Assembly: GCF_000025625.1 (NCBI RefSeq)
Contig: NC_013922.1
Span: 2,790,001-2,854,000 of the forward strand
Direction: 5' to 3'
Origin: Natrialba magadii ATCC 43099
GTDB lineage: Archaea > Halobacteriota > Halobacteria > Halobacteriales > Natrialbaceae
Length of the DNA: 64,000 nt
A program made the translations under genes and the position numbers. The notes under the pieces are model-generated. The model searched no databases. It had not been told where the DNA came from and saw only the letters and a program-made list of their open reading frames with translations. The first letter of the stretch is position 1. The number at the start of each line of letters is the position of its first letter. This document shows, piece by piece, positions 1 to 64,000 of the stretch.

Positions 1-448
1 CGTCCTCGCTCACGTCGGCATCGTACTCCGCGATGACGGCTGCGAAGTCGGCTGCGCTAACGTCATCGACGAACACTTCGGCCGTATAGCGGTCCTCGTC
101 CTCGTGATGGCGAACCGTCGCATCGGCCGTCTCGAGACCGAGTTCGGTGTACAGCGATGACTCTAACTCGGAGTGTTGCTCGGATTCGAGATCGATGTTG
201 TCGACCATCATTCCCGTCGGAGGCGCACTCACGCGTGTGCCGCCGTCGAGTCCGATACCGTACTCGATATTCGACATGCTCTCCTCGATGGTCTGGTTCT
301 CCTCGTCTTCCTCGAGGTCGCCAGCGAGGGAATCGTCCGCCATGATGCCGCCAGGGATGAACAGTGCGACGAGCGCGAACGCGATGAATATCGCGAGCAG
401 GAGGATCCGCCAGTACTCCTTGACGAACCCGATCGGATTCGCGCTCAT
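1..448 (-). CDS. secD: Protein-export membrane protein SecD (N-terminal part; cut by window edge)
   Basis: SecD works with SecF in the membrane to help protein export through the SecYEG channel. Only the first ~149 codons lie in the window. They show a short cytoplasmic N-terminus, one membrane segment (residues ~13-31) and the start of the large extracellular domain with the SecD-type 'GIGLDGGTR' motif. The ATG overlaps the secF stop codon (ATGA), so the two genes are translationally coupled, with secF first. The Glu/Asp-rich stretch after the membrane segment is typical of haloarchaea. Identity is secure from motif plus context; the C-terminal domain is outside the window. Confidence 0.93.
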   Translation of the reverse strand, partial: MSANPIGFVKEYWRILLLAIFIAFALVALFIPGGIMADDSLAGDLEEDEENQTIEESMSNIEYGIGLDGGTRVSAPPTGMMVDNIDLESEQHSELESSLYTELGLETADATVRHHEDEDRYTAEVFVDDVSAADFAAVIAEYDADVSED

Positions 449-1341
449 GATCGCACCCCGTGGAACTTGTACCACCGAAGGAGACTGAGGTTCAACAGGT
501 ACGTGTTCATAAGGTCTGCTGCGAGGCCGATGAAGAGGATGATCCCGATCGACGCGAGCAGTTCGACGCCGAACAGCGTGGCGGCGATTCCCATAACGAG
601 CATCGCAGCCATCGAGGTCACGGTCATCGTCACACCCGTCCGCGTCGCACGGTAGGTGCTCTCGTAGAAGTCACCGCCGCGTCTGAGGATGTGCGTGTTC
701 AACAGGATGTCCGAGTCGACCGAGTATCCGATCAGCATCAGGAGGGCGGCAACCGTCCCGAGCGAGAGTGGAATGTCTGCAACCGACATGAACGCGAGCG
801 GGATCATAATGTCCGAAAACGCCGACGCGACGATTGCGATCGACGGCACGAACGTTCGAAAGAGCAAGAACGCGAGCACGCTCATGCCGGCGAACGCGAC
901 GCCGAGACCGAGCAGCGCGGTCTGCTGGGTCTGTGCTGCGAAGCTCGGTGACGCCGTCGATTCTTGCTGGACGATTTCGTTATCGCCATCCTGGGCGAGT
1001 TCCGTCTCGGCTTGACTACTCAACTCCTGAATCGCGTCCTGGTCCTCGATACCGGCAAACTGAACGGTGTACTGGTTCTCGACGCCAGGTGCCTGAATTC
1101 CCTGCACGGAGTCCGGCTCAACGCTGAACGCTTCTTCAATCTCCGCCTGTGAAGACGTCGTCTGGACCGTCAGCTCTGCACCGCCTGCGAAGTCCATACC
1201 GAGCGGGACCGGCGTGCCGGTCAGGAGAAACGAACCGCTCAGAATGAGCAACGCGACGGCGAGGACTGCAAGTGGTACCGCCGCAAGTTGGCGGTTCGTG
1301 TACCGGGTGTACGATATGTCCGGTACGTCGAAATACCCCAT
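445..1341 (-). CDS. secF: Protein-export membrane protein SecF
   Basis: Partner of SecD in the SecDF export-assisting complex of the cell membrane. The 298-residue product has one N-terminal membrane segment (residues ~20-43), a short extracellular domain opening with the family's 'GMDFAGGAEL' motif, and five C-terminal membrane segments carrying the conserved 'YSVDSDILLNTHIL' motif. The reading frame stays open further upstream, but I chose the ATG at 1341 because the product then starts MGYFDVPDISYTRYTN, a normal SecF N-terminus, and the upstream extension has no family character. Its stop overlaps the secD start. Length agrees with archaeal SecF. Confidence 0.94.
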   Translation of the reverse strand: MGYFDVPDISYTRYTNRQLAAVPLAVLAVALLILSGSFLLTGTPVPLGMDFAGGAELTVQTTSSQAEIEEAFSVEPDSVQGIQAPGVENQYTVQFAGIEDQDAIQELSSQAETELAQDGDNEIVQQESTASPSFAAQTQQTALLGLGVAFAGMSVLAFLLFRTFVPSIAIVASAFSDIMIPLAFMSVADIPLSLGTVAALLMLIGYSVDSDILLNTHILRRGGDFYESTYRATRTGVTMTVTSMAAMLVMGIAATLFGVELLASIGIILFIGLAADLMNTYLLNLSLLRWYKFHGVRS

Positions 1342-1458
1342 ATATCGGACTACTAGTAAGCGATTGAAGTAAGCCTTCTCAATTTCTCCTGTCGGTTTCG
1401 AAGAACGATCACCTGAAACCACAGCACGCTCAAGCACCTCGAGACCGTATCTGCGTCC

Positions 1459-1824
1459 ATGACGACACACACAGAGACGGAGCGTTCCGACAGTCGCGAT
1501 CGAACCGGACGCGACCCCGCGACACGCGTCGTCGTCTCCTACCCCGAGGACCTCTCGGAGTGGGGACGATTCCAGGTCGAAAAGCCGTCGTTCCGTGCGT
1601 TCCTCCGGAAAACCCGCGACCACGCCCGCGAAGGCGACGAGTGGGAAGAGTTCGTCGGCGTCGGCTGCTGTGGCAACTCACTCGATGTCCCGCTCCGTGT
1701 CGAATCGATCGAAGGCGGCACCGCGATCAACGAGCACACCGAAATCAGCTATACGGTTCGCGAGGCGTGTGGCATTCAGGGTAGCTGGCGCGTCCAGAGC
1801 AAGGGTGGGCCAAACCAGGCCTAA
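1459..1824 (+). CDS. Conserved haloarchaeal protein of unknown function (121 aa)
   Basis: A small acidic soluble protein with no signal peptide or membrane segment. The middle carries a 'GVGCCGNSLDVPLRV' stretch with paired Cys, and another Cys follows in 'EACGIQGSW', so metal binding is possible but unproven. It is divergent from secF with about 117 bp between the starts, and converges on the DUF5812-type gene. Codon use is the same as in neighbouring core genes, so I take it as real. I recognise it only as a conserved haloarchaeal hypothetical protein; no function is proposed. Confidence 0.75.
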   Translation: MTTHTETERSDSRDRTGRDPATRVVVSYPEDLSEWGRFQVEKPSFRAFLRKTRDHAREGDEWEEFVGVGCCGNSLDVPLRVESIEGGTAINEHTEISYTVREACGIQGSWRVQSKGGPNQA

Positions 1825-1877
1825 AACGGGCCTAAAACCGGGCTACTCTGGTAACGCAGACCACCCACACACACCAC

Positions 1878-2390
1878 TCAATCCGGGAGATACCGCACAC
1901 TCAACACACCGCCGTCCACCGCATCGAGCGCCGTCGTCCGGCGTACCTCCACCCGAACCGCATCGAGTCGTGCCGCCCGCGCGATTGTCTCCTCGTCCTC
2001 GAGTACGTCCTGTGCTGCGGCCTCGGTTTCGTCGGCCGGGACGCGGAAGATATGGATCTCACCCGTCCCCGCGCGCTCTTCCTGAATCAGGTCGCCGGTC
2101 TCGGCGTCGGCCGCCAGCTCGGCTGCGTGCTTGGTCGGTGAGAGATCACTGTCAACGAGTTCGACGCGCCGGCGCTCGGCCACCTCGATCACCTGCCAGG
2201 TGACTTCGAGCGGCGGCTCCGGTGCGACGGTCGCCTCGAGTACGTCGTTCGCCTCGAGGCCGGGATTCGAGCCGAGGGTGTGTATCTGTGCAGTGTCGAC
2301 GTCGCGGACGACGGCCGACTCGGTCTCGGCGTGCGTGACGACGAAGGTCCCGGTTTTCTCGTTCCCGGATCCGGTTTCAGTCTCAGTCAT
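1878..2390 (-). CDS. Haloarchaeal DUF5812-like protein
   Basis: A 170-residue acidic soluble protein beginning MTETETGSGNEKTGTFVVTHA. It matches my memory of the haloarchaea-specific DUF5812 family, which has no known function. The beta-rich N-terminal half ('TGTFVVTHAETESAVVRDV') is followed by a domain ending 'LSVRYLPD'. I started it at 2390; the open frame continues to 2633 but that extension is Arg/Pro-rich and antisense to the pgi promoter and start. It is divergent from pgi (147 bp between starts), so the two may share a promoter region. Confidence 0.78.
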   Translation of the reverse strand: MTETETGSGNEKTGTFVVTHAETESAVVRDVDTAQIHTLGSNPGLEANDVLEATVAPEPPLEVTWQVIEVAERRRVELVDSDLSPTKHAAELAADAETGDLIQEERAGTGEIHIFRVPADETEAAAQDVLEDEETIARAARLDAVRVEVRRTTALDAVDGGVLSVRYLPD

Positions 2391-2536
2391 AGACGACCGT
2401 ATGCGCGAGACCATTTTCGGGGTTTCGGCTTTCGGCCGTCGAACCGAATTGCCAGCCGCGAGCAATTCACCGCAGTACGCCACGACACCGACCCGATGAC
2501 GGAACGCCTTTACACTCAGCGGTTGCCCTCTCGGGC

Positions 2537-3844
2537 ATGAACGTCGACATCGGAAACGCGCTCGCGAGCGTCGCCTCACCGGGTGTTTCTCGGGAGGCAC
2601 TCGAGTCCCTCGATGACCAGGTGGCGGCTGCACACGAGCGCATCGAGGCCGGCATGGACGCCGGCGAGCACGGCTACGAAGCGCTCAATCTGCCGGAGCG
2701 GACGGAGACCGACGAGATCCGGCTCGCTGCCGACCGCGTTACCGGACCGGAGACAAGCGCCATCGTCACCGTTGGCATCGGTGGCAGCGCGCTCGGGGCA
2801 GCGACGATCACCGACGCGCTAAACGGCGAAGAGGACCCGGAAGCGATCTACCTCGACAACGTCGATCCCGAGTGGCTCACGAGCGAACTCGCGCGCCTCG
2901 ATCTCGAGACGACCGTCGTCAACGTCGTCTCGCGCTCCGGGACGACTGCGGAGACGCTCGCGAACTTCCTCGTCGTCCGTGAGGCCTTCGAATCCGCCGG
3001 CGTCGACTGGACCGAGCGAACCATCGTCACGACCGGCGAATCGGGACCGCTTCGTGACCTTGCAGACCGCCACGACCTCCCATCCCTCACGGTTCCTGAC
3101 GGCGTCCCGGGGCGCTTCTCTGCGCTCTCGGCGGTCGGCATGGTCGCCGCCGCCGTCTGTGGCCACGATCTGGACGCCCTTCTCGAGGGCGCGGCCGCGG
3201 AGGCCGAGACACTGACCGGGTCGCTGTTCGAGTGTCCGGCCTACGCCTACGGCGCGACGGCCTACGCGCTTGACGCGCGCGGTGCCGGCATCAACGCGAT
3301 GATGCCGTACGCGGAGGCACTCGAGACGTACGCCGAGTGGTTCGCCCAGCTCTGGGCGGAGAGTCTGGGGAAGGACGACCTCGGACAGACACCTGTTCGC
3401 GCGCTCGGGGCAACGGACCAGCACTCCCAACTCCAGCTCTACCGGGCAGGCCCGCGGGACAAGCTCGTTACCTTCGTCTCGGTCGAGGAGACCGCAGACT
3501 GCGAGATTCCGTCTACCGAGGTCGACGACCTCGCATACCTCGGTGATGCGACGCTCGGTGAATTACTCGACGCCGAGTTCGAGGCGACGGAGGCGAGCCT
3601 CGCCGCGGCAGGCCGACCTAGCGTCCGCGTCGAAATCGAACGCGTCGACGAGTTCGAACTCGGCGGCCTCCTCTACGGGATGGAAGCCGCGTGCGTGCTC
3701 GCAGGCGAACTGTACGGCGTGAACACCTTCGAGCAGCCGGCGGTCGAGTGGGCGAAGAAGGCAACGCGCGGCCTGCTCGGCGGCGGCGAGTTCGAGGAGG
3801 CAGAAGCAGTTGCGGAGAAAACTGAACTACGCGTTGAGCGCTGA
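2537..3844 (+). CDS. pgi: Glucose-6-phosphate isomerase
   Basis: Interconverts glucose 6-phosphate and fructose 6-phosphate in the cytoplasm (gluconeogenesis and the modified sugar pathways of haloarchaea). The 435-residue protein is of the classical SIS-fold PGI family, not the cupin type found in some other archaea. Visible signatures are 'VGIGGSALGAATI' and 'SRSGTTAETLANF' (phosphosugar binding), 'GRFSALSAVGM' and 'GATDQHSQLQL' in the active-site region. Start at 2537 gives a normal N-terminus and length. Single gene, followed at ~95 bp by the CPBP protease gene. Confidence 0.95.
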   Translation: MNVDIGNALASVASPGVSREALESLDDQVAAAHERIEAGMDAGEHGYEALNLPERTETDEIRLAADRVTGPETSAIVTVGIGGSALGAATITDALNGEEDPEAIYLDNVDPEWLTSELARLDLETTVVNVVSRSGTTAETLANFLVVREAFESAGVDWTERTIVTTGESGPLRDLADRHDLPSLTVPDGVPGRFSALSAVGMVAAAVCGHDLDALLEGAAAEAETLTGSLFECPAYAYGATAYALDARGAGINAMMPYAEALETYAEWFAQLWAESLGKDDLGQTPVRALGATDQHSQLQLYRAGPRDKLVTFVSVEETADCEIPSTEVDDLAYLGDATLGELLDAEFEATEASLAAAGRPSVRVEIERVDEFELGGLLYGMEAACVLAGELYGVNTFEQPAVEWAKKATRGLLGGGEFEEAEAVAEKTELRVER

Positions 3845-3938
3845 CTGAGCGCGGGTTTTCGTCCTCACATCCTGCCTGCGAACAGACGTTGGGTTCCGGA
3901 TGCGGAGCCCATATGAGTACTCACACGAACAGACAGGT

Positions 3939-5057
3939 ATGACCGAAACCGCACGGACCGAGTCCGAGTCGGTCGCGACCGACGCCGTCCCAGGCATCGG
4001 AACCGGCCTCTCGGCGGTGATGGCGGCGACTGTGCTCGTTCCCGCCAACCGAGGGATCACCGACCCTGCAGTCGTCGCAGCAGCCGTCTTCGCCGTCGTC
4101 GCCGTCGGTGCCTTCCTCGCAAGTCGCTACGGGAGTGGAACACAGCGGATCGCCGCTGGAATCGCAACCGCCGCCAGTGGTGGCGTCCTCCTCTGTACCG
4201 CCTACGCACTGAATCAGGGACTCACCGCCTCGACCGAGTTACCGGGGCTCTCGACGTCAATCTCGCTCCTCATGGCCGGTTTCCTCACCGCCGGCCTCAC
4301 AGTCGGCGTCGGCGTCGCTGCCGTCCTCAAAATAAGTGTTTCAGGGCTCAAAGATCGAAGTTCTCAGATGGTCGTCCTATCCCTTCTCGGGGTTACCGGG
4401 CTCTTCGCAGCCGAACTCGCCGGCGTCTTTCTCGCACTTCCAGTGATGGAGATCGCCGGAGATCTCTCGACCACCGAGTTCCTCGTCATCGCACAGCTCG
4501 GCATGGCGCTCGGCACCGCAATCATCGCCGGTATCTACCTCTCCGTCACCGACCGGGGACTCGAGTTCCTCGACCTGCGCGTCCCGACGAAGTGGGACGT
4601 GATCTGGACGGTCGGCGGACTCGTCATCCTCTTTGGCGCGCTGATGACTATTTCACTGGCCTTTCAGACGGCCGGCGTCGAGAGTGCAGACCACGGAACA
4701 ACCGAGCAGGCCGCAGAGAACCCCGAGATTCTGCTCGTGTTGATTCCGGCGTCGCTGCTCGTGATCGGGCCGTTCGAGGAGTTGCTGTACCGGAACGTCA
4801 TCCAGAAGGCACTGTACGACACCTTCTCTCGCGCCGGTGCGATCGTCGCCGGGAGCGTCATCTTCGCTGGCGTCCACGTTCTCGCTTACGCGACCGCTGG
4901 CCCAGGCGCAGTCATCGCGAGCCTCGGCGTCATTTTCGGGCTCTCGCTCGTGCTCGGCACGCTCTACGAGCGAACCGACAACCTGCTCGTGCCGTCAGTC
5001 GTCCACGGTGTGTACAACGCGATTCTCTTCGGGAATCTCTACCTGGTTTACGGCTGA
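3939..5057 (+). CDS. CPBP family intramembrane glutamic endopeptidase
   Basis: A 372-residue multi-spanning membrane protein. The C-terminal third has the CPBP (Abi/Rce1-type) motifs: 'FEELLYRNV' with Glu280-Glu281 and Arg285, then 'IFAGVHVLAY' and 'SVVHGVYNAILFG'. These supply the Glu and His residues expected of this protease family, so it should be active. About eight hydrophobic segments precede or surround the motifs. Substrate is unknown; family members process prenylated proteins or peptides. The in-frame ATG at 3900 is possible, but MTETARTESES from 3939 looks like a typical haloarchaeal N-terminus. Confidence 0.9.
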   Translation: MTETARTESESVATDAVPGIGTGLSAVMAATVLVPANRGITDPAVVAAAVFAVVAVGAFLASRYGSGTQRIAAGIATAASGGVLLCTAYALNQGLTASTELPGLSTSISLLMAGFLTAGLTVGVGVAAVLKISVSGLKDRSSQMVVLSLLGVTGLFAAELAGVFLALPVMEIAGDLSTTEFLVIAQLGMALGTAIIAGIYLSVTDRGLEFLDLRVPTKWDVIWTVGGLVILFGALMTISLAFQTAGVESADHGTTEQAAENPEILLVLIPASLLVIGPFEELLYRNVIQKALYDTFSRAGAIVAGSVIFAGVHVLAYATAGPGAVIASLGVIFGLSLVLGTLYERTDNLLVPSVVHGVYNAILFGNLYLVYG

Positions 5058-5282
5058 GCGACAGGCGAGTGGGTGCGTCACTTGCCACTTCTGCGCGGTT
5101 TCGTTTTGGGAGTATCGCTGAGCAGCCGCGAGCAGCGGAGGGCTGGGAGCAGCCGGAACGCAAGATTGCAGCCGAGACTCGAGTACCGCCCAAAGTCGTC
5201 ACTCGACAGGCGAACATGCTGCCGGGACGACGGGCTGGCGGGATGGTGAGAACCCGTCGTGTCAGTAACCGATGAGACGACG

Positions 5283-5741
5283 CTACGACGGATTCTTGCG
5301 CGCCAGACCGGAACCGCAGATCGGACAGCGCTCCTTTTCCTCGTCGAACTCGCGGCCACAGCCCTGACACTGGTAGTGCCAGTGGCGCTGTTCGTCGATG
5401 CCCTCGCGGGCGATTACTTCGACGGCGACGTTGAGTTTCTCTGCAACGTTTTGCATCGCGTAGTCGTCGGTGACGAGTGTGGCGTCGAGTTCGAAACTCG
5501 CGGCGACGAGCCTGATGTCCGTATCGGAGAGCACGCCGAGATCACCGGATTCCTTGGCTGCCCGGCGGACCTTCTCGGTCGTGTCCTCGTTTGGAATGTG
5601 GATGTGCATCCCCGAGCCCTCCATCGCGTCGTAGCGATAGGCGCTCTCGTCCTCGAGTTCTTCGCGGACGAGGGGGATGGTTGCAGTCTGTTCTGTCGTG
5701 TGGAAGTCGTGGATAAAAGCCGAGGAGTCGAGAACGTACAT
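5283..5741 (-). CDS. nob1: Ribosome biogenesis endonuclease Nob1 (PIN plus zinc ribbon)
   Basis: Archaeal Nob1 cuts the 3' end of precursor 16S rRNA. The 152-residue product has an N-terminal PIN domain with acidic positions in 'LDSSAFIHD', 'VREELEDE', 'LSDTDIRLVA' and 'LVTDDYAMQ', followed by a C-terminal zinc ribbon (CQGCG and CPICG). This domain order and length match archaeal Nob1 rather than VapC toxins, which lack the ribbon. It lies 4 bp downstream of the PRC-barrel gene, in one operon divergent from the aIF5B gene, an arrangement that fits a role in ribosome production. Confidence 0.92.
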   Translation of the reverse strand: MYVLDSSAFIHDFHTTEQTATIPLVREELEDESAYRYDAMEGSGMHIHIPNEDTTEKVRRAAKESGDLGVLSDTDIRLVAASFELDATLVTDDYAMQNVAEKLNVAVEVIAREGIDEQRHWHYQCQGCGREFDEEKERCPICGSGLARKNPS

Positions 5742-5745
5742 GCCC

Positions 5746-5991
5746 TTAGCGCTGAACGACGATGTAGTCTTTCACCGCTTGAACGCGGCTGACGGAGACG
5801 AGAAACCGGCCGGCGTCGTCGACGTTGAAGTCGACGGCCCGCTCTGGCAGTTCGTCGTCGGGTTCGATAACGAGGTCGTGGAGTTGTCCCGACTTGAGGT
5901 CCATCGTGATGTTGTACAGCAGGCCCAGCTCGGTGCCGTCCGATCCCATGACGGACTTGCCCGAGAGATTTTCAGCGAGTATCTCACTCAT
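5746..5991 (-). CDS. PRC-barrel domain protein
   Basis: An 81-residue protein almost entirely made of one PRC-barrel: 'SGKSVMGSDGTELGLLYNITMDLKSGQLHDLVI' is the typical opening. Stand-alone archaeal PRC-barrel proteins are thought to act in RNA metabolism or cell division; in the ribosome-maturation protein RimM the same fold binds a ribosomal protein. Here it is the first gene of an operon with nob1 (4 bp gap), which suggests a ribosome-linked role by context only. A TATA-like element lies ~28 nt upstream of the ATG. Confidence 0.85.
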   Translation of the reverse strand: MSEILAENLSGKSVMGSDGTELGLLYNITMDLKSGQLHDLVIEPDDELPERAVDFNVDDAGRFLVSVSRVQAVKDYIVVQR

Positions 5992-6014
5992 GCATACTCG
6001 TATTTACTAATCGG

Positions 6015-6022
6015 TATTAAAA
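6015..6022 (-). promoter_or_regulatory. TATA-like element of the PRC-barrel/nob1 operon
   Basis: On the minus strand an A/T-rich TTTAATA-type element centred about 28 nt upstream of the ATG at 5991. That spacing puts transcription initiation at or within a few bases of the start codon, as in leaderless haloarchaeal mRNAs. Seen in sequence; promoter function is inferred. Confidence 0.45.
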
Positions 6023-6165
6023 ACCTCGGGCTCAGAAAGGGGGTGGTCTCCGATCGTCGGTCGCATGTTGCCGACTAATCGGGACGAATCGGCTTCCAGA
6101 GCGTGACGATGGGTTTAACTACTGGCCGGCAGACCTCTAGACAAGACCTTCTCTGGTGGTTCATC

Positions 6166-7989
6166 ATGTCGGATACCGATACGGACACGGACACGGGCGC
6201 GGGATCGCACGATCCCACATCTCTCAGAACGCCGATCGTCGCCGTCCTCGGACACGTCGATCACGGCAAGACAAGTCTCCTCGACAAGATCCGCGGCTCT
6301 GCGGTCATCGAGGGTGAAGCAGGCGCGATTACCCAGCACATCGGGGCGACGGCCGTCCCGCTCGACGTCGTCTCTTCCATCGCGGGCGACCTCGTCGACC
6401 CGGACGACTTCGACCTGCCGGGGCTGCTCTTTATCGATACGCCGGGACACCACTCCTTTACCACGCTTCGCTCCCGGGGTGGCGCACTGGCGGACATAGC
6501 GATTCTCGTCGTCGACGTCAACGACGGCTTCCAGCCGCAGACACTCGAGGCGCTCGACATTCTCAAGCGCTCCCAGACGCCGTTCATCGTCGCGGCGAAC
6601 AAGATCGATACCGTTCCCGGCTGGAACGCAAACGAGGACTCGCCGATCAACGCGACCTACGAGGCCCAGTCAGACCGCGTCAGCTCCCGCCTCGACGAAA
6701 GTCTCTACGAGATTATCGGTAATCTATCGGACGAGGACTTCTCCGCCGACCTCTACTGGCGTGTACAGAACTTCCAGCGCAACGTCGGCGTCGTCCCCGT
6801 CTCCGCGATGACCGGCGAGGGCGTCCCCGACCTGCTCGCGGTCATGATGGGGCTCTCCCAGCGGTATATGAAAGAGGAGATGGAGATCGACGTGCAGGGT
6901 CCCGGCGTCGGCACCGTCCTCGAGGTCAAAGAGGAGAAAGGATTCGGGACGACGATCGATATCGTCCTCTACGACGGCACGATCAAAGCCGACGACAAGG
7001 TCGTCGTCGGTGGGATGAATCAGCCAATCGTCACCGACGTGCGGGCGCTGCTCCAGCCCCGCCCGCTCGCCGAAATCCGAACCGAGAGCCGGTTCGAAAA
7101 GGTCGACGAGATCTCGGCCGCCTCCGGTATCAAGGTCGCCGCACCCGACCTCGCGGATGCGATGGCCGGTGCGCCGGTTCGCGTCGTCCGCAACCGCGAA
7201 CTGGATGAGGTCGTCGACGAAGTCGAGGCCGAACTCGCAGACATTGCCGTCGACACCGAAGAACAGGGCGTCGTCGTCAAGGCAGACACCCTCGGCAGCC
7301 TCGAGGCGATGGCCGACGCGCTGGGCGAAGCCGAAGTGCCGATCGTCCGCGCCGAAGTCGGTGACGTCGCACCGCGGGATGTTTCGGTCGCCTCGACCGC
7401 AGAGGAGCCAAAACAGCGCGCGATCCTCGGCTTCAACGTCGAGACGCTCGCTGACGCCGAACAGCGCGCAGAGACCGAGGACGTGACGGTGTTCACCGAC
7501 GAGGTTATCTATCAGCTCATCGAGGAGTACGAGGAGTACATCGACGAACTCGAGCGCGCCCAGCAGGACACGATCCTCGATAACATCGTCCGACCGGCCC
7601 GGTTCCGCATTCTCCCGGATCACACCTTCCGCCAGAACGACCCCGCCGTCGTCGGCGTCGAAGTCAACTCCGGCACCGTCCAGAACAACGCGAACGTTGT
7701 CAAGTTCGAGGGGAACGAGCCCGACCGCGTCGGCCAGGTCAAGGGGATTCAGGAGCAGGGTGAGGACGTGGACGAAGCGCGCGCGGGCAACCGCGTCTCG
7801 GTTGCGATCGACGGCCCAACTGTTGGCCGCCAGATCGAGGAAGACGACGAGCTCTGGATCGAGATTCCCGAAAAGCACGCAAAGATCTTAGAACAGGAAC
7901 TGGCGAGCGAGATTCCCGGCGACGAACTCGAGGCGCTGAACATGTATCTGGACAAACAGCGCAGCCGAGATCCGTTCTGGGGCAAGTAG
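6166..7989 (+). CDS. infB: Translation initiation factor aIF5B (IF-2 homologue)
   Basis: GTPase that promotes initiator-tRNA placement and ribosomal subunit joining. The 607-residue protein has the GTPase G1 motif GHVDHGKTSLLD at residues ~29-40, G3 'DTPGHHSF' and G4 'NKID', followed by the beta-barrel domains and the C-terminal domain typical of aIF5B. Length is normal for archaea. The frame allows an ATG at 6103, but the extra 21 residues (WW-rich) do not look like the family, while MSDTDTDTD from 6166 does. It is divergent from the nob1 operon. Confidence 0.95.
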   Translation: MSDTDTDTDTGAGSHDPTSLRTPIVAVLGHVDHGKTSLLDKIRGSAVIEGEAGAITQHIGATAVPLDVVSSIAGDLVDPDDFDLPGLLFIDTPGHHSFTTLRSRGGALADIAILVVDVNDGFQPQTLEALDILKRSQTPFIVAANKIDTVPGWNANEDSPINATYEAQSDRVSSRLDESLYEIIGNLSDEDFSADLYWRVQNFQRNVGVVPVSAMTGEGVPDLLAVMMGLSQRYMKEEMEIDVQGPGVGTVLEVKEEKGFGTTIDIVLYDGTIKADDKVVVGGMNQPIVTDVRALLQPRPLAEIRTESRFEKVDEISAASGIKVAAPDLADAMAGAPVRVVRNRELDEVVDEVEAELADIAVDTEEQGVVVKADTLGSLEAMADALGEAEVPIVRAEVGDVAPRDVSVASTAEEPKQRAILGFNVETLADAEQRAETEDVTVFTDEVIYQLIEEYEEYIDELERAQQDTILDNIVRPARFRILPDHTFRQNDPAVVGVEVNSGTVQNNANVVKFEGNEPDRVGQVKGIQEQGEDVDEARAGNRVSVAIDGPTVGRQIEEDDELWIEIPEKHAKILEQELASEIPGDELEALNMYLDKQRSRDPFWGK

Positions 7990-8095
7990 CGACGCTACAA
8001 CGTTCTGGCTCTTCTGTGAGGGCGCTCTGATAACAATCAAAGCAACGCGTCAGAATCGAATTGACCCTACGGCTCATTCGACTCACTCAGATCAA

Positions 8096-9202
8096 CTAGT
8101 TCGGATCGAGTTCTGGATCAGTAGCATCTGATTGGCTTCTCGAGCGGTCGGGGCCTGGTTTCGGTTCAGCCTCATGGCCGGATTTGTCCGGTCCGCGCTC
8201 GTGATCGGACTCGAGTACCGATCCTGACTCGGAACCGAACGTAGATTCCGACTCCGGCTCCAATTCCGACGCTGACTCTGACTCGGACGCGGCGTCGGCG
8301 TCGACGTCGTGTTCGCTCCATTGGTCGTACGCATCCCGACCCTCACCATCTCGCAGGCGAACGAGGGTTGCACGTAACGACTCCGGATCGTCGATCACCG
8401 AGCGGTCACAGCGGACGTCGAACCACCGGTGGCGTTCGATGATCAACTCGTCGTCAGTGAGCCGAATCTCACCAACTCGGTTCCAGGAAACGAGTCGTCG
8501 CTCGAAGTTGTCGACGAGCAGGCCGTTCTCGTACGCTTCGAGGGTGGTCATCCCCCACTGGCTATCCGCGTTCGGCTCCTCCCAGATATTCCATCCCCAG
8601 TTATACCGGTCGCTCAGCCACATGAACGCCGGAATGAGTGCGTAGATGAGAACCCAGGCGCTCGAACCATCGCCAACGAGCAGCGAGCCGAGGCCGAAGA
8701 CGACCGTCAAGATCGTGAAGCCGAGCAAAATCGCTCCCTGGAATCCGCTCTTGAACGACGGTCGGCGCCACTGCCACGTCACTACCGGTTCGTCCGGCGT
8801 CACTGCGTCGATGTGACGGTGGCGAGCCATCTGAGAAACACCCAGTGTGACGGCTCCGCTGAGCACTGTAAAGAGCCCCGCCGTGAGCGAGAATCGACCG
8901 GTGGACTGGAGGACACCCATGGCGGGCGCGATTACACTGGCACCGAACCCGAGGCTGGGCAGATACCAGGCGAGGCGGCGGCGACGGCTGGTACCGAGTC
9001 GTTCGGGCAGGTCGCCGAGGCGGTCGCCGAAGACGAGCGAGAAGAGCAGGGCGGCGACGACGGTGCTTGGTGTCGTGACGAGGATGGTTTCGGTTCCAGC
9101 GCCTGCTGCGACGGAGCCAAGTGCGACGACGCCGGCAGCGATGATGCCGAGGTAGAACCCGAAGCCGGCTTTGAAACTGAGGTCGGGAGTGCGGTCAGAC
9201 AT
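8096..9202 (-). CDS. Multi-spanning membrane protein with acidic Ser/Glu tail, unknown function
   Basis: A 368-residue protein. The first ~220 residues contain about six hydrophobic segments ('GFYLGIIAAGVVALGSVAAG' begins the first). The next ~80 residues form a soluble domain ('WNRVGEIRLTDDELIIERHRW') that resembles a PH-like sheet. The final ~80 residues are a low-complexity Ser/Glu/Pro tail ('SESESASELEPESESTF'). I started at 9202 (MSDRTPDLSFKAGF) because the frame upstream is only the translated hexanucleotide repeat. No function recognised; the tail is probably disordered and cytoplasmic. Confidence 0.75.
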   Translation of the reverse strand: MSDRTPDLSFKAGFGFYLGIIAAGVVALGSVAAGAGTETILVTTPSTVVAALLFSLVFGDRLGDLPERLGTSRRRRLAWYLPSLGFGASVIAPAMGVLQSTGRFSLTAGLFTVLSGAVTLGVSQMARHRHIDAVTPDEPVVTWQWRRPSFKSGFQGAILLGFTILTVVFGLGSLLVGDGSSAWVLIYALIPAFMWLSDRYNWGWNIWEEPNADSQWGMTTLEAYENGLLVDNFERRLVSWNRVGEIRLTDDELIIERHRWFDVRCDRSVIDDPESLRATLVRLRDGEGRDAYDQWSEHDVDADAASESESASELEPESESTFGSESGSVLESDHERGPDKSGHEAEPKPGPDRSRSQSDATDPELDPN

Positions 9203-9527
<325 letters not shown>

Positions 9528-11234
9528 ATGCCGACGGAACCGGACACTCATTATGACCCCACACTGGGGAACAAGTTCATCTTCGTCACCGGCGGCGTGA
9601 TGTCGGGACTCGGAAAGGGGATCACGGCCGCGAGCACTGGCCGACTCCTGAAAAACGCCGGGTTCGACGTTACCGCCGTGAAGATCGACCCGTACCTGAA
9701 CGTCGACGCGGGGACGATGAATCCGTACCAGCACGGAGAGGTGTACGTCCTGGAGGATGGCGGCGAGGTCGACCTCGACCTGGGGAACTACGAGCGATTC
9801 CTCGACATCGACATGACCTCGGACCACAACATCACCACCGGGAAAACCTACCAGCACGTCATCGAAAAGGAGCGTGCCGGAGACTACCTGGGGAAGACGG
9901 TCCAGATCATCCCGCACATCACCGACGATATCAAGCGACGCATCCGCGAGGCCGCTGAGGGCACCGACGTCTGTATCATCGAGGTCGGTGGGACGGTCGG
10001 GGACATCGAGGGTATGCCGTACCTCGAGGCCCTGCGCCAGTTCGCCCACGAGGAGGACGAAGAAGACATTCTGTTCACGCACGTCACGCTCGTCCCCTAC
10101 TCAAAAAACGGCGAGCAGAAGACCAAGCCAACCCAGCACAGCGTCAAGGAGGTCCGATCGATCGGTCTCCAGCCCGACGTGATCGTCGGCCGCTGTGAGG
10201 ACAAACTCGACCCCGAGACCAAAGAGAAGATCGCGCTGTTCTGTGACATTCCAACCGAGGCCGTCTTCTCGAACCCCGACGTCGAGGACGTCTATCACGT
10301 CCCGCTGATGGTCGAAGAAGAAGGACTCGACCAGTACGTCTTAGAGCACTTCGGCCTCGCCGACGAGGCGCTGCCGGAGGGCGAACGTGCGAACGACTGG
10401 CGCGAAATCGTCACGACCGAGAAAAACGGTGCGGTCGACATCGCGCTGGTCGGCAAGTACGACCTGACCGACGCCTACATGTCGATTCACGAATCGCTCA
10501 AACACGCCGGCTTCGAGGTCGGTGTCGACGTGAACGTCCACTGGGTGCCAGCCGGCGAACTCGCCGACGGCCACGACGACCAACTCGAGTCGGTCGACGG
10601 TGTCATCGTCCCCGGTGGCTTCGGCATGCGCGGGACGGAAGGCAAGATCGAGGCGGTCCGGTACGCTCGCGAAAACGACGTGCCGTTCCTCGGGCTCTGT
10701 CTCGGCTTCCAGATGGCCGTCGTCGAGTACGCGCGGAACGTCCTCGGCTACGAGAACGCTCACTCCGCCGAGATGGACGAGGAGACGGCACACCCGGTCA
10801 TCGACATCCTGCCCGAGCAGTACGAGGTCGAGGACATGGGTGGTACGATGCGCCTCGGTGAGCACACGACGGTGATCGAACCGGAGACGCTCGCCTACGA
10901 ACTGTACGAGGATACGTCCTGTTCCGAGCGTCATCGCCACCGCTACGAGGTCAATCCCGAGTACTTCGACGAATTCGAGGAGGAGCCGATGACGTTCTCC
11001 GGCACCGCGGGCAACCGGATGGAAATTCTCGAACTCGAGGACCACCCGTACTTCCTCGGGACGCAGTTCCACCCCGAGTACACGTCCCGGCCGGGACAGC
11101 CGAGTCCGCCGTTCCTCGGGCTGGTCGAGGCGATCGTCGACGAGAGCGGTGGAAACGCGTCGGCGGGTACAGATATGGAGCACGATGCAGACAGCGACAC
11201 CGACGCAGACACCGAAACAGAGGTTACACACTAA
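9528..11234 (+). CDS. pyrG: CTP synthase
   Basis: Makes CTP from UTP, ATP and glutamine. The 568-residue protein has the N-terminal amidoligase domain ('[14 protein letters not shown]', '[15 protein letters not shown]') and the C-terminal class I glutamine amidotransferase domain with nucleophile Cys391 in '[10 protein letters not shown]' and the His/Glu pair in '[10 protein letters not shown]'. An extra ~20-residue Asp/Thr tail ([13 protein letters not shown]) extends beyond the normal end. The stop overlaps the next start by one base (TAATG), giving a pyrG-guaA(B)-DUF7126 operon for nucleotide synthesis. Confidence 0.96.
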
Positions 11235-12151
11235 TGGTAGACACAGAGACGTTCGTCCCGGAAGCAATCGAAGAGATCGAAGACGAAATCGGCGACGCAA
11301 ATGCCGTCATCGCCCTCTCGGGCGGTGTCGACTCGTCGGTCGCCGCAGCGCTCGCTTACGAGTCCATCGGCGACCAGCTTACGCCGGTTTACGTCGACAC
11401 CGGCCTGATGCGTAAGGGCGAGACCGACCAGATCCGCGAGACGTTCGACTACATGGACTCGCTGCAAATCGTCGACGCGAAAGATCGCTTCCTCGATGCC
11501 CTGGAGGGCGTGATCGACCCCGAAGAGAAGCGCAAGATCATCGGCGAGCAGTTCATCCGCGAGTTCGAGCGCGAGGCGACCGAGGCCGACGCGGACTACC
11601 TCGTCCAGGGGACGATCTACCCCGACCGGATCGAGAGCGAAGGCGGGATTAAGTCCCACCACAACGTCGGCGGGCTCCCGGACGTCGTCGACTTCGACGG
11701 CATCGTCGAACCCGTCCGCGACCTCTACAAGGACGAAGTGCGCGAGGTTGCACGCCATCTCGACCTCGACGAAATCGTCGCCGAACGGATGCCGTTCCCC
11801 GGCCCGGGGCTCGCCGTGCGCGTCATCGGGGAAGTCACCGAAGAGAAACTCGAGGTCGCCCGCGACGCCTGTCACGTCGTCGAGGAGGAACTCGAGGAGT
11901 ACGAGCCGTGGCAAGCCCTCGCCGCAGTGATCGGCAAGGCCACGGGCGTCAAAGGTGACAACCGCGTCCACGGCTGGGTCGTCTCCGTCCGCTCCGTCGA
12001 GTCGCGTGACGGCATGACCGCACGTGCACAGGAGATTGACTGGGAGACCCTCCAGCGCATCCAGTCGCGTATCACCGGCCAGAACGAGAACGTGGCCCGC
12101 GTCGTCTACGACGTGACCCACAAGCCACCGGCAACGATCGAGTACGAATGA
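11234..12151 (+). CDS. guaAB: GMP synthase subunit B (ATP-PPase subunit)
   Basis: Archaeal GMP synthase is split: subunit B activates XMP with ATP and receives ammonia from a separate glutaminase subunit, which is not in this window. The 305-residue product has the PP-loop '[10 protein letters not shown]' at residues ~20-29 and the C-terminal dimerisation domain ending '[17 protein letters not shown]', which is the conserved GuaA C-terminus. There is no class I amidotransferase domain. The start codon overlaps the pyrG stop and its own stop overlaps the next start (ATGA), so all three genes are coupled. Confidence 0.95.
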
Positions 12152-12489
12152 GCGAGGACGACCAGAACCGACGGGCGATCGTCGCCGGTCCCGATGAAGA
12201 CGAGATCGGTGTCGCACTCGAGAACGAAGGCGTCACGGTCACTCGAGTCGATGGCGTCGTCACGCGGCCACAGCTAGAGGAAGCCGGTATCGTCGACGCC
12301 GACCTGTACGTGTTGACCGATATCGATCAGGCGACGACGATCCCGATCGTCTGTGATCTCACCGACGACCTGCGGACCGTCACCTACGCACGCCGAACGG
12401 TGCCCGAGTTCGTCAAGGGACAGCTTGACCTGGCAATCGACCCCCAGCTGATGTCAGCTGCGATCGTCGCGGAAGAACTCGTCGCGTGA
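12148..12489 (+). CDS. DUF7126-like protein coupled to pyrG/guaA
   Basis: A 113-residue acidic protein with a half-Rossmann look: '[28 protein letters not shown]' then '[23 protein letters not shown]' resembles a TrkA-N/RCK nucleotide-binding core, and the C-terminal '[20 protein letters not shown]' also fits that fold. I associate it with haloarchaeal DUF7126, sometimes loosely labelled CTP synthetase. Its overlap with guaA(B) suggests a regulatory or structural role in nucleotide synthesis; that is inference from position and fold resemblance only. Confidence 0.82.
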
Positions 12490-12876
12490 AGTGCGAGCAC
12501 GGGGTGCACCCGTGAGTGCGATCGAGGGTATATGAATCGGCAAGTACTGCCACTCTCGGCCCAGCTGACCGGCAAACTGGATGAAAGTCGGCTTCACCGT
12601 CTATGAACGGTCTCAGCGCCAAAATTGAGAGATTAAATCTGGCTTAAATCGGGCGAAATCCGGCGCAAGATGGTTCGACCATCACGACGCTTCAAGTAGG
12701 TCCCACCAGTAGAACTCGATGGAGGTCGACGGGCTACCCTCACCCAAGGCACCCAACGCCAACTCCCGTGACTTCCAGCAATCCCACCACAGCACCCTTC
12801 CCCCCACCATTGCCACACCGTTGTGGCGCGGGCTTCGCTGCACCGGCCTGCGCCACGTCCTGCGGTTTTGGCAGCT

Positions 12877-12904
12877 AACTCGGGACACCATTATGTCCCG
12901 GGTT
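12877..12904. terminator. Strong hairpin in the convergent region
   Basis: Perfect 7-bp arms CGGGACA/TGTCCCG around the 6-nt loop CCATTA, extendable to 10 of 11 pairs (AACTCGGGACA/TGTCCCGGGTT). It lies downstream of both converging genes, so a terminator or transcript-end stabiliser is the simplest reading. There is no clear T-run. Confidence 0.4.
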
Positions 12905-12987
12905 CGCTTCGTTTCCGAGCAGCAGCGCTCGTTGTCGCGTCGGCTCTTTCTGAACCAGCCACTGGTTTCGTTCGCGGTCGGTTCGTC

Positions 12988-13040
12988 CGTTCGTCAATTC
13001 GTCAGCCCAGCCGTTCGTCAATTCGTCGCCCAGCCGTTCG
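12988..13040. repeat. 23-24 bp tandem repeat
   Basis: Two consecutive copies of CGTTCGTCAATTCGTCRSCCCAGC (24 and 23 bp) followed by a partial third. Within it TTCGTC itself recurs. Non-coding; located about 60 bp beyond the end of the 5-FCL-like gene. Confidence 0.75.
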
Positions 13041-13097
13041 TCCGTTCCAGCCCAACCGTCCACCCGGTCTCGAGCGAACAAGCACACTCTCAGGAGT

Positions 13098-13901
13098 TCA
13101 GGAGTCCGACCGAACGCGCTCGAGTACCGGAATTTCTGCGAGCCGTTCCTCGGAGAGGCACTCCCAGTCGAGTCCGTCAGGTTTCTCACCACCACCTGGC
13201 CGCACCACCCGCCCTGGCGTAACGACCAGATCCATCGGCACGTCGTGGTCGCCCACCTCGAGTCCCTCGGCCTCGGCGCTCGTCAGGAGTTGGCGCTCGT
13301 GGATCGTCGTCGCGACGGGTGTGTCCGCGTCGACGAGTCCAAGTTCGAAGAGGACGGCGAACTCGAGGTCGCTGTAGCCTTCTCCCTTGCCGATTCGGCC
13401 GCCATCTGCGGGAGTGAACTCGGGATCGGCACGAACGCCGACGCTCCCGGAGACGATCAGGTCGATTTTGTCGACTGCTTCGGGGCCGACCTGTTCGCCG
13501 TGTGTCGACGAGCCAGAAACAGTGGTGGCCGCGTCGTAATCGTCGAGTTCGGCGGGATCGAGTTTCAGGACGCACTCCTCGTCGCGCAGCCGTGGCACTG
13601 CCATGTAGACGGTCTTGCCGTCGCGCAGCGCCCGACGGCGAACCGGGAGCTGTGGCGCGTCGGGATTCGCCTTGATCGTCGTCGCGTGCTCCCACTCCGG
13701 CTGGGCAGCCAGGCGCTTGGCTGCCGAGTTCGCGTCTTCGAAGTTTGGAATCCGCCCGTGCGGTGGAAACGGGAACCGCGCGACGCCGCTGTCCTCGAGT
13801 TCGTCCCAGACGCGTTCGCGGATCGTGTCTTTCGAGAGGTCGTTGTCAGCTTGTGATGGCTGTCCTCCTGGATCGTCACCGGTGATCCGTTTGTCACTCA
13901 C
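13098..13901 (-). CDS. 5-formyltetrahydrofolate cyclo-ligase family protein
   Basis: The family converts 5-formyl-THF to 5,10-methenyl-THF using ATP. The 267-residue product has the family pattern: an N-terminal helical region ('IRERVWDELEDSGVARFPFPPHGRIPNF'), then 'GGRIGKGEGYSDLEFAVL', and a C-terminal 'VVTPGRVVRP'. The N-terminus is longer and more acidic than bacterial 5-FCL, as in other haloarchaea, so the exact substrate is uncertain. It starts with GTG at 13901, overlapping the moaB stop (GTGA), so it is translated from the same mRNA. Confidence 0.85.
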   Translation of the reverse strand: MSDKRITGDDPGGQPSQADNDLSKDTIRERVWDELEDSGVARFPFPPHGRIPNFEDANSAAKRLAAQPEWEHATTIKANPDAPQLPVRRRALRDGKTVYMAVPRLRDEECVLKLDPAELDDYDAATTVSGSSTHGEQVGPEAVDKIDLIVSGSVGVRADPEFTPADGGRIGKGEGYSDLEFAVLFELGLVDADTPVATTIHERQLLTSAEAEGLEVGDHDVPMDLVVTPGRVVRPGGGEKPDGLDWECLSEERLAEIPVLERVRSDS

Positions 13902-14551
13902 ACGTCCTCACCACCGTTCGGCTTGGCAGCCTCATCCGATTCGATAGCTGCTGTGGAGTCGTCCGACGCAGCAGCAGCCTTCTCGGTGTCTTCTGAGTCG
14001 TCTCCATCTCGTGCGAGTTCGACGAGATTGGGGCTCTCTGGAACGAGAATCTCTGTCGCCGCGAGTTCGGCTGCGTCCGCATTGCCGGGAAGCACGAAGA
14101 TGAGCGTCCCCTCGGTGACACCGCTGATCGTGCGTGCGCCGACGACGCGACTGCCGTGTGCCTCGTAGGAGAGATGGGTAAAGAGTTCGCTGAACGTGGT
14201 CAACGACTTTTCGATGAGTGGCTGGACCGCCTCGATCGTGATATCGTCGGGTTCGATACTCGTCGCCCCTGCTGTCACGACGACATCCACGTCGCCACGG
14301 TCGATCATCCGCGAGACGATCGACTGGACGGTGTCGTGCTCGCGACCGACGTGCTCTCGCATCACCACTTCGTGGCCCGCCTCGGTGAACGCCGACACGA
14401 TGGCCTTGCCAGCGGCGTCGGACTCGAGTGACCGGTCGTCGGCGATGGTGACGAGACCGATGCCGAGCGTGTCGGGTGTCTCAGTGGTCGTCGATTCGAT
14501 GGCTGTGCCGGCTGGTGATGGCTCCAACGGAGAATCGCTCGACTCGTTCAT
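13898..14551 (-). CDS. moaB: Molybdenum cofactor biosynthesis protein B (MoaB/MogA-like)
   Basis: MoaB/MogA proteins adenylylate molybdopterin during cofactor assembly. The central ~160 residues show the MoCF-binding fold: 'LVTIADDRSLESDAAGKAIV' , 'DVVVTAGATSIEPDDITIEAV' (the GGT/GATG-like loop) and 'VFVLPGN'-type 'IFVLPGNADAAEL'. It has acidic, Ser/Thr-rich extensions at both ends, with ~45 extra residues at the C-terminus (SEDTEKAAAASDDSTAAIES). Start is 14551 (MNESSDS); an in-frame ATG at 14560 adds three residues. Operon with the 5-FCL-like gene. Confidence 0.85.
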   Translation of the reverse strand: MNESSDSPLEPSPAGTAIESTTTETPDTLGIGLVTIADDRSLESDAAGKAIVSAFTEAGHEVVMREHVGREHDTVQSIVSRMIDRGDVDVVVTAGATSIEPDDITIEAVQPLIEKSLTTFSELFTHLSYEAHGSRVVGARTISGVTEGTLIFVLPGNADAAELAATEILVPESPNLVELARDGDDSEDTEKAAAASDDSTAAIESDEAAKPNGGEDV

Positions 14552-14821
14552 GGACCGCATTGACTGCCAGTGGGTAAAACACTGGTTCTTGTGGGTGTGG
14601 ACGCGAGCGATGCTGGGGTGTGCTCGGTGATACACGTGACGTCCGCGTCCGCGTCGAACGGTGAACGTCGAACATCGAACGGTGAAAATCAGCGGGACCG
14701 GACGGTCCGCTATCGAACAGATCGGTACTGTGAAGCGCCCTTTCTCGATAGCCGTCGAAAAATTGGGGTCAGCCCACCAGGTTCACAACTGTTATGCCAC
14801 TGTTTCGGAATGTTTGTATCC

Positions 14822-15862
14822 ATGCAGGCGATCAAGATCACCGCACACGGCGGAACCGACGGCATCGAGTACGGCGAGTACCCCGACCCCGAGGTGGGTC
14901 GCAACGACGTGCTCGTCGACGTCAAAGCCGGCGCGCTCAACCACCTCGACGTGTGGGTTCGACGCGGCCTGCCGACGCTCGATCTCGACCTGCCCCACGT
15001 CCCCGGGAGCGACGCTGCGGGTGTCGTCGAAGCCATCGGAGAAGACGTTTCCCGCTTCGAACCCGGCGACCGCGTCGCGGTGACCGCGGGCGTCAACTGC
15101 GGCCACTGCGAGTTCTGTCGCAGCGGCGACCCGACGCTGTGCGTGAACTTCCACCTCCTCGGTGAGCACGTCACCGGCGTCCACTCCGAGTACGCCGCCG
15201 TTCCCGAGGACAACCTGATTCCCGTTCCCGAGCACGTCGACTGGATCACCGCAGGGGCGTCCTCGCTCGTCTTCCAGACTGCCTGGCGGATGCTGATCGA
15301 CCGCGCAGACATCGAGGCCGGCGAAAAGGTGCTCGTCCTTGGCGCGAGCGGCGGCGTCGGCCACGCCGCCCTCCAGATTGCAGACTACGCCGGTGCAGAG
15401 GTGTACGCGACGGGCAGCACCGAGGGCAAACTCCAGTATGCCCGCGAGCACGGTGCAGACCACGTCGTCAACTACGAAGAGCAGAACTTCGCAGAGTGGG
15501 TTCGCAGCGAAACCGGCAACCGCGGCGTCGACGTCGTCGTCGACTACATCGGCGCGGGCACCTGGCGCGACTCGATTAAGAGCCTCGCGAAGAACGGCCG
15601 TCTCGTCACCTGCGGCGGCACGGCCGGCGGCAACCCGGAAACGGACATCCCACGTATCTTCTGGAACCAGCTCCAGATCATCGGTTCGACGATGGGGTCG
15701 CCCGGCCAGGTCGACGACGTGATGGAACTCGTCTGGGATGGGACGTTCACGCCCGCAATCCGCGAGGTACTGCCGATGAGCGAAACCGCCCGCGCCCACG
15801 AAATTATCGAGGGCCGGGAAGGGTTCGGTAAGGTGGTCGTGCGTCCGGATAGCGAACTCTAA
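14822..15862 (+). CDS. Zinc-dependent alcohol dehydrogenase family protein (MDR)
   Basis: A 346-residue medium-chain dehydrogenase/reductase. The N-terminal GroES-like domain contains 'PGSDAAGVVEAIG', and a structural-zinc Cys cluster in 'NCGHCEFCRSGDPTLC'. The Rossmann domain has 'VLGASGGVGHAALQIA'. The usual catalytic zinc Cys near residue 40 is replaced by 'NHLDVWVRRG', as in quinone-oxidoreductase-like MDR proteins, so substrate is uncertain. The frame runs upstream to 14570, but MQAIKITAHGG at 14822 is the natural start. Direct repeats of TCGAACGGTGAA (14654 and 14676) lie in its upstream region. Confidence 0.88.
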   Translation: MQAIKITAHGGTDGIEYGEYPDPEVGRNDVLVDVKAGALNHLDVWVRRGLPTLDLDLPHVPGSDAAGVVEAIGEDVSRFEPGDRVAVTAGVNCGHCEFCRSGDPTLCVNFHLLGEHVTGVHSEYAAVPEDNLIPVPEHVDWITAGASSLVFQTAWRMLIDRADIEAGEKVLVLGASGGVGHAALQIADYAGAEVYATGSTEGKLQYAREHGADHVVNYEEQNFAEWVRSETGNRGVDVVVDYIGAGTWRDSIKSLAKNGRLVTCGGTAGGNPETDIPRIFWNQLQIIGSTMGSPGQVDDVMELVWDGTFTPAIREVLPMSETARAHEIIEGREGFGKVVVRPDSEL

Positions 15863-15910
15863 GTCGAACGACCGTCAGCCCGGCACGGCAGCCGCACACA
15901 CCGGTGAACC

Positions 15911-16279
15911 GTGAGTGCTTTTATCACCGAGGCGAAACCCTCCACTGTGACCTCGAGCGACGACGGCGGCTACGTCCACGACCCATCGGCATTCGACGGC
16001 GACGGGACGGCCAGCGCCGAGAATAATGCGGGCGACAGCGCCGACGAAACCGGCGCAGACTGGACGGAGAACCCGCGCAACCCGGCGGCGGTCGACCGCG
16101 AGTTTGACTGGCGCGGCTGGGTCCTCGTCGGCGTCATCATCATCGCGTTCATCGTCGCCCCGATCTCGATCCTGCTCTGGCCGCCGACGCTCAACTACTT
16201 CGTTGCACTCCTGATCTTGCCGCTGTTCCCGGCGGCACTGCTCGCAATTACGGCAGTATGGGCGACGACGCGACCATAG
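15911..16279 (+). CDS. Small haloarchaeal membrane protein (122 aa)
   Basis: The N-terminal ~75 residues are acidic and disordered-looking ('YVHDPSAFDGDGTASAENN'); the C-terminal half has two membrane segments (residues ~76-98 and ~101-119). Starts with GTG at 15911 (MSAFITEAKP). It lies 48 bp after the alcohol dehydrogenase on the same strand, so it may be co-transcribed. Conserved hypothetical; no function recognised. Confidence 0.72.
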   Translation: MSAFITEAKPSTVTSSDDGGYVHDPSAFDGDGTASAENNAGDSADETGADWTENPRNPAAVDREFDWRGWVLVGVIIIAFIVAPISILLWPPTLNYFVALLILPLFPAALLAITAVWATTRP

Positions 16280-16373
16280 CTCACGAGTCGAATTAGTACT
16301 GTGGAGCGCTCGAACCAACAAGAGACGAGTTAGCCTGCTTCAATCCCGCTGTCAGTTGACTGCCGGGGATGAA

Positions 16374-16691
16374 CTATCCACGGGACTCGAGTACCCCGTC
16401 CAGCCGGTCGATGGCAGCGCGACCGTGTTCGACGTCTCGCGCCGGCGTCTCCTCGCGGTCGACATACTCGGTCAACAGCGTCGTGAGTCGTCGAATCTGT
16501 GCCGTGGTGAACTGTTCTGTGTCGTCGTTCGATTCGACCGTTTCGACCAGGGAGAGTGTCCAGGATGGTGGTGATGAGTCCTCGTCGAGCGCGTCGTCGA
16601 CTCGGTGGACGAGCGAGTGGTGGACGACCCATTCTTCTTCTCTGGAGAGCGTGACGTCGTGGTATTCGGTTTCCGATGGTGGGGTACTCAT
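16374..16691 (-). CDS. Conserved haloarchaeal hypothetical protein (105 aa)
   Basis: A soluble acidic protein starting MSTPPSETEYHDVTLSREEEW. It reads as mostly helical: 'VVHHSLVHRVDDALDE', 'FTTAQIRRLTTLLTEYVD', 'ARDVEHGRAAIDRLDGVL'. I associate it with the haloarchaeal DUF7853 group, without a known function. The upstream frame to 16760 is Arg-rich and antisense-like, so I used the ATG at 16691. It converges with the membrane protein gene. Confidence 0.68.
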   Translation of the reverse strand: MSTPPSETEYHDVTLSREEEWVVHHSLVHRVDDALDEDSSPPSWTLSLVETVESNDDTEQFTTAQIRRLTTLLTEYVDREETPARDVEHGRAAIDRLDGVLESRG

Positions 16692-16872
16692 TGCGATACT
16701 GGACCGATTTCGTCGGCCCTTGCCCAACACTACGAGGGACGCGCTCATAAAGTTTGTCACGTGGTATCACACATCACCCAACGGCGACGTACCGACAGAT
16801 GTCGGCTCGAATGCACGGGGCCGTAATCAAGTATACCAGAACATGCGGACGCCTGATTCCGGATCGAACAGG

Positions 16873-17215
16873 CTATGGGTCTCGTCCGCCGACCGGTTCG
16901 TCCAGGACGTGCTCCGCTTCGATTCCCGCTGCCGCGTCTGCGACGGTGATGTGCTGGGGGCGAACCCGACGCGAACGTCGCGTTCGACGTAGCCCTCGAG
17001 TTGGTCTGCGCTGGCGTCGAGGGAGATGGTGTGGCCGCCGAGAGCGACAGCTGCGGTGCCGGTTGCGGATTCGACGTGGGTGTCGAAGAACGCCATCGCT
17101 GACTGGCCGATGAATTCGCCGACGAAGTCGTTCGCGGGTTCGTCGTAGACCGCTTTCGGTGGGCCGACGGAGCCAGACAGGTAGCTGAAAAGACACCGTG
17201 GAACGCGTCTCGTAC
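16873..17215 (-). pseudogene. Relic of a sugar ABC transporter ATPase (MalK-type C-terminal part)
   Basis: Minus-strand frames read as the C-terminal half of a MalK/UgpC-like ATPase: 'KAVYDEPANDFVGEFIGQSA' followed by 'MAFFDTHVESATGTAAVALGG' and 'EGYVERDVRVG', then, after a frame change, 'VRPQHITVADAAAG'. The two frames join if one G is restored in the run at 16965-16967 (VG-VRPQ). The N-terminal nucleotide-binding half is absent; the relic begins directly after the idi-like stop codon. There is no intact transporter nearby, so this is a decayed fragment. Confidence 0.75.
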
Positions 17216-17225
17216 TTCTGCTGGG

Positions 17226-17876
17226 CTACTCGAGTCCTGCCTTCGTCTGCGCATCAACGTCAGTCTGCACATCGCGTCGCATCGCGATTTCGAACCACGG
17301 ACAGAGTCTGAGCTGTCGGTACCACTCGGGATTGTCGGCCAGACGCTTGTAGGGGACCCACAGTAGCCCTGCGACCTCCTCCTCGTTCGGGTCGAGCGTG
17401 ACGTCGGCCAGGGTGAGTTTCAACACGGCACAGACCTCGTGTTCGACACCCGCGTTCTCGAAGTAGCGCTTGTACTCGAAGCGGTCAGTGACCCGCAGGT
17501 CGTCGTACTGATCGGGCATGATCCCGAGTTCCTCCTCGAGTCGCTGGCGAGTCGCCTCCGTCTGGCGCTGTCCCTCGACGGGGTGAGAGGCGACGGTCCC
17601 GTCCCAGTAGGTCCCCCAGAGACGCTTTTCGGGTGCCCGTTGTGCCAGGAGTACGTTGTCGTCCTCGTCGAACACGAGCGCGGTGAACGCGCGGTGGCGA
17701 ATGCCCTCGCCCGTGTGGGCCTCGAGCCGGTTGACGGACTCGAGTGCGGTGTCGTCTTCGTCGACGGCGATGACGTTCTGGCGAGCGTTCTTGTGCTCGG
17801 GCTCGTGCTCGTGCTCGTGTTCCTGGTCGGTGTCGTCGTGTTCGTGATCCTCGGCCGGCGCGCCAGGTGTGCTCAT
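17226..17876 (-). CDS. idi: Isopentenyl-diphosphate isomerase-like Nudix protein (catalytic Cys position is Ala)
   Basis: Type I IPP isomerases interconvert IPP and DMAPP for isoprenoid lipids. The 216-residue product has the family core: 'RHRAFTALVFDEDDNVLLAQRA', 'LWGTYWDGTVASHP', the Nudix helix 'EATRQRLEEELGI' and 'GVEHEVCAVL'. However, where E. coli Idi has the catalytic Cys (W-T-N-S-V-C-G-H-P), this protein has Ala96 (W-D-G-T-V-A-S-H-P), while the acidic E-x-E pair (Glu145, Glu147) is kept. A His/Glu-rich tail (HEHEHEPEHK) opens the protein. It may be an Idi variant or another Nudix hydrolase. Confidence 0.8.
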   Translation of the reverse strand: MSTPGAPAEDHEHDDTDQEHEHEHEPEHKNARQNVIAVDEDDTALESVNRLEAHTGEGIRHRAFTALVFDEDDNVLLAQRAPEKRLWGTYWDGTVASHPVEGQRQTEATRQRLEEELGIMPDQYDDLRVTDRFEYKRYFENAGVEHEVCAVLKLTLADVTLDPNEEEVAGLLWVPYKRLADNPEWYRQLRLCPWFEIAMRRDVQTDVDAQTKAGLE

Positions 17877-18017
17877 GGGTACACAATCACAGCGATGCGT
17901 GAAACCAGTTCGCCTTCTGTGGTTCCCGTGGGCAGTGCAGTCGATCCGCCGCCCGGTCTGAACGCTGGGCTAGCAACCAGCGGCACCGAATCCATTGGAG
18001 GAGCCACCGTCATTGTT

Positions 18018-18089
<72 letters not shown>

Positions 18090-18158
18090 GCCGACCGGTT
18101 GCATAGCCCACCGTATACCAACCAAGCGCAAAAGAGTCTGCCCGGCGTTTGTCCCCAC

Positions 18159-18908
18159 ATGTACACCGTGGATCTCCACGCACACACCCGGTTCTTCCAC
18201 GGCCGGCGATCGGTCGGCGACCGGTTCGATCCGTTCGGCACGCGTGTACTTACGAGGATGGCCCACAGGAACGGTCTGGACGGTGTCGCGACGACCAATC
18301 ACGACTACTACACGCCAGTCGAGTCCGCAGCCGTCGCCACGATCCCCGGCATCGAAGTATCGACCACCCACGGACACGTCCTCGTCGTCGGTCCCAACCC
18401 GCCGCGCGAGACGGTGCCACTCGAGTACACGCCGAGAGAGGTCGTCGAGCTGGCACACGAGCGCGACTGTGCGGCGATCGTCGCCCATCCATACCGCGAC
18501 AGCGAGGTGTTGAGCGAGCGATTTGCGGACGTGCCGTTCGACGCAATCGAGATCAACGGAAAGCACCCGCGCACGCGGCCGCTCGTCGAATCGCTGGCGA
18601 CGGAGTGGGAGGTACCGATCGTCGCAGGCAGTGACGCACACGTTCCGTTCGAAGTGGGACGGGCGTACACGATGATCGATGCACCAACGCTCACCCCGGC
18701 AGCGGTCGTCGAGGCGATTCGTGAGGGACGGGTACAGCCGTGTGTCGCGAACGGACCGCTCAATGCAGCGCTTCGCGAGGGATACCGATGGCTCCACGAA
18801 CGAAAGCACCCGGACGACGTGCTGGCCGAGTCCCCGGGGGCGCTCAAGCGACGCGCGATGGAGCAGATGGAGTCGGATGACGTATCGGCCTGGGATCTCC
18901 CTCGTTAA
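18159..18908 (+). CDS. PHP domain metal-dependent phosphoesterase-like protein
   Basis: A 249-residue PHP protein. Metal-ligand motifs are visible in order: 'DLHAHTRFFHG' near the start, 'TTNHDYYT', 'GIEVSTTHGHVLVVG', 'AIVAHPYRDS' and 'VAGSDAHVPFEVG'. PHP proteins hydrolyse phosphoesters (for example nucleotide or sugar phosphates); the substrate here is unknown. I chose MYTVDLHAHT at 18159 because it places the first motif at the N-terminus as usual; the open frame upstream only translates the hexamer repeat. Confidence 0.88.
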   Translation: MYTVDLHAHTRFFHGRRSVGDRFDPFGTRVLTRMAHRNGLDGVATTNHDYYTPVESAAVATIPGIEVSTTHGHVLVVGPNPPRETVPLEYTPREVVELAHERDCAAIVAHPYRDSEVLSERFADVPFDAIEINGKHPRTRPLVESLATEWEVPIVAGSDAHVPFEVGRAYTMIDAPTLTPAAVVEAIREGRVQPCVANGPLNAALREGYRWLHERKHPDDVLAESPGALKRRAMEQMESDDVSAWDLPR

Positions 18909-18955
18909 AATATTGAACCGAGGTGGCGTCCACACTTCGAGGTCAATAGCGTTCT

Positions 18956-18987
18956 GCTGATACGGATCGTTGTCGCGTCGTATCAGC
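18956..18987. repeat. Inverted repeat (9-bp arms)
   Basis: Perfect arms GCTGATACG and CGTATCAGC with a 14-nt spacer, 50 bp beyond the PHP stop. It could be a terminator for the PHP gene or a protein-binding site for the downstream gene. No T-run follows. Confidence 0.5.
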
Positions 18988-19146
18988 GATTGTTGCCCCG
19001 TTGGCACGATCACCAGTACCGAACGACAACGGGCCATATGAAACACGACCCACACAGGGACACCGTACAGCCCCAAGGCCGAGCATACGTCGCTGTACGA
19101 GAAGATAACTTAACCAACGACGCCGCCTCCAACTCGGAGACAACAG

Positions 19147-20229
19147 ATGTCCTCACAAGCGACAGCCAGCACTCACTCGAGTCGATCCGAGACGACCGAC
19201 TCGGAAACGGGGCTCACGGTTGCCGCCGTCGATACGATCCGGGAAATCGATCGCGATCGCTGGAACGAGGTGGTCGAACGCGCCGACCTCGGGACGGTAT
19301 TTCACCGCTACGAGTGGCTTGCGGCGGTCGAACTGGGGATCGGACACCCAGCGAGACACCTGCTGGTCGAAAAGGACTCGAACCTCATCGGCGTCGTCCC
19401 GAACTTCGTCGTGCCGATCCCGAAGACGCCATTTTCCCGGCTAACCTCGATCTATCCCGGCTTCGGCGGCCCGTTACTGACGACCGACGTCGACGACTCA
19501 CTCTCACTCGTACTCGAGACGATCCCAGACTGCTGTTCGCGGCGGACGATCGTGCACGGAATCCGTGCCTGCAACACGAACTTTCTCCGGTACGACGGCG
19601 CGCTGTCTGGGGCTGGCTACGAATCGAATCGCGTCGGCGGGCGATTCGTATTGCCGCTTTCGAACGGCTACGATGCGGTGTTCGATGGGATGGATAGCTC
19701 GAAGCGCCGGGCGATCAGACGGGGGCGAGAGACCGACCACGATATCGTCGAGGCGGAGCTCACGCACCAGGAACTGACGCGCTTCTACGAGCGGTACCGC
19801 CAGCATATGGCGAGCGTCGGCGGGCACGTCTATCCCCGCGCGTTCTTCGAGCAGTTGCGGGAGATGGAAGACCGCATCCTGCTCGCACAGCTCTACGTCG
19901 AGGGTGAGTACGCCGGCGGCTTCCTCGAACTCCTCAACGACGAGCGAAACACCGTTCACGGCTTCTTCGCGGCGATTCCGCCGGCGTACTTCGAGTACTA
20001 CGCCTCCGAACGGCTCTACGACTACGTGTTTCAGTGGGCGATCGAAAACGGCTACGAGGCGTACGATTTCGGCGGCGGTGGCGCGGACTTCCGGGACGGT
20101 GCGTTCACCTTCAAAGAGGAGTTCGGCGGCGAGCTCGTTCCGAACGTCTACTGGGAGCGTGGCACGAATCCAGTCTGGCCGCTCGTCCGTCGAGGGCGGT
20201 CGCTCTATCAGCGCTTCGACGGCGTCTGA
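19147..20229 (+). CDS. FemAB/GNAT-type peptidyl- or aminoacyl-transferase-like protein
   Basis: A 360-residue protein of the FemAB-like double-GNAT fold. Recognisable parts are 'RDRWNEVVERADLGTVFHRYEWL' near the N-terminus, 'MDSSKRRAIRRGRE' in the middle and the C-terminal 'YDYVFQWAIENGYEAYDFGGGG', which is the usual closing motif. In bacteria FemAB proteins add amino acids to cell-wall precursors; haloarchaea lack murein, so the substrate is likely a surface polymer, lipid or protein. N-terminal ~20 residues are Ser/Thr-rich and poorly conserved in look. Single gene. Confidence 0.82.
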   Translation: MSSQATASTHSSRSETTDSETGLTVAAVDTIREIDRDRWNEVVERADLGTVFHRYEWLAAVELGIGHPARHLLVEKDSNLIGVVPNFVVPIPKTPFSRLTSIYPGFGGPLLTTDVDDSLSLVLETIPDCCSRRTIVHGIRACNTNFLRYDGALSGAGYESNRVGGRFVLPLSNGYDAVFDGMDSSKRRAIRRGRETDHDIVEAELTHQELTRFYERYRQHMASVGGHVYPRAFFEQLREMEDRILLAQLYVEGEYAGGFLELLNDERNTVHGFFAAIPPAYFEYYASERLYDYVFQWAIENGYEAYDFGGGGADFRDGAFTFKEEFGGELVPNVYWERGTNPVWPLVRRGRSLYQRFDGV

Positions 20230-20240
20230 GAAACCCGCGT

Positions 20241-20654
20241 TCAGCCGAGCTGTTCGTCGAGAATCAGCCGCGTTTTCGTGCTGACGACTTCCTCCTGGTC
20301 GCGCGCCTTCGTGATTAGATCGTTCACCCCGCGCGTGTCCGCGGCGTCGACCACGAGGACGACGTCCTGTTCGCCCGAGACCATCCAGACGAAGTCGACT
20401 TCCTCCCATTCGGCCATCCGTTCGGAGATGCCCTTCGTGTCGACGTCGACCGCGACGCTGATCTCGAGCATCGCCTTCACGTTGCCCGTGTGCGTCGAAA
20501 TGGTAAAGCGTTCGATGACGTCGTTGTCCATCATCCGTTCGACGCGGTTGCGCACCGTTCCCTCGCTCGTCCCGACCTCGTCTGCGATTTCCGTGTACGG
20601 CGTTCGGGAATCTCGGCGCAGGATATTGAGGATCGATCGGTCGAGTTCGTCCAT
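20241..20654 (-). CDS. Lrp/AsnC family transcriptional regulator
   Basis: A 137-residue regulator. Residues ~1-60 form the Lrp-type winged helix-turn-helix ('LDRSILNILRRDSRTPYTEIADEVGTSEGTVRNRVERM' read in pieces), and the rest is a RAM ligand-binding domain ('AMLEISVAVDVDTKGI', 'VWMVSGEQDVVLVVDA'). It is divergent from carA with 102 bp between starts; two inverted repeats in that gap are likely operators. By context it may control pyrimidine/arginine carbamoyl-phosphate supply and itself, sensing an amino acid. Confidence 0.92.
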   Translation of the reverse strand: MDELDRSILNILRRDSRTPYTEIADEVGTSEGTVRNRVERMMDNDVIERFTISTHTGNVKAMLEISVAVDVDTKGISERMAEWEEVDFVWMVSGEQDVVLVVDAADTRGVNDLITKARDQEEVVSTKTRLILDEQLG

Positions 20655-20690
20655 AGAGATCTGACACTACGAGGGTGGCACACTTACCCA

Positions 20691-20705
20691 TTACGAAATT
20701 CGTAA
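20691..20705. promoter_or_regulatory. Palindromic operator candidate, box 1
   Basis: Perfect inverted repeat TTACGAA-A-TTCGTAA (7-bp arms, one central base) 37 bp upstream of the regulator start and 52 bp upstream of carA. Size and symmetry fit an Lrp-family dimer site. Confidence 0.65.
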
Positions 20706-20722
20706 CTGAGTTTCGAAGACAA

Positions 20723-20757
20723 CACTTATGGCGGTGTGTCCAATACGTAGTTCGTAA
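20723..20757 (+). promoter_or_regulatory. carA promoter with operator box 2 at the start codon
   Basis: An A/T-containing TATA-like element (around ACTTATG, 20723-20729) lies ~28 nt before the carA ATG, fitting a leaderless transcript. A second copy of the palindrome, TACGTA-G-TTCGTA at 20744-20756 (one mismatch between arms), directly abuts the ATG at 20757, so a bound regulator would cover the initiation site. Confidence 0.55.
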
Positions 20758-21833
20758 TGACAGCAGCCTACGTTGCGCTGGAGGGCGGGCACGTACTCGA
20801 GGGACGTGGTCGTGCTTCAGGAACGGCTCGCGGTGAGGTGGTTTTCACTACCGCATACACCGGCTACGAGGAGAGCCTGACCGATCCATCCTACGAGGAA
20901 CAGATTCTCACCTTCTCTTACCCACTGATCGGCAACTACGGCGTGCGAGAAGAACGGTTCGAGGACGACCGCGTCCACCCACGCGCCGTGCTCGCGAAGG
21001 AACTCACCGAAGAGGTCGCCGACTGGCTCGAGACGGAGGGCGTGCCAGCAGTCGACCACCTCGACACGCGAGACGTCGTCACCGACATCCGCGACGGCGG
21101 CGCGATGAAGTGCGGTATCGCCGTTGGCGAGGACGTGACCGAGGAAGATGCACTCGAGCAACTCGAGCAGTGCAAGGCGATGAGCGACCACACCGACATC
21201 GGCGCACAGGTCAGCGTCGACGAACCCACCGTCTACGGTGTGGACAACGACGGCGAAACCGTCGCGCTCGTCGACTGCGGCGCGAAGGGGTCGATCGTCG
21301 ACTCGCTGCTCGCCCGCGACGCGACGGTTCACGTGCTGCCCTACGACGCAGCCGTGAGCGATGTCGAAGCCGCCGATCCGGACCTTCTGTTCATCTCGAA
21401 CGGCCCCGGCGACCCAACGAACTATGAGCAGGCAATCGCGCTCGTCGAGGCGTTCGTCGAGGACACGCCCGTCGCCGGCATCTGTCTCGGCCAGCAGATT
21501 GTCGCCGAAGCGCTCGGTGGCACGACGGCCAAGATGGACTTCGGCCACCGCGGCGTCAACCAGCCGGTGCTCGACCTCGACTCCGGTCAGGTCGTCATGA
21601 CGACCCAGAACCACGGCTACACCGTCGACGAACCCGGCGACTACCTCGAAGTCACCCAGATCAACGTCAACGACGACACGCCGGAAGGACTCGACGGCGT
21701 CGACCACGATATCATCACCCGCCAGTACCACCCCGAAGCGAACCCCGGTCCGGAGGACACCCTCGACTTCTTCGACAACGTCCTCGAGATGGCCGAAAAC
21801 ACGCCCCAGCGAGCGGTTCCGGCAGACGATTGA
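20757..21833 (+). CDS. carA: Carbamoyl-phosphate synthase small subunit (glutaminase)
   Basis: Supplies ammonia from glutamine to CarB for carbamoyl phosphate, the precursor of pyrimidines and arginine. The 358-residue product has the CarA N-terminal domain ('GEVVFTTAYTGYEESLTDPSY') and a class I amidotransferase domain with nucleophile Cys243 in 'GICLGQQ' and His/Glu in 'QYHPEANPGP'. Length is normal. The large subunit gene is not downstream in this window. Divergent from the Lrp-type regulator, with paired palindromes in between. Confidence 0.96.
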   Translation: MTAAYVALEGGHVLEGRGRASGTARGEVVFTTAYTGYEESLTDPSYEEQILTFSYPLIGNYGVREERFEDDRVHPRAVLAKELTEEVADWLETEGVPAVDHLDTRDVVTDIRDGGAMKCGIAVGEDVTEEDALEQLEQCKAMSDHTDIGAQVSVDEPTVYGVDNDGETVALVDCGAKGSIVDSLLARDATVHVLPYDAAVSDVEAADPDLLFISNGPGDPTNYEQAIALVEAFVEDTPVAGICLGQQIVAEALGGTTAKMDFGHRGVNQPVLDLDSGQVVMTTQNHGYTVDEPGDYLEVTQINVNDDTPEGLDGVDHDIITRQYHPEANPGPEDTLDFFDNVLEMAENTPQRAVPADD

Positions 21834-21923
21834 GTTGGGCGCTGTTTTCTCGTTTCTAGGACAGAGGCAGCTGTTTCGCATACAGACTCTGTAGAATCGC
21901 TACACGCCGTCGTCTTACTCCGG

Positions 21924-22331
21924 TTAACACTCCGTATATCCAGTCGCGTCGAAATGGATCTGGTCCGTTTTCACGAGCCGGATTGTCGCTCTGGCACACT
22001 TATCCCTTGGATCAAGATTATGTGATATTGAATGTTCGACTGACTCATCATTGATTGTGACTTTCAACGTATAGTTTCCTGGGTCGTCAACAGGGTTCTC
22101 GAGAGTAGTCATATTCTCCGCTTCGATCGGTTGTGTAGCGGTGTACGTTTCAGCCCCGTCGTCATCCACAACAGCGACGGTCACATCGTGGTCGGTCTCG
22201 TCTTCGTTAAAGATTCGAATGGAGAGTATTCGTACCCCCTCGGTATCTCCGTTTGAGATACGCTCGAGACAACCTGAGATGGCGAGTATGCTGCCCAAGA
22301 CAGCAACAAGAGATGTACGCCGATCAATCAT
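21924..22331 (-). CDS. Small lipoprotein in AT-rich island 1
   Basis: A 135-residue exported lipoprotein: basic N-terminus (MIDRRTS), hydrophobic core and lipobox 'AISGC' with Cys at ~20. The mature part is beta-rich ('VRILSIRIFNEDETDHDVTVAVVDDDG'), like small immunoglobulin-like haloarchaeal lipoproteins. It follows the large exported protein with a 33-bp gap on the same strand, suggesting co-expression. Base composition is visibly less GC-rich than the flanking carA. A similar gene sits in the second island at 47411. Function unknown. Confidence 0.75.
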   Translation of the reverse strand: MIDRRTSLVAVLGSILAISGCLERISNGDTEGVRILSIRIFNEDETDHDVTVAVVDDDGAETYTATQPIEAENMTTLENPVDDPGNYTLKVTINDESVEHSISHNLDPRDKCARATIRLVKTDQIHFDATGYTEC

Positions 22332-22364
22332 CGGAACAGTAGTGCATAAAGATATCATCAAGAT

Positions 22365-24338
22365 TTATTGTGGCGGTGATGCAAATAGCGTGCTATCGTC
22401 GATACCGTCAACGATAGTATCTGCGATCAAATAGTGCGTGTAAGCCCGAAAGCCTTCTCGGTCGTCATTAGTCGCTTCAAATGCACCAAACGATTCAGTC
22501 CCGCTATTGAATTCTAGACGGGCCAGTTTCAGGAGGAACCGTTCAAGATCGCAGTTGATTGAGCTTACAGCTTGATTAAATCGATCTGCAGTGAGTTCCT
22601 GTTCGACTTCCAGCGTCGATATGTCGATTACATCAGGCAGATCACCATTAAGTTGCGATGCAGCTTTGAGATAGGCTAACGCGTAGTACAGATCTAACCC
22701 AGCTGCGGTGGTGTATCCAGTTTCGAATCGTTTCTGTGCTCGCTCAAAATACCCCTTAGCGTTTGATACTGCGTATTCGACATTACGATTGCTATCACCT
22801 GGTGCGTCTTCGAGTTTCTTTCGAACCATCCTTTCTATGTCCTTGTATCGTTCTAGAACGGCCTCTTTTTGAACGGGTCCATCTGGGGGACGGGTAGCCG
22901 TTTCGAGATATTGTTCGCCGTCATCGAGATTGCCATGCGCAAACTCGAGTGCAGAGTCCGCGTACTGGATCTGCTCCGGTTCGCTTACGGCGTCGAAAGA
23001 TAGAGCATCAAAAACGCTGTCGAGCCATGACTGGGCAGACAAAAGGCACTTTTCAATCTGTCCAGTTGTCGCGAGCACCTGATTGACTGATTCTCCTTGG
23101 TATTTAACTCGCTTGTGAGCAGCGGAAATTTTGCTTTCGACTTCTTTGGCTCGGCGTTTGATATTCTGTTCATTGATTTCGCCGTTAGCAGCGCTCTCTC
23201 GAGAAACACTCCCCTTCGAATGAGCCGTCGCACTTCGATAGGCGACTAATTCCCGGAACCGAGTTTCTGCTTCAGCAGCCTCTTCAAGGGCCGTTATCGC
23301 CTCATCTTCAAACCGACTATCCGTGCGGTGGTCGATAGCATCGACATGAGTTTCCGCTTTATCTTTTGCTTCACTGAGGTGTGCATCACTAATCTGGATC
23401 GGTTTTGCAACAGGGGACAACTCGCAACATGACCGGACTTGAACTTCAGGACATGGAGGTCCCCCAGGGCAATCATCAGTTTCGCAAATACTTTCGTCCT
23501 CCTGGTAGATACAGAAAGCACTACCCAGCGCTATCTGATGCCCTCGGTCTATTTCGAAGTGATGGCCGCTATCGGAATTATACATATAATGTCCGTTGTC
23601 AACTTCCCGATTCGCACCGACGTAGTTCCACCCAGCATCAATCCCACCGCCGCCGATTTCCCACTTCCAATCCGCGGAATGAGTGGTCGTATCGAAGTCA
23701 ATCATTGAGGGGATTGGGTCGGGATAACTAATCTCTGCTGACTTGCCTGATGCATCTCGATCAATATCGATCGAACTATCATCTCCAACGCTCGGCGGTC
23801 GAGGCGGTAGCCAAAATGGTGTTCCGTTGTCTAACGCGCTCCATGCAACGTCAAACGCATATTCGGCGAACGCAGTTTGTGGGAAATCGTCATTATTTTC
23901 ATTTTCAAAATATCCATAGATGCTATCGAGTTGTAGATCGACCATAGTAGAGCTAAGTTCTTCAATTGTGACGCGACTGTTGTTTGACGCTGGGAAATGG
24001 GTGGTATCTCGGGCACTATAATTTGTGTCGTCGTAGGCGTTTACCCAGGTCCCAGATTGCCAAGTGTAAAACGAGGCATCGGCGGCGTATTTTTTCCTTT
24101 CGTATCGAATTGCACCGCTATTTGAGACCTCACCGTCACCGGGCATGTCGATGACATAATCGAGTTGGTAATCGACATCATCCATCTCAACATTCAAGGT
24201 ATCAATGGTATTATTCAGATTGCTTTTGTCATCAGTAGCGCTGACACTCGCTTTTCCTGTAACTGATCCTAGTAGGATGCCACTGGTTGCTTTTAAAATG
24301 GCTCTTCTCCTATCCGAATGGTTATTGCCATCAACCAT
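22365..24338 (-). CDS. Large Tat-type exported protein with helical C-terminal half (AT-rich island 1)
   Basis: A 657-residue protein with a twin-arginine-like signal ('SDRRRAILKATSGILLGSVTG'), then an Asn/Asp/Ser/Tyr-rich beta domain (to ~residue 290) and a short Cys-rich patch ('CETDDCPGGPPCPEVQVRSCC'). The second half is strongly helical with regular hydrophobic spacing ('DEAITALEEAAEAETRFREL', 'KGYFERAQKRFETGYTTAAG'), probably a helical bundle or coiled coil. Codon use is AT-rich compared with neighbours, which points to acquisition. I do not recognise the family. It pairs with the lipoprotein gene downstream. Confidence 0.75.
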   Translation of the reverse strand: MVDGNNHSDRRRAILKATSGILLGSVTGKASVSATDDKSNLNNTIDTLNVEMDDVDYQLDYVIDMPGDGEVSNSGAIRYERKKYAADASFYTWQSGTWVNAYDDTNYSARDTTHFPASNNSRVTIEELSSTMVDLQLDSIYGYFENENNDDFPQTAFAEYAFDVAWSALDNGTPFWLPPRPPSVGDDSSIDIDRDASGKSAEISYPDPIPSMIDFDTTTHSADWKWEIGGGGIDAGWNYVGANREVDNGHYMYNSDSGHHFEIDRGHQIALGSAFCIYQEDESICETDDCPGGPPCPEVQVRSCCELSPVAKPIQISDAHLSEAKDKAETHVDAIDHRTDSRFEDEAITALEEAAEAETRFRELVAYRSATAHSKGSVSRESAANGEINEQNIKRRAKEVESKISAAHKRVKYQGESVNQVLATTGQIEKCLLSAQSWLDSVFDALSFDAVSEPEQIQYADSALEFAHGNLDDGEQYLETATRPPDGPVQKEAVLERYKDIERMVRKKLEDAPGDSNRNVEYAVSNAKGYFERAQKRFETGYTTAAGLDLYYALAYLKAASQLNGDLPDVIDISTLEVEQELTADRFNQAVSSINCDLERFLLKLARLEFNSGTESFGAFEATNDDREGFRAYTHYLIADTIVDGIDDSTLFASPPQ

Positions 24339-24728
24339 AGCTCAACATCAACATCACATCATATAAATCTTTAGTTCTTAGATATTAGAAATATTTTATC
24401 TATTGGAGCTCATATAAAACCTTGATCTGGTGAATACCAGTGAATACGGTTGGACATCTGGTTACAAATGACGGTGGTTCCATTTCGGGCGGAGAAAGTG
24501 CTATTTCTCGCAAGGCGGGTTGTTAGTTAGACGATTCCCTGCGACGGAAAGTCGAAACAGCCACCGGTGTGACAGTACACATTGTTCGCCAAACAGCACG
24601 TCGACAAACCAGATAAACCCGGTGGCCCGACACGACAGTGGGTTCGTCAATTGGGACACGTTGTGCTACCTCTTCCCCGGGGCGGCCTTGACAATAGTTG
24701 ACCGCAAAAGTACACCATTCGTTGATGC
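24339..24728. other. Intergenic region upstream of the island-1 exported protein
   Basis: 390 bp without a gene. The first ~100 bp (24339-24425) are very A/T-rich and must contain the promoter of the minus-strand exported-protein gene. The rest is intermediate in GC and lies beyond the SIMPL gene stop. No repeat, RNA gene or clear insertion end was found. Confidence 0.5.
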
Positions 24729-25502
24729 CTATGCCCCGTCGTCTGAGAACCCGTACTCAACCGTCGCGCTCGCCGTGACGCTCACCGGATCCGCATCGAT
24801 CTCGGTCTCGGGTGCGGCGTCAGCAGCGTCATCCGTCTCGTAGGCCACGTCGTGGCGAACCGTACTCACCCGCACGTCACTCGTCGTCACCGCCGTCGTG
24901 CCGGTGAGTTCGACGCCGCGATTCGAGGCGATGTGCTCGGCCTCCTCGTCGGCAGTCGCCAGTGCATCGTCGATTGCATCCTTTCGAAGTTCGGAACGGG
25001 TCTCGTCCCGAACCGTGAAGTTCACTCGACCAACGTCGTCAGCGCCGGCGTCGACCGCGGCGTCGATCACTTCGCCGACGCGCTCGACGTCGTCGAGTGT
25101 CACCTGATAGGAGTGGGTTCCGACGAACTCCTCGACCCCATCCTCGCGTCTCGCCGCCGGCGAGGGGCGGACGCTGTACCGTCCCTCTTCGACGTTGTCT
25201 TCGGGAATCCCCAGGTCGTCGAACGCCTCCCGGAGCTGCTCCGAGCGAGTCGCCAGATCGTCGCTCACCGCGTCGGCTGACTCGTCGACACTCTCGACAC
25301 CGAGACTCATCGTCGCCCGGTCGGGCTCCGTTTCGACCTCGCCGTCGGCAGTAACGGTGATCGTGTTGTCTGTATTTGTCGTGTCCGCATCTTCGCCCGC
25401 CTGCGCGGGATCGTCCGTACTCGAGAGCGCGTTGCCGAGACATCCTGCCGTCGTCGCTGCGACACCGACGGTCGATGCCGCGAGGAACTGTCGTCTGTCC
25501 AT
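24729..25502 (-). CDS. SIMPL (DUF541) domain lipoprotein
   Basis: A 257-residue exported lipoprotein. The N-terminus 'MDRRQFLAASTVGVAATTAGC' combines twin Arg with a lipobox Cys at ~21, as in Tat-exported haloarchaeal lipoproteins. After an acidic linker the SIMPL/DUF541 domain begins 'TITVTADGEVETEPDRATMSLGVES' (given in part) and ends 'VSVTASATVEYGF', the typical first and last strands of the family. Role is unknown; relatives sit in the bacterial periplasm. Start at 25502 rather than the upstream ATG because the signal peptide then begins at residue 1. Confidence 0.86.
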   Translation of the reverse strand: MDRRQFLAASTVGVAATTAGCLGNALSSTDDPAQAGEDADTTNTDNTITVTADGEVETEPDRATMSLGVESVDESADAVSDDLATRSEQLREAFDDLGIPEDNVEEGRYSVRPSPAARREDGVEEFVGTHSYQVTLDDVERVGEVIDAAVDAGADDVGRVNFTVRDETRSELRKDAIDDALATADEEAEHIASNRGVELTGTTAVTTSDVRVSTVRHDVAYETDDAADAAPETEIDADPVSVTASATVEYGFSDDGA

Positions 25503-25668
25503 ACGCTCCCGACACGTGCCACTCAAATAATGATTCGTCAAGCTCAAATCGCTCTTTCAGCGTGCTGTGGGTGTTCGGCTGCCACAGGTGGCGATTAGCG
25601 CCGTCTCGCACGTGCTGGAACGCCACGGAGCGTTCTTGCCGGTCGACGGTGAGTGTCGACTCGACCGT

Positions 25669-26526
25669 ATGGCTGACAGGCTGCTCGTTCCCATCGCGAA
25701 CCCCGAAACCGCCGACCGACTGCTCGATACTGCCGTCGACCTCGCACACGACCGCAACTTGGAACTCGTCGTCCTGTCGGTTGTCACCGTTCCGATGCAG
25801 TTGTCACTCGAGCACGCCCGCGACACGCTCGACATCGAGGACGAAGAGGCGCTGCTCGCGGACGTGGTCGAGCGGGCGCGCGGCTACGGCGTGGACGCAA
25901 CCGGCCGGATTCGATTCGGTCGTGATATCGCGGACGGAATCTGCCATGTCGCCGCGGAACTCGACGCCGCCGCAGTGCTGGTCGGCTGGCGCGGCCGACC
26001 ACAGCGTCGTGACGTCGTACTCGGAAGTCACATCGACACGGTCCTGGCCACTGCGCCGTGTGACGTGCTGGTAAAGCGCATCGACCGAACCGTGACCGAC
26101 GTCGATTCGATCCTCGTTCCCGTCGCTGGCGGCCCGAACACCGAATTTGCGGCCGAAACCGCTGGCGCACTCGCTCGCGCCCACGATGCACGAGTCGAAC
26201 TGCTGACGGTGGTGCCAACGCGAGACGACGAGCAACTGGCCGGTGCGCGCGGGATGCTCACCGAAACGAGTTCGTCGCTCGGCGTCGTCGACTCGGTGAC
26301 GGAGACGGTACTCGAGGGCGACGTAACCGAGACGATTCTGGAGCAGGCCGACGCACACGACGTGGTGGTTATCGGTGCCGCGGAGAGCGGCCTCCTCAGG
26401 AGCGTGCTCGTCGGTGACGTTTCCGAGACGGTGGGCCGAGAGGCCGAGAGTGCGGTCATTATGGCGAAACGCCACCAGGGTGTGTCGAAGACGGTGTGGC
26501 GGCGGGTTCGTGACCGGCTCCGGTAG
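25669..26526 (+). CDS. Tandem universal stress protein (two UspA domains)
   Basis: A 285-residue cytoplasmic protein made of two Usp domains (residues ~1-140 and ~145-275). Domain 1 starts 'ADRLLVPIANPETADRLLD' and domain 2 'VDSILVPVAGGPNTEFAAE'; both end in a Usp-type last strand ('PCDVLVKRI', 'ESAVIMAKR'). The ATP-binding G-2x-G-9x-G(S/T) signature is only partly visible ('GWRGRPQRRDVVLGSHID', 'GAAESGLLRSVLVGDVS'), so nucleotide binding is uncertain. Start at 25669; the frame upstream lacks Usp character. Confidence 0.86.
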   Translation: MADRLLVPIANPETADRLLDTAVDLAHDRNLELVVLSVVTVPMQLSLEHARDTLDIEDEEALLADVVERARGYGVDATGRIRFGRDIADGICHVAAELDAAAVLVGWRGRPQRRDVVLGSHIDTVLATAPCDVLVKRIDRTVTDVDSILVPVAGGPNTEFAAETAGALARAHDARVELLTVVPTRDDEQLAGARGMLTETSSSLGVVDSVTETVLEGDVTETILEQADAHDVVVIGAAESGLLRSVLVGDVSETVGREAESAVIMAKRHQGVSKTVWRRVRDRLR

Positions 26527-26610
26527 CGGCTGGCGAAGTGTCGAAAGAACGAAAGAATGGACAATAGCCTTCCAGAACGCGCTGCTTGCAATTTCGCTAA
26601 GAGTCAGGAG

Positions 26611-28299
26611 TCAGTCGTGTCGGAACGACCGCTGCCCCGTAAACGCCATCGCGATGCCGTGCTCGTCCGCCGCCTCGATCACGTCGTCGTCGTTGACCGA
26701 GCCACCGGGCTGGACGACAGCTTCAATGCCCGCGTCGGCGGCCTCCTCGATGCCGTCCGGGAACGGGAAGAACGCATCCGAGGCCATGACCGCGCCCTCG
26801 GCGTCCTTGCCTTCGGCGTGTTCGTCCGCCTTCATCGCCGCGAGGCGGACTGCATCGACGCGGGACACCTGTCCCATCCCGATGCCGACCGTCTCCGTCC
26901 CGTCCGCGAAGAGAATCCCGTTCGACTTCACGTGCTTTAGCGTCTGCCACGCAAACACCATGGACTCGAGTTCGTCCTCAGTTGGTTCACGCTCAGTCAC
27001 GACCTCGAGGTCGTCGGTCGAGATCGACTGCAGGTCGCGTTCCTGGACGAGTCGACCGCCGACGAGCGGCTTCTCGGTGAATCGCTCCGTGCGCTCACCC
27101 AATTCACCAACGTCCAGAACGCGCAGGTTCTCCTTCTCGAAGAGTACGTCGAGTGCGTCGTCGGTGTAACCCGGGGCGACGACGACCTCCTTGAACGAGT
27201 CGATGATCTGCTCGGCGGTGGCGGCGTCACACTCGCGGTTGAGCGCGACGATGCCGCCGAAGGCGCTCATCGGGTCCGTGGAGAGGGCCTTCTCGTAGGC
27301 TGCGGCGAGGGAGTCGGCCGTGGCGCAGCCGGCCGGGTTCGTGTGCTTGATCACCGCGGCAGCGGGCTCGTCGAACTCCTTGATCAGGTTGAGCGCGCCG
27401 TCGGCGTCGTTGTAGTTGTTGTACGAGAGGGCCTTCGCGCCCTCGTTCAACTGGTCGGCGTGGACGACACTCGCCTCGTCGCAGGTGTAGTCCGCGTAGA
27501 CGGCGGCGTCCTGGTGTGGGTTCTCTCCGTAGCGGAGGGTATCGAGTCGGTCGCTCGAGACGAGTCGGCGACCGGGCAGGCCGTCTCGCGGCTTCGCAGC
27601 TCGACTGTCCGAGGCGCGTGGCCCCTCGCTTCCATCGTTGTCCGCGTCGTCGACGCCCGCCACGTCGTCCTCGACACGTACGTCGCCCGCCTCGATATCG
27701 ACGTCGACCGCCCCCTCGGCGAACCACTGCACCGCTCGCGGGTACGCGCGGAACTCACCCTCGTAGAGCACACGCTCCTTCAGACGCTCCGGGTCGTCGC
27801 CTTCGTAGATCGGAATCGGTTCCTGGGTAACGATTGGCCCGCCGTCGACCTCGCTCTCGACGACCTCGCCGTCTCCGTCGGTCGCGTCGGTAACCACGTG
27901 GACCGTACAGCCCGTCACCGAGACGCCCGCCTCGAGTGCGTCGCCCCAGGCGTCCATCCCCGGGAACGACGGCAGCAGCGACGGGTGCACATTCAGCGTC
28001 GTCGGCGCTGCGTCGAGGAACGTACTCGAGAGGATGCGCATGTAGCCGTCGAGGCAGACCAGATCGAACTCGTAGTCAGACAGGGCCTCGAGGACTGCCT
28101 CCTCGTGTTCCGTTCGGCTCATGTCGTCTGCGAGCGGGACGACCTCGGTCGGAATCCCGCGCTCTTCGGCGGACTCGAGTACCGGTGCGTCTGCACTGGT
28201 TGCAAGCACGACGGCCAGTTCCGCACCGCCCGGTCGGCGGTCGGCGATGTTCAACAGGTTGCGCCCTCGGTTGCCGGCCATCCCGGCGATTCGCGTCAT
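26611..28299 (-). CDS. purNH: Fused GAR formyltransferase (PurN) and AICAR formyltransferase (PurH C-domain)
   Basis: Two purine-pathway formyltransfer steps in one 562-residue protein. Residues ~1-195 are PurN-like ('NVHPSLLPSFPG', 'GCTVHVVTD', GAR formyltransferase); after an acidic linker (~210-255) residues ~260-562 are the AICAR transformylase domain ('LRYGENPHQDAAVYAD', 'VIKHTNPAGCATA', 'SDAFFPFPDGIEEA'). The IMP cyclohydrolase domain of bacterial PurH is missing; archaea generally use PurO for that step. Start at 28299 (MTRIAGMAGNRGRNLL). Divergent from purB, 176 bp between starts. Confidence 0.93.
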   Translation of the reverse strand: MTRIAGMAGNRGRNLLNIADRRPGGAELAVVLATSADAPVLESAEERGIPTEVVPLADDMSRTEHEEAVLEALSDYEFDLVCLDGYMRILSSTFLDAAPTTLNVHPSLLPSFPGMDAWGDALEAGVSVTGCTVHVVTDATDGDGEVVESEVDGGPIVTQEPIPIYEGDDPERLKERVLYEGEFRAYPRAVQWFAEGAVDVDIEAGDVRVEDDVAGVDDADNDGSEGPRASDSRAAKPRDGLPGRRLVSSDRLDTLRYGENPHQDAAVYADYTCDEASVVHADQLNEGAKALSYNNYNDADGALNLIKEFDEPAAAVIKHTNPAGCATADSLAAAYEKALSTDPMSAFGGIVALNRECDAATAEQIIDSFKEVVVAPGYTDDALDVLFEKENLRVLDVGELGERTERFTEKPLVGGRLVQERDLQSISTDDLEVVTEREPTEDELESMVFAWQTLKHVKSNGILFADGTETVGIGMGQVSRVDAVRLAAMKADEHAEGKDAEGAVMASDAFFPFPDGIEEAADAGIEAVVQPGGSVNDDDVIEAADEHGIAMAFTGQRSFRHD

Positions 28300-28475
28300 G
28301 GGTGTACGGCCACCCGCGAGGGGGAAAGTGGTTGCGGTCTTCGTCCGCAGTGTATCCACGTTCGTGTATCGAATATAATCTATATCGAGTTCTATTCGAA
28401 GATGTATACACAGTCGTGGCCGAAACGGGCACACGTTTCGACACCCTTTTGCACGGCGCTAGAAACTCTCGGACA

Positions 28476-29873
28476 ATGACCGACACCGACGCACTGTACG
28501 CGGTCTCGCCGCTCGACGGGCGCTACGGCAACCGAACGGAACGGCTCTCGCCGTACGCCAGCGAGGCCGCGCTCATGCGCGCCCGCGTCCGCGTCGAAGT
28601 CGAGTATCTGATCGCCCTTGCTGACCTCGAGGCGACGCCGCTCGAACTCGACCTCGACGAGCGCGAGACGCTTCGAAGCCTGTACAAACACTTCGCCGAG
28701 GAGGACGCCCGACTGATCAAGAAACTCGAAACCACGGGCCACGAGGAGTTCGAGGCGACGAACCACGACGTGAAAGCCGTCGAGTACTTCGTCCGCCACC
28801 GGCTACCCGAGGACAGCGACGCCTCCGCGTGGATCCACTTCGGACTGACAAGCGAGGACGTGAACAACCTCGCCCACCGGCTGCTCGTCCGCGACGCCGT
28901 CGACGGGGTGTTGCTGCCGGAGCTGTACGACGTGCAGGACACCCTCGCCGAGATGGCCAGAGAGTACCGCGACCTGTCGATGCTCGCACGGACCCACGGC
29001 CAGCCCGCGACGCCGACGACTTTCGGCAAGGAACTCGCCGTCTACGCCGCCCGACTCGGGAGAGCGACCGGCCAGATCCGCACGGCGACAGACGACCTCT
29101 CGGGCAAACTCGGCGGCGCGTCGGGAACCTACGCGGCCCACGTCGCCGCCTACCCCGACGTCGACTGGCAGTCCTTCGCCGCCGACTTCGTCGAGCGACT
29201 CGGACTCGAGTTCACCGAACTCACGACGCAGGTCAACCCCTGTGACGACCTCGCGGCGCTGTTCGACGCGTTCGGACGTGCAAACAGCGTGCTCCTCGAC
29301 CTCGACCTGGACATGTGGCTGTACGTCTCCGACCGCTACCTCGGCCAGGAGGCCGTCGCAGGTGAGACGGGGTCGTCGACGATGCCCCACAAGGTCAACC
29401 CGATCGACTTCGAGAACAGCGAGGGCAACCTCTCGAAGGCCAACTCCGATCTCACGTTCCTGGGCGACTACATCACCACCTCGCGGCTCCAGCGTGACCT
29501 CTCCGATTCGACCGTTAAACGCAACATCGGTGCCGCCTTCGCTCACTGCCTGATCGGCTACTCGAAGACAGCCGCCGGCCTCGAGAAGGTCGTCCCCAAC
29601 GAGCACGTCATGCGCGAGGCACTCGAGTCCACGCCAGAAATTATCGGCGAGGCGGTCCAGACGATTCTTCGCCGTGAGGGCCAGGAAGATGCCTACGAAC
29701 AGGTGAAAGCGCTCACCCGCGGGAAGGACGTGACACTCGACGATTTCCAGGAACTGTTCGCAGATCTTGACGTGGATGAGGACGTGCGCGAGGAACTCGC
29801 CGCGCTGACGCCGGCGGGATACACCGGTATTGCGGCTGGGCTGGTCGACGACATCGAAGACATCGAAAACTGA
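28476..29873 (+). CDS. purB: Adenylosuccinate lyase
   Basis: Acts twice in purine synthesis (SAICAR to AICAR, adenylosuccinate to AMP). The 465-residue product has the fumarase-superfamily signature 'GSSTMPHKVNPIDFENSEGN', with the N-terminal 'LYAVSPLDGRYGNRTERL' and 'SMLARTHGQPATPTTFGKEL'-type active-site stretch. Length fits the long PurB class. The frame is open upstream to 27936 but that part is antisense to purNH; MTDTDALYAVSPLDG at 28476 is the natural start. An A/T-rich promoter stretch (28365-28400) serves the divergent pair. Confidence 0.95.
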   Translation: MTDTDALYAVSPLDGRYGNRTERLSPYASEAALMRARVRVEVEYLIALADLEATPLELDLDERETLRSLYKHFAEEDARLIKKLETTGHEEFEATNHDVKAVEYFVRHRLPEDSDASAWIHFGLTSEDVNNLAHRLLVRDAVDGVLLPELYDVQDTLAEMAREYRDLSMLARTHGQPATPTTFGKELAVYAARLGRATGQIRTATDDLSGKLGGASGTYAAHVAAYPDVDWQSFAADFVERLGLEFTELTTQVNPCDDLAALFDAFGRANSVLLDLDLDMWLYVSDRYLGQEAVAGETGSSTMPHKVNPIDFENSEGNLSKANSDLTFLGDYITTSRLQRDLSDSTVKRNIGAAFAHCLIGYSKTAAGLEKVVPNEHVMREALESTPEIIGEAVQTILRREGQEDAYEQVKALTRGKDVTLDDFQELFADLDVDEDVREELAALTPAGYTGIAAGLVDDIEDIEN

Positions 29874-29914
29874 GAATCAGTACCGATTTGACGCTCGACT
29901 GCCAACGCTCGACT

Positions 29915-30013
29915 ATGGTCGAGCGTCTCTTCCCCGAAATCGCCACCGCGATCCTCTTTCTCATCGCGATCCTGTGTATGATCGCGCTGTTGTACATCTC
30001 GACGAAGTGGTGA
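29915..30013 (+). CDS. 32-residue single-membrane-segment microprotein
   Basis: A complete short reading frame (ATG at 29915, TGA at 30011) 41 bp after purB. The product is MVERLFPEIATA followed by ~17 hydrophobic residues (ILFLIAILCMIALLYIS) and a short basic end TKW: one membrane helix with a charged N-terminus. The codons are GC-rich at third positions like real haloarchaeal genes, and no overlapping frame explains it. Position suggests co-transcription with purB. Function unknown. It may be missed by annotation because of its size. Confidence 0.55.
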   Translation: MVERLFPEIATAILFLIAILCMIALLYISTKW

Positions 30014-30039
30014 GCAGCGTTCTGCGATACCGCTACCGC

Positions 30040-31122
30040 TCAGCCGACGAGGACAGACAGCGTCTCCTCGACTGCGTCAGCCGCAGCCTCGACGGCTGAG
30101 AGCCGCACGTACTCGCGCTCGGCGTGTGCGACAGCACCTTCTTCGTCTGCGAGGACACCCGGACCGAAGACGACCGTCGGCGCGTCAGCAGCAAAGAAAC
30201 CAGCCTCGGTTGCCGCCCCGAACGGCCGCACCTCGCCGCCGCTTGCGTCCTGCAGCGTTCGCACCAGCTCTGTCTCCCCGTCGGTCACGAACGCCTGCGG
30301 AAACGGCGTATCGGGGCGGATGAGATCCACCGAGACGTCGACTGCGTGATCGCTCGGTAGCCGATCCACGAGAAACCGCTCCAGATCCGCACGGAATGAC
30401 TCGCTCGTCTCCGGCGGGACGCTCCGACGATCGAACGTGAGCCGACAGCGCTCTGGAACGCGGTTCGACGCCTCGCCGCCCTCGAGTACGGTCGGCGTCA
30501 GCTTCGGTTCGCCGAGCACGTCGTCCGCGCCGAGACCCGCGGCGTCGTCGTACTCGCGGAGGGACTCGAGTACGTGCTCGAGGCCGAAAACGGGGTTTCG
30601 TTCGGCGGGGACGCTCGCGGCGTGGCCGCTCTCTCCCTCGATGGTGACGGTCCCCTCACACTGGCCGCGGGCGGCGATACAGACGTCGAGGTCGGTGGGC
30701 TCGCCGACGATGTAGCCGTCCGCGGAGAGTCGATCCTGCAGTCCTGCCGCACCGGTCATCAGCGTCTCCTCGTCGGGCGTGATCGCGAGCGTCAGTTTGC
30801 CAGTCGTCGGATCGACCCGCATAAAGGCAGCCAGCAGGGCGGCGAGCGGTCCCTTCGCGTCGCAGGCCCCACGCCCGCGGACGACATCGCCGTCGCGCTC
30901 GTAGGGAACGTGCGGCGCGACGGTGTCGATGTGTGTGTTCAGGACGAGGTGTGGACCGTCGTCGATACCTTTGCTCGCGAGAACGTTCCCGAAACCGTCG
31001 GTCTCGGGTTCGAGGCCGGCGTCCTCGAGCGTTTCAATCAGTAGTTCGCGCATCTCGCCGACGTCTTCGTGGGAGGACGTCGATACGGCATCGGCGTGGA
31101 AAGCAGCAATATTAAAGCTCAT
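30040..31122 (-). CDS. dapE: Succinyl-diaminopimelate desuccinylase-type M20 peptidase (DapE/ArgE family)
   Basis: Removes succinate from N-succinyl-LL-diaminopimelate in lysine synthesis. The 360-residue product is a two-domain M20 metallopeptidase: metal motifs 'NTHIDTVAPH' , 'GRGACDAKGPLAALL' and 'ITPDEETLMTG' and the dimerisation domain starting at 'GESGHAASVPAERNP'. M20 sequences alone cannot separate DapE from ArgE or LysK; the assignment rests on dapA, dapB, dapD and lysA lying upstream on the same strand. Start at 31122 (MSFNIAAFHAD). It is divergent from a lipoprotein gene. Confidence 0.85.
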   Translation of the reverse strand: MSFNIAAFHADAVSTSSHEDVGEMRELLIETLEDAGLEPETDGFGNVLASKGIDDGPHLVLNTHIDTVAPHVPYERDGDVVRGRGACDAKGPLAALLAAFMRVDPTTGKLTLAITPDEETLMTGAAGLQDRLSADGYIVGEPTDLDVCIAARGQCEGTVTIEGESGHAASVPAERNPVFGLEHVLESLREYDDAAGLGADDVLGEPKLTPTVLEGGEASNRVPERCRLTFDRRSVPPETSESFRADLERFLVDRLPSDHAVDVSVDLIRPDTPFPQAFVTDGETELVRTLQDASGGEVRPFGAATEAGFFAADAPTVVFGPGVLADEEGAVAHAEREYVRLSAVEAAADAVEETLSVLVG

Positions 31123-31257
31123 TATTGTGGTTTCGTCGATCTCGTCGACGAACGTGGATAATCCTCGTTTCCCACTGGCGGGTGATAAGCGCAATCTTTC
31201 GTTCGATAGCACGACTCTGCCGTCGTCCTGTCCGGTCCGGTATCTGTCGAACGAACG

Positions 31258-31266
31258 TTATTTTTT
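31258..31266 (+). promoter_or_regulatory. TATA-like element upstream of the lipoprotein gene
   Basis: A TTATTTTTT element centred ~27 nt before the ATG at 31289, consistent with a leaderless transcript of this gene. It stands out in otherwise GC-rich sequence. Confidence 0.45.
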
Positions 31267-31288
31267 GCTGTGGTTTCAATTGTGTGTC

Positions 31289-31942
31289 ATGCCCTCCGAC
31301 AGACGAACGTTTCTCACCATCTGCGGGACGGGCGCGACAACGGCGCTCGCTGGATGTGCCGACGCTCGTGTGTCGGCTCGAGACGTCGTTACTCCACACG
31401 ACCCGATCGAGGCGTCGCTCGGTTCCAAGCGAGTGTTTGGCGTCCGGAACGACCACGCCTACGAACTGTTCGATGCGCGTCCGTTTGCAGACGAGGACCT
31501 TCCGCTCGAGGAGAACGACGCACCAGTAGTCTTCCCACAGCGTATCGAGCCCGAAACGTATCCGGGCATCCCTGACGGAGCACACGTCGCTCCGATGGTT
31601 CCCGACGAGATCGTCATTTCTCCCGTGTACGAGGAGACGCTCGAGGACGGGGCAGAGTATTCGACCCCCGAGCCACCGCTCACCGTCGAATCGGTCGTGA
31701 CTGATCGACTTAGTGAATCGTTCGACGAGTTCGTCTTCGACGGTCGAGTGACGCTAGCCGACCGAGACGACGCCGCGTCGAGCGATTCGTCGATGCCGTT
31801 CCTTGCGGGTGATACGACCAGTTACCGTCTGAGCCAAGAAGCGTTTAGCGACCTCAAAATCGGCGATCTGTTTCGATTTCGGCCATCCTACAGCCAGCCG
31901 GAATACGTGTCGGAAGTTCTCGAACGCTGGACGGCGTACTGA
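31289..31942 (+). CDS. Predicted exported lipoprotein inserted in the lysine gene cluster
   Basis: A 217-residue protein with a Tat-like lipoprotein signal: 'PSDRRTFLTICGTGATTALAGC' (read in part), with lipobox Cys at ~23. The mature part has no recognised domain; it contains 'RVFGVRNDHAYELFDARPFADEDLP' and 'EIVISPVYEETLEDG'. It is on the opposite strand to the lysine genes on both sides, and its stop codon directly abuts the lysA stop (TGA at 31940-31942, lysA stop from 31943). Its unit is independent of lysine synthesis as far as I can see. Confidence 0.78.
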   Translation: MPSDRRTFLTICGTGATTALAGCADARVSARDVVTPHDPIEASLGSKRVFGVRNDHAYELFDARPFADEDLPLEENDAPVVFPQRIEPETYPGIPDGAHVAPMVPDEIVISPVYEETLEDGAEYSTPEPPLTVESVVTDRLSESFDEFVFDGRVTLADRDDAASSDSSMPFLAGDTTSYRLSQEAFSDLKIGDLFRFRPSYSQPEYVSEVLERWTAY

Positions 31943-33178
31943 CTACTGCTCGACGCGGGTCACGTCGTCGAGCGTCTCCCGCCGGCGCACGACGCGCGCC
32001 TCGCCGTTCTCGAGTGCAACCTCCGCTGGTCGGGGCTGGGAGTGGAACTGACTCGCGAGTTCGTAGCCGTAGGAACCCGCGTTCCCGATAGCGATGATGT
32101 CCTCGCGCTCCGGGCGGGCGACCGGCCGGTCGTGTGCGAAGACGTCCGCGCTGGTACAGACCGGGCCGCCGACAGTGACCTCGTGGGGCTCGCGATCCGG
32201 CGCACTGACGTTGTACATCGGGTGGTAGGAGCCGAACATCGCGGGTCGGATCAGCGTCGCCAGGCTGGCGTCGATGCCGACGACCGTGGTGTCCGGTGCC
32301 TCCTTGATCGTGTTCACCTCGCTCAGGATGACTGAGGCGTCAGCGACGACGTAGCGACCCGGCTCGAGTTTGAGCGTGGCCTCGAGGTCGCCCACGGCGT
32401 CGCGGACCATGTTCGAGGTCTTCTCGAGGTCGAGCGGCTCGTCGTCCTCGCGGTACGGGACGCCGTAGCCGCCGCCCACATCGACGAACTCCAAGTCCTC
32501 GTCGCCGACGCGACGGGCCATCTCGCCGACGCGTTCGATTGCGCGGCAGTGCTCCTCGAGCCCCTCCGTCAGAACGCCGCTGCCCGCGTGGGCGTGGAGG
32601 CCGACGAGGTCGAACTCTTCGCGGACGCGGTCTGCGACCTCGGGGACGCGATCGTAGGGGATGCCGAACTTCGCGTCCGCGCCGGTGGCAACCTTCTCGT
32701 GGTGACCCGTGCCGATACCGGGATTGATTCGGATGGCGATCCGGCCGTCGTAGCCCCGTTCGGCCAGGCGGTCGAGGGTGTCAGTCGCGCCGATGGTGAT
32801 CGTTAGTCCCGGGTTCTCGGCGGCAAGATCGGTCGCGTAGTCCAGATCGTGATCCGGCGGATTGACCGCGGTGTACTGGAGCGTGTTCGGGTCTGCGCCG
32901 GCGTCGATCGAGCGCTGTAGTTCGCCCCAGGCCGCACACTCGATTTCGCCGCCAGCCTCGAGAACGGCCTCGAGAACCGCCTTCCCCGTGTGCGCCTTCG
33001 CGGCGTACATGACCTCGGCGTCGGGGAACGCCGACGCGAAGCGGGTGTAGTTCTCCTTGACCCGGTCGAGGTCGGTCACGTACAGCGGCGTGTCGTACTC
33101 CTCGGCGAGGGATGCGAGTCGGTCGTGATCCCAGTCAGCGAGCCGGCGAACGGCCGGCGAATCCGCAAGGTCGGTCAT
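31943..33178 (-). CDS. lysA: Diaminopimelate decarboxylase
   Basis: Last step of lysine synthesis: PLP-dependent decarboxylation of meso-diaminopimelate. The 411-residue fold-type III protein has the PLP Lys in 'VMYAAKAHTGKAVLEAV' , 'GLHAHAGSGVL' , 'VDVGGGYGVPY', 'LEPGRYVVADA' and the C-terminal 'GNAGSYGYELASQFHSQPRP', all typical of LysA. Length is normal. Start ATG at 33178 (MTDLADSPAVRR). Upstream at 61 bp lies the aldo/keto reductase gene, which separates it from dapD. Confidence 0.95.
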   Translation of the reverse strand: MTDLADSPAVRRLADWDHDRLASLAEEYDTPLYVTDLDRVKENYTRFASAFPDAEVMYAAKAHTGKAVLEAVLEAGGEIECAAWGELQRSIDAGADPNTLQYTAVNPPDHDLDYATDLAAENPGLTITIGATDTLDRLAERGYDGRIAIRINPGIGTGHHEKVATGADAKFGIPYDRVPEVADRVREEFDLVGLHAHAGSGVLTEGLEEHCRAIERVGEMARRVGDEDLEFVDVGGGYGVPYREDDEPLDLEKTSNMVRDAVGDLEATLKLEPGRYVVADASVILSEVNTIKEAPDTTVVGIDASLATLIRPAMFGSYHPMYNVSAPDREPHEVTVGGPVCTSADVFAHDRPVARPEREDIIAIGNAGSYGYELASQFHSQPRPAEVALENGEARVVRRRETLDDVTRVEQ

Positions 33179-33239
33179 TGGTCACCATACGTGACCAGGA
33201 GCAGTCAAGGGTTTGGGTTCGGGCAGTCGTGGACCCCGT

Positions 33240-34019
33240 TCATTCCGGAAACAGTTCTTTAGTTCGGTCGATCGTGTCGATGCGCTCACACTCGGCAGGC
33301 GAAAGTTCGAGGTCCTGTGCCTCGAGATTCGCCCGCAGGTGATCGGCGCTGCTCGATTTCGGAATCGTCACGACCCCGTCTTTCGCCAGTAGCCACGCGA
33401 GACAGACCGCTTCGGCCGTCGTCTCGTGATCCTCGGCGATGTCGACGAGTGCGTCGACCTGCCGTGCCTGCCCGTTCGCCAGCGGCGAGTACGCCACGAG
33501 CGGATAGCCGTGCTCGCGGGCGTGAGCGAGCAACTCGTCGGGCTGGAACAACGGGTGGTACTCGACCTGATGGGCCGCAATCGGCGTGTCGAGAACGGAG
33601 TGGACCGTCTCGAGTTCCTCGCGCGAAAAGTTGCTCACGCCGATGCCACCGATGGTGCCCGCGTCACAAAGGGTCTCGAAGGCCGGCAACGTTTCCTCGG
33701 GATCGTACGCCTCGATCGGACGGTGTACGTACAACAAGTCGACGAACTCGAGTCCCAGTCTGTCGAGACTCTCCGCAGTCGTGCGGTGCACGTCGTCCGG
33801 CGCGAGGCTGTCGGCCCAGACCTTCGTCGCGACGGTTACGTCCGCACGCGGGACCGAACTCTGGGACAGTCCGTCGCCAACGACGGCCTCGTTGCCGTAT
33901 ATCTGCGCTGTATCGAGATGTCTGTAGCCGTACTCGAGTGCCGTCTCGATCACGCCAGGATTGTCGATTCCCATTGTGCCGAGGCCGACGGGCGGTAAGG
34001 AAAGATGTGTCCGCGTCAC
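33240..34019 (-). CDS. Aldo/keto reductase
   Basis: A 259-residue NADPH-dependent AKR of the 2,5-diketogluconate-reductase-like group. The catalytic tetrad is visible: Asp and Tyr in 'YRHLDTAQIYGNE', Lys in 'TVATKVWADS', His in 'LLYVHRPIEAY'; the cofactor region is 'VVTIPKSSSADHLRANL'. It starts with GTG at 34019. It sits between dapD and lysA on the same strand; no lysine-pathway step needs it, so it is probably a passenger or acts in a side reaction. Substrate unknown. Confidence 0.88.
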   Translation of the reverse strand: MTRTHLSLPPVGLGTMGIDNPGVIETALEYGYRHLDTAQIYGNEAVVGDGLSQSSVPRADVTVATKVWADSLAPDDVHRTTAESLDRLGLEFVDLLYVHRPIEAYDPEETLPAFETLCDAGTIGGIGVSNFSREELETVHSVLDTPIAAHQVEYHPLFQPDELLAHAREHGYPLVAYSPLANGQARQVDALVDIAEDHETTAEAVCLAWLLAKDGVVTIPKSSSADHLRANLEAQDLELSPAECERIDTIDRTKELFPE

Positions 34020-34088
34020 ACGTACTGTTCACGGCGCGAGGGGAAGTGCACTCCGACGGGAGGATGTGTCGCTGAAAACGGTCGGCTC

Positions 34089-34119
34089 TCGGATTCTCGG
34101 ATTCTCGGATTCTCGGATT
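34089..34119. repeat. 8-bp tandem repeat overlapping the dapD stop codon
   Basis: TCGGATTC is repeated 3.9 times head to tail. The last copy reaches into the TAA stop of dapD (34118-34120, minus strand), so the tract is the immediate 3' flank of dapD. An 8-bp unit is not a codon multiple, but only non-coding sequence would be altered by length change. Confidence 0.85.
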
Positions 34120-34960
34120 ACTCGCGCAGTGCGTCCTCGCGCTCGGTCGCCTCGAGTGTCTCCGTCTCGAGGTCGGTGGCGACGACGGCGGGCTTGTACG
34201 CGCCACCCTCGAAGAGGTCGTGGTCGCTAACCGAGGATTCGACGAAGCGGGTGAACGCACGGCGGTTCGCGGGCAGTTCGCCGTACAGCACCTCTTCCTC
34301 GACGAGGTCGTAGACCGGGATCCGCGGCGTCAGCAGGGTATTCTCGCCGACGACGCTGTTCTCGCCGACGACGAAGCCGCTGGTGACGCGGCAGCCGGCA
34401 CCGAGCGAGACGTTGTCCTCGACGATGACCGGCGCGCTCTCGACCGGCTCCAGCACGCCGCCGATGAGAGTATTCGCGCCAAGCTTGACGTTCTCGCCGA
34501 TCTGCGCACAGGAGCCGACAGTGTCACAGGAGTCGACGAGCGTCCCGTCGCCGATGTGCGCGCCGATGTTGACGAAGCTCGGGCTCATCATGATGCAGTC
34601 CGAGCCGAGGTAGGCCCCGCGGCGGATCGTCGTCCCGTCCGGCGTGTTGCGGGTGCCGCGCGCGCCGAGGTCGTCAGTCTCGCGCAGCGGCAGTACGTCG
34701 TAGTGGTCGACGTTGCCGTACTCGTAGGCCTGATTTTCCCGGAGGCCGAAGTTGAGCAGGATTCCCTGCTTGACCCACTGGTTGGCTTCCCACTCGCCAT
34801 CGGTCTTTGCTGCGGCACGGATCTCGCCGTCCTCCAGCGCCGAGAGGAATGCCTCGAGGGTGTCGAGGGCATCCTCGCCGGCCGAGTCGGCGTCGATCTC
34901 ACCGTTCTGTTTCCGTTCCCACAGCTCGTCGATTTCGGTTTCGAGCGTACTCATACTCAT
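34118..34960 (-). CDS. dapD: Tetrahydrodipicolinate N-succinyltransferase
   Basis: Adds succinate to tetrahydrodipicolinate in the succinylase branch of lysine synthesis. The 280-residue protein has an N-terminal helical domain and a left-handed parallel beta-helix with hexapeptide repeats ('SCDTVGSCAQIGENVKLGANTLIGG' in part, 'VIVEDNVSLGAGCRVTSGFVVG'). 'MMSPSFVNIGAHIGDGTLVD' is a conserved DapD stretch. The start ATG overlaps the dapB stop (ATGA). An 8-bp repeat runs through its stop codon. Confidence 0.93.
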   Translation of the reverse strand: MSMSTLETEIDELWERKQNGEIDADSAGEDALDTLEAFLSALEDGEIRAAAKTDGEWEANQWVKQGILLNFGLRENQAYEYGNVDHYDVLPLRETDDLGARGTRNTPDGTTIRRGAYLGSDCIMMSPSFVNIGAHIGDGTLVDSCDTVGSCAQIGENVKLGANTLIGGVLEPVESAPVIVEDNVSLGAGCRVTSGFVVGENSVVGENTLLTPRIPVYDLVEEEVLYGELPANRRAFTRFVESSVSDHDLFEGGAYKPAVVATDLETETLEATEREDALRE

Positions 34961-35760
34961 GCGTCGATCACGTCCGCAAAGTCGTAGCTTCCTGCCTTTG
35001 CTCCTGCGATCCAGACCGCTGCGTCGACCGCGCCCGCGGCAAAAACGCCCCGGTCCTCGGCGCGGTGGGTCAGGCGAACCTCCTCGTGGTTGCCCGCGAG
35101 GATAATCTCGTGTTCGCCCGTGATGTTGCCCGCGCGGATCGCGTGGACACCGATTTCGCTTCCCTCACGTGGGGCCTCGCCCTCGCGGCCATGGGTACGG
35201 TCACCGAACTCTCCGTTCGCCTCAATCTCGTCGAGCAGCCGGTTTGCCGTCCCGCTCGGTGCGTCTCGCTTTGCGTTGTGGTGGGCCTCGACGAGTTCGA
35301 CGTCGTAGCCCGGCAAATTCTGGACCACGTCGCCGACGACGTTCACCAGCGCCTGCACGCCGCGCGCGAAGTTGGGCGCGTGGAGAACCGGAATCGACTC
35401 GGCGGCGGACTCGAGTACGTCGTGCTGGTCGTCGGTGAAGCCGGTGGTGCCGGTGACGAAGGCGGTGGTCGTCGTGGTGTCGTCGCCAGCGTCGGCGTCG
35501 GCGTCGGTACAGGCCTGCACGTACTCGAGTGCCGATTCGGGACCGGTGAAGTCGATGACGGCGTCTGGCTCGCGCTCAGCGAGTAGCGAGTCGAACTCCG
35601 CTGCAGGCTCGATCTCGACGCCGTCGACGGTCTCGCCGTTGGGTTCACGGTTGACCGCAAACGCGACCACACAGTCCTCACGGTCCGTGATAGCGGCGAT
35701 GACCTCGCGGCCCATGCGGCCGGTTGCACCGGTGACGCCGATTCGGGTCGGCTCCGTCAT
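34957..35760 (-). CDS. dapB: 4-hydroxy-tetrahydrodipicolinate reductase
   Basis: NAD(P)H-dependent second step of the DAP pathway. The 267-residue product has the Rossmann motif 'GVTGATGRMGREVIA', and the substrate-binding signature 'ELVEAHHNAKRDAPSGTANRL' (E-x-H-H-x-x-K-x-D-x-P-S-G-T-A). A short Asp/Ala tract (DADADAGDD, encoded by GCGTCG-type hexamers at ~35495) is inserted in the middle, longer than in non-halophiles. Start and stop overlap dapA and dapD, giving dapA-dapB-dapD coupling. Confidence 0.95.
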   Translation of the reverse strand: MTEPTRIGVTGATGRMGREVIAAITDREDCVVAFAVNREPNGETVDGVEIEPAAEFDSLLAEREPDAVIDFTGPESALEYVQACTDADADAGDDTTTTTAFVTGTTGFTDDQHDVLESAAESIPVLHAPNFARGVQALVNVVGDVVQNLPGYDVELVEAHHNAKRDAPSGTANRLLDEIEANGEFGDRTHGREGEAPREGSEIGVHAIRAGNITGEHEIILAGNHEEVRLTHRAEDRGVFAAGAVDAAVWIAGAKAGSYDFADVIDA

Positions 35761-36686
35761 CGATCACCCTCTGGTTCGGCGTTTGCTACGTCGGTCGTCT
35801 CACGCTCGAGGTCGTCGAGGACAGCTTCGAGATCCGCGCGGTACTCCTCGGCGAGTCGGGTGAGCGGCGGCCGCATCCGGGCTGGTCCGTAGCCGCGGAT
35901 CTGCATGGCTTCCTTGACCGGAATCGGGTTCGTCTCGACGAACAGCTCGCGGAAGAGCGGCCCGAGTTCGTGGTGGAGGTTCTGTGCGCGTGCGTAGTCG
36001 CCGTCGAGCGCCGCGCCCACCATCGCGCAGGTCCGTTCGGGCTCGATGTTCGCGGCGACGCTAATCGTCCCCGTGCCGCCGACCGAGATGATCGGCAGCG
36101 TCATCGCGTCGTCACCCGAGAGGACGGCGAACTCCTCGTCCATCGTGCGCTCTGCGATCTCACCGATCATGCCGAGGTCGCCGCTTGCGGCCTTGTAGCC
36201 CGCGATATTCTCGTGGCTCGCGAGTTCGACGGCGGTGTCGGGTTCGATCGTCTGTCCCGTCCGCGAGGGGACGTTGTAGACGATCTGTGGCAGGTCGACT
36301 GCGTCAGCGATCGTCCGATAGTGGTCGACCAGCCCGCGCTGTTCAGGCTTGTTGTAGTACGGGGAGATCAGCAGCAGGCCGTCCGCGCCGGCGTCGGCCG
36401 AGCGCTCCGAGAGTTCCAGGGCTTCGCGCGTGTTGTTGGATCCGGAGCCAGCGATGACGGGCACGTCGTCGACGGCGTCGATTACCGCTTCGACGACGCG
36501 GACGTGTTCGTCGTGGGTCAGGGTCGCGGATTCGCCGGTAGAGCCGACGGGAACGAGGCCGTCGACGCCTGCCGCCTCGAGTCGCTGTGCGTCCTGCTGG
36601 AGTGTTTCAAAGTCGATGCGTTCGTCTTCGTCGAACGGCGTACACATTGCGGGGAAGACGCCGGAAAGGTCGAGTTCTTGTGTCAT
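35757..36686 (-). CDS. dapA: 4-hydroxy-tetrahydrodipicolinate synthase
   Basis: First committed step of lysine synthesis: condensation of pyruvate with aspartate semialdehyde. The 309-residue aldolase has 'GSTGESATLTHDEH' , Tyr in 'LLISPYYNKPEQRGL' and Schiff-base Lys in 'IAGYKAASGDLGMI'. The C-terminus carries ~15 extra acidic residues (TTDVANAEPEGDR). I used the ATG at 36686 (MTQELDLSGVFPAM); the upstream frame to 36791 looks non-coding. First gene of the dapA-dapB-dapD unit. Confidence 0.95.
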   Translation of the reverse strand: MTQELDLSGVFPAMCTPFDEDERIDFETLQQDAQRLEAAGVDGLVPVGSTGESATLTHDEHVRVVEAVIDAVDDVPVIAGSGSNNTREALELSERSADAGADGLLLISPYYNKPEQRGLVDHYRTIADAVDLPQIVYNVPSRTGQTIEPDTAVELASHENIAGYKAASGDLGMIGEIAERTMDEEFAVLSGDDAMTLPIISVGGTGTISVAANIEPERTCAMVGAALDGDYARAQNLHHELGPLFRELFVETNPIPVKEAMQIRGYGPARMRPPLTRLAEEYRADLEAVLDDLERETTDVANAEPEGDR

Positions 36687-37198
36687 AGTGGATTGAGCTG
36701 CGTTGTTGCGGTGGTGCGTTAGTCGTATTGTGCGTCGGTCGTGTGGTGTATTCGTGTTGTGTGTCGTGAGGGGGACACACATCCTGGCCACGTCCTTACT
36801 ATCGTGTCAGTGGCCGTTACGAGTCGAGACTGTCGACAATCGGTCTGCAGGAGTGACAGTCGGTCGAAGCGTGCCCGAAACGAGTTCGCTACGCTCGCGA
36901 CGAGCACTCTCAGACGCGTTTACGTTTCGGAAAGCGAGAAAAGACGCCACTCACGACGAGGTCGCCGATCCGATGAGTGACGTGACGCATACCCGATAGC
37001 GTGACCCGGACGAACTTAGCCGTTGTGACTTCCCTCGCTCGATGGTATTCGCTGACCTGCCTTCGCAGGGCCCATGACTGACCGGAACGTCAGTTCGGCC
37101 ACTCACCAGCATAGTGGCATCTGTTAGCATGGCCTCGGAACGCGATTTGCTCGCCGAGTCCCGCTTCCTTTATACTTCCTGATTGCTAACCACCGGCT
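36687..37198. other. Divergent intergenic region between dapA and htpX
   Basis: 512 bp with no convincing gene. It contains the dapA promoter area (T/G-rich repeats around 36715-36765 with recurring TCGTGT/TGTGT), a central stretch rich in CGCTACGCTCGCGACGAGC-type palindromic sequence near 36890-36910, and the htpX promoter at its right end. A 98-codon plus-strand frame (36703-36999) is Arg/Ser-rich and looks spurious. No tRNA or known RNA was recognised. Confidence 0.45.
37169..37174 (+). promoter_or_regulatory. TATA-like element of htpX
   Basis: TTTATA about 27 nt before the htpX ATG at 37199, preceded by CTTCC. Spacing implies a leaderless or nearly leaderless htpX mRNA. Confidence 0.5.
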
Positions 37199-38008
37199 AT
37201 GCGAAACACACAGTTAAAACTCCGAATGGCGTTCGTTGGATTCGTCCTGTTCGCCCTGTACTTCGCCGCCGCGCTGTTCTTCTCGGCGATGTTCGGAGTC
37301 AGCCTCCTGCCCGTGCTGGCACTCAGCATCATCGTCCTCCCCGCAGCCCAGTACAAGTTCGGCAAGTGGATGGCGCTTCGCGGCACCGAAGAGATGCCCA
37401 ACGAGGGCCAGTACCGCGAGATTCACCAGATGACCGAATCTCTCTCACGGGATATGGGCCTCGACAAGCCAAAGCTCGTCGTCCAGGATATGGGCGTTCC
37501 AAACGCGTTCGCGACCGGGCGGAAAGGTGCCGGCGTCGTCTGCGTCTCGAACGAACTCATCCAGCTCCTCGAGCGCGACGAACTCGAGGGCGTCATCGCA
37601 CACGAACTCGCTCACCTGAACAACCGCGACACCATTACGATGATCCTCGGACAGTCGGTCGGAATGGTCATCAGCTACGCCGTGTTCTTCTTCGTCCGCG
37701 ACGACAACAACTTCTTCGTTGCCTACGCCGCGATGATGATTTCCCAGCTGCTCACGACGATCCTCGTCATGGCCATCTCGCGCTACCGCGAGTACGTCGC
37801 CGACGACGACGCCCGACAGTACATCGGCACCGGCGACCCGCTCGCCCGCGCACTCGAGAAGATCTCCCGCGGCGCCGAGGGTCGTGAATCGCAGGTCGAC
37901 GAGACGGTCAGCGCGCTGTGTATCCTGAATACGGACCGCAGCCTCATGCAGAAGCTGTTCGCGAGCCACCCGCCGACCGAGAAGCGTATCGAGAAGCTTC
38001 GGCACTGA
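37199..38008 (+). CDS. htpX: HtpX-like M48 membrane zinc metalloprotease
   Basis: Membrane quality-control protease. The 269-residue protein has two N-terminal membrane segments (residues ~10-28 and ~33-49), zinc motif HELAH at 135-139, two further membrane segments, and the third zinc ligand Glu198 in 'ISRYREYVADDDA'. This is the complete HtpX layout. The C-terminus ends 'ASHPPTEKRIEKLRH', typical of archaeal HtpX. ATG at 37199 sits at the proper distance from a TATA box. A second M48 protease is at 51.8 kb. Confidence 0.93.
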   Translation: MRNTQLKLRMAFVGFVLFALYFAAALFFSAMFGVSLLPVLALSIIVLPAAQYKFGKWMALRGTEEMPNEGQYREIHQMTESLSRDMGLDKPKLVVQDMGVPNAFATGRKGAGVVCVSNELIQLLERDELEGVIAHELAHLNNRDTITMILGQSVGMVISYAVFFFVRDDNNFFVAYAAMMISQLLTTILVMAISRYREYVADDDARQYIGTGDPLARALEKISRGAEGRESQVDETVSALCILNTDRSLMQKLFASHPPTEKRIEKLRH

Positions 38009-38226
38009 TCGCAGTTCCTGCCGGCGGTTTCGACTTGCCATTTCTGTTTTGCTGGTCACTTGCGACAGCGGAGCCGTTCGAGATGGTGTGATGGGTGGAG
38101 TGAGTACAACAGATGGCTGGAGTGAGCATGCCGTCCAGACCGAGAACTCCGAGAGAGCCGTCAGTCCACCCCGAACACCCTTCACGAACGGGGTTCTTTT
38201 TATGCGTACCCAGTCCAAGCTAACAC

Positions 38227-38724
38227 ATGACGGAAATTCATCCCGGTCAGCGCGTTGCCGTTCTCGTCGACGCGCAGAACCTGTATCACTCGGCGCAGAG
38301 TCTGCACAGCCGCAATATCGATTATTCGGCCCTCCTCTCGAAGGCCGTACAGGATCGCCAGCTCACGCGCGCTATCGCGTACGTGATTCGCGCGGACGCC
38401 CCCGAAGAAGAGAGCTTCTTCGACGCGCTGGTGGATATCGGCTTCGAGACCAAGATCAAAGACATCAAGACGTTCTCCGACGGCACCAAGAAGGCCGACT
38501 GGGACGTCGGCATGAGTCTCGACGCGGTGACGCTCGCGAATCACGTCGACACGGTCGTCCTCTGTACGGGTGACGGCGACTTCTCACGACTCTGCTCGCA
38601 CCTGCGACACGAGGGCGTGCGCGTCGAAGTAATGGCGTTCGAATCCTCGACGGCCGACGAACTCATCGACGCGACGGATACGTTCCTCGACCTCGACGAG
38701 CGACCCGAGACGTTCTTGCTCTGA
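38227..38724 (+). CDS. NYN domain (LabA-like PIN) predicted ribonuclease
   Basis: A 165-residue soluble protein of the NYN/LabA group. 'RVAVLVDAQNLYHSAQSLH' gives the first acidic site (V-D-x-Q-N), 'KKADWDVGMSLDAVTLAN' the second and 'VVLCTGDGDFSRLCSHLRHEG' the third; these Asp residues form the metal site of PIN-like nucleases, so it is likely active on RNA. Ends 'FLDLDERPETFLL'. Single gene, 218 bp after htpX. Targets are unknown. Confidence 0.88.
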   Translation: MTEIHPGQRVAVLVDAQNLYHSAQSLHSRNIDYSALLSKAVQDRQLTRAIAYVIRADAPEEESFFDALVDIGFETKIKDIKTFSDGTKKADWDVGMSLDAVTLANHVDTVVLCTGDGDFSRLCSHLRHEGVRVEVMAFESSTADELIDATDTFLDLDERPETFLL

Positions 38725-38892
38725 GCGCGCGCTCCGCAGTTCGTATTTCACACTTCCGACTCACGGCGTGAGACGACACGCCGTGAGACGACAACACGAG
38801 CAGACGTGCACTCGAGTTCGAATCCGACACTGACAGACGGCTTCTGCGGTTGTCGCTGTCGACGCTACTGACGCTACTGGCGATACCGACGC

Positions 38893-39078
38893 TTACGACG
38901 GCGTCGACCGTGCGAGGTCGAGCACGACAGCGATCGCGCCGACGGCGAGGGCCGCCCCTGCGACGACGCCAGCGACAGGGTAGCCGCCTGCGTTCGTCTC
39001 AAGAATCGATGGGCCGGCGAGAACGAGCCCACTCACCGCGAGCAGTATCGTTCCGAGCGCAATCTGAACGACATCCAT
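38893..39078 (-). CDS. Small membrane protein (61 aa, two membrane segments)
   Basis: Two hydrophobic segments (residues ~5-24 and ~33-53, 'VVAGAALAVGAIAVVLDLA') joined by a short loop 'SILETNAGGYP', with a polar C-terminus. GC-rich third positions and a clean ATG at 39078 support it. An A/T-rich stretch just upstream (39090-39115, minus strand) can hold the promoter. Function unknown. Confidence 0.65.
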   Translation of the reverse strand: MDVVQIALGTILLAVSGLVLAGPSILETNAGGYPVAGVVAGAALAVGAIAVVLDLARSTPS

Positions 39079-39232
39079 TCACGCGATATTACCAAGTCGG
39101 AGTATATAATAGTCGTGATCAACGGCTGCACCCGGTCGTCTCGTTGTATTCACGTAGACGTGTCCGTTGGCTGTGATCGGTACCCAACAGGCCATCGAAG
39201 GGCTTTCGACCCAGCGGACGAAACCACGCCCA

Positions 39233-39802
39233 ATGAGCGAGCCAGTCGACGGAAACGCGGGTCTCTCCACGCTGCGGACGATCGCGGATTACCAGTTCGG
39301 TGCTGGTGCAGGCGCGGCACTCTTTCCCGATACAGACGGTTCTGCGGCCGCCACAGACACCGACACAGACACAGACACAGACACAGACACAGACATCGAC
39401 ACCGACACAGACACCAACGAACTCACCATCAAACGAACCTCCTCCGGCCGCCCCCAGCAGGTCCACGCCAAGGACGGCCGCATCGTCTCCTTCGGCATCG
39501 ACGGCCGATTCACCCTCGGACTCGAGGGCGGCCGCCGGCTGGCGGAGGTACTCGAGTCCCCGGTCTATCGCGTGATCGTTGACGACGAGAGTGAGCCGTT
39601 CGTGCGCGACGAGAAAAACGTCTTTACGAAGTTCGTACTCGATGCGGGCGAGGAGATTCGACCGGGCGACGAGGTGCTGGTGGTTCACGAGCGCGGCGAG
39701 TTGCTCGCGGTCGGTCGTGCGGAGCTGGACGCGGCGTCGATTGCGGATTTCGAGACGGGGATGGCGGTGAACGTTCGCGAGGGTGCGCCTGCGCCAGAGT
39801 AG
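39233..39802 (+). CDS. PUA domain protein (predicted RNA-binding)
   Basis: A 189-residue protein. Residues ~110-185 form a PUA domain ('VYRVIVDDESEPFVRDEKNVFTKFV' in part, 'EIRPGDEVLVVHERGELLAVGRAEL'), the RNA-binding fold found in tRNA/rRNA modification enzymes. The first ~25 residues ('LSTLRTIADYQFGAGAGAALFP') and the segment after the repeat ('VHAKDGRIVSFGIDGRFTLGLEGGRRL' in part) look like the fragment of a TGT/ArcS-type archaeosine protein. Between them is a Thr-Asp repeat coded by GACACA hexamers. Probably linked to RNA modification; no catalytic domain is present. Confidence 0.83.
   Translation: MSEPVDGNAGLSTLRTIADYQFGAGAGAALFPDTDGSAAATDTDTDTDTDTDTDIDTDTDTNELTIKRTSSGRPQQVHAKDGRIVSFGIDGRFTLGLEGGRRLAEVLESPVYRVIVDDESEPFVRDEKNVFTKFVLDAGEEIRPGDEVLVVHERGELLAVGRAELDAASIADFETGMAVNVREGAPAPE
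39353..39415. repeat. GACACA hexanucleotide tract inside the PUA gene
   Basis: About ten GACACA/GACACC hexamers coding a Thr-Asp run of ~20 residues in the PUA protein. In-frame length change would alter only a probable linker. Confidence 0.85.
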
Positions 39803-39858
39803 GTGTTACGCCAGCCGATATTCGTATTCTTTTTGACTAATCGCTCGAATCTGTCCGT

Positions 39859-40167
39859 ATGGTTTCGACACTTCTTCTCACACTCATCTTACTACCCGTC
39901 GTACTCCTGGGTGTCGTCTGGTCGTCAGTTCAGTACGTCCCGGACGGGGAAGGACGGTTGCTCGTGGTCTCTGGTGAGGTTCGCGACGTACTCGGGCCTG
40001 GCATCTACTTCGCACCACCGTTCGTCTCGGAGACGTTTCCGATCGACTTCGAGACGATGCAGTACGAAACGCCGAAGCCACATCCGTTACCGACGGAACT
40101 CGAAGACGACGCCGAGCGGATTGCATCGACGGAGACAGAGACCACGGACGCAGGAACCGCAGACTGA
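39859..40167 (+). CDS. Mini SPFH/stomatin-like protein (N-terminal part only)
   Basis: A 102-residue protein: one N-terminal membrane segment (residues ~4-21) and then 'YVPDGEGRLLVVSGEVRDVLGPGIYFAPPFV', which resembles the first strands of an SPFH/slipin domain ('VPEGERGVV-LGR--GPGLYF-IPF'). The sequence stops after ~75 residues, with an acidic tail (STETETTDAGTAD), so the rest of the SPFH domain and the coiled coil are absent. Either a natural minimal membrane protein or a remnant; the intact frame and good codon use favour a real gene. Confidence 0.72.
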   Translation: MVSTLLLTLILLPVVLLGVVWSSVQYVPDGEGRLLVVSGEVRDVLGPGIYFAPPFVSETFPIDFETMQYETPKPHPLPTELEDDAERIASTETETTDAGTAD

Positions 40168-40225
40168 TCCAGGACGGAGCCGACGAACGACAAAGTAAAA
40201 GGTCGCGGGAGGCGACGTGTCGGGT

Positions 40226-40600
40226 ATGTTTGGAGGAGGCGGCGGACTCAATCCGCGCAAGATGGAACAGATGATGCAGCAGATGGGTATCGACGTCGAG
40301 GACGTCGACGCTGAAGAGGTCATCATCCGCACCGACGAGTACGACCTCGTCTTCAACGACGCCGAAGTCACGAAGATGGACGCTCGCGGTCAGGAAACCT
40401 ACCAGATCATCGGCTCGCCCGAACAGGTCGAAGCCGGCTCCGCCGGCGGCGATGCGGGGAGCGCAGACTCAGAACCCGCCATTCCAGAAGGCGACATCGA
40501 AATGGTTGCAACCCGAACTGGCGCCAGCGAGGACGAGGCCCGCGCCGCACTCGAGGACAACGACGGCGACCTGGCCGCAGCGGTCGAGGAACTCGAGTGA
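40226..40600 (+). CDS. nac: Nascent polypeptide-associated complex protein (archaeal NAC)
   Basis: Binds nascent chains at the ribosome exit. The 124-residue product has the N-terminal '[27 protein letters not shown]', an NAC domain ('[33 protein letters not shown]' in part) and a C-terminal UBA domain ('[30 protein letters not shown]'). An acidic linker joins them. A GTG three codons earlier (40217) is possible, but MFGGGGG is the common archaeal start. trmI follows 97 bp downstream on the same strand, the usual archaeal pairing. Confidence 0.93.
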
Positions 40601-40697
40601 CTCGAGTCGTGCATCGATGCGGAGATGGATGCAGAGAGGGGCGCAGACAGAGACGAAACCAGTGTCGAGAACAGCAACACGAACGGAGTGAGCGCCC

Positions 40698-41627
40698 GTG
40701 AGCGACGGTGAGAGCGACCAGAGCGCCGAAGCGGACGCGGACGTGGAAGCGGAATCGGACGCGGACGCGGAATCGGACGCGGACGCGGAATCGGACGCGG
40801 ACGCGGAAGCCGAAGCAGAAACCGACGCGGAAGCAGGAGTGGAAACAGAAACGAATGCGGACACGCAACCGGACGAGGAGTCACCAGACCAGCCACCCGT
40901 CCTGCTCGTTCGGGACGACCGCGAGTTCCTCGTCCAGCCCGGCGAGGAGATGGGGACCGACCTCGGCATCCTCGAGGTCCCCGCAGACGTCGAACCGGGT
41001 GATACCGTTGAGACGCACCTGGACGAAGCCTTCCACGTTCGACGACTCCGCGGCCCGGACCTCTTTCACCACTTCGAGCGCACGGGTGCGCCGATGGTCC
41101 CCCGCGATATCGGGCTTATCATCGGCGAAACCGGAATCGCCCGCGGTGACCGCGTCCTCGACACCGGTACCGGGACCGGCGTCCTCTCGGCCTCGATGGC
41201 CCGCGCTGGTGCCACAGTCGTAACGTACGAACGAGACCCCGAGTTCGCCGACGTCGCTCGCGAGAACATGGAACTCGGCGGCGTTGCAGATGCCGTCGAC
41301 GTCCGGACCGGCGACCTGACCGAAGAACTGGAGGCAGGGGCACTCGAGTCCGCACCGTTCGACGTACTCACCCTCGATACGGGTGACGCGGCCGAGATTG
41401 TTACGCACGCACCAGAACTGCTGGTTGAAGGTGGCTTCGTCGCGGTCTACAGTCCGTTCATCGAGTCGACGCGCGACGTCGTGGAGGCGGCCCGCGAGGC
41501 CGGGTTGGCGAATATCCGGACGCGAGAGACGATCCAGCGCGAGATGCAGTTCGACGACCGCGGCTCGCGGCCGTCGACGGCACCCGTGGGACACACGGGG
41601 TATCTGACGATCGCCCGGAACGAGTAG
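40698..41627 (+). CDS. trmI: tRNA (adenine-N1)-methyltransferase TrmI-like
   Basis: Archaeal TrmI methylates A57/A58 in the tRNA T-loop. The 309-residue product starts with GTG and a ~60-residue acidic tail made of Glu/Ala/Ser/Asp repeats, then the TrmI N-terminal domain ('LLVRDDREFLVQPGEEMGTDLG') and the Rossmann methyltransferase ('DRVLDTGTGTGVLSASMARAG', SAM motif I; 'FDVLTLDTGDA'). The C-terminal 'RPSTAPVGHTGYLTIARNE' matches family ends. The acidic tail is coded by a 3-copy 18-bp repeat. Co-located with NAC. Confidence 0.93.
   Translation: MSDGESDQSAEADADVEAESDADAESDADAESDADAEAEAETDAEAGVETETNADTQPDEESPDQPPVLLVRDDREFLVQPGEEMGTDLGILEVPADVEPGDTVETHLDEAFHVRRLRGPDLFHHFERTGAPMVPRDIGLIIGETGIARGDRVLDTGTGTGVLSASMARAGATVVTYERDPEFADVARENMELGGVADAVDVRTGDLTEELEAGALESAPFDVLTLDTGDAAEIVTHAPELLVEGGFVAVYSPFIESTRDVVEAAREAGLANIRTRETIQREMQFDDRGSRPSTAPVGHTGYLTIARNE
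40752..40805. repeat. 18-bp tandem repeat in trmI
   Basis: Three perfect tandem copies of GAATCGGACGCGGACGCG, coding an ESDADA-type repeat in the N-terminal tail of TrmI. Confidence 0.9.
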
Positions 41628-41765
41628 TTCTCCCTCTCTCCGTTACGTCCCATGTGGATCCGTCCACAAGAGAGGTGTCAGCGAGCGAGAGGTTCGAAGA
41701 ACCCGAGCGACGCTGTTTACCGCGTGTGAACGGAGTGAGCGCGCGGGCCGACGACTGATGTGGAG

Positions 41766-41840
41766 ACTCGCGAAGCGAGTCGGAACGGAAGGAGGAGTGT
41801 TTTTCATCGAAGTTTTTCCGAGTGTGGTCGCGAAGCGACC
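41766..41840. terminator. Paired GAA-loop hairpins between converging trmI and tfs
   Basis: Two perfect hairpins with the same GAA triloop: ACTCGC-GAA-GCGAGT (41766-41780) and GGTCGC-GAA-GCGACC (41826-41840), with T-runs (TTTTT) at 41800-41817 between them. Lying between two converging genes, they fit a two-way terminator. Confidence 0.55.
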
Positions 41841-41863
41841 GCACGCAGAGAAAAAGTTCGGTT

Positions 41864-42172
41864 CTAGTTATCGTCTTCGCGCCACTTGTGCTCGCACTCA
41901 GAGCAAATGAAAAAGCGCGTTTCGGACTCGTCGGCCGAACGAATCTGCTGCATGTACCAGTACGCGCGGTCGTGGCCACACTCGGGACAGTGGGCGTCGG
42001 TCTCGGGCAGCGACGTCTCCTCGGAGGACTCGATAACCTCGGTCGCCTCCTGACTGTCCGTGACGACGTACTCGTCGGCGTCGCCTTTGGGTTTCGTATA
42101 GCCACAGCTGCCACACTCCCACAGCCCATCGTCGGCTTTCATCATCGAACCGCATTCGTCGCAGAATTCCAT
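41864..42172 (-). CDS. tfs: Transcription factor S (TFS, TFIIS-like RNA cleavage factor)
   Basis: Stimulates transcript cleavage by backtracked archaeal RNA polymerase. The 102-residue protein has an N-terminal zinc ribbon ('FCDECGSMM...WECGSCGY') and a C-terminal TFIIS-type ribbon ('CPECGHDRAYWYMQQIRSADE' and 'RFFICSECEHKW'). The acidic Asp-Glu pair in 'RSADE' is the catalytic loop of cleavage factors, so it should be an active TFS. Length is normal for archaeal TFS. Confidence 0.94.
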   Translation of the reverse strand: MEFCDECGSMMKADDGLWECGSCGYTKPKGDADEYVVTDSQEATEVIESSEETSLPETDAHCPECGHDRAYWYMQQIRSADESETRFFICSECEHKWREDDN

Positions 42173-42257
42173 CGTTGTCCGGGCTACGTCGGCCGAGAGA
42201 CTTAAACGGCCCGTTTGGATTCGGAGACGCTCTCACCGTTCTTGCTGACGAAGCGGC

Positions 42258-42509
42258 TCAGCCCTCCGACTGAAACGGCTCCCCAACTGCCTCCCGTGGC
42301 AACACGTTGTGCAACGCCGCCTCGAGTCCACCAGCCGACTCGTACCGCTCCTCCTGTGCCGCCCCGAGAAGCGATCCCAGATTCCGCTCGCCGTCTGCAA
42401 GCACCAGCGTCGTTGCCTCGAACGCGCCCGCTGCCTCGGCTTTCGTGACGGGGTACTCGAGTGCCTCGAAGGTGGACTCGAGTTCATTCAGTTTCAGTGT
42501 GGTTCCCAA
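42258..42509 (-). CDS. DUF5789-like haloarchaeal protein (non-ATG start)
   Basis: An ~83-residue protein: 'TLKLNELESTFEALEYPVTKAEAAGAF' and the end 'VLPREAVGEPFQSEG' match the haloarchaeal DUF5789 family as I know it. There is no ATG near the expected start; the frame reads L-L-G-T-T-L-K-L-N, so a TTG at 42509 is the best candidate. Homologues usually start M-T/S-L-K-L. Divergent from the MFS transporter gene. Function unknown; family proteins are small and acidic. Confidence 0.65.
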   Translation of the reverse strand: MGTTLKLNELESTFEALEYPVTKAEAAGAFEATTLVLADGERNLGSLLGAAQEERYESAGGLEAALHNVLPREAVGEPFQSEG

Positions 42510-42639
42510 TAAGAACGGACGCGCCGCGAGCGCTTGTAGTGTCGGGTAGAGTATCGTCTCGCAGGCGCGCGAGACAGTTGATTTCAGCAATATTTCGTTT
42601 CGAAATGTTAATCGGGCGCGACGCCGCAGACGTATATCG

Positions 42640-43932
42640 ATGCGGAATCTGGGACGACGGGTCGCGGCGCAGTTCGCCGTCGACCGGCGGGTACTGGCGC
42701 TCGCGTTCGCGCGGATGGCAGACGGGATCGGGAACTCGTTTCTAGTGATCGTGATTCCGCTGTACGTGGCCAGCGACGTCGTTGGCGGACCGACGTTCGG
42801 GCTGGCAGAGTCGATGATCATCGGGATCATCCTCTCGATTTTTGGCTTTCTCAACAGCAGCTTTCAGCCGTTGACGGGGCGGTTTTCGGATCGTGCCGGG
42901 AAGCGAAAGCTGTTCGTTCTGATCGGACTCGCTGGACTCGCGACGATGAACGTGGCGTATCTCTTCGCCGAATCGTACCTCTCGCTGCTCGTCATCCGCG
43001 GCTTGCAGGGAATCAGCGTCGCGTTCATCATTCCTGCGTCGGTCGCGCTGGTCAACGAACTCGCGACCACGGACGACCGCGGCGGGAACATGGGCGTCTA
43101 CAACACGTTCCGACTGATCGGCTTCGGTGCCGGCCCGGTCGTCGCGGGTGCAGTGGTCAACGCAGGACCGTACACGCTTCCGATTGGGGGGCTATCCATC
43201 TCTGGCTTCGACGCGGCGTTCTACATCGCGGCGATCACGGCGATCATCAGCTTCCTGCTCGTGACCGTGCTGATCACCGATCCCGAGTCGACGCGGGCGA
43301 ACGCGAGCGCGGATCTCGCCATTCCAGTGTGGGACCGACCGGGGCCGAACCTGCTCAATCCAATCTTCACGCTCGGCGTCGCGTCGCTGTTCATGGCGAC
43401 GGCAATCGCGCTCTTCGCGACGATCCAGCCGCAGGTCAACACCCACCTGGAGCAGGGTGCGACCTGGTTCGGCCTCCAGTTCGCGGCGTTTATCGTCGCC
43501 CAAATTCTGCTGCAGACGCCGATCGGGCGCGCTTGCGACCGCTATGGCCGGCGGCCGTTCATCGTCGTCGGGATGGGGCTGTTGATTCCGACGACGCTCG
43601 CGCAGGGGTACGTTCCAACCTCCGAGACGATGTTCGTCGCGCGACTCCTGCAGGGAATCGCCGGCGCGATGGTGTTCGCGCCGTCGCTCGCGCTCGCGGG
43701 AGACCTTGCAGGCGAGGGTGAGTCGGGTTCGAAGCTCTCGGTTCTCACGATGGCCTTCGGCTTCGGAATCGCTATCGGCCCGCTCTCTTCGGGCGCGCTG
43801 GTCGGCTACGGCTTCGAGGTGCCGTTCATCTTCGGCACTGTGCTCGCCGTGATCGGCACGGTCCTCGTCTACACGCAGATCGAGGAGACGCTGGAACAGA
43901 CACAGCCGGTGCCGTTCGTCGGGAGCGACTGA
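42640..43932 (+). CDS. MFS family transporter
   Basis: A 430-residue major facilitator with about 12 hydrophobic segments. The MFS motif A lies between segments 2 and 3 ('GRFSDRAGKRKLFVLIG', G-x-x-x-D-R-x-G-R/K-R/K) and a second copy occurs in the other half ('GRACDRYGRRPFIVVG'). Similar to multidrug or sugar efflux MFS proteins, but substrate cannot be read from the sequence. Start ATG 42640 gives MRNLGRRVAAQFAVDRRVLALA. Single gene with its own promoter region. Confidence 0.9.
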   Translation: MRNLGRRVAAQFAVDRRVLALAFARMADGIGNSFLVIVIPLYVASDVVGGPTFGLAESMIIGIILSIFGFLNSSFQPLTGRFSDRAGKRKLFVLIGLAGLATMNVAYLFAESYLSLLVIRGLQGISVAFIIPASVALVNELATTDDRGGNMGVYNTFRLIGFGAGPVVAGAVVNAGPYTLPIGGLSISGFDAAFYIAAITAIISFLLVTVLITDPESTRANASADLAIPVWDRPGPNLLNPIFTLGVASLFMATAIALFATIQPQVNTHLEQGATWFGLQFAAFIVAQILLQTPIGRACDRYGRRPFIVVGMGLLIPTTLAQGYVPTSETMFVARLLQGIAGAMVFAPSLALAGDLAGEGESGSKLSVLTMAFGFGIAIGPLSSGALVGYGFEVPFIFGTVLAVIGTVLVYTQIEETLEQTQPVPFVGSD

Positions 43933-44047
43933 GCCGCGCCAGCCGGTGCGATAGCGGGTACGGCGGCCAGAGAAGGGAGCCAAACAGGAAAACGGCGAAC
44001 GCGACGGGACGCAACGCAAAAGTACCACATGCCCGTACGATGCGACG

Positions 44048-44551
44048 ATGACGCTCTCGGAGGAGGCCACGGAACGGCTAGCCGACGTGGTGGAGCTACA
44101 GCCGACGAAAAATTCCGAGTTGCAAGACCGGTGGGAGATGGAAAGCGGCAGTGAGGTCCACCAGTACTTGGAGAACGAACTCGGCGACTACTACTTTCGC
44201 GACGACAACAGCCTGATCCGGGCGACCGCCGAGGCTGCAGATCTGGTCGACGTCGAGCCGGGGATCGAGAGCGACCCCGACGCGGAGGGTGCACCTTCCC
44301 GCGTTCGCGTACCAGAGCTGCAGGTACAGATCGTCGACGTACTCGCCGGTCCCGACGAGGAATCAGAGAGCGTCGTCTCAGTGTTACACGCGCTCCGAGA
44401 CGAGTTCGACGTCGATCCAGGCGCGGAGGACGTCCGCTCCGGCCTCCAGAGTCTGCGCCGGAAGGGTGTCGTCGAGGTAGAGTACCGGACGGTTCCGACG
44501 TTCCGACTGGCAGCACCACGAGACGAAATCGAGGTTGAGGCGGCGAACTAA
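44048..44551 (+). CDS. DUF5797-like haloarchaeal protein (winged-helix look)
   Basis: A 167-residue acidic soluble protein starting MTLSEEATERLADVVELQPTKNSELQ. It matches my memory of haloarchaeal DUF5797. The N-terminal 'RLADVVELQPTKNSELQDRWEM' and the C-terminal 'VVSVLHALRDEFDVDPG..VRSGLQSLRRKGVVEVEYRTVPTFRLA' each resemble small winged-helix units, so a DNA- or RNA-linked role is possible. Function is not established. Confidence 0.8.
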   Translation: MTLSEEATERLADVVELQPTKNSELQDRWEMESGSEVHQYLENELGDYYFRDDNSLIRATAEAADLVDVEPGIESDPDAEGAPSRVRVPELQVQIVDVLAGPDEESESVVSVLHALRDEFDVDPGAEDVRSGLQSLRRKGVVEVEYRTVPTFRLAAPRDEIEVEAAN

Positions 44552-44748
44552 GCCGACGCACTGAGACAGAGTCGGCTCATTGAGCCCGAGGTGACTCGCT
44601 GGAAGCGTATCGCTTCCGGCGCATTCGTCGCCGCAGTAGCAGTTGTTTCTCACGAGGAGGTTTGTGACCGGCCAGGGCCACAGTCGGACTCCGAGTTGGT
44701 ACACTCGTCAACAGAACACTATTGATACCGTGCTAACAAGTGTGTGGT

Positions 44749-45144
44749 ATGTCCGACGCAGTCGTCCGCCTCGATGTCCCCATCGTCGACGCGATGGCCC
44801 TCCTCGGTGCGAGTTCCGTCGCCGTTGTCGGTGGCACGCTCTTCGACACCATCCTCGGCGTCTCGCCCGTCTGGCTCGGTGTGAGTCTCTACGTGGTCTT
44901 TCTGTGTCACCGGCTAGTGCTCGCGGTCGAGCGACGCACGGGTGAAATGTACCGTGCGGACAACAGGTACTTCCACGAAGCAGTGTCCGTCCTTGTCTGG
45001 ACTCCAGTTGTGTACGGGAGCATTGGATCGTCCCAACAGATCCGTGGAACTGCCGTCGTCTGGCTCAGTATCGGGCTGTACGCCAGCTACTTGCTTTACA
45101 GGTTGGTCGTTGCCGTCGAACGAGACACGTACAGTACTGCCTGA
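44749..45144 (+). CDS. Small four-segment membrane protein (131 aa)
   Basis: Hydrophobic segments at residues ~13-33, ~38-55, ~78-95 and ~102-122. The two halves are similar: 'WLGVSLYVVFLCHRLVLAVERRTG' and 'WLSIGLYASYLLYRLVVAVERDTY', so the protein looks like an internal duplication of a two-segment hairpin. ATG at 44749 preferred over GTG at 44740. No family recognised. Confidence 0.7.
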   Translation: MSDAVVRLDVPIVDAMALLGASSVAVVGGTLFDTILGVSPVWLGVSLYVVFLCHRLVLAVERRTGEMYRADNRYFHEAVSVLVWTPVVYGSIGSSQQIRGTAVVWLSIGLYASYLLYRLVVAVERDTYSTA

Positions 45145-45151
45145 GTTTCCG

Positions 45152-46219
45152 TCAGTCACAGCCTCCCGCGTTCTGGCCTGGCCGCCGTCGCCGCCGTCGT
45201 TTCGCGAGGAGACGCTGCAACCGTTTTCCCGGGCCGCCCTCGATCGGCCAGTCCTTCGTTCGCCAGACCGGCGGCTCGGGTTCGAATTCCGGGCAGGAGC
45301 CCGAACACTCGGCCGCTGTCGGCTGACACGCCTTGGCGCTGCAGTACGGCACGAGCTGTGGTCCCTCCCGTGCGCGCAGTTCGAAGTGACGACAGTCCGG
45401 GCGCATCGTCTCGACGAACGACCGCCAGCCGCGCTCGTAGGCACGTTCCGCGAGTGCGAGTCGTTTCTCGGCTTTCGTCTCCGGCTCGACGTACTCGAAT
45501 CGCGCCGCCGACCCATCGCGCTCGCCGCCATCGGGTCGCTCGAGTATCCGCGTTCCCGGCTCGTCGACTGCGAGTTGTCTGGGATGCCAGGCTACCTCGG
45601 CCGTGAGCGCGTCCGGATCGAGCGTGAGAATGCCCGCCGCCACCGGTAGCCCCTCGAACAACGCCGGTGTGATCGTCTCGTCCGTCGCCTGGGTCGCCAC
45701 CCAGACCTCGTCCGCCAGCGCCAGCGCCACGTCGAACTCGAGTTGCGGCCCGAGCGCGCGGGCGGCGCTCGCGTCGAGGTCGGGCTTGTTCTCGATGGCG
45801 ATAATGCGCTCGATCCAGTCGGGGTAGGGCCACTTGCGGCGGATCTGGATGCGGTTGCCCTGCTTTCGCATCTCGAGAATCCCGCGGTCATCGGCCTGAT
45901 GGATCGCTTCGCGGACGTAGCGCCACGGGTAGCCGGGGTGGGGTAGCGCGTCGCGGTAGTACGCCCACTCGGTAGGCGCGTTACGGACGATATGCAAGAG
46001 GTCGCTGTCGAGGCGCTTCGCGCCGAATCGTGCTCGATTTCGGAGGCCGGTGGGGTCGCACTCGAGTACGATGGTATCCCAGCGGCGGCGTTTGGTGCCG
46101 AGTTGGCGGGCGACGATGTGGTGGGTGTCGTCGTGGCCGTGGCCGCGGTCTGGTGGCCACTCGCGTTCGGCCCAGCGACAGGTTCGGAGTTCGAAGGCGA
46201 ACTCGGAGTCAGGGGTCAT
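45152..46219 (-). CDS. DUF5787-like haloarchaeal protein, possible PD-(D/E)xK nuclease
   Basis: A 355-residue protein which I associate with haloarchaeal DUF5787. The N-terminus has 'FELRTCRWAEREWPP', a winged-helix-like part ('YVREAIHQADDRGILEMRKQGNRIQI'), and then 'IIAIENKPDLDASA' with an E-x-K core followed by 'LALADEVWVATQ', the pattern of PD-(D/E)xK nucleases. A C-terminal Cys cluster ('CSAKACQPTAAECSGSC') may bind zinc or an Fe-S cluster. The very end is Arg-rich (RRRRRRP). Nuclease activity is an inference from motif only. Confidence 0.8.
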   Translation of the reverse strand: MTPDSEFAFELRTCRWAEREWPPDRGHGHDDTHHIVARQLGTKRRRWDTIVLECDPTGLRNRARFGAKRLDSDLLHIVRNAPTEWAYYRDALPHPGYPWRYVREAIHQADDRGILEMRKQGNRIQIRRKWPYPDWIERIIAIENKPDLDASAARALGPQLEFDVALALADEVWVATQATDETITPALFEGLPVAAGILTLDPDALTAEVAWHPRQLAVDEPGTRILERPDGGERDGSAARFEYVEPETKAEKRLALAERAYERGWRSFVETMRPDCRHFELRAREGPQLVPYCSAKACQPTAAECSGSCPEFEPEPPVWRTKDWPIEGGPGKRLQRLLAKRRRRRRPGQNAGGCD

Positions 46220-46330
46220 GTGGCTGGTTTAGCGTAGAGCGCGTGTGAGTGGAGTGGAGTAGATACGTCTGGTGCGCCGGTGTCCCTACTGGTGGGCCGG
46301 CGGTACGGTGGCGTTGGATTCCTCGCCCAC

Positions 46331-46759
46331 TCAGACCGACTCGAGTTCGTCGAGGAACTCGTGGGCGTCCTCGAGAATCTCTCGGGGGCCGTCTTGTGTG
46401 ACGGTGTTGACCGCCTGCTCGTAGTCGCGCCACTGGAGGTCTCGATGCTCGTTCGAGAGCTCGGCGCTCGCCTCGAACGACTTCGCCACGAAGAGGTGAA
46501 CGGTCTTGTGGATCGTCTTGCCGTTGGCCTCGAAGACGTAGTCGTAGTCCTCACGAAAGCCATCGAGTAGTCTGAACTGGTCGATACCTGCCTCTTCCTT
46601 TATTTCGCGGATCGCCGTCTGTTGTAGCTCTTCATCTCCTTCGACACCGCCCTTCGGAAACTCCCAGTCGCCCGGGCGGCTCTTGAGTAGAAGATACTCG
46701 CGCCGGCCCCGCGTGTCGCGGAAGAGGATCGCGCCTGCGCTCGTAGCTTCGACTGCCAT
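46331..46759 (-). CDS. Nudix hydrolase, bis(5'-nucleosyl)-tetraphosphatase type
   Basis: A 142-residue Nudix protein with a complete Nudix box: 'GGVEGDEELQQTAIREIKEEAGI' (G-x5-E-x7-R-E-U-x-E-E-x-G-U). The start 'VEATSAGAILFRDTRGRREYLLLKS' and the 'GDWEFPKG' loop are typical of asymmetric Ap4A hydrolases. Substrate assignment is by overall resemblance. Single gene; ATG at 46759. Confidence 0.9.
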   Translation of the reverse strand: MAVEATSAGAILFRDTRGRREYLLLKSRPGDWEFPKGGVEGDEELQQTAIREIKEEAGIDQFRLLDGFREDYDYVFEANGKTIHKTVHLFVAKSFEASAELSNEHRDLQWRDYEQAVNTVTQDGPREILEDAHEFLDELESV

Positions 46760-46869
46760 TAACAGGGCTAATAGATGAGACGTTAAGAGAATATCGGACT
46801 GTTCGTCGCGCGTAGACGTATCTCAGCAGGTTTTTACGCGACGACCGTGGAAGAATGAACAACACCGCT

Positions 46870-47205
46870 ATGACCTTCGTCACCCGTCTCACGCTCCAGA
46901 GCGGCGATCGCGCCGCCCTCGACGGTATCGTTAACGACATCAAATCCTCCGCCGAGCGAAAGGGCGCTGCCCTCAAAGGCCCGCACTCCCATCCGCCGAA
47001 GAAAATCTCGGTCCCCCAGCCGTGTCGGCTGCACACCGACGACGACCGCCACTTCGACTCCTGGGAGTACACCGTCTTCACCCGCGAACTCGAGATCCAC
47101 GGCCACGACAATCTCGCGCGCAACATCGCCTCGCAGAACTTCCCCGACTCGGTCCATATCGAGGCCGAAGTCGAACAGATCCACGGCGCAGGTCGCGGGA
47201 ACTGA
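46870..47205 (+). CDS. uS10-like ribosomal protein paralogue
   Basis: A 111-residue protein with the S10 fold: 'FVTRLTLQSGDRAALDGIVNDIKSSAERKGAALKGPHSHPPKK' (in part) corresponds to S10 helix 1 and the G-P-x-x-x-P loop, and 'EYTVFTRELEIHGHDNLARNIASQNFPDSVHIEAEVEQ' to the second half. It is not the operon-encoded rpsJ, whose neighbours (EF-1A genes) are absent; haloarchaea carry such a second copy. The ATG at 46855 adds five residues; MTFVTRL at 46870 is the better start. Confidence 0.85.
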   Translation: MTFVTRLTLQSGDRAALDGIVNDIKSSAERKGAALKGPHSHPPKKISVPQPCRLHTDDDRHFDSWEYTVFTRELEIHGHDNLARNIASQNFPDSVHIEAEVEQIHGAGRGN

Positions 47206-47410
47206 CGAAGGAGGGGGCGTCCGACTGTTTACCGCTGTCTATCCCGCATGATTTCAGCCAGAAACAGCTCGTGCTCGGCAACATGATCAGCGGCGAGTTA
47301 GTAAGTGCAATCAGCCCGATCAAAGGCGACAGCCCGGCTGGTCATGCTGTGCTCGCGGGGTGCCTAGATAACGATACATTCGTCTTCGTGTGCCTGTTTG
47401 AAATGTTATA

Positions 47411-47890
47411 TCACTTTTCTCTCCTAACTGGGTTAGCCATTATCGATTCATTACAATCTTGAGTGTAGTCGTCAGTATTGATCGGTTCCCAAACAGGTAT
47501 CCCGTTGCCATCTGACCCAATCCAATAGGCTATCTGGATAGCATGCTCACCCAACTTTTCCTCTGACTCGAATGTTATCCAATCTTCATCGGCATCCATA
47601 CGCATATGAACACGAAATTGACTCGGCTTGTCAGGCCAGTCTTGCGAAATCCATTTCTGTTGGTCTTGTCCATTTTCCTCGCGGCCATCGATAGTATACG
47701 AATTGAAGAGGACTTCTTCGTTCTCATACTCGACACGAATATGAACGGTATGCGATTGATTGTCTACATTGACAATCTCGATACAGCTGAGAATGGGTGG
47801 ATCCCTAGGCAGCATGGAAGAGACACACCCGGAAAGCAGGCTGGCAAACAGTGGAATCGTCGCTTGGAGGGTTGTTCGACGAGATAACAT
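47411..47890 (-). CDS. Small lipoprotein in AT-rich island 2
   Basis: A 159-residue exported lipoprotein: 'MLSRRTTLQATIPLFASLLSGC' (read in part) has basic start, hydrophobic core and lipobox Cys at ~22. The mature part begins 'ILSCIEIVNVDNQSHTVHIRVEYENEEV', similar in plan to the island-1 lipoprotein ('ILSIRIFNEDETDHDVTVAVVDDDG'). Sequence is AT-rich relative to the flanking uS10-like gene. Likely expressed with the exported protein 243 bp upstream, though each may have its own promoter. Confidence 0.75.
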   Translation of the reverse strand: MLSRRTTLQATIPLFASLLSGCVSSMLPRDPPILSCIEIVNVDNQSHTVHIRVEYENEEVLFNSYTIDGREENGQDQQKWISQDWPDKPSQFRVHMRMDADEDWITFESEEKLGEHAIQIAYWIGSDGNGIPVWEPINTDDYTQDCNESIMANPVRREK

Positions 47891-48133
47891 ACTTTTATGT
47901 TTTAATGAAGTTGTATTAAAACTTCTGTAGGATCTGGATGGCTGCTATCTGCGTATCCGTACTAACCAAGATCGTTCGCCCAGTTCAGTTCACTGTAGCA
48001 AGTTCGAGTGGTCTTAAAGCACGATATTAAGACCAAATTCGCTGACGCTTCGACCTAGCCCAATCCCGCATGTGTATTTTCAATATATAATGTATGAATT
48101 ATAGTTCAATAATCGAATAATATGGTGTCTAAG

Positions 48134-49264
48134 TCAGGGTTCATAGTCTGTCACTACATTATCGATTGAGTCAGATGGATAGTCATTATCAGAGTAATGT
48201 ATAAATTCGCTTTTGATTTCCCCATCAGTAATAAATATCGATGCAGAAGAATCTACCTTAAAAATACCAGCGTTACTGACTCTACAAGTTTCGTCACCAC
48301 CTCGATCGGCATGTGAAGTTGGAGATCCATATCCATATTCTGTTTCAACAGTTTTTCCAGGGTCAGACTGATTTTCGATTGAGTCCACTTCATTATTAGA
48401 GGTGTCAACTGTTACCTCACCATATGGTCCAGATGGACTAACCCCTACTGTTATATTACTTAGGCTGTATCCACCCGACTCATTCCGATTTGGTGAGAAA
48501 TCTACTAATTCTACATCTTCAGCCGAAGTTATTGAAGGGACCCAGTTCTGTTCCACAGTTGTTGACTTATTAAGTCCACGACCGTCATCTACTGCAGAGT
48601 CCTGATCATCAAGGTATGTTCCTGGCCATACATATCCTGACAAACCGCAAGCGTACTCTATTATATCATCATCATCCGGATGGTAATCTTCACCACGATA
48701 CACGTTCATATTCATATCAATACGACCACTAACGTATTCATTACCGTCAACATCTTCACTATCTACATAGACATGATCTGCAAAATTACCTATCTCATCC
48801 CACCCATCATCAGGATCAACTGAGGCACTACCCACGGATGCCACGTTTACACCGGCGACATCTGTTTTAGCCTTCTCAACCACTTCTTCGGCACCTGATT
48901 CACCCGGGCCAAACGGCGCTGACCAGAACCGTTCCGTAGGCGATTTTTTCTTCCATTCGACATAATATGCGACAGTATCTTGCCGATTCTGCTCCTCAAA
49001 TCTTTTTTCTGAGTCAATTACGTGTACGCTCTCACCTTCAGATTTTGGTAATGAAAGAATCACATTCCGTGCATACGCTACATGTCCTTTGGTAATTCCG
49101 TCACCGTTTGGTTTGGTGATGAGCAGTCCATTTTCGGTTTCTATTGTACTCAATCCGGAATTGGACTTTGCCACACTGGTTCCAGGCACTGTACTTAGGC
49201 CTATAAGGGCTGTTCCGGTTGCAGCGATACATTCTCTCCTTCCGAATAGTCTTTCATTCTGCAT
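48134..49264 (-). CDS. Tat/Sec-exported protein, unknown function (AT-rich island 2)
   Basis: A 376-residue protein with a twin-arginine-like leader ('LFGRRECIAATGTALIGLST'), then an Asp/Asn/Ser/Tyr-rich mature region rich in predicted beta structure ('GNEYVSGRIDMNMNVYRGEDYHP', 'GYSLSNITVGVSPSGPYGEVTVD'). No domain recognised. Only a few Cys. Base composition is one of the most A/T-rich in the window, matching island 1. Probably a secreted or surface protein of strain-variable type. Confidence 0.75.
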   Translation of the reverse strand: MQNERLFGRRECIAATGTALIGLSTVPGTSVAKSNSGLSTIETENGLLITKPNGDGITKGHVAYARNVILSLPKSEGESVHVIDSEKRFEEQNRQDTVAYYVEWKKKSPTERFWSAPFGPGESGAEEVVEKAKTDVAGVNVASVGSASVDPDDGWDEIGNFADHVYVDSEDVDGNEYVSGRIDMNMNVYRGEDYHPDDDDIIEYACGLSGYVWPGTYLDDQDSAVDDGRGLNKSTTVEQNWVPSITSAEDVELVDFSPNRNESGGYSLSNITVGVSPSGPYGEVTVDTSNNEVDSIENQSDPGKTVETEYGYGSPTSHADRGGDETCRVSNAGIFKVDSSASIFITDGEIKSEFIHYSDNDYPSDSIDNVVTDYEP

Positions 49265-49342
49265 TGTGTTTGTATTATTTGAATCAAGTGTATAAAATAC
49301 TATCGGAAATAGATTCTAGTTATTAACTTAGGAAAGGGCTAA

Positions 49343-49372
49343 CAACAACCACTCTCGTGAGATAGGTTGTTG
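49343..49372. repeat. Inverted repeat at the border of AT-rich island 2
   Basis: Perfect 8-bp arms CAACAACC/GGTTGTTG with a 14-nt spacer, followed by ATTTTC. It lies ~80 bp upstream of the exported-protein gene at the junction between A/T-rich and degraded GC-rich sequence. Could be a hairpin or a regulator site. Confidence 0.5.
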
Positions 49373-49944
49373 ATTTTCAGAGCGCAGCAGCAATAGAATG
49401 TTAAATCCCACCACTATTTGTAATTTTATTAGGTTGTGTAGGAACAATTCTCTAAGACACGGTGTTAGCTTTTCTTTCGATACCACTCGATGTGGTAAGG
49501 TCCGCGGGTCGTTAGTGCGAGCGTGGCTCTCGCTGGTATTGAAGCGCACATATCCATCAGCGAACACACCATCGTCGTGGACGGCGTATTCGCGGACGAA
49601 TGCGTCGTCCTTCCAACCGTCTCGTACGCTCGAAATCCGTCGGTATAACCATTAACGACTCCCCCTTCGTGATCCGAGAGCAGGAGCCGAATCGTCGATT
49701 CGTCAATAGATTCGCCGGCACAACGTACCGCTGATCATTGCCGCGATTAACGAGCATGAACACCGGTGGCTTGTCCCCCTTGCACAAGCCACAACCGCGA
49801 CCCGCAGTCGCGCTCGCGGCCTTTCAGCCCCGACAAGACGTATATTTCTCCGATTTCTCGAGCTGAAATACGAGACACCTGTGGGTGGTCGGCGACAGTG
49901 TCACCGTTCGCGATGCCGACAACCGCCCGCTGTATATCGCTCGC

Positions 49945-50352
49945 GTCGAACGGCAGCGTTGTTGGGACGCTGACTGTTGTCCGCACCGCGAGCGGCTTCG
50001 ACTTCGAGCGAGAGTCCCGCCGACCCGTGTATTTCCGGTTTGAAAAAGGGTGCACGGAGACCGATACGACGTGCCGCGATATCCGGACCATTCACGGACC
50101 GACGCCTGCGGCTGGCTTACCGATCCTGGGTTGTTGCCGGCTGCCCGCCGAATCCAGGCACGGGCGACTGACCCGTCCGTCAAGTTCGATTCGACACGCC
50201 AATCACCGTTCAATCTCGAAATATGGTGTGGGAAAGGCCTTCTTGACAACGTTCACGTGCTTGCGGACGATCTCGGCGTGAACGTGATCGTCGAAGGCGA
50301 CGGCGACCTGTCGATTACGCTCATTCTCGTCGAACAACATACAACAGTGTGA
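49945..50352 (+). pseudogene. Frameshifted gene fragment of unknown family
   Basis: Two plus-strand frames look like one decayed gene: 'SRRPVYFRFEKGCTETDTTCRDIRTIHGP' (to ~50115), then in another frame 'PSVKFDSTRQSPFNLEIWCGKGLLDNVHVLADDLGVNVIVEG' (read in part) up to the TGA at 50350. The second part has good amphipathic pattern and haloarchaeal codon use. I cannot name the family, and cannot find the upstream end or a start codon. Confidence 0.35.
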
Positions 50353-50401
50353 CACTCTCTCAAGCCGGCACGTCTTTGACACCCCTCGACAATACCTCCC
50401 T

Positions 50402-51673
50402 ATGGTCACGAGCGACCTCGTCACACTCCGTCGAGACCTGCACCGCAAGCCCGAACCAGCCTGGCGCGAATTCTACACCACCGCGCGCATCGTCGAGGAA
50501 GTCCAGTCCCGCGTCGATCTGGACGAACTCCATATCGGCCCCGACGCCATCGTTGGCGAACACCGACTTGCCGTCCCCGACGACGCAGAAATCGCCGAGT
50601 GGTACGAGCAAGCCAGCGAGTACGATATCGACGAGGAGATTCTGTCCCAACTCGAGGGCGGCTACACGGGAGCCGTCGCGGTCCTCGAGCGCGGCGAAGG
50701 ACCGACGGTCGGCCTGCGGGTCGACATCGACGGCCTGCCACAGCCCGAATCCGAGGACGGCGAGCACGCGCCCGTCGCCGAGGGATTCCGGTCGGAACAC
50801 GACGGCGCGATGCACGCTTGCGGGCACGACGCCCACGCGACGATCGGTGTTGGCGTGCTCGAAGCAATCGCCGAAAGCGACTTTTCGGGGACGTTCAAGG
50901 TGTTCTTCCAGCCCGCAGAGGAGGTTATCGGCGGCGGAAAGTCGATGGCGACGAGCGAGCACATCCAGGATGTCGACGCGCTGCTCGCGGCCCACATCGG
51001 CCTCGATCATCCGACCGGCGAAATCGTCGCCGGCATCGACGGCTTCCTCGCGGTTTCCCACCTCGATGCGACGTTCACCGGTGCGCCGTCTCACGCGGGC
51101 GGCCACCCCGAGGAGGGACGAAACGCCGTCCAGGCGATGGCAACAGCGGTCCAGAACCTCTACAGCATCCCGCGACACAGCGACGGTCCGACGCGGATCA
51201 ACGCCGGCGTCGTCGAGGGCGGCACTGCGGCGAACGTCATCCCCGAGGAGGCCCACATCGAAGCTGAAGTTCGGGGCAAGACGACCGAACTGATGGAGTA
51301 CATGCGCTCGAACGCGCGCCGAGTGATTCGGAACGCCGCCGAGATGCACGACTGCGAGGTCGAGATCGAACTCGGTTCGGAGGCACCGAGTGCGACCAGT
51401 GATCAGGACCTCGTCTCGATTGTCAGCGAGGTCGCTGGCGAGACGGCAGGCGTCGAAAACGTCATGGAGCGCGACGAACTCGGCGGCAGCGAAGACGCGA
51501 CCTTCCTGATGCAGACGGTCCAGGACAACGGCGGCTCCGCGTGCTACATCGGCGTCGGCACGGACCACCCCGGCGGCCACCACACCGCGACGTTCGACGT
51601 GGACGAGGCGAGTCTCCAGCACGGCGTCGACGTGCTCACCGGCGCAGTCGAGCAGATCAGCCGCGACTGGTAG
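50402..51673 (+). CDS. M20 family amidohydrolase (hippurate/aminobenzoyl-glutamate hydrolase type)
   Basis: A 423-residue M20D amidohydrolase. Visible signatures: 'LRRDLHRKPEPAWREF' at the start, 'VGLRVDIDGLPQPES', the metal site 'GAMHACGHDAHATIGVG' with Cys and two His, 'VFFQPAEEVIGGGK' and the C-terminal 'GTDHPGGHHTATFDVDEASL'. The family cleaves N-acyl amino acids or aminobenzoyl-glutamate. Closest in look to AbgB-like proteins, but substrate is not settled by sequence. Single gene. Confidence 0.9.
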   Translation: MVTSDLVTLRRDLHRKPEPAWREFYTTARIVEEVQSRVDLDELHIGPDAIVGEHRLAVPDDAEIAEWYEQASEYDIDEEILSQLEGGYTGAVAVLERGEGPTVGLRVDIDGLPQPESEDGEHAPVAEGFRSEHDGAMHACGHDAHATIGVGVLEAIAESDFSGTFKVFFQPAEEVIGGGKSMATSEHIQDVDALLAAHIGLDHPTGEIVAGIDGFLAVSHLDATFTGAPSHAGGHPEEGRNAVQAMATAVQNLYSIPRHSDGPTRINAGVVEGGTAANVIPEEAHIEAEVRGKTTELMEYMRSNARRVIRNAAEMHDCEVEIELGSEAPSATSDQDLVSIVSEVAGETAGVENVMERDELGGSEDATFLMQTVQDNGGSACYIGVGTDHPGGHHTATFDVDEASLQHGVDVLTGAVEQISRDW

Positions 51674-51801
51674 CGGTAGGCTAGACTACCCTGCTACACA
51701 GGCTGGTCTCGTACCGCCGGCATCGAGACATGCAAACGCTTTTCTATACCACATAGAAGTGTTGAAACAACTAGCAGGGAAGCCCGCGCCGGTCGACAAT
51801 A

Positions 51802-53100
<1,299 letters not shown>

Positions 53101-53251
53101 GGAGTAAACGGGTGGCTTTCGCCTCGCTACCGCTGTAACGAGAAACGAAAAATGGGGAAACGAGACGCCGAGACCACGGTAAGTCACACGCTCTAGTCTG
53201 TGGCGTTCGAACCGACAGTCAAGTATCGGACAGGGCAGGGGACTCGAGTAC

Positions 53252-53830
53252 TCACTCGGATTCGACGGTTTCGGTCGGGGTGTCTGTGCTGGAATCTCTG
53301 TCAGTGTCAGTGTCAGTGTCAGTGTCAGTGTCAGTGTCAGTGTCAGTGTCAGTGCCAGAATCCGTGTCAATCGCAGTGTCTGTGTTAGTGCCAGTACCAG
53401 TACCAGCACCAGTACCAGTCTCTGCAGCGATGTCCGCCTCGTCGTCTGGAAGTGCGCTCGATTTCGGAATCTCGATGCGGAGCGTTCCGGTCTCAGAGAG
53501 GGTTGCGGTGCCGGCGTCCGGGTTAACGACGGCGTCGGGAGGGAGTTCGGCCTCGCCGCCGAGGTGCATCCCGCGGCCGGGGAACCGCATCGAGTACTCC
53601 TCGCGGAAGGGGCGGAAGCGATCGACTTTGATCTTGACGTTGCCGTCGATGTAGCGGACCTGGATGTCGTCAGTCTCCGCACCTGGAACGTCGAAGACGA
53701 CGAGATAGGACGTGTCGTTCTCGAGGACGTCGACGGCCAGGGTGCGGTGGTTCTGGATGCGCCCGCTCGCGCGACCGAGCTGGCGATACAGTACATGTTT
53801 GATCGAGGAGCCGAGGTCGTTTGCAGTCAC
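53252..53830 (-). CDS. Hsp20/alpha-crystallin family protein with Thr-Asp tail
   Basis: A small heat-shock-like chaperone. From the GTG at 53830 the product (192 aa) begins MTANDLGSSIKHVLYRQLG and contains an alpha-crystallin domain: 'LAVDVLENDTSYLVVFDVPGAE', 'VRYIDGNVKIKVDRF', 'MRFPGRGMHLGGEAELPPDA', 'GTLRIEIPKS'. The last ~65 residues are a Gly/Thr/Asp repeat tail coded by hexamers, which replaces the usual short I-x-I tail. The upstream frame to 53881 lacks an ATG within the family region, so GTG is favoured. Confidence 0.86.
   Translation of the reverse strand: MTANDLGSSIKHVLYRQLGRASGRIQNHRTLAVDVLENDTSYLVVFDVPGAETDDIQVRYIDGNVKIKVDRFRPFREEYSMRFPGRGMHLGGEAELPPDAVVNPDAGTATLSETGTLRIEIPKSSALPDDEADIAAETGTGAGTGTGTNTDTAIDTDSGTDTDTDTDTDTDTDTDTDRDSSTDTPTETVESE
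53301..53354. repeat. TCAGTG hexanucleotide tract in the Hsp20 gene
   Basis: About nine tandem TCAGTG units (plus strand), coding Asp-Thr repeats in the C-terminal tail of the Hsp20-like protein. Confidence 0.9.
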
Positions 53831-54073
53831 GGTGTTACCTCCGATACAGGAGTGTGCGATGGAGGGCAGCGATACTGGCACGAGCGACGCGTGCTGAACG
53901 GGAGCGACGGCGGGGAGTGAGCGCGTAGCATGGCCGGGAGTACGGCTACGTGATCCCCGTTCATATTGGTTTTGGTGACGAGTAAATTAACGTCAGACGC
54001 GTCGCCGAGCGCGATGGGGACACGGTATAGCGCCCGGTTACGGCTCGTTGCCGCCGATCACGGTCGTGACCGG

Positions 54074-54232
54074 TCACAACTCGACTGGTTCGAGACAGTC
54101 GGTTCCGCTACAGACGGGACAGGAGAGTTCGGAGACGTCGAATTCGTCCGGCACGTCGTAGGTGTAGTGGTTTTCGAACAGGTCGAGGAAGCAGTCATCG
54201 TCAGTGCAGACGATCTCTTCGGTTGGTGGCAT
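54074..54232 (-). CDS. Small zinc-ribbon-like haloarchaeal protein (52 aa)
   Basis: A short protein MPPTEEIVCTDDDCFLDLFEN followed by 'YDVPDEFDVSELSCPVCSGTDCLEPVEL'. Two Cys pairs (C-x4-C and C-x2-C/C-x4-C) fit a zinc ribbon. I associate it with haloarchaeal DUF7559. Divergent from the radical SAM gene (117 bp between starts). Function unknown. Confidence 0.75.
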   Translation of the reverse strand: MPPTEEIVCTDDDCFLDLFENHYTYDVPDEFDVSELSCPVCSGTDCLEPVEL

Positions 54233-54349
54233 GGGCGACAGTACCGGGACCAGGATCATCAACGCGGCGGTTGCGGCGGTCCGTACACGATGTCCTCGCC
54301 GTCCCGCGCGTTAGTCACCGTTTTGTCGTTCCAGGCGCTATCCGACGCT

Positions 54350-56137
54350 ATGACTGACTCCGGTCCCGGTACCCGCTCTGGCTCCAGTCCCGCCTCCGGG
54401 ACGGAGCGCGGGAGCGAAGGGCTCTCGGTGACGATCGTCGACGGCTACGTCGACGAGCCCGCCCACTTCGGCGTGCCGCCGTATATCTCGACGTATCCGC
54501 GCTACACGGCCGGCGCACTCGTCGACGCTGGCGTTCCACGCGAGCAGATCACCTACCACACGATCGACGGCCTGCGCGACGAGCCAGACCGCTGGCGTGA
54601 CGTCGACGAAGCGGATCTCATGATCTATCTCGGCGGGATGACCGTCCCCGGCAAGTACGTCGGTGGGACACCTGCCGAACCCGACGAAGTTCGCAAACTG
54701 GCGTGGACCGCCAACGGTACGAGCCTGATGGGTGGCCCCGTCAAGTTCGGCGTCGGCGACGAGAACGCCGGCGCGACCGAAACCGAACGGCAGGACCTGG
54801 ACTTCGACTTCGTCGCCAAGGGCGACGTCGAGGCCGCCGTCCACGACTTAGTCGAGAGCGGACTCGAAGGCTTTAACAACCGAATGCGAGACGTGGACGA
54901 GGTCTCCCGGTGGGCCCAACAGGGCGCGTTCGTGGTCGAACAACACCCGAACCATCCCGACTATCTGATCGCCGAACTCGAGACGTCCCGCGGCTGTGCC
55001 TACCGCTGTTCGTTCTGTACCGAACCACTGTACGGCAACCCGACGTTCCGGCCGCCGCCGACGGTCGTCGGTGAGGTCGACGCGCTCGCAGATTACGGTG
55101 TGAAACACTACCGAATCGGTCGCCAGGCCGACATTCTCGCCTACGGCGGCGACGGCGAAGCGCCGAATCCCGACGCCCTTCGACAGCTCTACGGCGGCAT
55201 CCGTGAGGTTGCGCCGGACCTCGAGACGCTCCACCTCGACAACATGAATCCGATCACCATCGTGGAGTGGCCCGAGAAGAGCCGCGAGGGGATCCGGATC
55301 ATCGCCGAGCACAACACGCCCGGCGACACCGCCGCGTTCGGACTCGAGTCCGCCGACCCGCTGGTCCAGGAGGAGAACAACCTGAACGTCACCGCCGAGG
55401 AGTGCTTCGAGGCGGTCAGGATCGTCAACGAAGAGGCGGGCTGGCGACCGGGTGGGCCGGACGATCCGACGGCCGGTTCGTCACAGTCCGACTCGAACGT
55501 CCGTCAGCTCCCGAAACTCCTCCCCGGAATCAACCTCTTACACGGGCTCAAGGGCGAACGCGAGGAAACCTACCAGCACAACCGCGAGTTCCTCCAGCGC
55601 GTCTACGACGAGGGCTACATGCTCCGACGGATCAACATCCGCCAGGTCATGTCCTTCGACGGCACCGACATGTCCGACACCGGCGCGGAAATCGCAAACG
55701 AGCACAAGAAGCTCTTCAAACGCTACAAACGCCAGGTTCGCGAGGAAATCGACAACCCGATGCTCGAACGCGTCGCCCCACCAGGAACCGTGCTCTCTGA
55801 CGTGCATCTCGAGTACCACCAGGACGGCAAGACCTTCGGCCGACAGCTTGGAACCTACCCGTTGCTCGTCGGCATTCCGGGCGAACGAGAACTCGGGCGC
55901 ACGATCGACGTTGCGGTCGTCGACCACGGGTATCGCTCGGTAACGGGTGTTCCGTACCCGCTCGATCTAAACGATGCGTCGATGGACGAACTCACGGCGA
56001 TTCCGGGCGTCGGCGATCGGACGGCGGGCGACATCGTCGTCAACCGCCCTTACGACTCCGTCGCGGCGGCCGACCTCGAGACGACAATCGATCTCGACGA
56101 GTTCGTGACGACAAAGCCGTTCGAGCCCGCGGACTGA
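54350..56137 (+). CDS. Radical SAM protein with N-terminal Rossmann-like and C-terminal helix-hairpin-helix domains
   Basis: A 595-residue protein. Residues ~25-180 look like a B12-binding-type or Rossmann domain ('VTIVDGYVDEPAHFGVPPYIS', 'DLMIYLGGMTVPG'); the radical SAM cluster is C-x3-C-x2-C at Cys216/220/223 ('SRGCAYRCSFCTEP'). The C-terminal 'MDELTAIPGVGDRTAGDIVVNRP' is a helix-hairpin-helix, which often binds nucleic acid. It may modify RNA or a macromolecule. The upstream frame to 53966 is not family-like, so I start at 54350 (MTDSGPGTRS). Confidence 0.87.
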   Translation: MTDSGPGTRSGSSPASGTERGSEGLSVTIVDGYVDEPAHFGVPPYISTYPRYTAGALVDAGVPREQITYHTIDGLRDEPDRWRDVDEADLMIYLGGMTVPGKYVGGTPAEPDEVRKLAWTANGTSLMGGPVKFGVGDENAGATETERQDLDFDFVAKGDVEAAVHDLVESGLEGFNNRMRDVDEVSRWAQQGAFVVEQHPNHPDYLIAELETSRGCAYRCSFCTEPLYGNPTFRPPPTVVGEVDALADYGVKHYRIGRQADILAYGGDGEAPNPDALRQLYGGIREVAPDLETLHLDNMNPITIVEWPEKSREGIRIIAEHNTPGDTAAFGLESADPLVQEENNLNVTAEECFEAVRIVNEEAGWRPGGPDDPTAGSSQSDSNVRQLPKLLPGINLLHGLKGEREETYQHNREFLQRVYDEGYMLRRINIRQVMSFDGTDMSDTGAEIANEHKKLFKRYKRQVREEIDNPMLERVAPPGTVLSDVHLEYHQDGKTFGRQLGTYPLLVGIPGERELGRTIDVAVVDHGYRSVTGVPYPLDLNDASMDELTAIPGVGDRTAGDIVVNRPYDSVAAADLETTIDLDEFVTTKPFEPAD

Positions 56138-56229
56138 CGTGGCCGGTGCCCCCTCGACAGTCTCAAACGACCGGTTGAAACCGACCGTCTGCGGAAAATT
56201 CCCGTTCATGGTCGGTAGTTCTAATACGG

Positions 56230-56694
56230 ATGAGCGTTAGAGGTGGGATTGAGGGTCTACCTGTGGAAATATCTGAAAAGCTCCTGTGTCTGTTCAGTAC
56301 GGAGGTTTCGGCAGAGGAGGACCGATACGTCATCGAGGTACCACGTCAAGAAGTCGAGACCGGCGACATCGATCCCGACGAGATCTATCGCGTCGCACTC
56401 ATTTCCCGCGAAAGTGAGGGTGGCGAGACCGAAGCGTCGACGGCACAGCCACAGCCGCAGGCGCAAGCGCAGACGCAAACGGCTCCGTCGGAGCCACAGC
56501 CACCAGTCGATGTCGGCGAAACGCGCTACGTCGAAATCGAAGACATTGGCAAACAGGGTGATGGGATTGCTCGCGTCGAACGCGGGTACGTCATTATCGT
56601 CCCAGGTGCCGATGTCGGCGAACGCGTCAAGATCGAAGTAACGGAAGTCAAGTCGAACTTCGCCGTCGGCGAAATCATCGAAGAGACGTTCTGA
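56230..56694 (+). CDS. TRAM domain protein
   Basis: A 154-residue RNA-binding-type protein. The N-terminal ~70 residues ('EISEKLLCLFSTEVSAEEDRYVIEVPRQEVETGDI' read in part) are a haloarchaeal conserved module; a Gln/Pro/Ala linker follows (QPQPQAQAQTQTA); residues ~95-152 form a TRAM domain ('RYVEIEDIGKQGDGIARVERGYVIIVPGADVGERVKIEV' in part). Archaeal TRAM proteins bind RNA and may act as RNA chaperones. The family usually starts M/V-E-I-S, so a GTG at 56263 is a real alternative to the ATG at 56230. Confidence 0.88.
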   Translation: MSVRGGIEGLPVEISEKLLCLFSTEVSAEEDRYVIEVPRQEVETGDIDPDEIYRVALISRESEGGETEASTAQPQPQAQAQTQTAPSEPQPPVDVGETRYVEIEDIGKQGDGIARVERGYVIIVPGADVGERVKIEVTEVKSNFAVGEIIEETF

Positions 56695-56967
56695 CTCCCG
56701 TTCGGGAGTCGGCCGGTCTTTGCAGTGTACAACGTGTCACAGCGTCGTGTCGCCCTCCAGCGGCTGTGATTTCGACAGTTCTCTCCGTCGGTTTCGACTG
56801 ACCATGCGCACTCGTTCTGGCCTGCTGGCCGCGCTTTTGTTCGTTGCTCACTGTCTCGATTGTCAGTGAAATGTAAACCACAATACCCACGCTGCTACAC
56901 ACAGATACAACGCCGCCACACAGCCGCTGTACAGACCGGCCTCCGCTCTCAATCGTGAAGCGCGCAC

Positions 56968-57735
56968 CTACCGACTCGGAATCGTTCGCTGATACAGCGC
57001 CGGATCATCGTGATAACAGTCGCCGACGACAACGGCGTCCGCACCTGCCTCGAGTATCTCGGTCGTCTTCGCGGCCGAGTCGATGCCGCCGCCGTAGAGC
57101 AACACCGTCTCGTCGAGGTATCGTGCAGCGGCTTTCACGTCCTCTGGACCGCCGTAGGTGCCCGAGTACTCGACGTAGAAGATCGGAAAGTCATAGAACA
57201 TCTCGGTCGCGAGCGCAGCGCCAGCGACCTGTTCGGACGTGTACGCGGTTTCGACGCCGGAGACGTCCGCTGCAGCCGAGTCGACGTGCTGGACGACGTA
57301 CCCCTCACCGACCAGTTTCGCCGCCAGTTGCTCGACGGCGTCGACGCCCTTGGAGGTGATCAGGTCGCCAACGAGCGGGACGCTGCTCCCAGTAAGTTCG
57401 TCCGGCTTGCGAGCGATTTCGGCGAAGAGATCGAGGTGCTTCCCGACGAAGTTGTCGCGGTTGCCGTTGTAGACAGCGGGAACGGAGAGATAATCGATCA
57501 CGTCGAGCGTGTCCGTTGACACCTGCTCGGCGCTGTAGGGCTCCTGAAAGATCGGCACGTCCGGAGCGAGCCGTGAGATTGACTGAATCGCCTCTAACGA
57601 GTTTGACTCCGTCACGTTGTCCGACCCACCGACGATCACCAGATCGGTGTCCGCGATGACGCTAGCGTCGTCAGGAAAGGGCTTCGCGGGGTCGACCTTC
57701 GTCACGTGCCGGATGTCGGTCCACGGAATGTCCAT
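56968..57735 (-). CDS. Geranylgeranylglyceryl phosphate synthase-like (PcrB family)
   Basis: GGGP synthase makes the first ether bond of archaeal lipids. The 255-residue TIM-barrel protein has 'HVTKVDPAKPFPDDASVIADTDLVIVGGSDNVTE' (in part), 'FYVEYSGTYGGPEDVKAAARYLDETVLLYGGGIDS' (in part) and 'ADAVVVGDCYHDDP', which match the phosphate-binding loops of PcrB/GGGPS. Length and loops fit archaeal GGGPS; the exact prenyl length is not readable. ATG at 57735 (MDIPWTDIRHVTKVDP). Confidence 0.88.
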   Translation of the reverse strand: MDIPWTDIRHVTKVDPAKPFPDDASVIADTDLVIVGGSDNVTESNSLEAIQSISRLAPDVPIFQEPYSAEQVSTDTLDVIDYLSVPAVYNGNRDNFVGKHLDLFAEIARKPDELTGSSVPLVGDLITSKGVDAVEQLAAKLVGEGYVVQHVDSAAADVSGVETAYTSEQVAGAALATEMFYDFPIFYVEYSGTYGGPEDVKAAARYLDETVLLYGGGIDSAAKTTEILEAGADAVVVGDCYHDDPALYQRTIPSR

Positions 57736-57794
57736 ACTGAGCTATTTGACGACGCGTATAAATTTCCCGCTGGTTTTGCGTTACGCCGAGCTGA

Positions 57795-58508
57795 TCAGTC
57801 ATCGACCGGCGTCCCGTCCGGCCGTTTTGCCCCCTCAGAGTCGTGGACGACGACCTCGCCGGAGGCTACTGCCGTGGGTTCGTACGCATCCCGAACGCCG
57901 ATCGCCTCCTCGAGTTCCCGCACGGCGCGCTCCTTGAGCGCCGCTGCGAGGTCCTCGGCGTCCGACCGGGAGATGTCGCGACCGAGTCCCTCACACTCGT
58001 GGGCCCGGACGACACCCTCTTCGTCACCGGTTTCACCGGTTTCACCGGCTTCACGTTGTGCGCCAAGCGCAACGCTGTCGACGACCGCACCCATTGGCTG
58101 GCTAGTGCCGTCGAGCGCAACGCTGAAAGGATACGTCCGACAGATCAGCGGCCGGTCGTCGTGTGCGACACAGGCACCGACGCCGTCGTCGTCCTCCTCG
58201 TAAAAGGCACAGTCGCCACAGCTGTCGGTCTGGAGTGCCCACTCGAAGGTCTCCCCCTCCGGCCCGTCCTCACCGTCGGCGAGTCCGTACGGCATCGGTC
58301 GGGCGACGTCACGCCAGTCTCGCTCCGTCGACTCCTGGAGCTCGCGCACTTCGTCAGGGAACACCGTCGCCGTGTGATCGTCCTCGGCCTCGCCCGTACA
58401 GCACGCGCCACAGCGCGTACACTCGAACCCGATCGACTCGATGGCGTCGGCGAGCGTGTCTACCTTGAGGGCGCGGGCCGTCTCGAGTTCCGACTCCAGT
58501 GATTGCAC
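57795..58508 (-). CDS. YkgJ family Cys-cluster protein
   Basis: A 237-residue protein with the YkgJ/Fe-S oxidoreductase-like metal site 'FECTRCGACCTGE' near residue 30 and further Cys in 'SCGDCAFYEED' and 'GACVAHDDRPLICRTYPFSV'. The family probably binds zinc or Fe-S; its reaction is unknown. The N-terminal helix (MQSLESELETARALKVD) precedes the cluster. C-terminal ~50 residues are acidic. Single gene, 59 bp upstream of (beyond) the GGGPS-like gene start, same strand. Confidence 0.86.
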   Translation of the reverse strand: MQSLESELETARALKVDTLADAIESIGFECTRCGACCTGEAEDDHTATVFPDEVRELQESTERDWRDVARPMPYGLADGEDGPEGETFEWALQTDSCGDCAFYEEDDDGVGACVAHDDRPLICRTYPFSVALDGTSQPMGAVVDSVALGAQREAGETGETGDEEGVVRAHECEGLGRDISRSDAEDLAAALKERAVRELEEAIGVRDAYEPTAVASGEVVVHDSEGAKRPDGTPVDD

Positions 58509-58747
58509 GTGTACGTCTGGTCATACGCGCCGAGCGGGAAAAGCGAGTCGCTCGTGATGGCGGTGGTGTGTCGTTCCCGTCCGCTCGTTGGACGGGCGGC
58601 TGGGTCGAACGCGGGACAGACCGTTACGACCGCCCGTGGCAGATGGAACGTGTATTGTCCAGAAGAGAATCCTTGCAGAGGAGCAGATGACGACTGGGGT
58701 CCCGTTGGCTCCGTGGGGATAAGCGAAGCCAGAGAGGGATTGAAACC

Positions 58748-59647
58748 TCACGCGCGCGTTTTTGCGACCGATCGCTGGATGTGAGTTCGGAGTGCATCTG
58801 TTGCGAGCGATCCGGTGACGTGCCCTTTCTCAAGGATGCCAAGAGTACGTCCTTCGTAGGCCGATCGTTGTGTTTCGAACTCGATTATTCTGTCGTAGCG
58901 AGCAAGCAGCGGGTCGCAGTTGTCCGCATCGTTGCTGGTGAAAGCGTCCGCAAAGTCGAGGGCGGTACGTAATACCGCTGGATTCGTTCGTGCGGAGACG
59001 GCCGTCACGTTCCGATAAATAGACGATACGAACATGTCTCCCAGGTTCGCCCCGGCAAATATCGGGACGTACCGATCGACACCCCCATAATAGGCGCGGT
59101 GGAGATTGACAGCCCAGCCACCGAGGCTGATGCCCGCAGCAAGGATGGCAGGGCAGCCTGTGTCTCGCAATCGGCCGGTCAGTGCCTCGATGAGCGAAGC
59201 TGATGTGGCGAGCATTCCAACGAAGTTTTCGAGGTCGTTCATCGCCCGTATATACTCTCTATTCGAACGATCGTGAAACGGCGCTCGAAGGGCAATCAGG
59301 TTGAGATTGCTGTCGAAGTTCGTCTCGAAGAGTCGCTGAAACGAGTTCGAACTGAACCGCCCAAAGTCAAACGGTTGTTCGCCGCTTCCATGATGATACA
59401 GCAGCGTCGGCGCGTCTCTCCCTCGCCACTGGGAGACGAGATATGCTGCCTGAAATTCTCCAATTGGAGTGGATGCAGAGACGTCCTGAACACCCCCGGT
59501 TCGAATGTTCTCGATATCGATCGTCGTATCACTGACGACGTCACCGATCGGAGCGCTGGAAACCGACTGGGAAAAGAACCTGGAATTCCGCAAGAGTAAC
59601 CCACTCATCGAGATCGTTGCAACGTCGATGAGTTCGTGTCTGTTCAT
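58748..59647 (-). CDS. Alpha/beta hydrolase
   Basis: A 299-residue hydrolase. 'APTLLYHHGSGEQPFDFGRF' provides the HG oxyanion loop, and 'ILAAGISLGGWAVNLHRA' the nucleophile elbow (G-x-S-x-G) with Ser; 'ILEKGHVTGSLATDAL' likely bears the catalytic His. Its codon use is slightly less GC-rich than the neighbouring core genes. The start overlaps the stop of the DUF2892 gene (ATGA), so they form one unit. Substrate unknown. Confidence 0.82.
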   Translation of the reverse strand: MNRHELIDVATISMSGLLLRNSRFFSQSVSSAPIGDVVSDTTIDIENIRTGGVQDVSASTPIGEFQAAYLVSQWRGRDAPTLLYHHGSGEQPFDFGRFSSNSFQRLFETNFDSNLNLIALRAPFHDRSNREYIRAMNDLENFVGMLATSASLIEALTGRLRDTGCPAILAAGISLGGWAVNLHRAYYGGVDRYVPIFAGANLGDMFVSSIYRNVTAVSARTNPAVLRTALDFADAFTSNDADNCDPLLARYDRIIEFETQRSAYEGRTLGILEKGHVTGSLATDALRTHIQRSVAKTRA

Positions 59648-59889
59648 CGGTTCTTGGGGTCACGGTCGTCGTATGTGTTCCGACCGAGTGTGCGATTCGC
59701 TGGACACTTCTCGGCACCGGCTGTTCCCAACAGCACGAATGAAGCAAGGAGGAGGACGACAGCGACGATTCCCTGTGTCGGTTCGCCGAGTGGCTCTCCG
59801 AAGGCGACCGTCACCATCATCGCCCCGACCACGACGAGTCCGAGAGCGATTCGAACCGTTCGGTCCGTTCCGCCAACGTTCTTCTCCAT
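59644..59889 (-). CDS. DUF2892 (YgaP-type membrane) protein
   Basis: An 81-residue protein starting MEKNVGGTDRTVRIALGLVVVG, the classic opening of DUF2892, with two membrane segments (residues ~14-32 and ~40-58) and a Cys in 'AGAEKCPANRTLG' at the conserved C-terminal position. In bacteria this domain is fused to rhodanese (YgaP). Here it is coupled to the alpha/beta hydrolase downstream. The upstream frame to 59961 is not DUF2892-like. Confidence 0.88.
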   Translation of the reverse strand: MEKNVGGTDRTVRIALGLVVVGAMMVTVAFGEPLGEPTQGIVAVVLLLASFVLLGTAGAEKCPANRTLGRNTYDDRDPKNR

Positions 59890-60295
59890 ATCAATCACAC
59901 CGGTCGTTTTCACCGCGGGATAGCAGCCACCAGAGCGTGACGAACATGCCGATGAAAACAACGGTCCCCCTGAAGAAACTTGGTTCGTCGTGTTTTCGAG
60001 TGGTCAGTTGACTGTACCCGAATCGCTGCTCGGCCAGACCTGTCGTCAGTTGTGCGCTCGAACGTGGGCAGCAATTTCATACTCGGTTCGCAACTCGTCA
60101 CGAACGACGGTACGTATACGAGTCAATTCTTCGGCTCCGAGATCAATCCGCTTCCTTGCCCTCCCATCGTAGCTCGGCGAGAAACGATGAGACCAGCACG
60201 ACGCTTGTGAGTGAAGGACTCGGACGGACAAGCCCACGCAACTTCGAGGACACGTCAAATTTTCAACCGGGGCACTGGCATCGCACAGCTGTCGA
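59890..60295. other. Intergenic region with a possible decayed coding fragment
   Basis: 406 bp between the DUF2892 gene and the fusion gene, which are on the same strand. A minus-strand frame at 60058-60190 reads 'YDGRARKRIDLGAEELTRIRTVVRDELRTEYEIAAHVRAHN' (in part), with helical pattern but no start codon, and may be a remnant. Promoter for the DUF2892 pair should lie near 59890-59930. Confidence 0.4.
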
Positions 60296-62161
60296 TTAGT
60301 CCAGTGATTCCAGAAACGGAGACAGAATTTCGTTGAACGCCGCCGGATTATCGTGGTTCGCAAGGTGTCCCGCATCTGGCACGGCCTTGTACTCGCTGTT
60401 GCGGAGTTTTTTGTCCCACTCCTTCGCTTTCTTCTGGAGCCAGAAGTACTCGTCTTCACCGGCCACAATCAATTGCGGGAGTTCGGTCTGTTCAGGGATC
60501 CCTTCTTCAATGTCTTCGAGGAACACTCGTTCGAGGGAAACCATGTTTGCCTTCCCAGTACGTTCACTCGCCCGTTTCGCGTACTCCTGGGCCTCGGGAG
60601 TACGAGCGACCAACCGACCAAACATGTCGCACGTCAGTTTCTCCGGCAAGAGTTGGAGTAGCCTCACGTGCACCCCCATCAGTTTGATCGTGCGTTCGGA
60701 GAACCCTTCGTGTAGCGGGAAGCCTCCAACGTGAACGAGCGCTCGAACGCGGTCGGGATGGTGGTATGCAACGTACTGGTTCAACAGGCTCCCCATCGAC
60801 TGGCCGACCAGGACGGCCTGGTCGATTCCTTCGTCGTCCAGTACGTCGAGCAACTTGCGAGTCGAGACATCGAATCGGACCGGCACACTCGACTCGGCAG
60901 ACTCACCACATCCAGGGACGTCCCACGAGAGAACCCGATACGACTCCGACAGCGTAGCGGTCTGCTCCCGCCACGTCTCGCGGCCGAGAGCAAATCCGTG
61001 CGTGAACACCACGGCGGTCGCCTCTTCGGGTCCGCCCACCTCGTAAGAGATGCCACCAGATTCACGTTCGGCCGCGGAATCGGCGCTCGATTTCGAGCGC
61101 AAACGACGGAGGGCGAGTGCGAGCGCGACCGCGAGCGTCACCATTCCTCCCACGGGAGCGACGAGACCACCCCACTTCATCGAGAGGTCCCGTTTCCCTG
61201 CAGGATAGGAGGGTGTGTCGGGATCGTAGTACGGAGCCAGTTGATCGATTGCCTCCGTGTCTCCATCCGCCTGCTCGATGAGAGCACGCAACTCCGTGAA
61301 CAGATACGCCATTTCGTCTCGCCCGTCGCGGGCGTGGCCTTCGACAGAGACCTTCGCGTACTCGTTTCGCATGAGCCAGCCGATAGTCCAGACACAAATC
61401 GGCTCCGGGACATACTCGAAGCTCCGGACGACCGGCGGACTGGGCGAGTAGCCCGCCTTGCGGAGTCCCCGAAGCGCTTCCTTCGTCGCACGGACCGAAC
61501 GCACCAGCAGGTCTCTGGTTTCGCCCAGCCGATTCATGCGAGTGTCAGCGGCATACAGCGCGGGGACGAGACCGGACATGAGTAACGCGACGTGGTATTT
61601 CAACCACTCGTCCATGTCCGTCCGAATCTCGACGTCGTACCCTCGCATGTCCGAAAGCACTGCGGCCACCGCTCGAGTTCTGGATCGAATCGACCCATCG
61701 ACCTCCCCGATCGGGATGGTGTATTGGTTGTCCTCATTGATCGGAAGCACGCGCATGACGTGTCCGTCTCGTTTGCCACCAGGGTACGGAAACCCCAGCA
61801 TCACACGCTCTTTGCCGAGTGCCTGGACCATTTTGTCGGGACCGCTGACGTTGTTCCCCATGAAGCAGAACGTCGGTACGTGTTCGTTTTCCGCCAGCGT
61901 ATCCAGAATCTGTACCGATTGCTGTTCCCCCATGACCACCAGGACGAGATCGTAGTCGTCGTCCGGTTCCAGAGAGTCAACCACATCGACGTGCGTGACT
62001 TCCTCCTCGTCGGCGTCGTCCTCCTGAATAACGATTCCGTGTTCGTTCAGCTCCTCCAAACGTTGTCCCCTGGCGAGCAGCGTAACGTTGTGTCCCACCT
62101 CGTGGAGTCGTGCTGCTTTCAAACTGCCCAGCGGTCCCGCACCGAATACCAGAATGTTCAT
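60296..62161 (-). CDS. Fusion of ketopantoate reductase-like domain, membrane segment and alpha/beta hydrolase
   Basis: A single 621-residue frame. Residues ~1-320 are a PanE/ApbA-type ketopantoate reductase ('ILVFGAGPLGSLKAARLHEVG' NADPH loop, 'FCFMGNNVSGPDKMVQALG', 'YDVEIRTDMDEWLKYHVALL'). Residues ~331-352 form one hydrophobic membrane segment ending in RRLRSK. Residues ~368-621 are an alpha/beta hydrolase with 'VVFTHGFALGRETW', nucleophile Ser455 in 'VGQSMGSLL', Asp in 'IVAGEDEYF' and His in 'VPDAGHLANHDNP'. Both enzymes look catalytically complete. No other reading explains the join. Confidence 0.85.
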   Translation of the reverse strand: MNILVFGAGPLGSLKAARLHEVGHNVTLLARGQRLEELNEHGIVIQEDDADEEEVTHVDVVDSLEPDDDYDLVLVVMGEQQSVQILDTLAENEHVPTFCFMGNNVSGPDKMVQALGKERVMLGFPYPGGKRDGHVMRVLPINEDNQYTIPIGEVDGSIRSRTRAVAAVLSDMRGYDVEIRTDMDEWLKYHVALLMSGLVPALYAADTRMNRLGETRDLLVRSVRATKEALRGLRKAGYSPSPPVVRSFEYVPEPICVWTIGWLMRNEYAKVSVEGHARDGRDEMAYLFTELRALIEQADGDTEAIDQLAPYYDPDTPSYPAGKRDLSMKWGGLVAPVGGMVTLAVALALALRRLRSKSSADSAAERESGGISYEVGGPEEATAVVFTHGFALGRETWREQTATLSESYRVLSWDVPGCGESAESSVPVRFDVSTRKLLDVLDDEGIDQAVLVGQSMGSLLNQYVAYHHPDRVRALVHVGGFPLHEGFSERTIKLMGVHVRLLQLLPEKLTCDMFGRLVARTPEAQEYAKRASERTGKANMVSLERVFLEDIEEGIPEQTELPQLIVAGEDEYFWLQKKAKEWDKKLRNSEYKAVPDAGHLANHDNPAAFNEILSPFLESLD

Positions 62162-62842
62162 TCTGATGACCCCCTCCCATCGCAGTACCGGTGCTCACCG
62201 CAAGCCCCGTGAGGCTCGAGTTGACGAACGCGACGAAATCCGAGTTCGGTTGTGCCACCCATAGTGTACATAGCGTATCGCATTCGATATAGGCGCGGGA
62301 GAGATATGAAATACGAGCGCCATCACCAAGCGATGGCTGTTTGTCCGTGTTCACAACCGATGTCTGTTTGTCTGTGTGCACAACCGATGTCGACCGCCTC
62401 GCAATGAAGGCAGATAGCGAACGTCCTGATGGGCATCGTTGTCCACTCGTTCACCCACGAATTCGACATCAGTATCTCTCGCTGAGAGGCCTGTGAGACC
62501 GATTGGACTCGAGTAGTGAGTCAGCGTCACGAGCAGACTCTCACTTGCTCGTCCCCGGGCCAAACCTGCCGTTGTTCCACTGCGGTCTGGGGAGGATAGC
62601 AGAAAGCAGTACTCTGACGCTACAGTCGTAATTCCAGGTCGTTCGAGGTTGGTAACTGGCGAATAGTGGCTGGTCGCGCAACTGGATTTCAGAGAAGGTA
62701 CTGAGTACAACTGGACGGATGAGTTTCAACGGGCGCTGTAGAGTCGATGAGTAATCACAATGGTATCGTACAGTCTGTCACTTTCTCAGACACAATTATA
62801 CATCTAGATGATAACAATATGTGCCATTGATGATGGTCAGGT
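62162..62842. other. Intergenic region with a tandem repeat, no gene seen
   Basis: 681 bp between the fusion gene (minus) and the exported repeat protein (plus), hence divergent promoters. It holds the 27-bp tandem repeat (62337-62390), an A/T-containing stretch near 62255-62310 that suits the fusion gene promoter, and an A/T-rich area (62750-62830) before the next gene. A 119-codon minus-strand frame at 62351-62710 has poor codon character and is probably spurious. Confidence 0.5.
62337..62390. repeat. 27-bp tandem repeat (two copies)
   Basis: Two head-to-tail copies of CTGTTTGTCYGTGTKCACAACCGATGT (25 of 27 positions identical) in the divergent promoter region upstream of the fusion gene. 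Confidence 0.85.
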
Positions 62843-64000
62843 ATGGTCGAGTTGACCAATAGACGACAATTTTTGGCAGCGTCCGGAACAACAGCCATCG
62901 GCCTCGGTGCCGGGTTTGGATTCACGAGCGGCACGGGTGGTGCCCAGGAAGATCCTGCTGAGGGGTTCGAACGCAGGATCCAGTGGGGTGGGATGGGCAG
63001 TGAAAACGCGACGCAGCGTGTCCGGGAGAACTCGGATTCTGGAAGTGGAACCTCACGCGCGGTGGGCCGACGGCGATTCAGGAGGCTCAGTTGACCGTCG
63101 TTTTCTCTGACGGCGAAACCCTGACTGTGCCCGGATTTTTCCCGGGTGGTGGAGGTGGTGCAATCCAGTTCGAGGTGACACGGCCAGGTGGTGGGACTGT
63201 CGAGAGTGCCTTCGTCGATTTCAACGGCGGTGGTCCAAATGCCCTGTTGACGATCAGCGAAGGCGATTGCATCGAAGATCCAGACCAGATTCCGGAGATA
63301 ACGGCGATGACCGACGTTGCGACCGATGTCAATGGCGGCGGGGCCACTCTCAACGGATCCCTGATGACTGTTGGTGATCCCTTCCCTGTCGAGGTCTTCT
63401 TCCAGTATCGGGTGGCTGGCGAGGCCGCCTGGGAACCCACCGGCGCGACGACGCTCACCGCACCCGGGCCGTTCAGCGTTACGATCGATGGGCTGGCCCT
63501 CGACACCACCTACGAGTACCGCGCCGTCGCGGTCGCGGCCGATGGAACCACTAGCACGGGTGCGATCATGCAGTTCACCAAGTCTGCTGAGCCGGTCATG
63601 GACCCGGTCGTCTTCACCGGCCCCGCGACCGAGATTAACGAGTCGACCGCGACGCTGAACGGCGAGCTCGTCGAACTCGGCGATTTCTCTCCGGTCAACG
63701 TCTTCTTCGAGTACCGCATCGTCGGTAACAACGACTGGCTCGAGACGGCTCCCCAGCCGTTCACCGCACCCGGACCGTTCAACGCCGAGGTAGACGTCGA
63801 ACCCGGGAACGACTACGAGTACCGCGCCGTCGCGGTTGCAGACGGGGTCCGGATCGAGGGACTGACACAGACGTTCACGAAGCCCCTGCTCCCACCGGAG
63901 GAGGAACTGCCGACCGTCGGCACCGAACCCGCCACGGAAGTCAACGAAGCGACCGCGACTGCAAACGGCGTTCTCGTCGATCCCGGAACGTTCGGCGAAG
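62843..64000 (+). pseudogene. Frameshifted Tat-exported surface protein with FN3-like repeats (3' end outside window)
   Basis: The first frame starts at 62843 with a Tat signal ('TNRRQFLAASGTTAIGLGAG') and stops at 63094. The rest of the protein continues in another frame: 'GFWKWNLTRGGPTAIQEAQLTVVF' (in part) from ~63037, then repeats of ~100 residues starting 'EITAMTDVATDVNGGGATLNG', 'VVFTGPATEINESTATLNG' and 'TVGTEPATEVNEATATANG', each with 'YEYRAVAVA'. Restoring one G near 63034 (…ENS-G-FWKW) joins the frames. So it is a broken gene, or a sequencing error in a G-run. Surface adhesin type is likely. Confidence 0.75.

What the first reader, a model, noticed from the sequence alone, without database searches (positions are those of the whole stretch)
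21924..24338. AT-rich secretion island 1: lipoprotein plus large Tat-type protein
Between carA and the SIMPL gene lies ~2.4 kb with clearly lower GC than its neighbours. It codes a 657-residue Tat-type exported protein (beta-rich N-half, Cys-rich patch, helical C-half) and, 33 bp later, a small lipoprotein. The pairing suggests a surface complex, with the lipoprotein as anchor or partner. I cannot assign a family to either.
Basis: partly seen in the sequence, partly recalled or inferred. Interest (0 to 1): 0.55.

Follow-up and report, generated by a model that had tools for sequence, protein, structure and literature searches.

The report
Halocin-like protein with candidate immunity lipoprotein
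A salt-loving archaeon carries, in a small AT-rich insertion, a gene for a secreted protein next to one for a small membrane-tethered protein; the same arrangement surrounds relatives of a known archaeal antibiotic protein, so the pair may be a weapon plus the shield that protects its owner.

Summary
22365-24338(-) encodes a 657-aa Tat-exported protein and 21924-22331(-) a 135-aa Tat-lipoprotein, 33 bp apart. GC is 0.42-0.52, third-codon GC is abnormal, and all six other genomes of the genus lack the block between carA and the SIMPL gene. The large protein is rare: 4 of 391 other genomes of the order hold it, and all four loci have a small Tat-lipoprotein within 600 bp. The window holds a second such pair (47411-49264) with an unrelated large protein. 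The lipoprotein belongs to an unnamed beta-sandwich family. Members of it, or of a second kind of small lipoprotein, also flank homologues of halocin H4 (6 of 6 intact loci; background 7 of 200 genes, Tat genes 1 of 57). This genome has two halocin-H4-like genes, both beside family members. I read the block as a halocin-like secreted effector with a lipoprotein that probably protects the producer. No sequence kinship between the 657-aa protein and halocin H4 was found, and lipoproteins of this effector family do not form one clade, so partners may have been swapped. The anchor reading is weaker but not excluded. No activity is shown.

The parts
22365..24338 (-). 657-aa Tat-exported protein ('big'): N-half of unknown fold, Cys-rich linker (about residues 276-305), all-helical C-half; proposed halocin-like effector
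   Evidence: ORF; homologues in 4 of 391 other genomes; model, C-half only
21924..22331 (-). 135-aa Tat-lipoprotein ('lip1'), mature 8-strand beta-sandwich with a C-terminal Cys pair; proposed immunity lipoprotein
   Evidence: ORF; model mean pLDDT 87.5, mature domain about 93-98; fold matches; family HMM
24361..24367 (-). TTTATAT element about 26 nt before the start codon of the 657-aa gene; would give a near-leaderless transcript
   Evidence: read directly from the sequence; inference from usual archaeal promoter spacing, not tested
21841..24735 (.). block absent from the six other genomes of the genus (variable slot between carA and the SIMPL gene)
   Evidence: blastn of window flanks against L036-L041; no flanking repeat seen
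48134..49264 (-). second cassette: 376-aa Tat-exported protein ('big2'), unrelated in sequence to the 657-aa protein
   Evidence: ORF; homologues; GC3 0.31
47411..47890 (-). second cassette: 159-aa Tat-lipoprotein ('lip2') of the same lipoprotein family
   Evidence: ORF; mature-domain HMM that had it in its training set; tree

Best explanation
The block is a horizontally acquired effector-immunity cassette of haloarchaea. The 657-aa protein is exported folded by the Tat pathway and acts outside the cell against competing haloarchaea, as halocin H4 is reported to do. The small lipoprotein stays tethered to the outer face of the producer's own membrane and blocks the effector there, either by binding it or by shielding its target. 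Shown: Tat and lipoprotein signals by sequence, genomic linkage well above background, sporadic presence, a shared mature lipoprotein domain, and the same arrangement around halocin H4 homologues including two in this genome. Inferred: export, toxicity, target, and protection by the lipoprotein.
For: (1) Linkage: small Tat-lipoprotein within 600 bp in 4 of 4 other 'big' loci, 6 of 6 intact halocin H4 homologues and 13 of 20 'big3' loci, but 1 of 5 other 'big2' loci; background 7 of 200 other genes in the same loci, and 1 of 57 other Tat-signal genes. (2) Halocin H4 homologues: seven genomes at E <= 2.5e-8, 54% identity for the best; the one in this genome (G000:C1 near 1701080) is followed 17 bp later by a lipoprotein whose mature domain matches an HMM trained without any halocin-linked member (E 5.2e-6 among 1634 proteins); the one in L212 matches at 5.1e-4. 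(3) Converse test: a lipoprotein paralogue of this genome (G000:C1 near 2117340) has, 575 bp away, a 389-aa Tat protein that matches the halocin H4 HMM at E 6.5e-8. (4) Lipoprotein subtype follows effector type for big3 (2 changes, 0 of 500 shuffles as low) and big2 (98% clade). (5) Orphans: 4 of the 22 family members at E < 1e-8 in this genome sit next to a Tat effector, the rest are alone, as expected for orphan immunity genes. (6) Very low GC and sporadic presence, as for mobile conflict genes.
Against: No detectable sequence kinship between the 657-aa protein and halocin H4 (profile-profile p 0.24, 0.048 and 0.026, the last two on 14-20 columns). The lipoproteins of the four 'big' loci in the tree do not form one group (4 changes, no better than any shuffle), which is not what a tightly cognate pair should show. 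Four of the six halocin-linked lipoproteins fall outside the lip family by mature-domain HMM (E 0.15 or worse). Four of five other big2 loci have no lipoprotein. One lip-family gene lies beside a subtilase. Halocin H4 itself: two deletion studies found that halH4 mutants still inhibit an indicator strain (passage of PMC6759562), so its role as main antimicrobial is open. The N-half of the 657-aa protein could not be modelled.
Confidence: 0.5

Rival explanations
1. Surface complex: the lipoprotein anchors the large Tat protein to the membrane, and the complex serves adhesion, binding of a polymer or a similar surface role.
For: Linkage of the pair in all four other loci; same strand and 33-68 bp spacing in the window and in L014/L015; beta-sandwich and helical-repeat folds are common in surface proteins.
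Against: The lipoprotein family is mostly found without any large Tat partner; the partners are several large proteins without detectable kinship; the order and strand vary (L013 upstream, L016 convergent, most halocin H4 loci on opposite strands); halocin H4 is a released protein and needs no anchor (literature).
Confidence: 0.2
2. General guard: the lipoprotein family inhibits, folds or stabilises secreted enzymes (for example proteases) at the cell surface, and the large protein is a secreted enzyme or binding protein without a role in conflict.
For: A lip-family gene lies next to a subtilase in L109 (Pfam Peptidase_S8 E 6e-42); the transthyretin/Ig-like fold suits an inhibitor or chaperone.
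Against: No enzyme family is reached by the large proteins; apart from that subtilase, halocin H4 homologues are the only partners of a known kind; sporadic AT-rich cassettes are more typical of conflict genes (inference).
Confidence: 0.2
3. Cargo of an AT-rich island: two exported proteins travel together by chance, without a functional link.
For: Strong AT bias of the block and variable content of the carA-SIMPL slot in sister genomes; lip partners of the 'big' family do not cluster.
Against: 4 of 4 loci against 7 of 200 background genes and 1 of 57 Tat genes; a second pair of the same make-up in the window.
Confidence: 0.07

Closest known systems
Halocin H4 (HalH4, Haloferax mediterranei, HFX_5264) and homologues
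   Same: Tat-type signal, large exported protein, AT-rich in this genome, sporadic, small Tat-lipoprotein next door in 6 of 6 intact homologous loci
   Different: No detectable sequence kinship to the 657-aa protein; HalH4 relatives are 312-389 aa without the helical C-half; immunity of HalH4 is not described in the papers found
Halocin C8 (production and immunity from one gene; recalled, and its title seen in the reference list of PMC12893001)
   Same: Haloarchaeal secreted antimicrobial with dedicated immunity
   Different: Immunity there is part of the same precursor; here it would be a separate lipoprotein
Bacterial polymorphic toxin systems with immunity genes (PMC3482391, search listing only)
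   Same: Modular effectors, small adjacent partner, orphan partners, horizontal spread
   Different: No known toxin domain, no dedicated delivery machine seen; the 'big3' relatives share an N-domain with differing second parts, but the window protein lacks that N-domain
VARTIG modules of Thermococcales (PMC8416519, abstract)
   Same: Variable archaeal modules of a large protein with smaller downstream genes, function unknown
   Different: Different order of archaea, Ig-domain large protein; no sequence link tested
DUF357 (archaeal three-helix domain)
   Same: Residues 490-566 resemble its fold (Z 10.8-11.5 over 71-80 residues, rmsd 1.7-3.5; weak HMM E 0.0061 in the L014 homologue)
   Different: Helical bundles can match by chance at such Z; below Pfam's cut-off; DUF357 proteins are small and have no Tat signal as far as I recall

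Membership tests
Halocin H4 family (657-aa protein) | sequence kinship to halocin H4 | tested here: not met
   hhalign p 0.24 against the recalled sequence; 0.048 and 0.026 against the homologue profile over 14-20 columns
Halocin H4 family (657-aa protein) | Tat-type signal peptide | tested here: met
   RRRAILKATSGILLG near the N-terminus, by eye; export itself not tested
Halocin H4 family (657-aa protein) | growth inhibition of other haloarchaea | not testable with these tools
   needs assay
Haloarchaeal lip family (defined here; lip1) | Tat-lipoprotein signal and homologous mature domain | tested here: met
   lip1 mature domain E 1.5e-22, but in the training set; matches by lip1 alone in 46 of 392 genomes at 1e-5, signal included
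Immunity protein | gene adjacent to its effector | tested here: met
Immunity protein | co-inheritance with the cognate effector | tested here: inconclusive
   yes for big2 and big3, no for big
Immunity protein | protects against the effector | not testable with these tools
   needs assay
Polymorphic toxin system | constant N-terminal delivery part with exchangeable C-terminal toxin domain | tested here: inconclusive
   seen in part for big3 (N-domain with separate or fused second part); the 657-aa protein has no such N-domain, but its two halves look like separate genes in G189

The most novel reading that the evidence does not exclude
One haloarchaeal lipoprotein superfamily is the shared immunity system against a whole arsenal of Tat-exported halocins of at least three or four families (halocin H4 type, the 657-aa type, the 376-aa type and the two-part 'big3' type). 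The window carries two of these weapons, the genome at least four, and about 18 orphan immunity lipoproteins that would protect it from the weapons of neighbours, with partners exchanged between weapons.
Probability: 0.35. Interest if true: 0.85.

Novelty: new variant of a known kind. Interest (0 to 1): 0.6.

Why it matters
Protein halocins have been known for decades, but I found no described immunity gene for halocin H4. If the lipoprotein family is that immunity, then halocin-type weapons can be found in any haloarchaeal genome by looking for the lipoprotein's neighbours, and two open questions (how producers survive, and how many halocin families exist) become directly testable.

Tried and rejected
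Family look-ups of both proteins: nothing above cut-offs; the same for the other large proteins (the subtilase of L109 apart) and for the lipoprotein family. Scans of genome contigs and viral contigs with the single protein and with a 3-row alignment: no relative confirmed. Plasmids: no match to either protein; the big3 query found three Halorussus/Natrinema records.

Structure of the 657-aa protein from 6 rows: mean pLDDT 49.4, only the helical half usable; its fold matches beyond the DUF357-like segment are ordinary helical bundles. Idea that the N-half is a halocin H4 fold, suggested by eye from a similar order of helix and W-rich strand: not supported by profile comparison or reversed controls; big2 against the big3 second part is the only pair with a hint (p 0.0074 against 0.34-0.43 for reversed sequences).

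Fold of lip1: transthyretin-like/Ig-like sandwiches at Z 8.5-9.2, rmsd 2.6-3.2 over 86-96 residues, which says nothing about function; viral library: only weak, mostly uncharacterised matches. Mobile-element signature at the island's ends: no repeat found. Halocin H4 record of H. mediterranei: not in the collections under two accession numbers, nor by primer or protein search of plasmids; its own neighbours were therefore not seen.

Caveats of counts: the lip HMM includes the signal peptide, and signal-only matches to larger lipoproteins reach about 2e-5 to 5e-6, so the mature-only HMM was made; that HMM was trained on the lipoproteins linked to big, big2 and big3 (L173's left out), so only its matches to halocin-linked and orphan members are independent. 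Of 24 places, lying in 22 loci with the query's own, 20 further loci were fetched; one weak locus in G119 was not. L173's lipoprotein counts among the 13 but is not of the lip family by the mature-only HMM. G347 and G140 are near-identical, and so are some orphan loci. For the tree L015, L173 and four halocin-linked lipoproteins were left out. Gene calls in fetched loci come from a simple ORF chooser of my own.

Full report
What is there. On the minus strand a 657-aa Tat-type protein (22365-24338) is followed after 33 bp by a 135-aa Tat-lipoprotein (21924-22331). The block's GC is 0.42-0.52 in 500-base windows against 0.61 for the window, and third-codon GC is 0.44 and 0.51 against a median of 0.76. 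In the six other genomes of the genus the flanking carA and SIMPL genes match but the block is missing; the slot is nearly empty in G303 and G223 (about 100-115 bp between the genes) and holds other genes, among them larger lipoprotein genes, in G362, G368, G243 and G276. No repeat marks the ends. A TTTATAT element lies about 26 nt before the start codon, as for a near-leaderless archaeal transcript (inference).

Relatives of the large protein. A search of 392 genomes of the order with the 657-aa protein finds 11 at E <= 0.001. Own genome apart, four are true relatives: G075 (40%, full length), G347 (35%, full length), G140 (nearly the same gene as in G347, split by about 1.7 kb of inserted DNA with a 327-aa ORF) and G147 (43%, C-terminal fragment only). 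The other six match only parts of the helical half. None of the six other genomes of the genus has it. All four relatives have a small Tat-lipoprotein close by, at 558, 68, 68 and 131 bp. In G189 the two halves appear as two adjacent genes: an N-half-like gene (HMM E 0.0034) and a helical-half-like gene 2 bp downstream.

A second pair. The window's other AT-rich block has the same make-up: a 376-aa Tat protein (48134-49264) and a 159-aa Tat-lipoprotein (47411-47890). Its large protein has 5 relatives in 383 other genomes: in G024 a broken copy lies beside a close relative of the lipoprotein (51% identity over 117 columns) in swapped order; four more distant ones have no lipoprotein, and three of these have an AT-rich ORF of 71-77 aa, with membrane-helix-like stretches, downstream on the opposite strand (its function was not tested).

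The lipoprotein family. lip1 alone finds relatives in 46 of 392 genomes at E <= 1e-5, mostly solitary genes. One relative, in G249, lies 12 bp after a 432-aa AT-rich Tat protein ('big3'). Searching with that protein gave 17 of 384 genomes. Of 20 further loci fetched, 13 have a small Tat-lipoprotein within 600 bp, two more have a homologue with an uncleaved N-terminal anchor, and one more lies at 686 bp. In at least six of these loci the protein is encoded as two overlapping genes: a Tat-exported part of about 165-215 residues and a second part without a signal.

The link to halocins. By eye the large proteins recalled halocin H4, so I searched for halocin H4 homologues: seven genomes at E <= 2.5e-8, including two of this genus at 53-54% identity (one copy broken, G303) and this genome itself at 26%. 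All six intact homologues have a small Tat-lipoprotein within 17-187 bp; the broken one does not. Two of the six lipoproteins, those in this genome (E 5.2e-6) and in G059 (E 5.1e-4), match the mature-domain HMM made without any halocin-linked sequence, where the first matches outside lipoproteins come at about 0.4-1; the other four are a different kind of small lipoprotein (E 0.15 or worse). From the other side, of 22 family members at E < 1e-8 in this genome four lie next to a Tat effector: the two window pairs, the halocin-H4-like gene, and a 389-aa Tat protein 575 bp from a lipoprotein, which matches the halocin H4 HMM at E 6.5e-8.

Controls. In the same loci 7 of 200 other genes have a small Tat-lipoprotein within 600 bp, and 1 of 57 other genes with Tat-like signals (that set includes larger lipoproteins and a few doubtful signals, and some loci of close relatives). 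The lipoprotein tree (45 rows, quick method, many long branches) groups big3 partners (2 changes, 0 of 500 shuffles as low) and big2 partners (98%), but the four partners of the 657-aa family are scattered, among orphans or, in G075, with a big3 partner. So the large protein keeps a lipoprotein partner but not the same lineage of it.

Structure. lip1 is predicted well (mature domain about 93-98 pLDDT): eight strands, a transthyretin/Ig-like sandwich. The large protein's C-half is helical with a DUF357-like bundle at residues 490-566; its N-half is not modelled. Profile comparison finds no significant kinship among the N-half, big2, big3 and halocin H4, with a hint only for big2 and big3. I therefore do not file the 657-aa protein as a halocin H4 family member; I say it may work like one.

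Literature. Halocin H4 is described as secreted and as making the cell surface rough with pinholes, and mutants without it still inhibit an indicator strain (passages of PMC6759562). A 2026 paper describes protease-activated antagonistic precursors in H. mediterranei (PMC12893001, abstract and passages). Searches for halocin H4 or halocin with lipoprotein gave no paper, and archaeocin with immunity and lipoprotein gave two that by their listed titles and abstracts are about other things; the library lacks most subscription papers.

Verdict. The finding is real and richer than first described: one of at least four cassettes in this genome in which a Tat-exported protein is paired with a member of one lipoprotein family. 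The best reading is halocin-like effector plus immunity lipoprotein (0.5); anchor and general guard are the main rivals.

Noticed in passing
47411-49264: Second AT-rich pair of the same make-up (159-aa Tat-lipoprotein and 376-aa Tat protein); its GC3 values are among the three lowest in the window.
   Followed up: yes
L213:4080-5469 (G000:C1 near 1701080): Halocin-H4-like gene of this genome with a lip-family lipoprotein 17 bp downstream, AT-rich.
   Followed up: yes
L115:4841-7121 (G000:C1 near 2117340-2119620): Second halocin-H4-like Tat protein (389 aa) near a lip-family lipoprotein.
   Followed up: partly
L161, L165, L168, L170, L171, L174: big3 effectors encoded as two overlapping genes, only the first with a Tat signal, fused elsewhere; the second part may travel with the first through the Tat pathway.
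   Followed up: partly
L130:5229-5444, L131:3904-4119, L132:5175-5408: AT-rich 71-77-aa ORFs with membrane-helix-like stretches beside big2 relatives that lack a lipoprotein; possible alternative partner.
   Followed up: no
L109:4712-7063: lip-family lipoprotein downstream of a Tat-exported subtilase (Peptidase_S8 E 6e-42).
   Followed up: partly
L043:4372-5449 (G000:C1 near 1850870-1851950): lip-family lipoprotein 40 bp after an AT-rich 203-aa ORF without a clear signal; possibly a worn cassette.
   Followed up: no
58748-59647: 299-aa exported-looking protein with lower GC (0.55) and GC3 of 0.61.
   Followed up: no
L015:8113-9831 (G140): Insertion of about 1.7 kb with a 327-aa ORF splitting the homologue of the 657-aa gene; the near-identical gene of G347 is intact.
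   Followed up: partly
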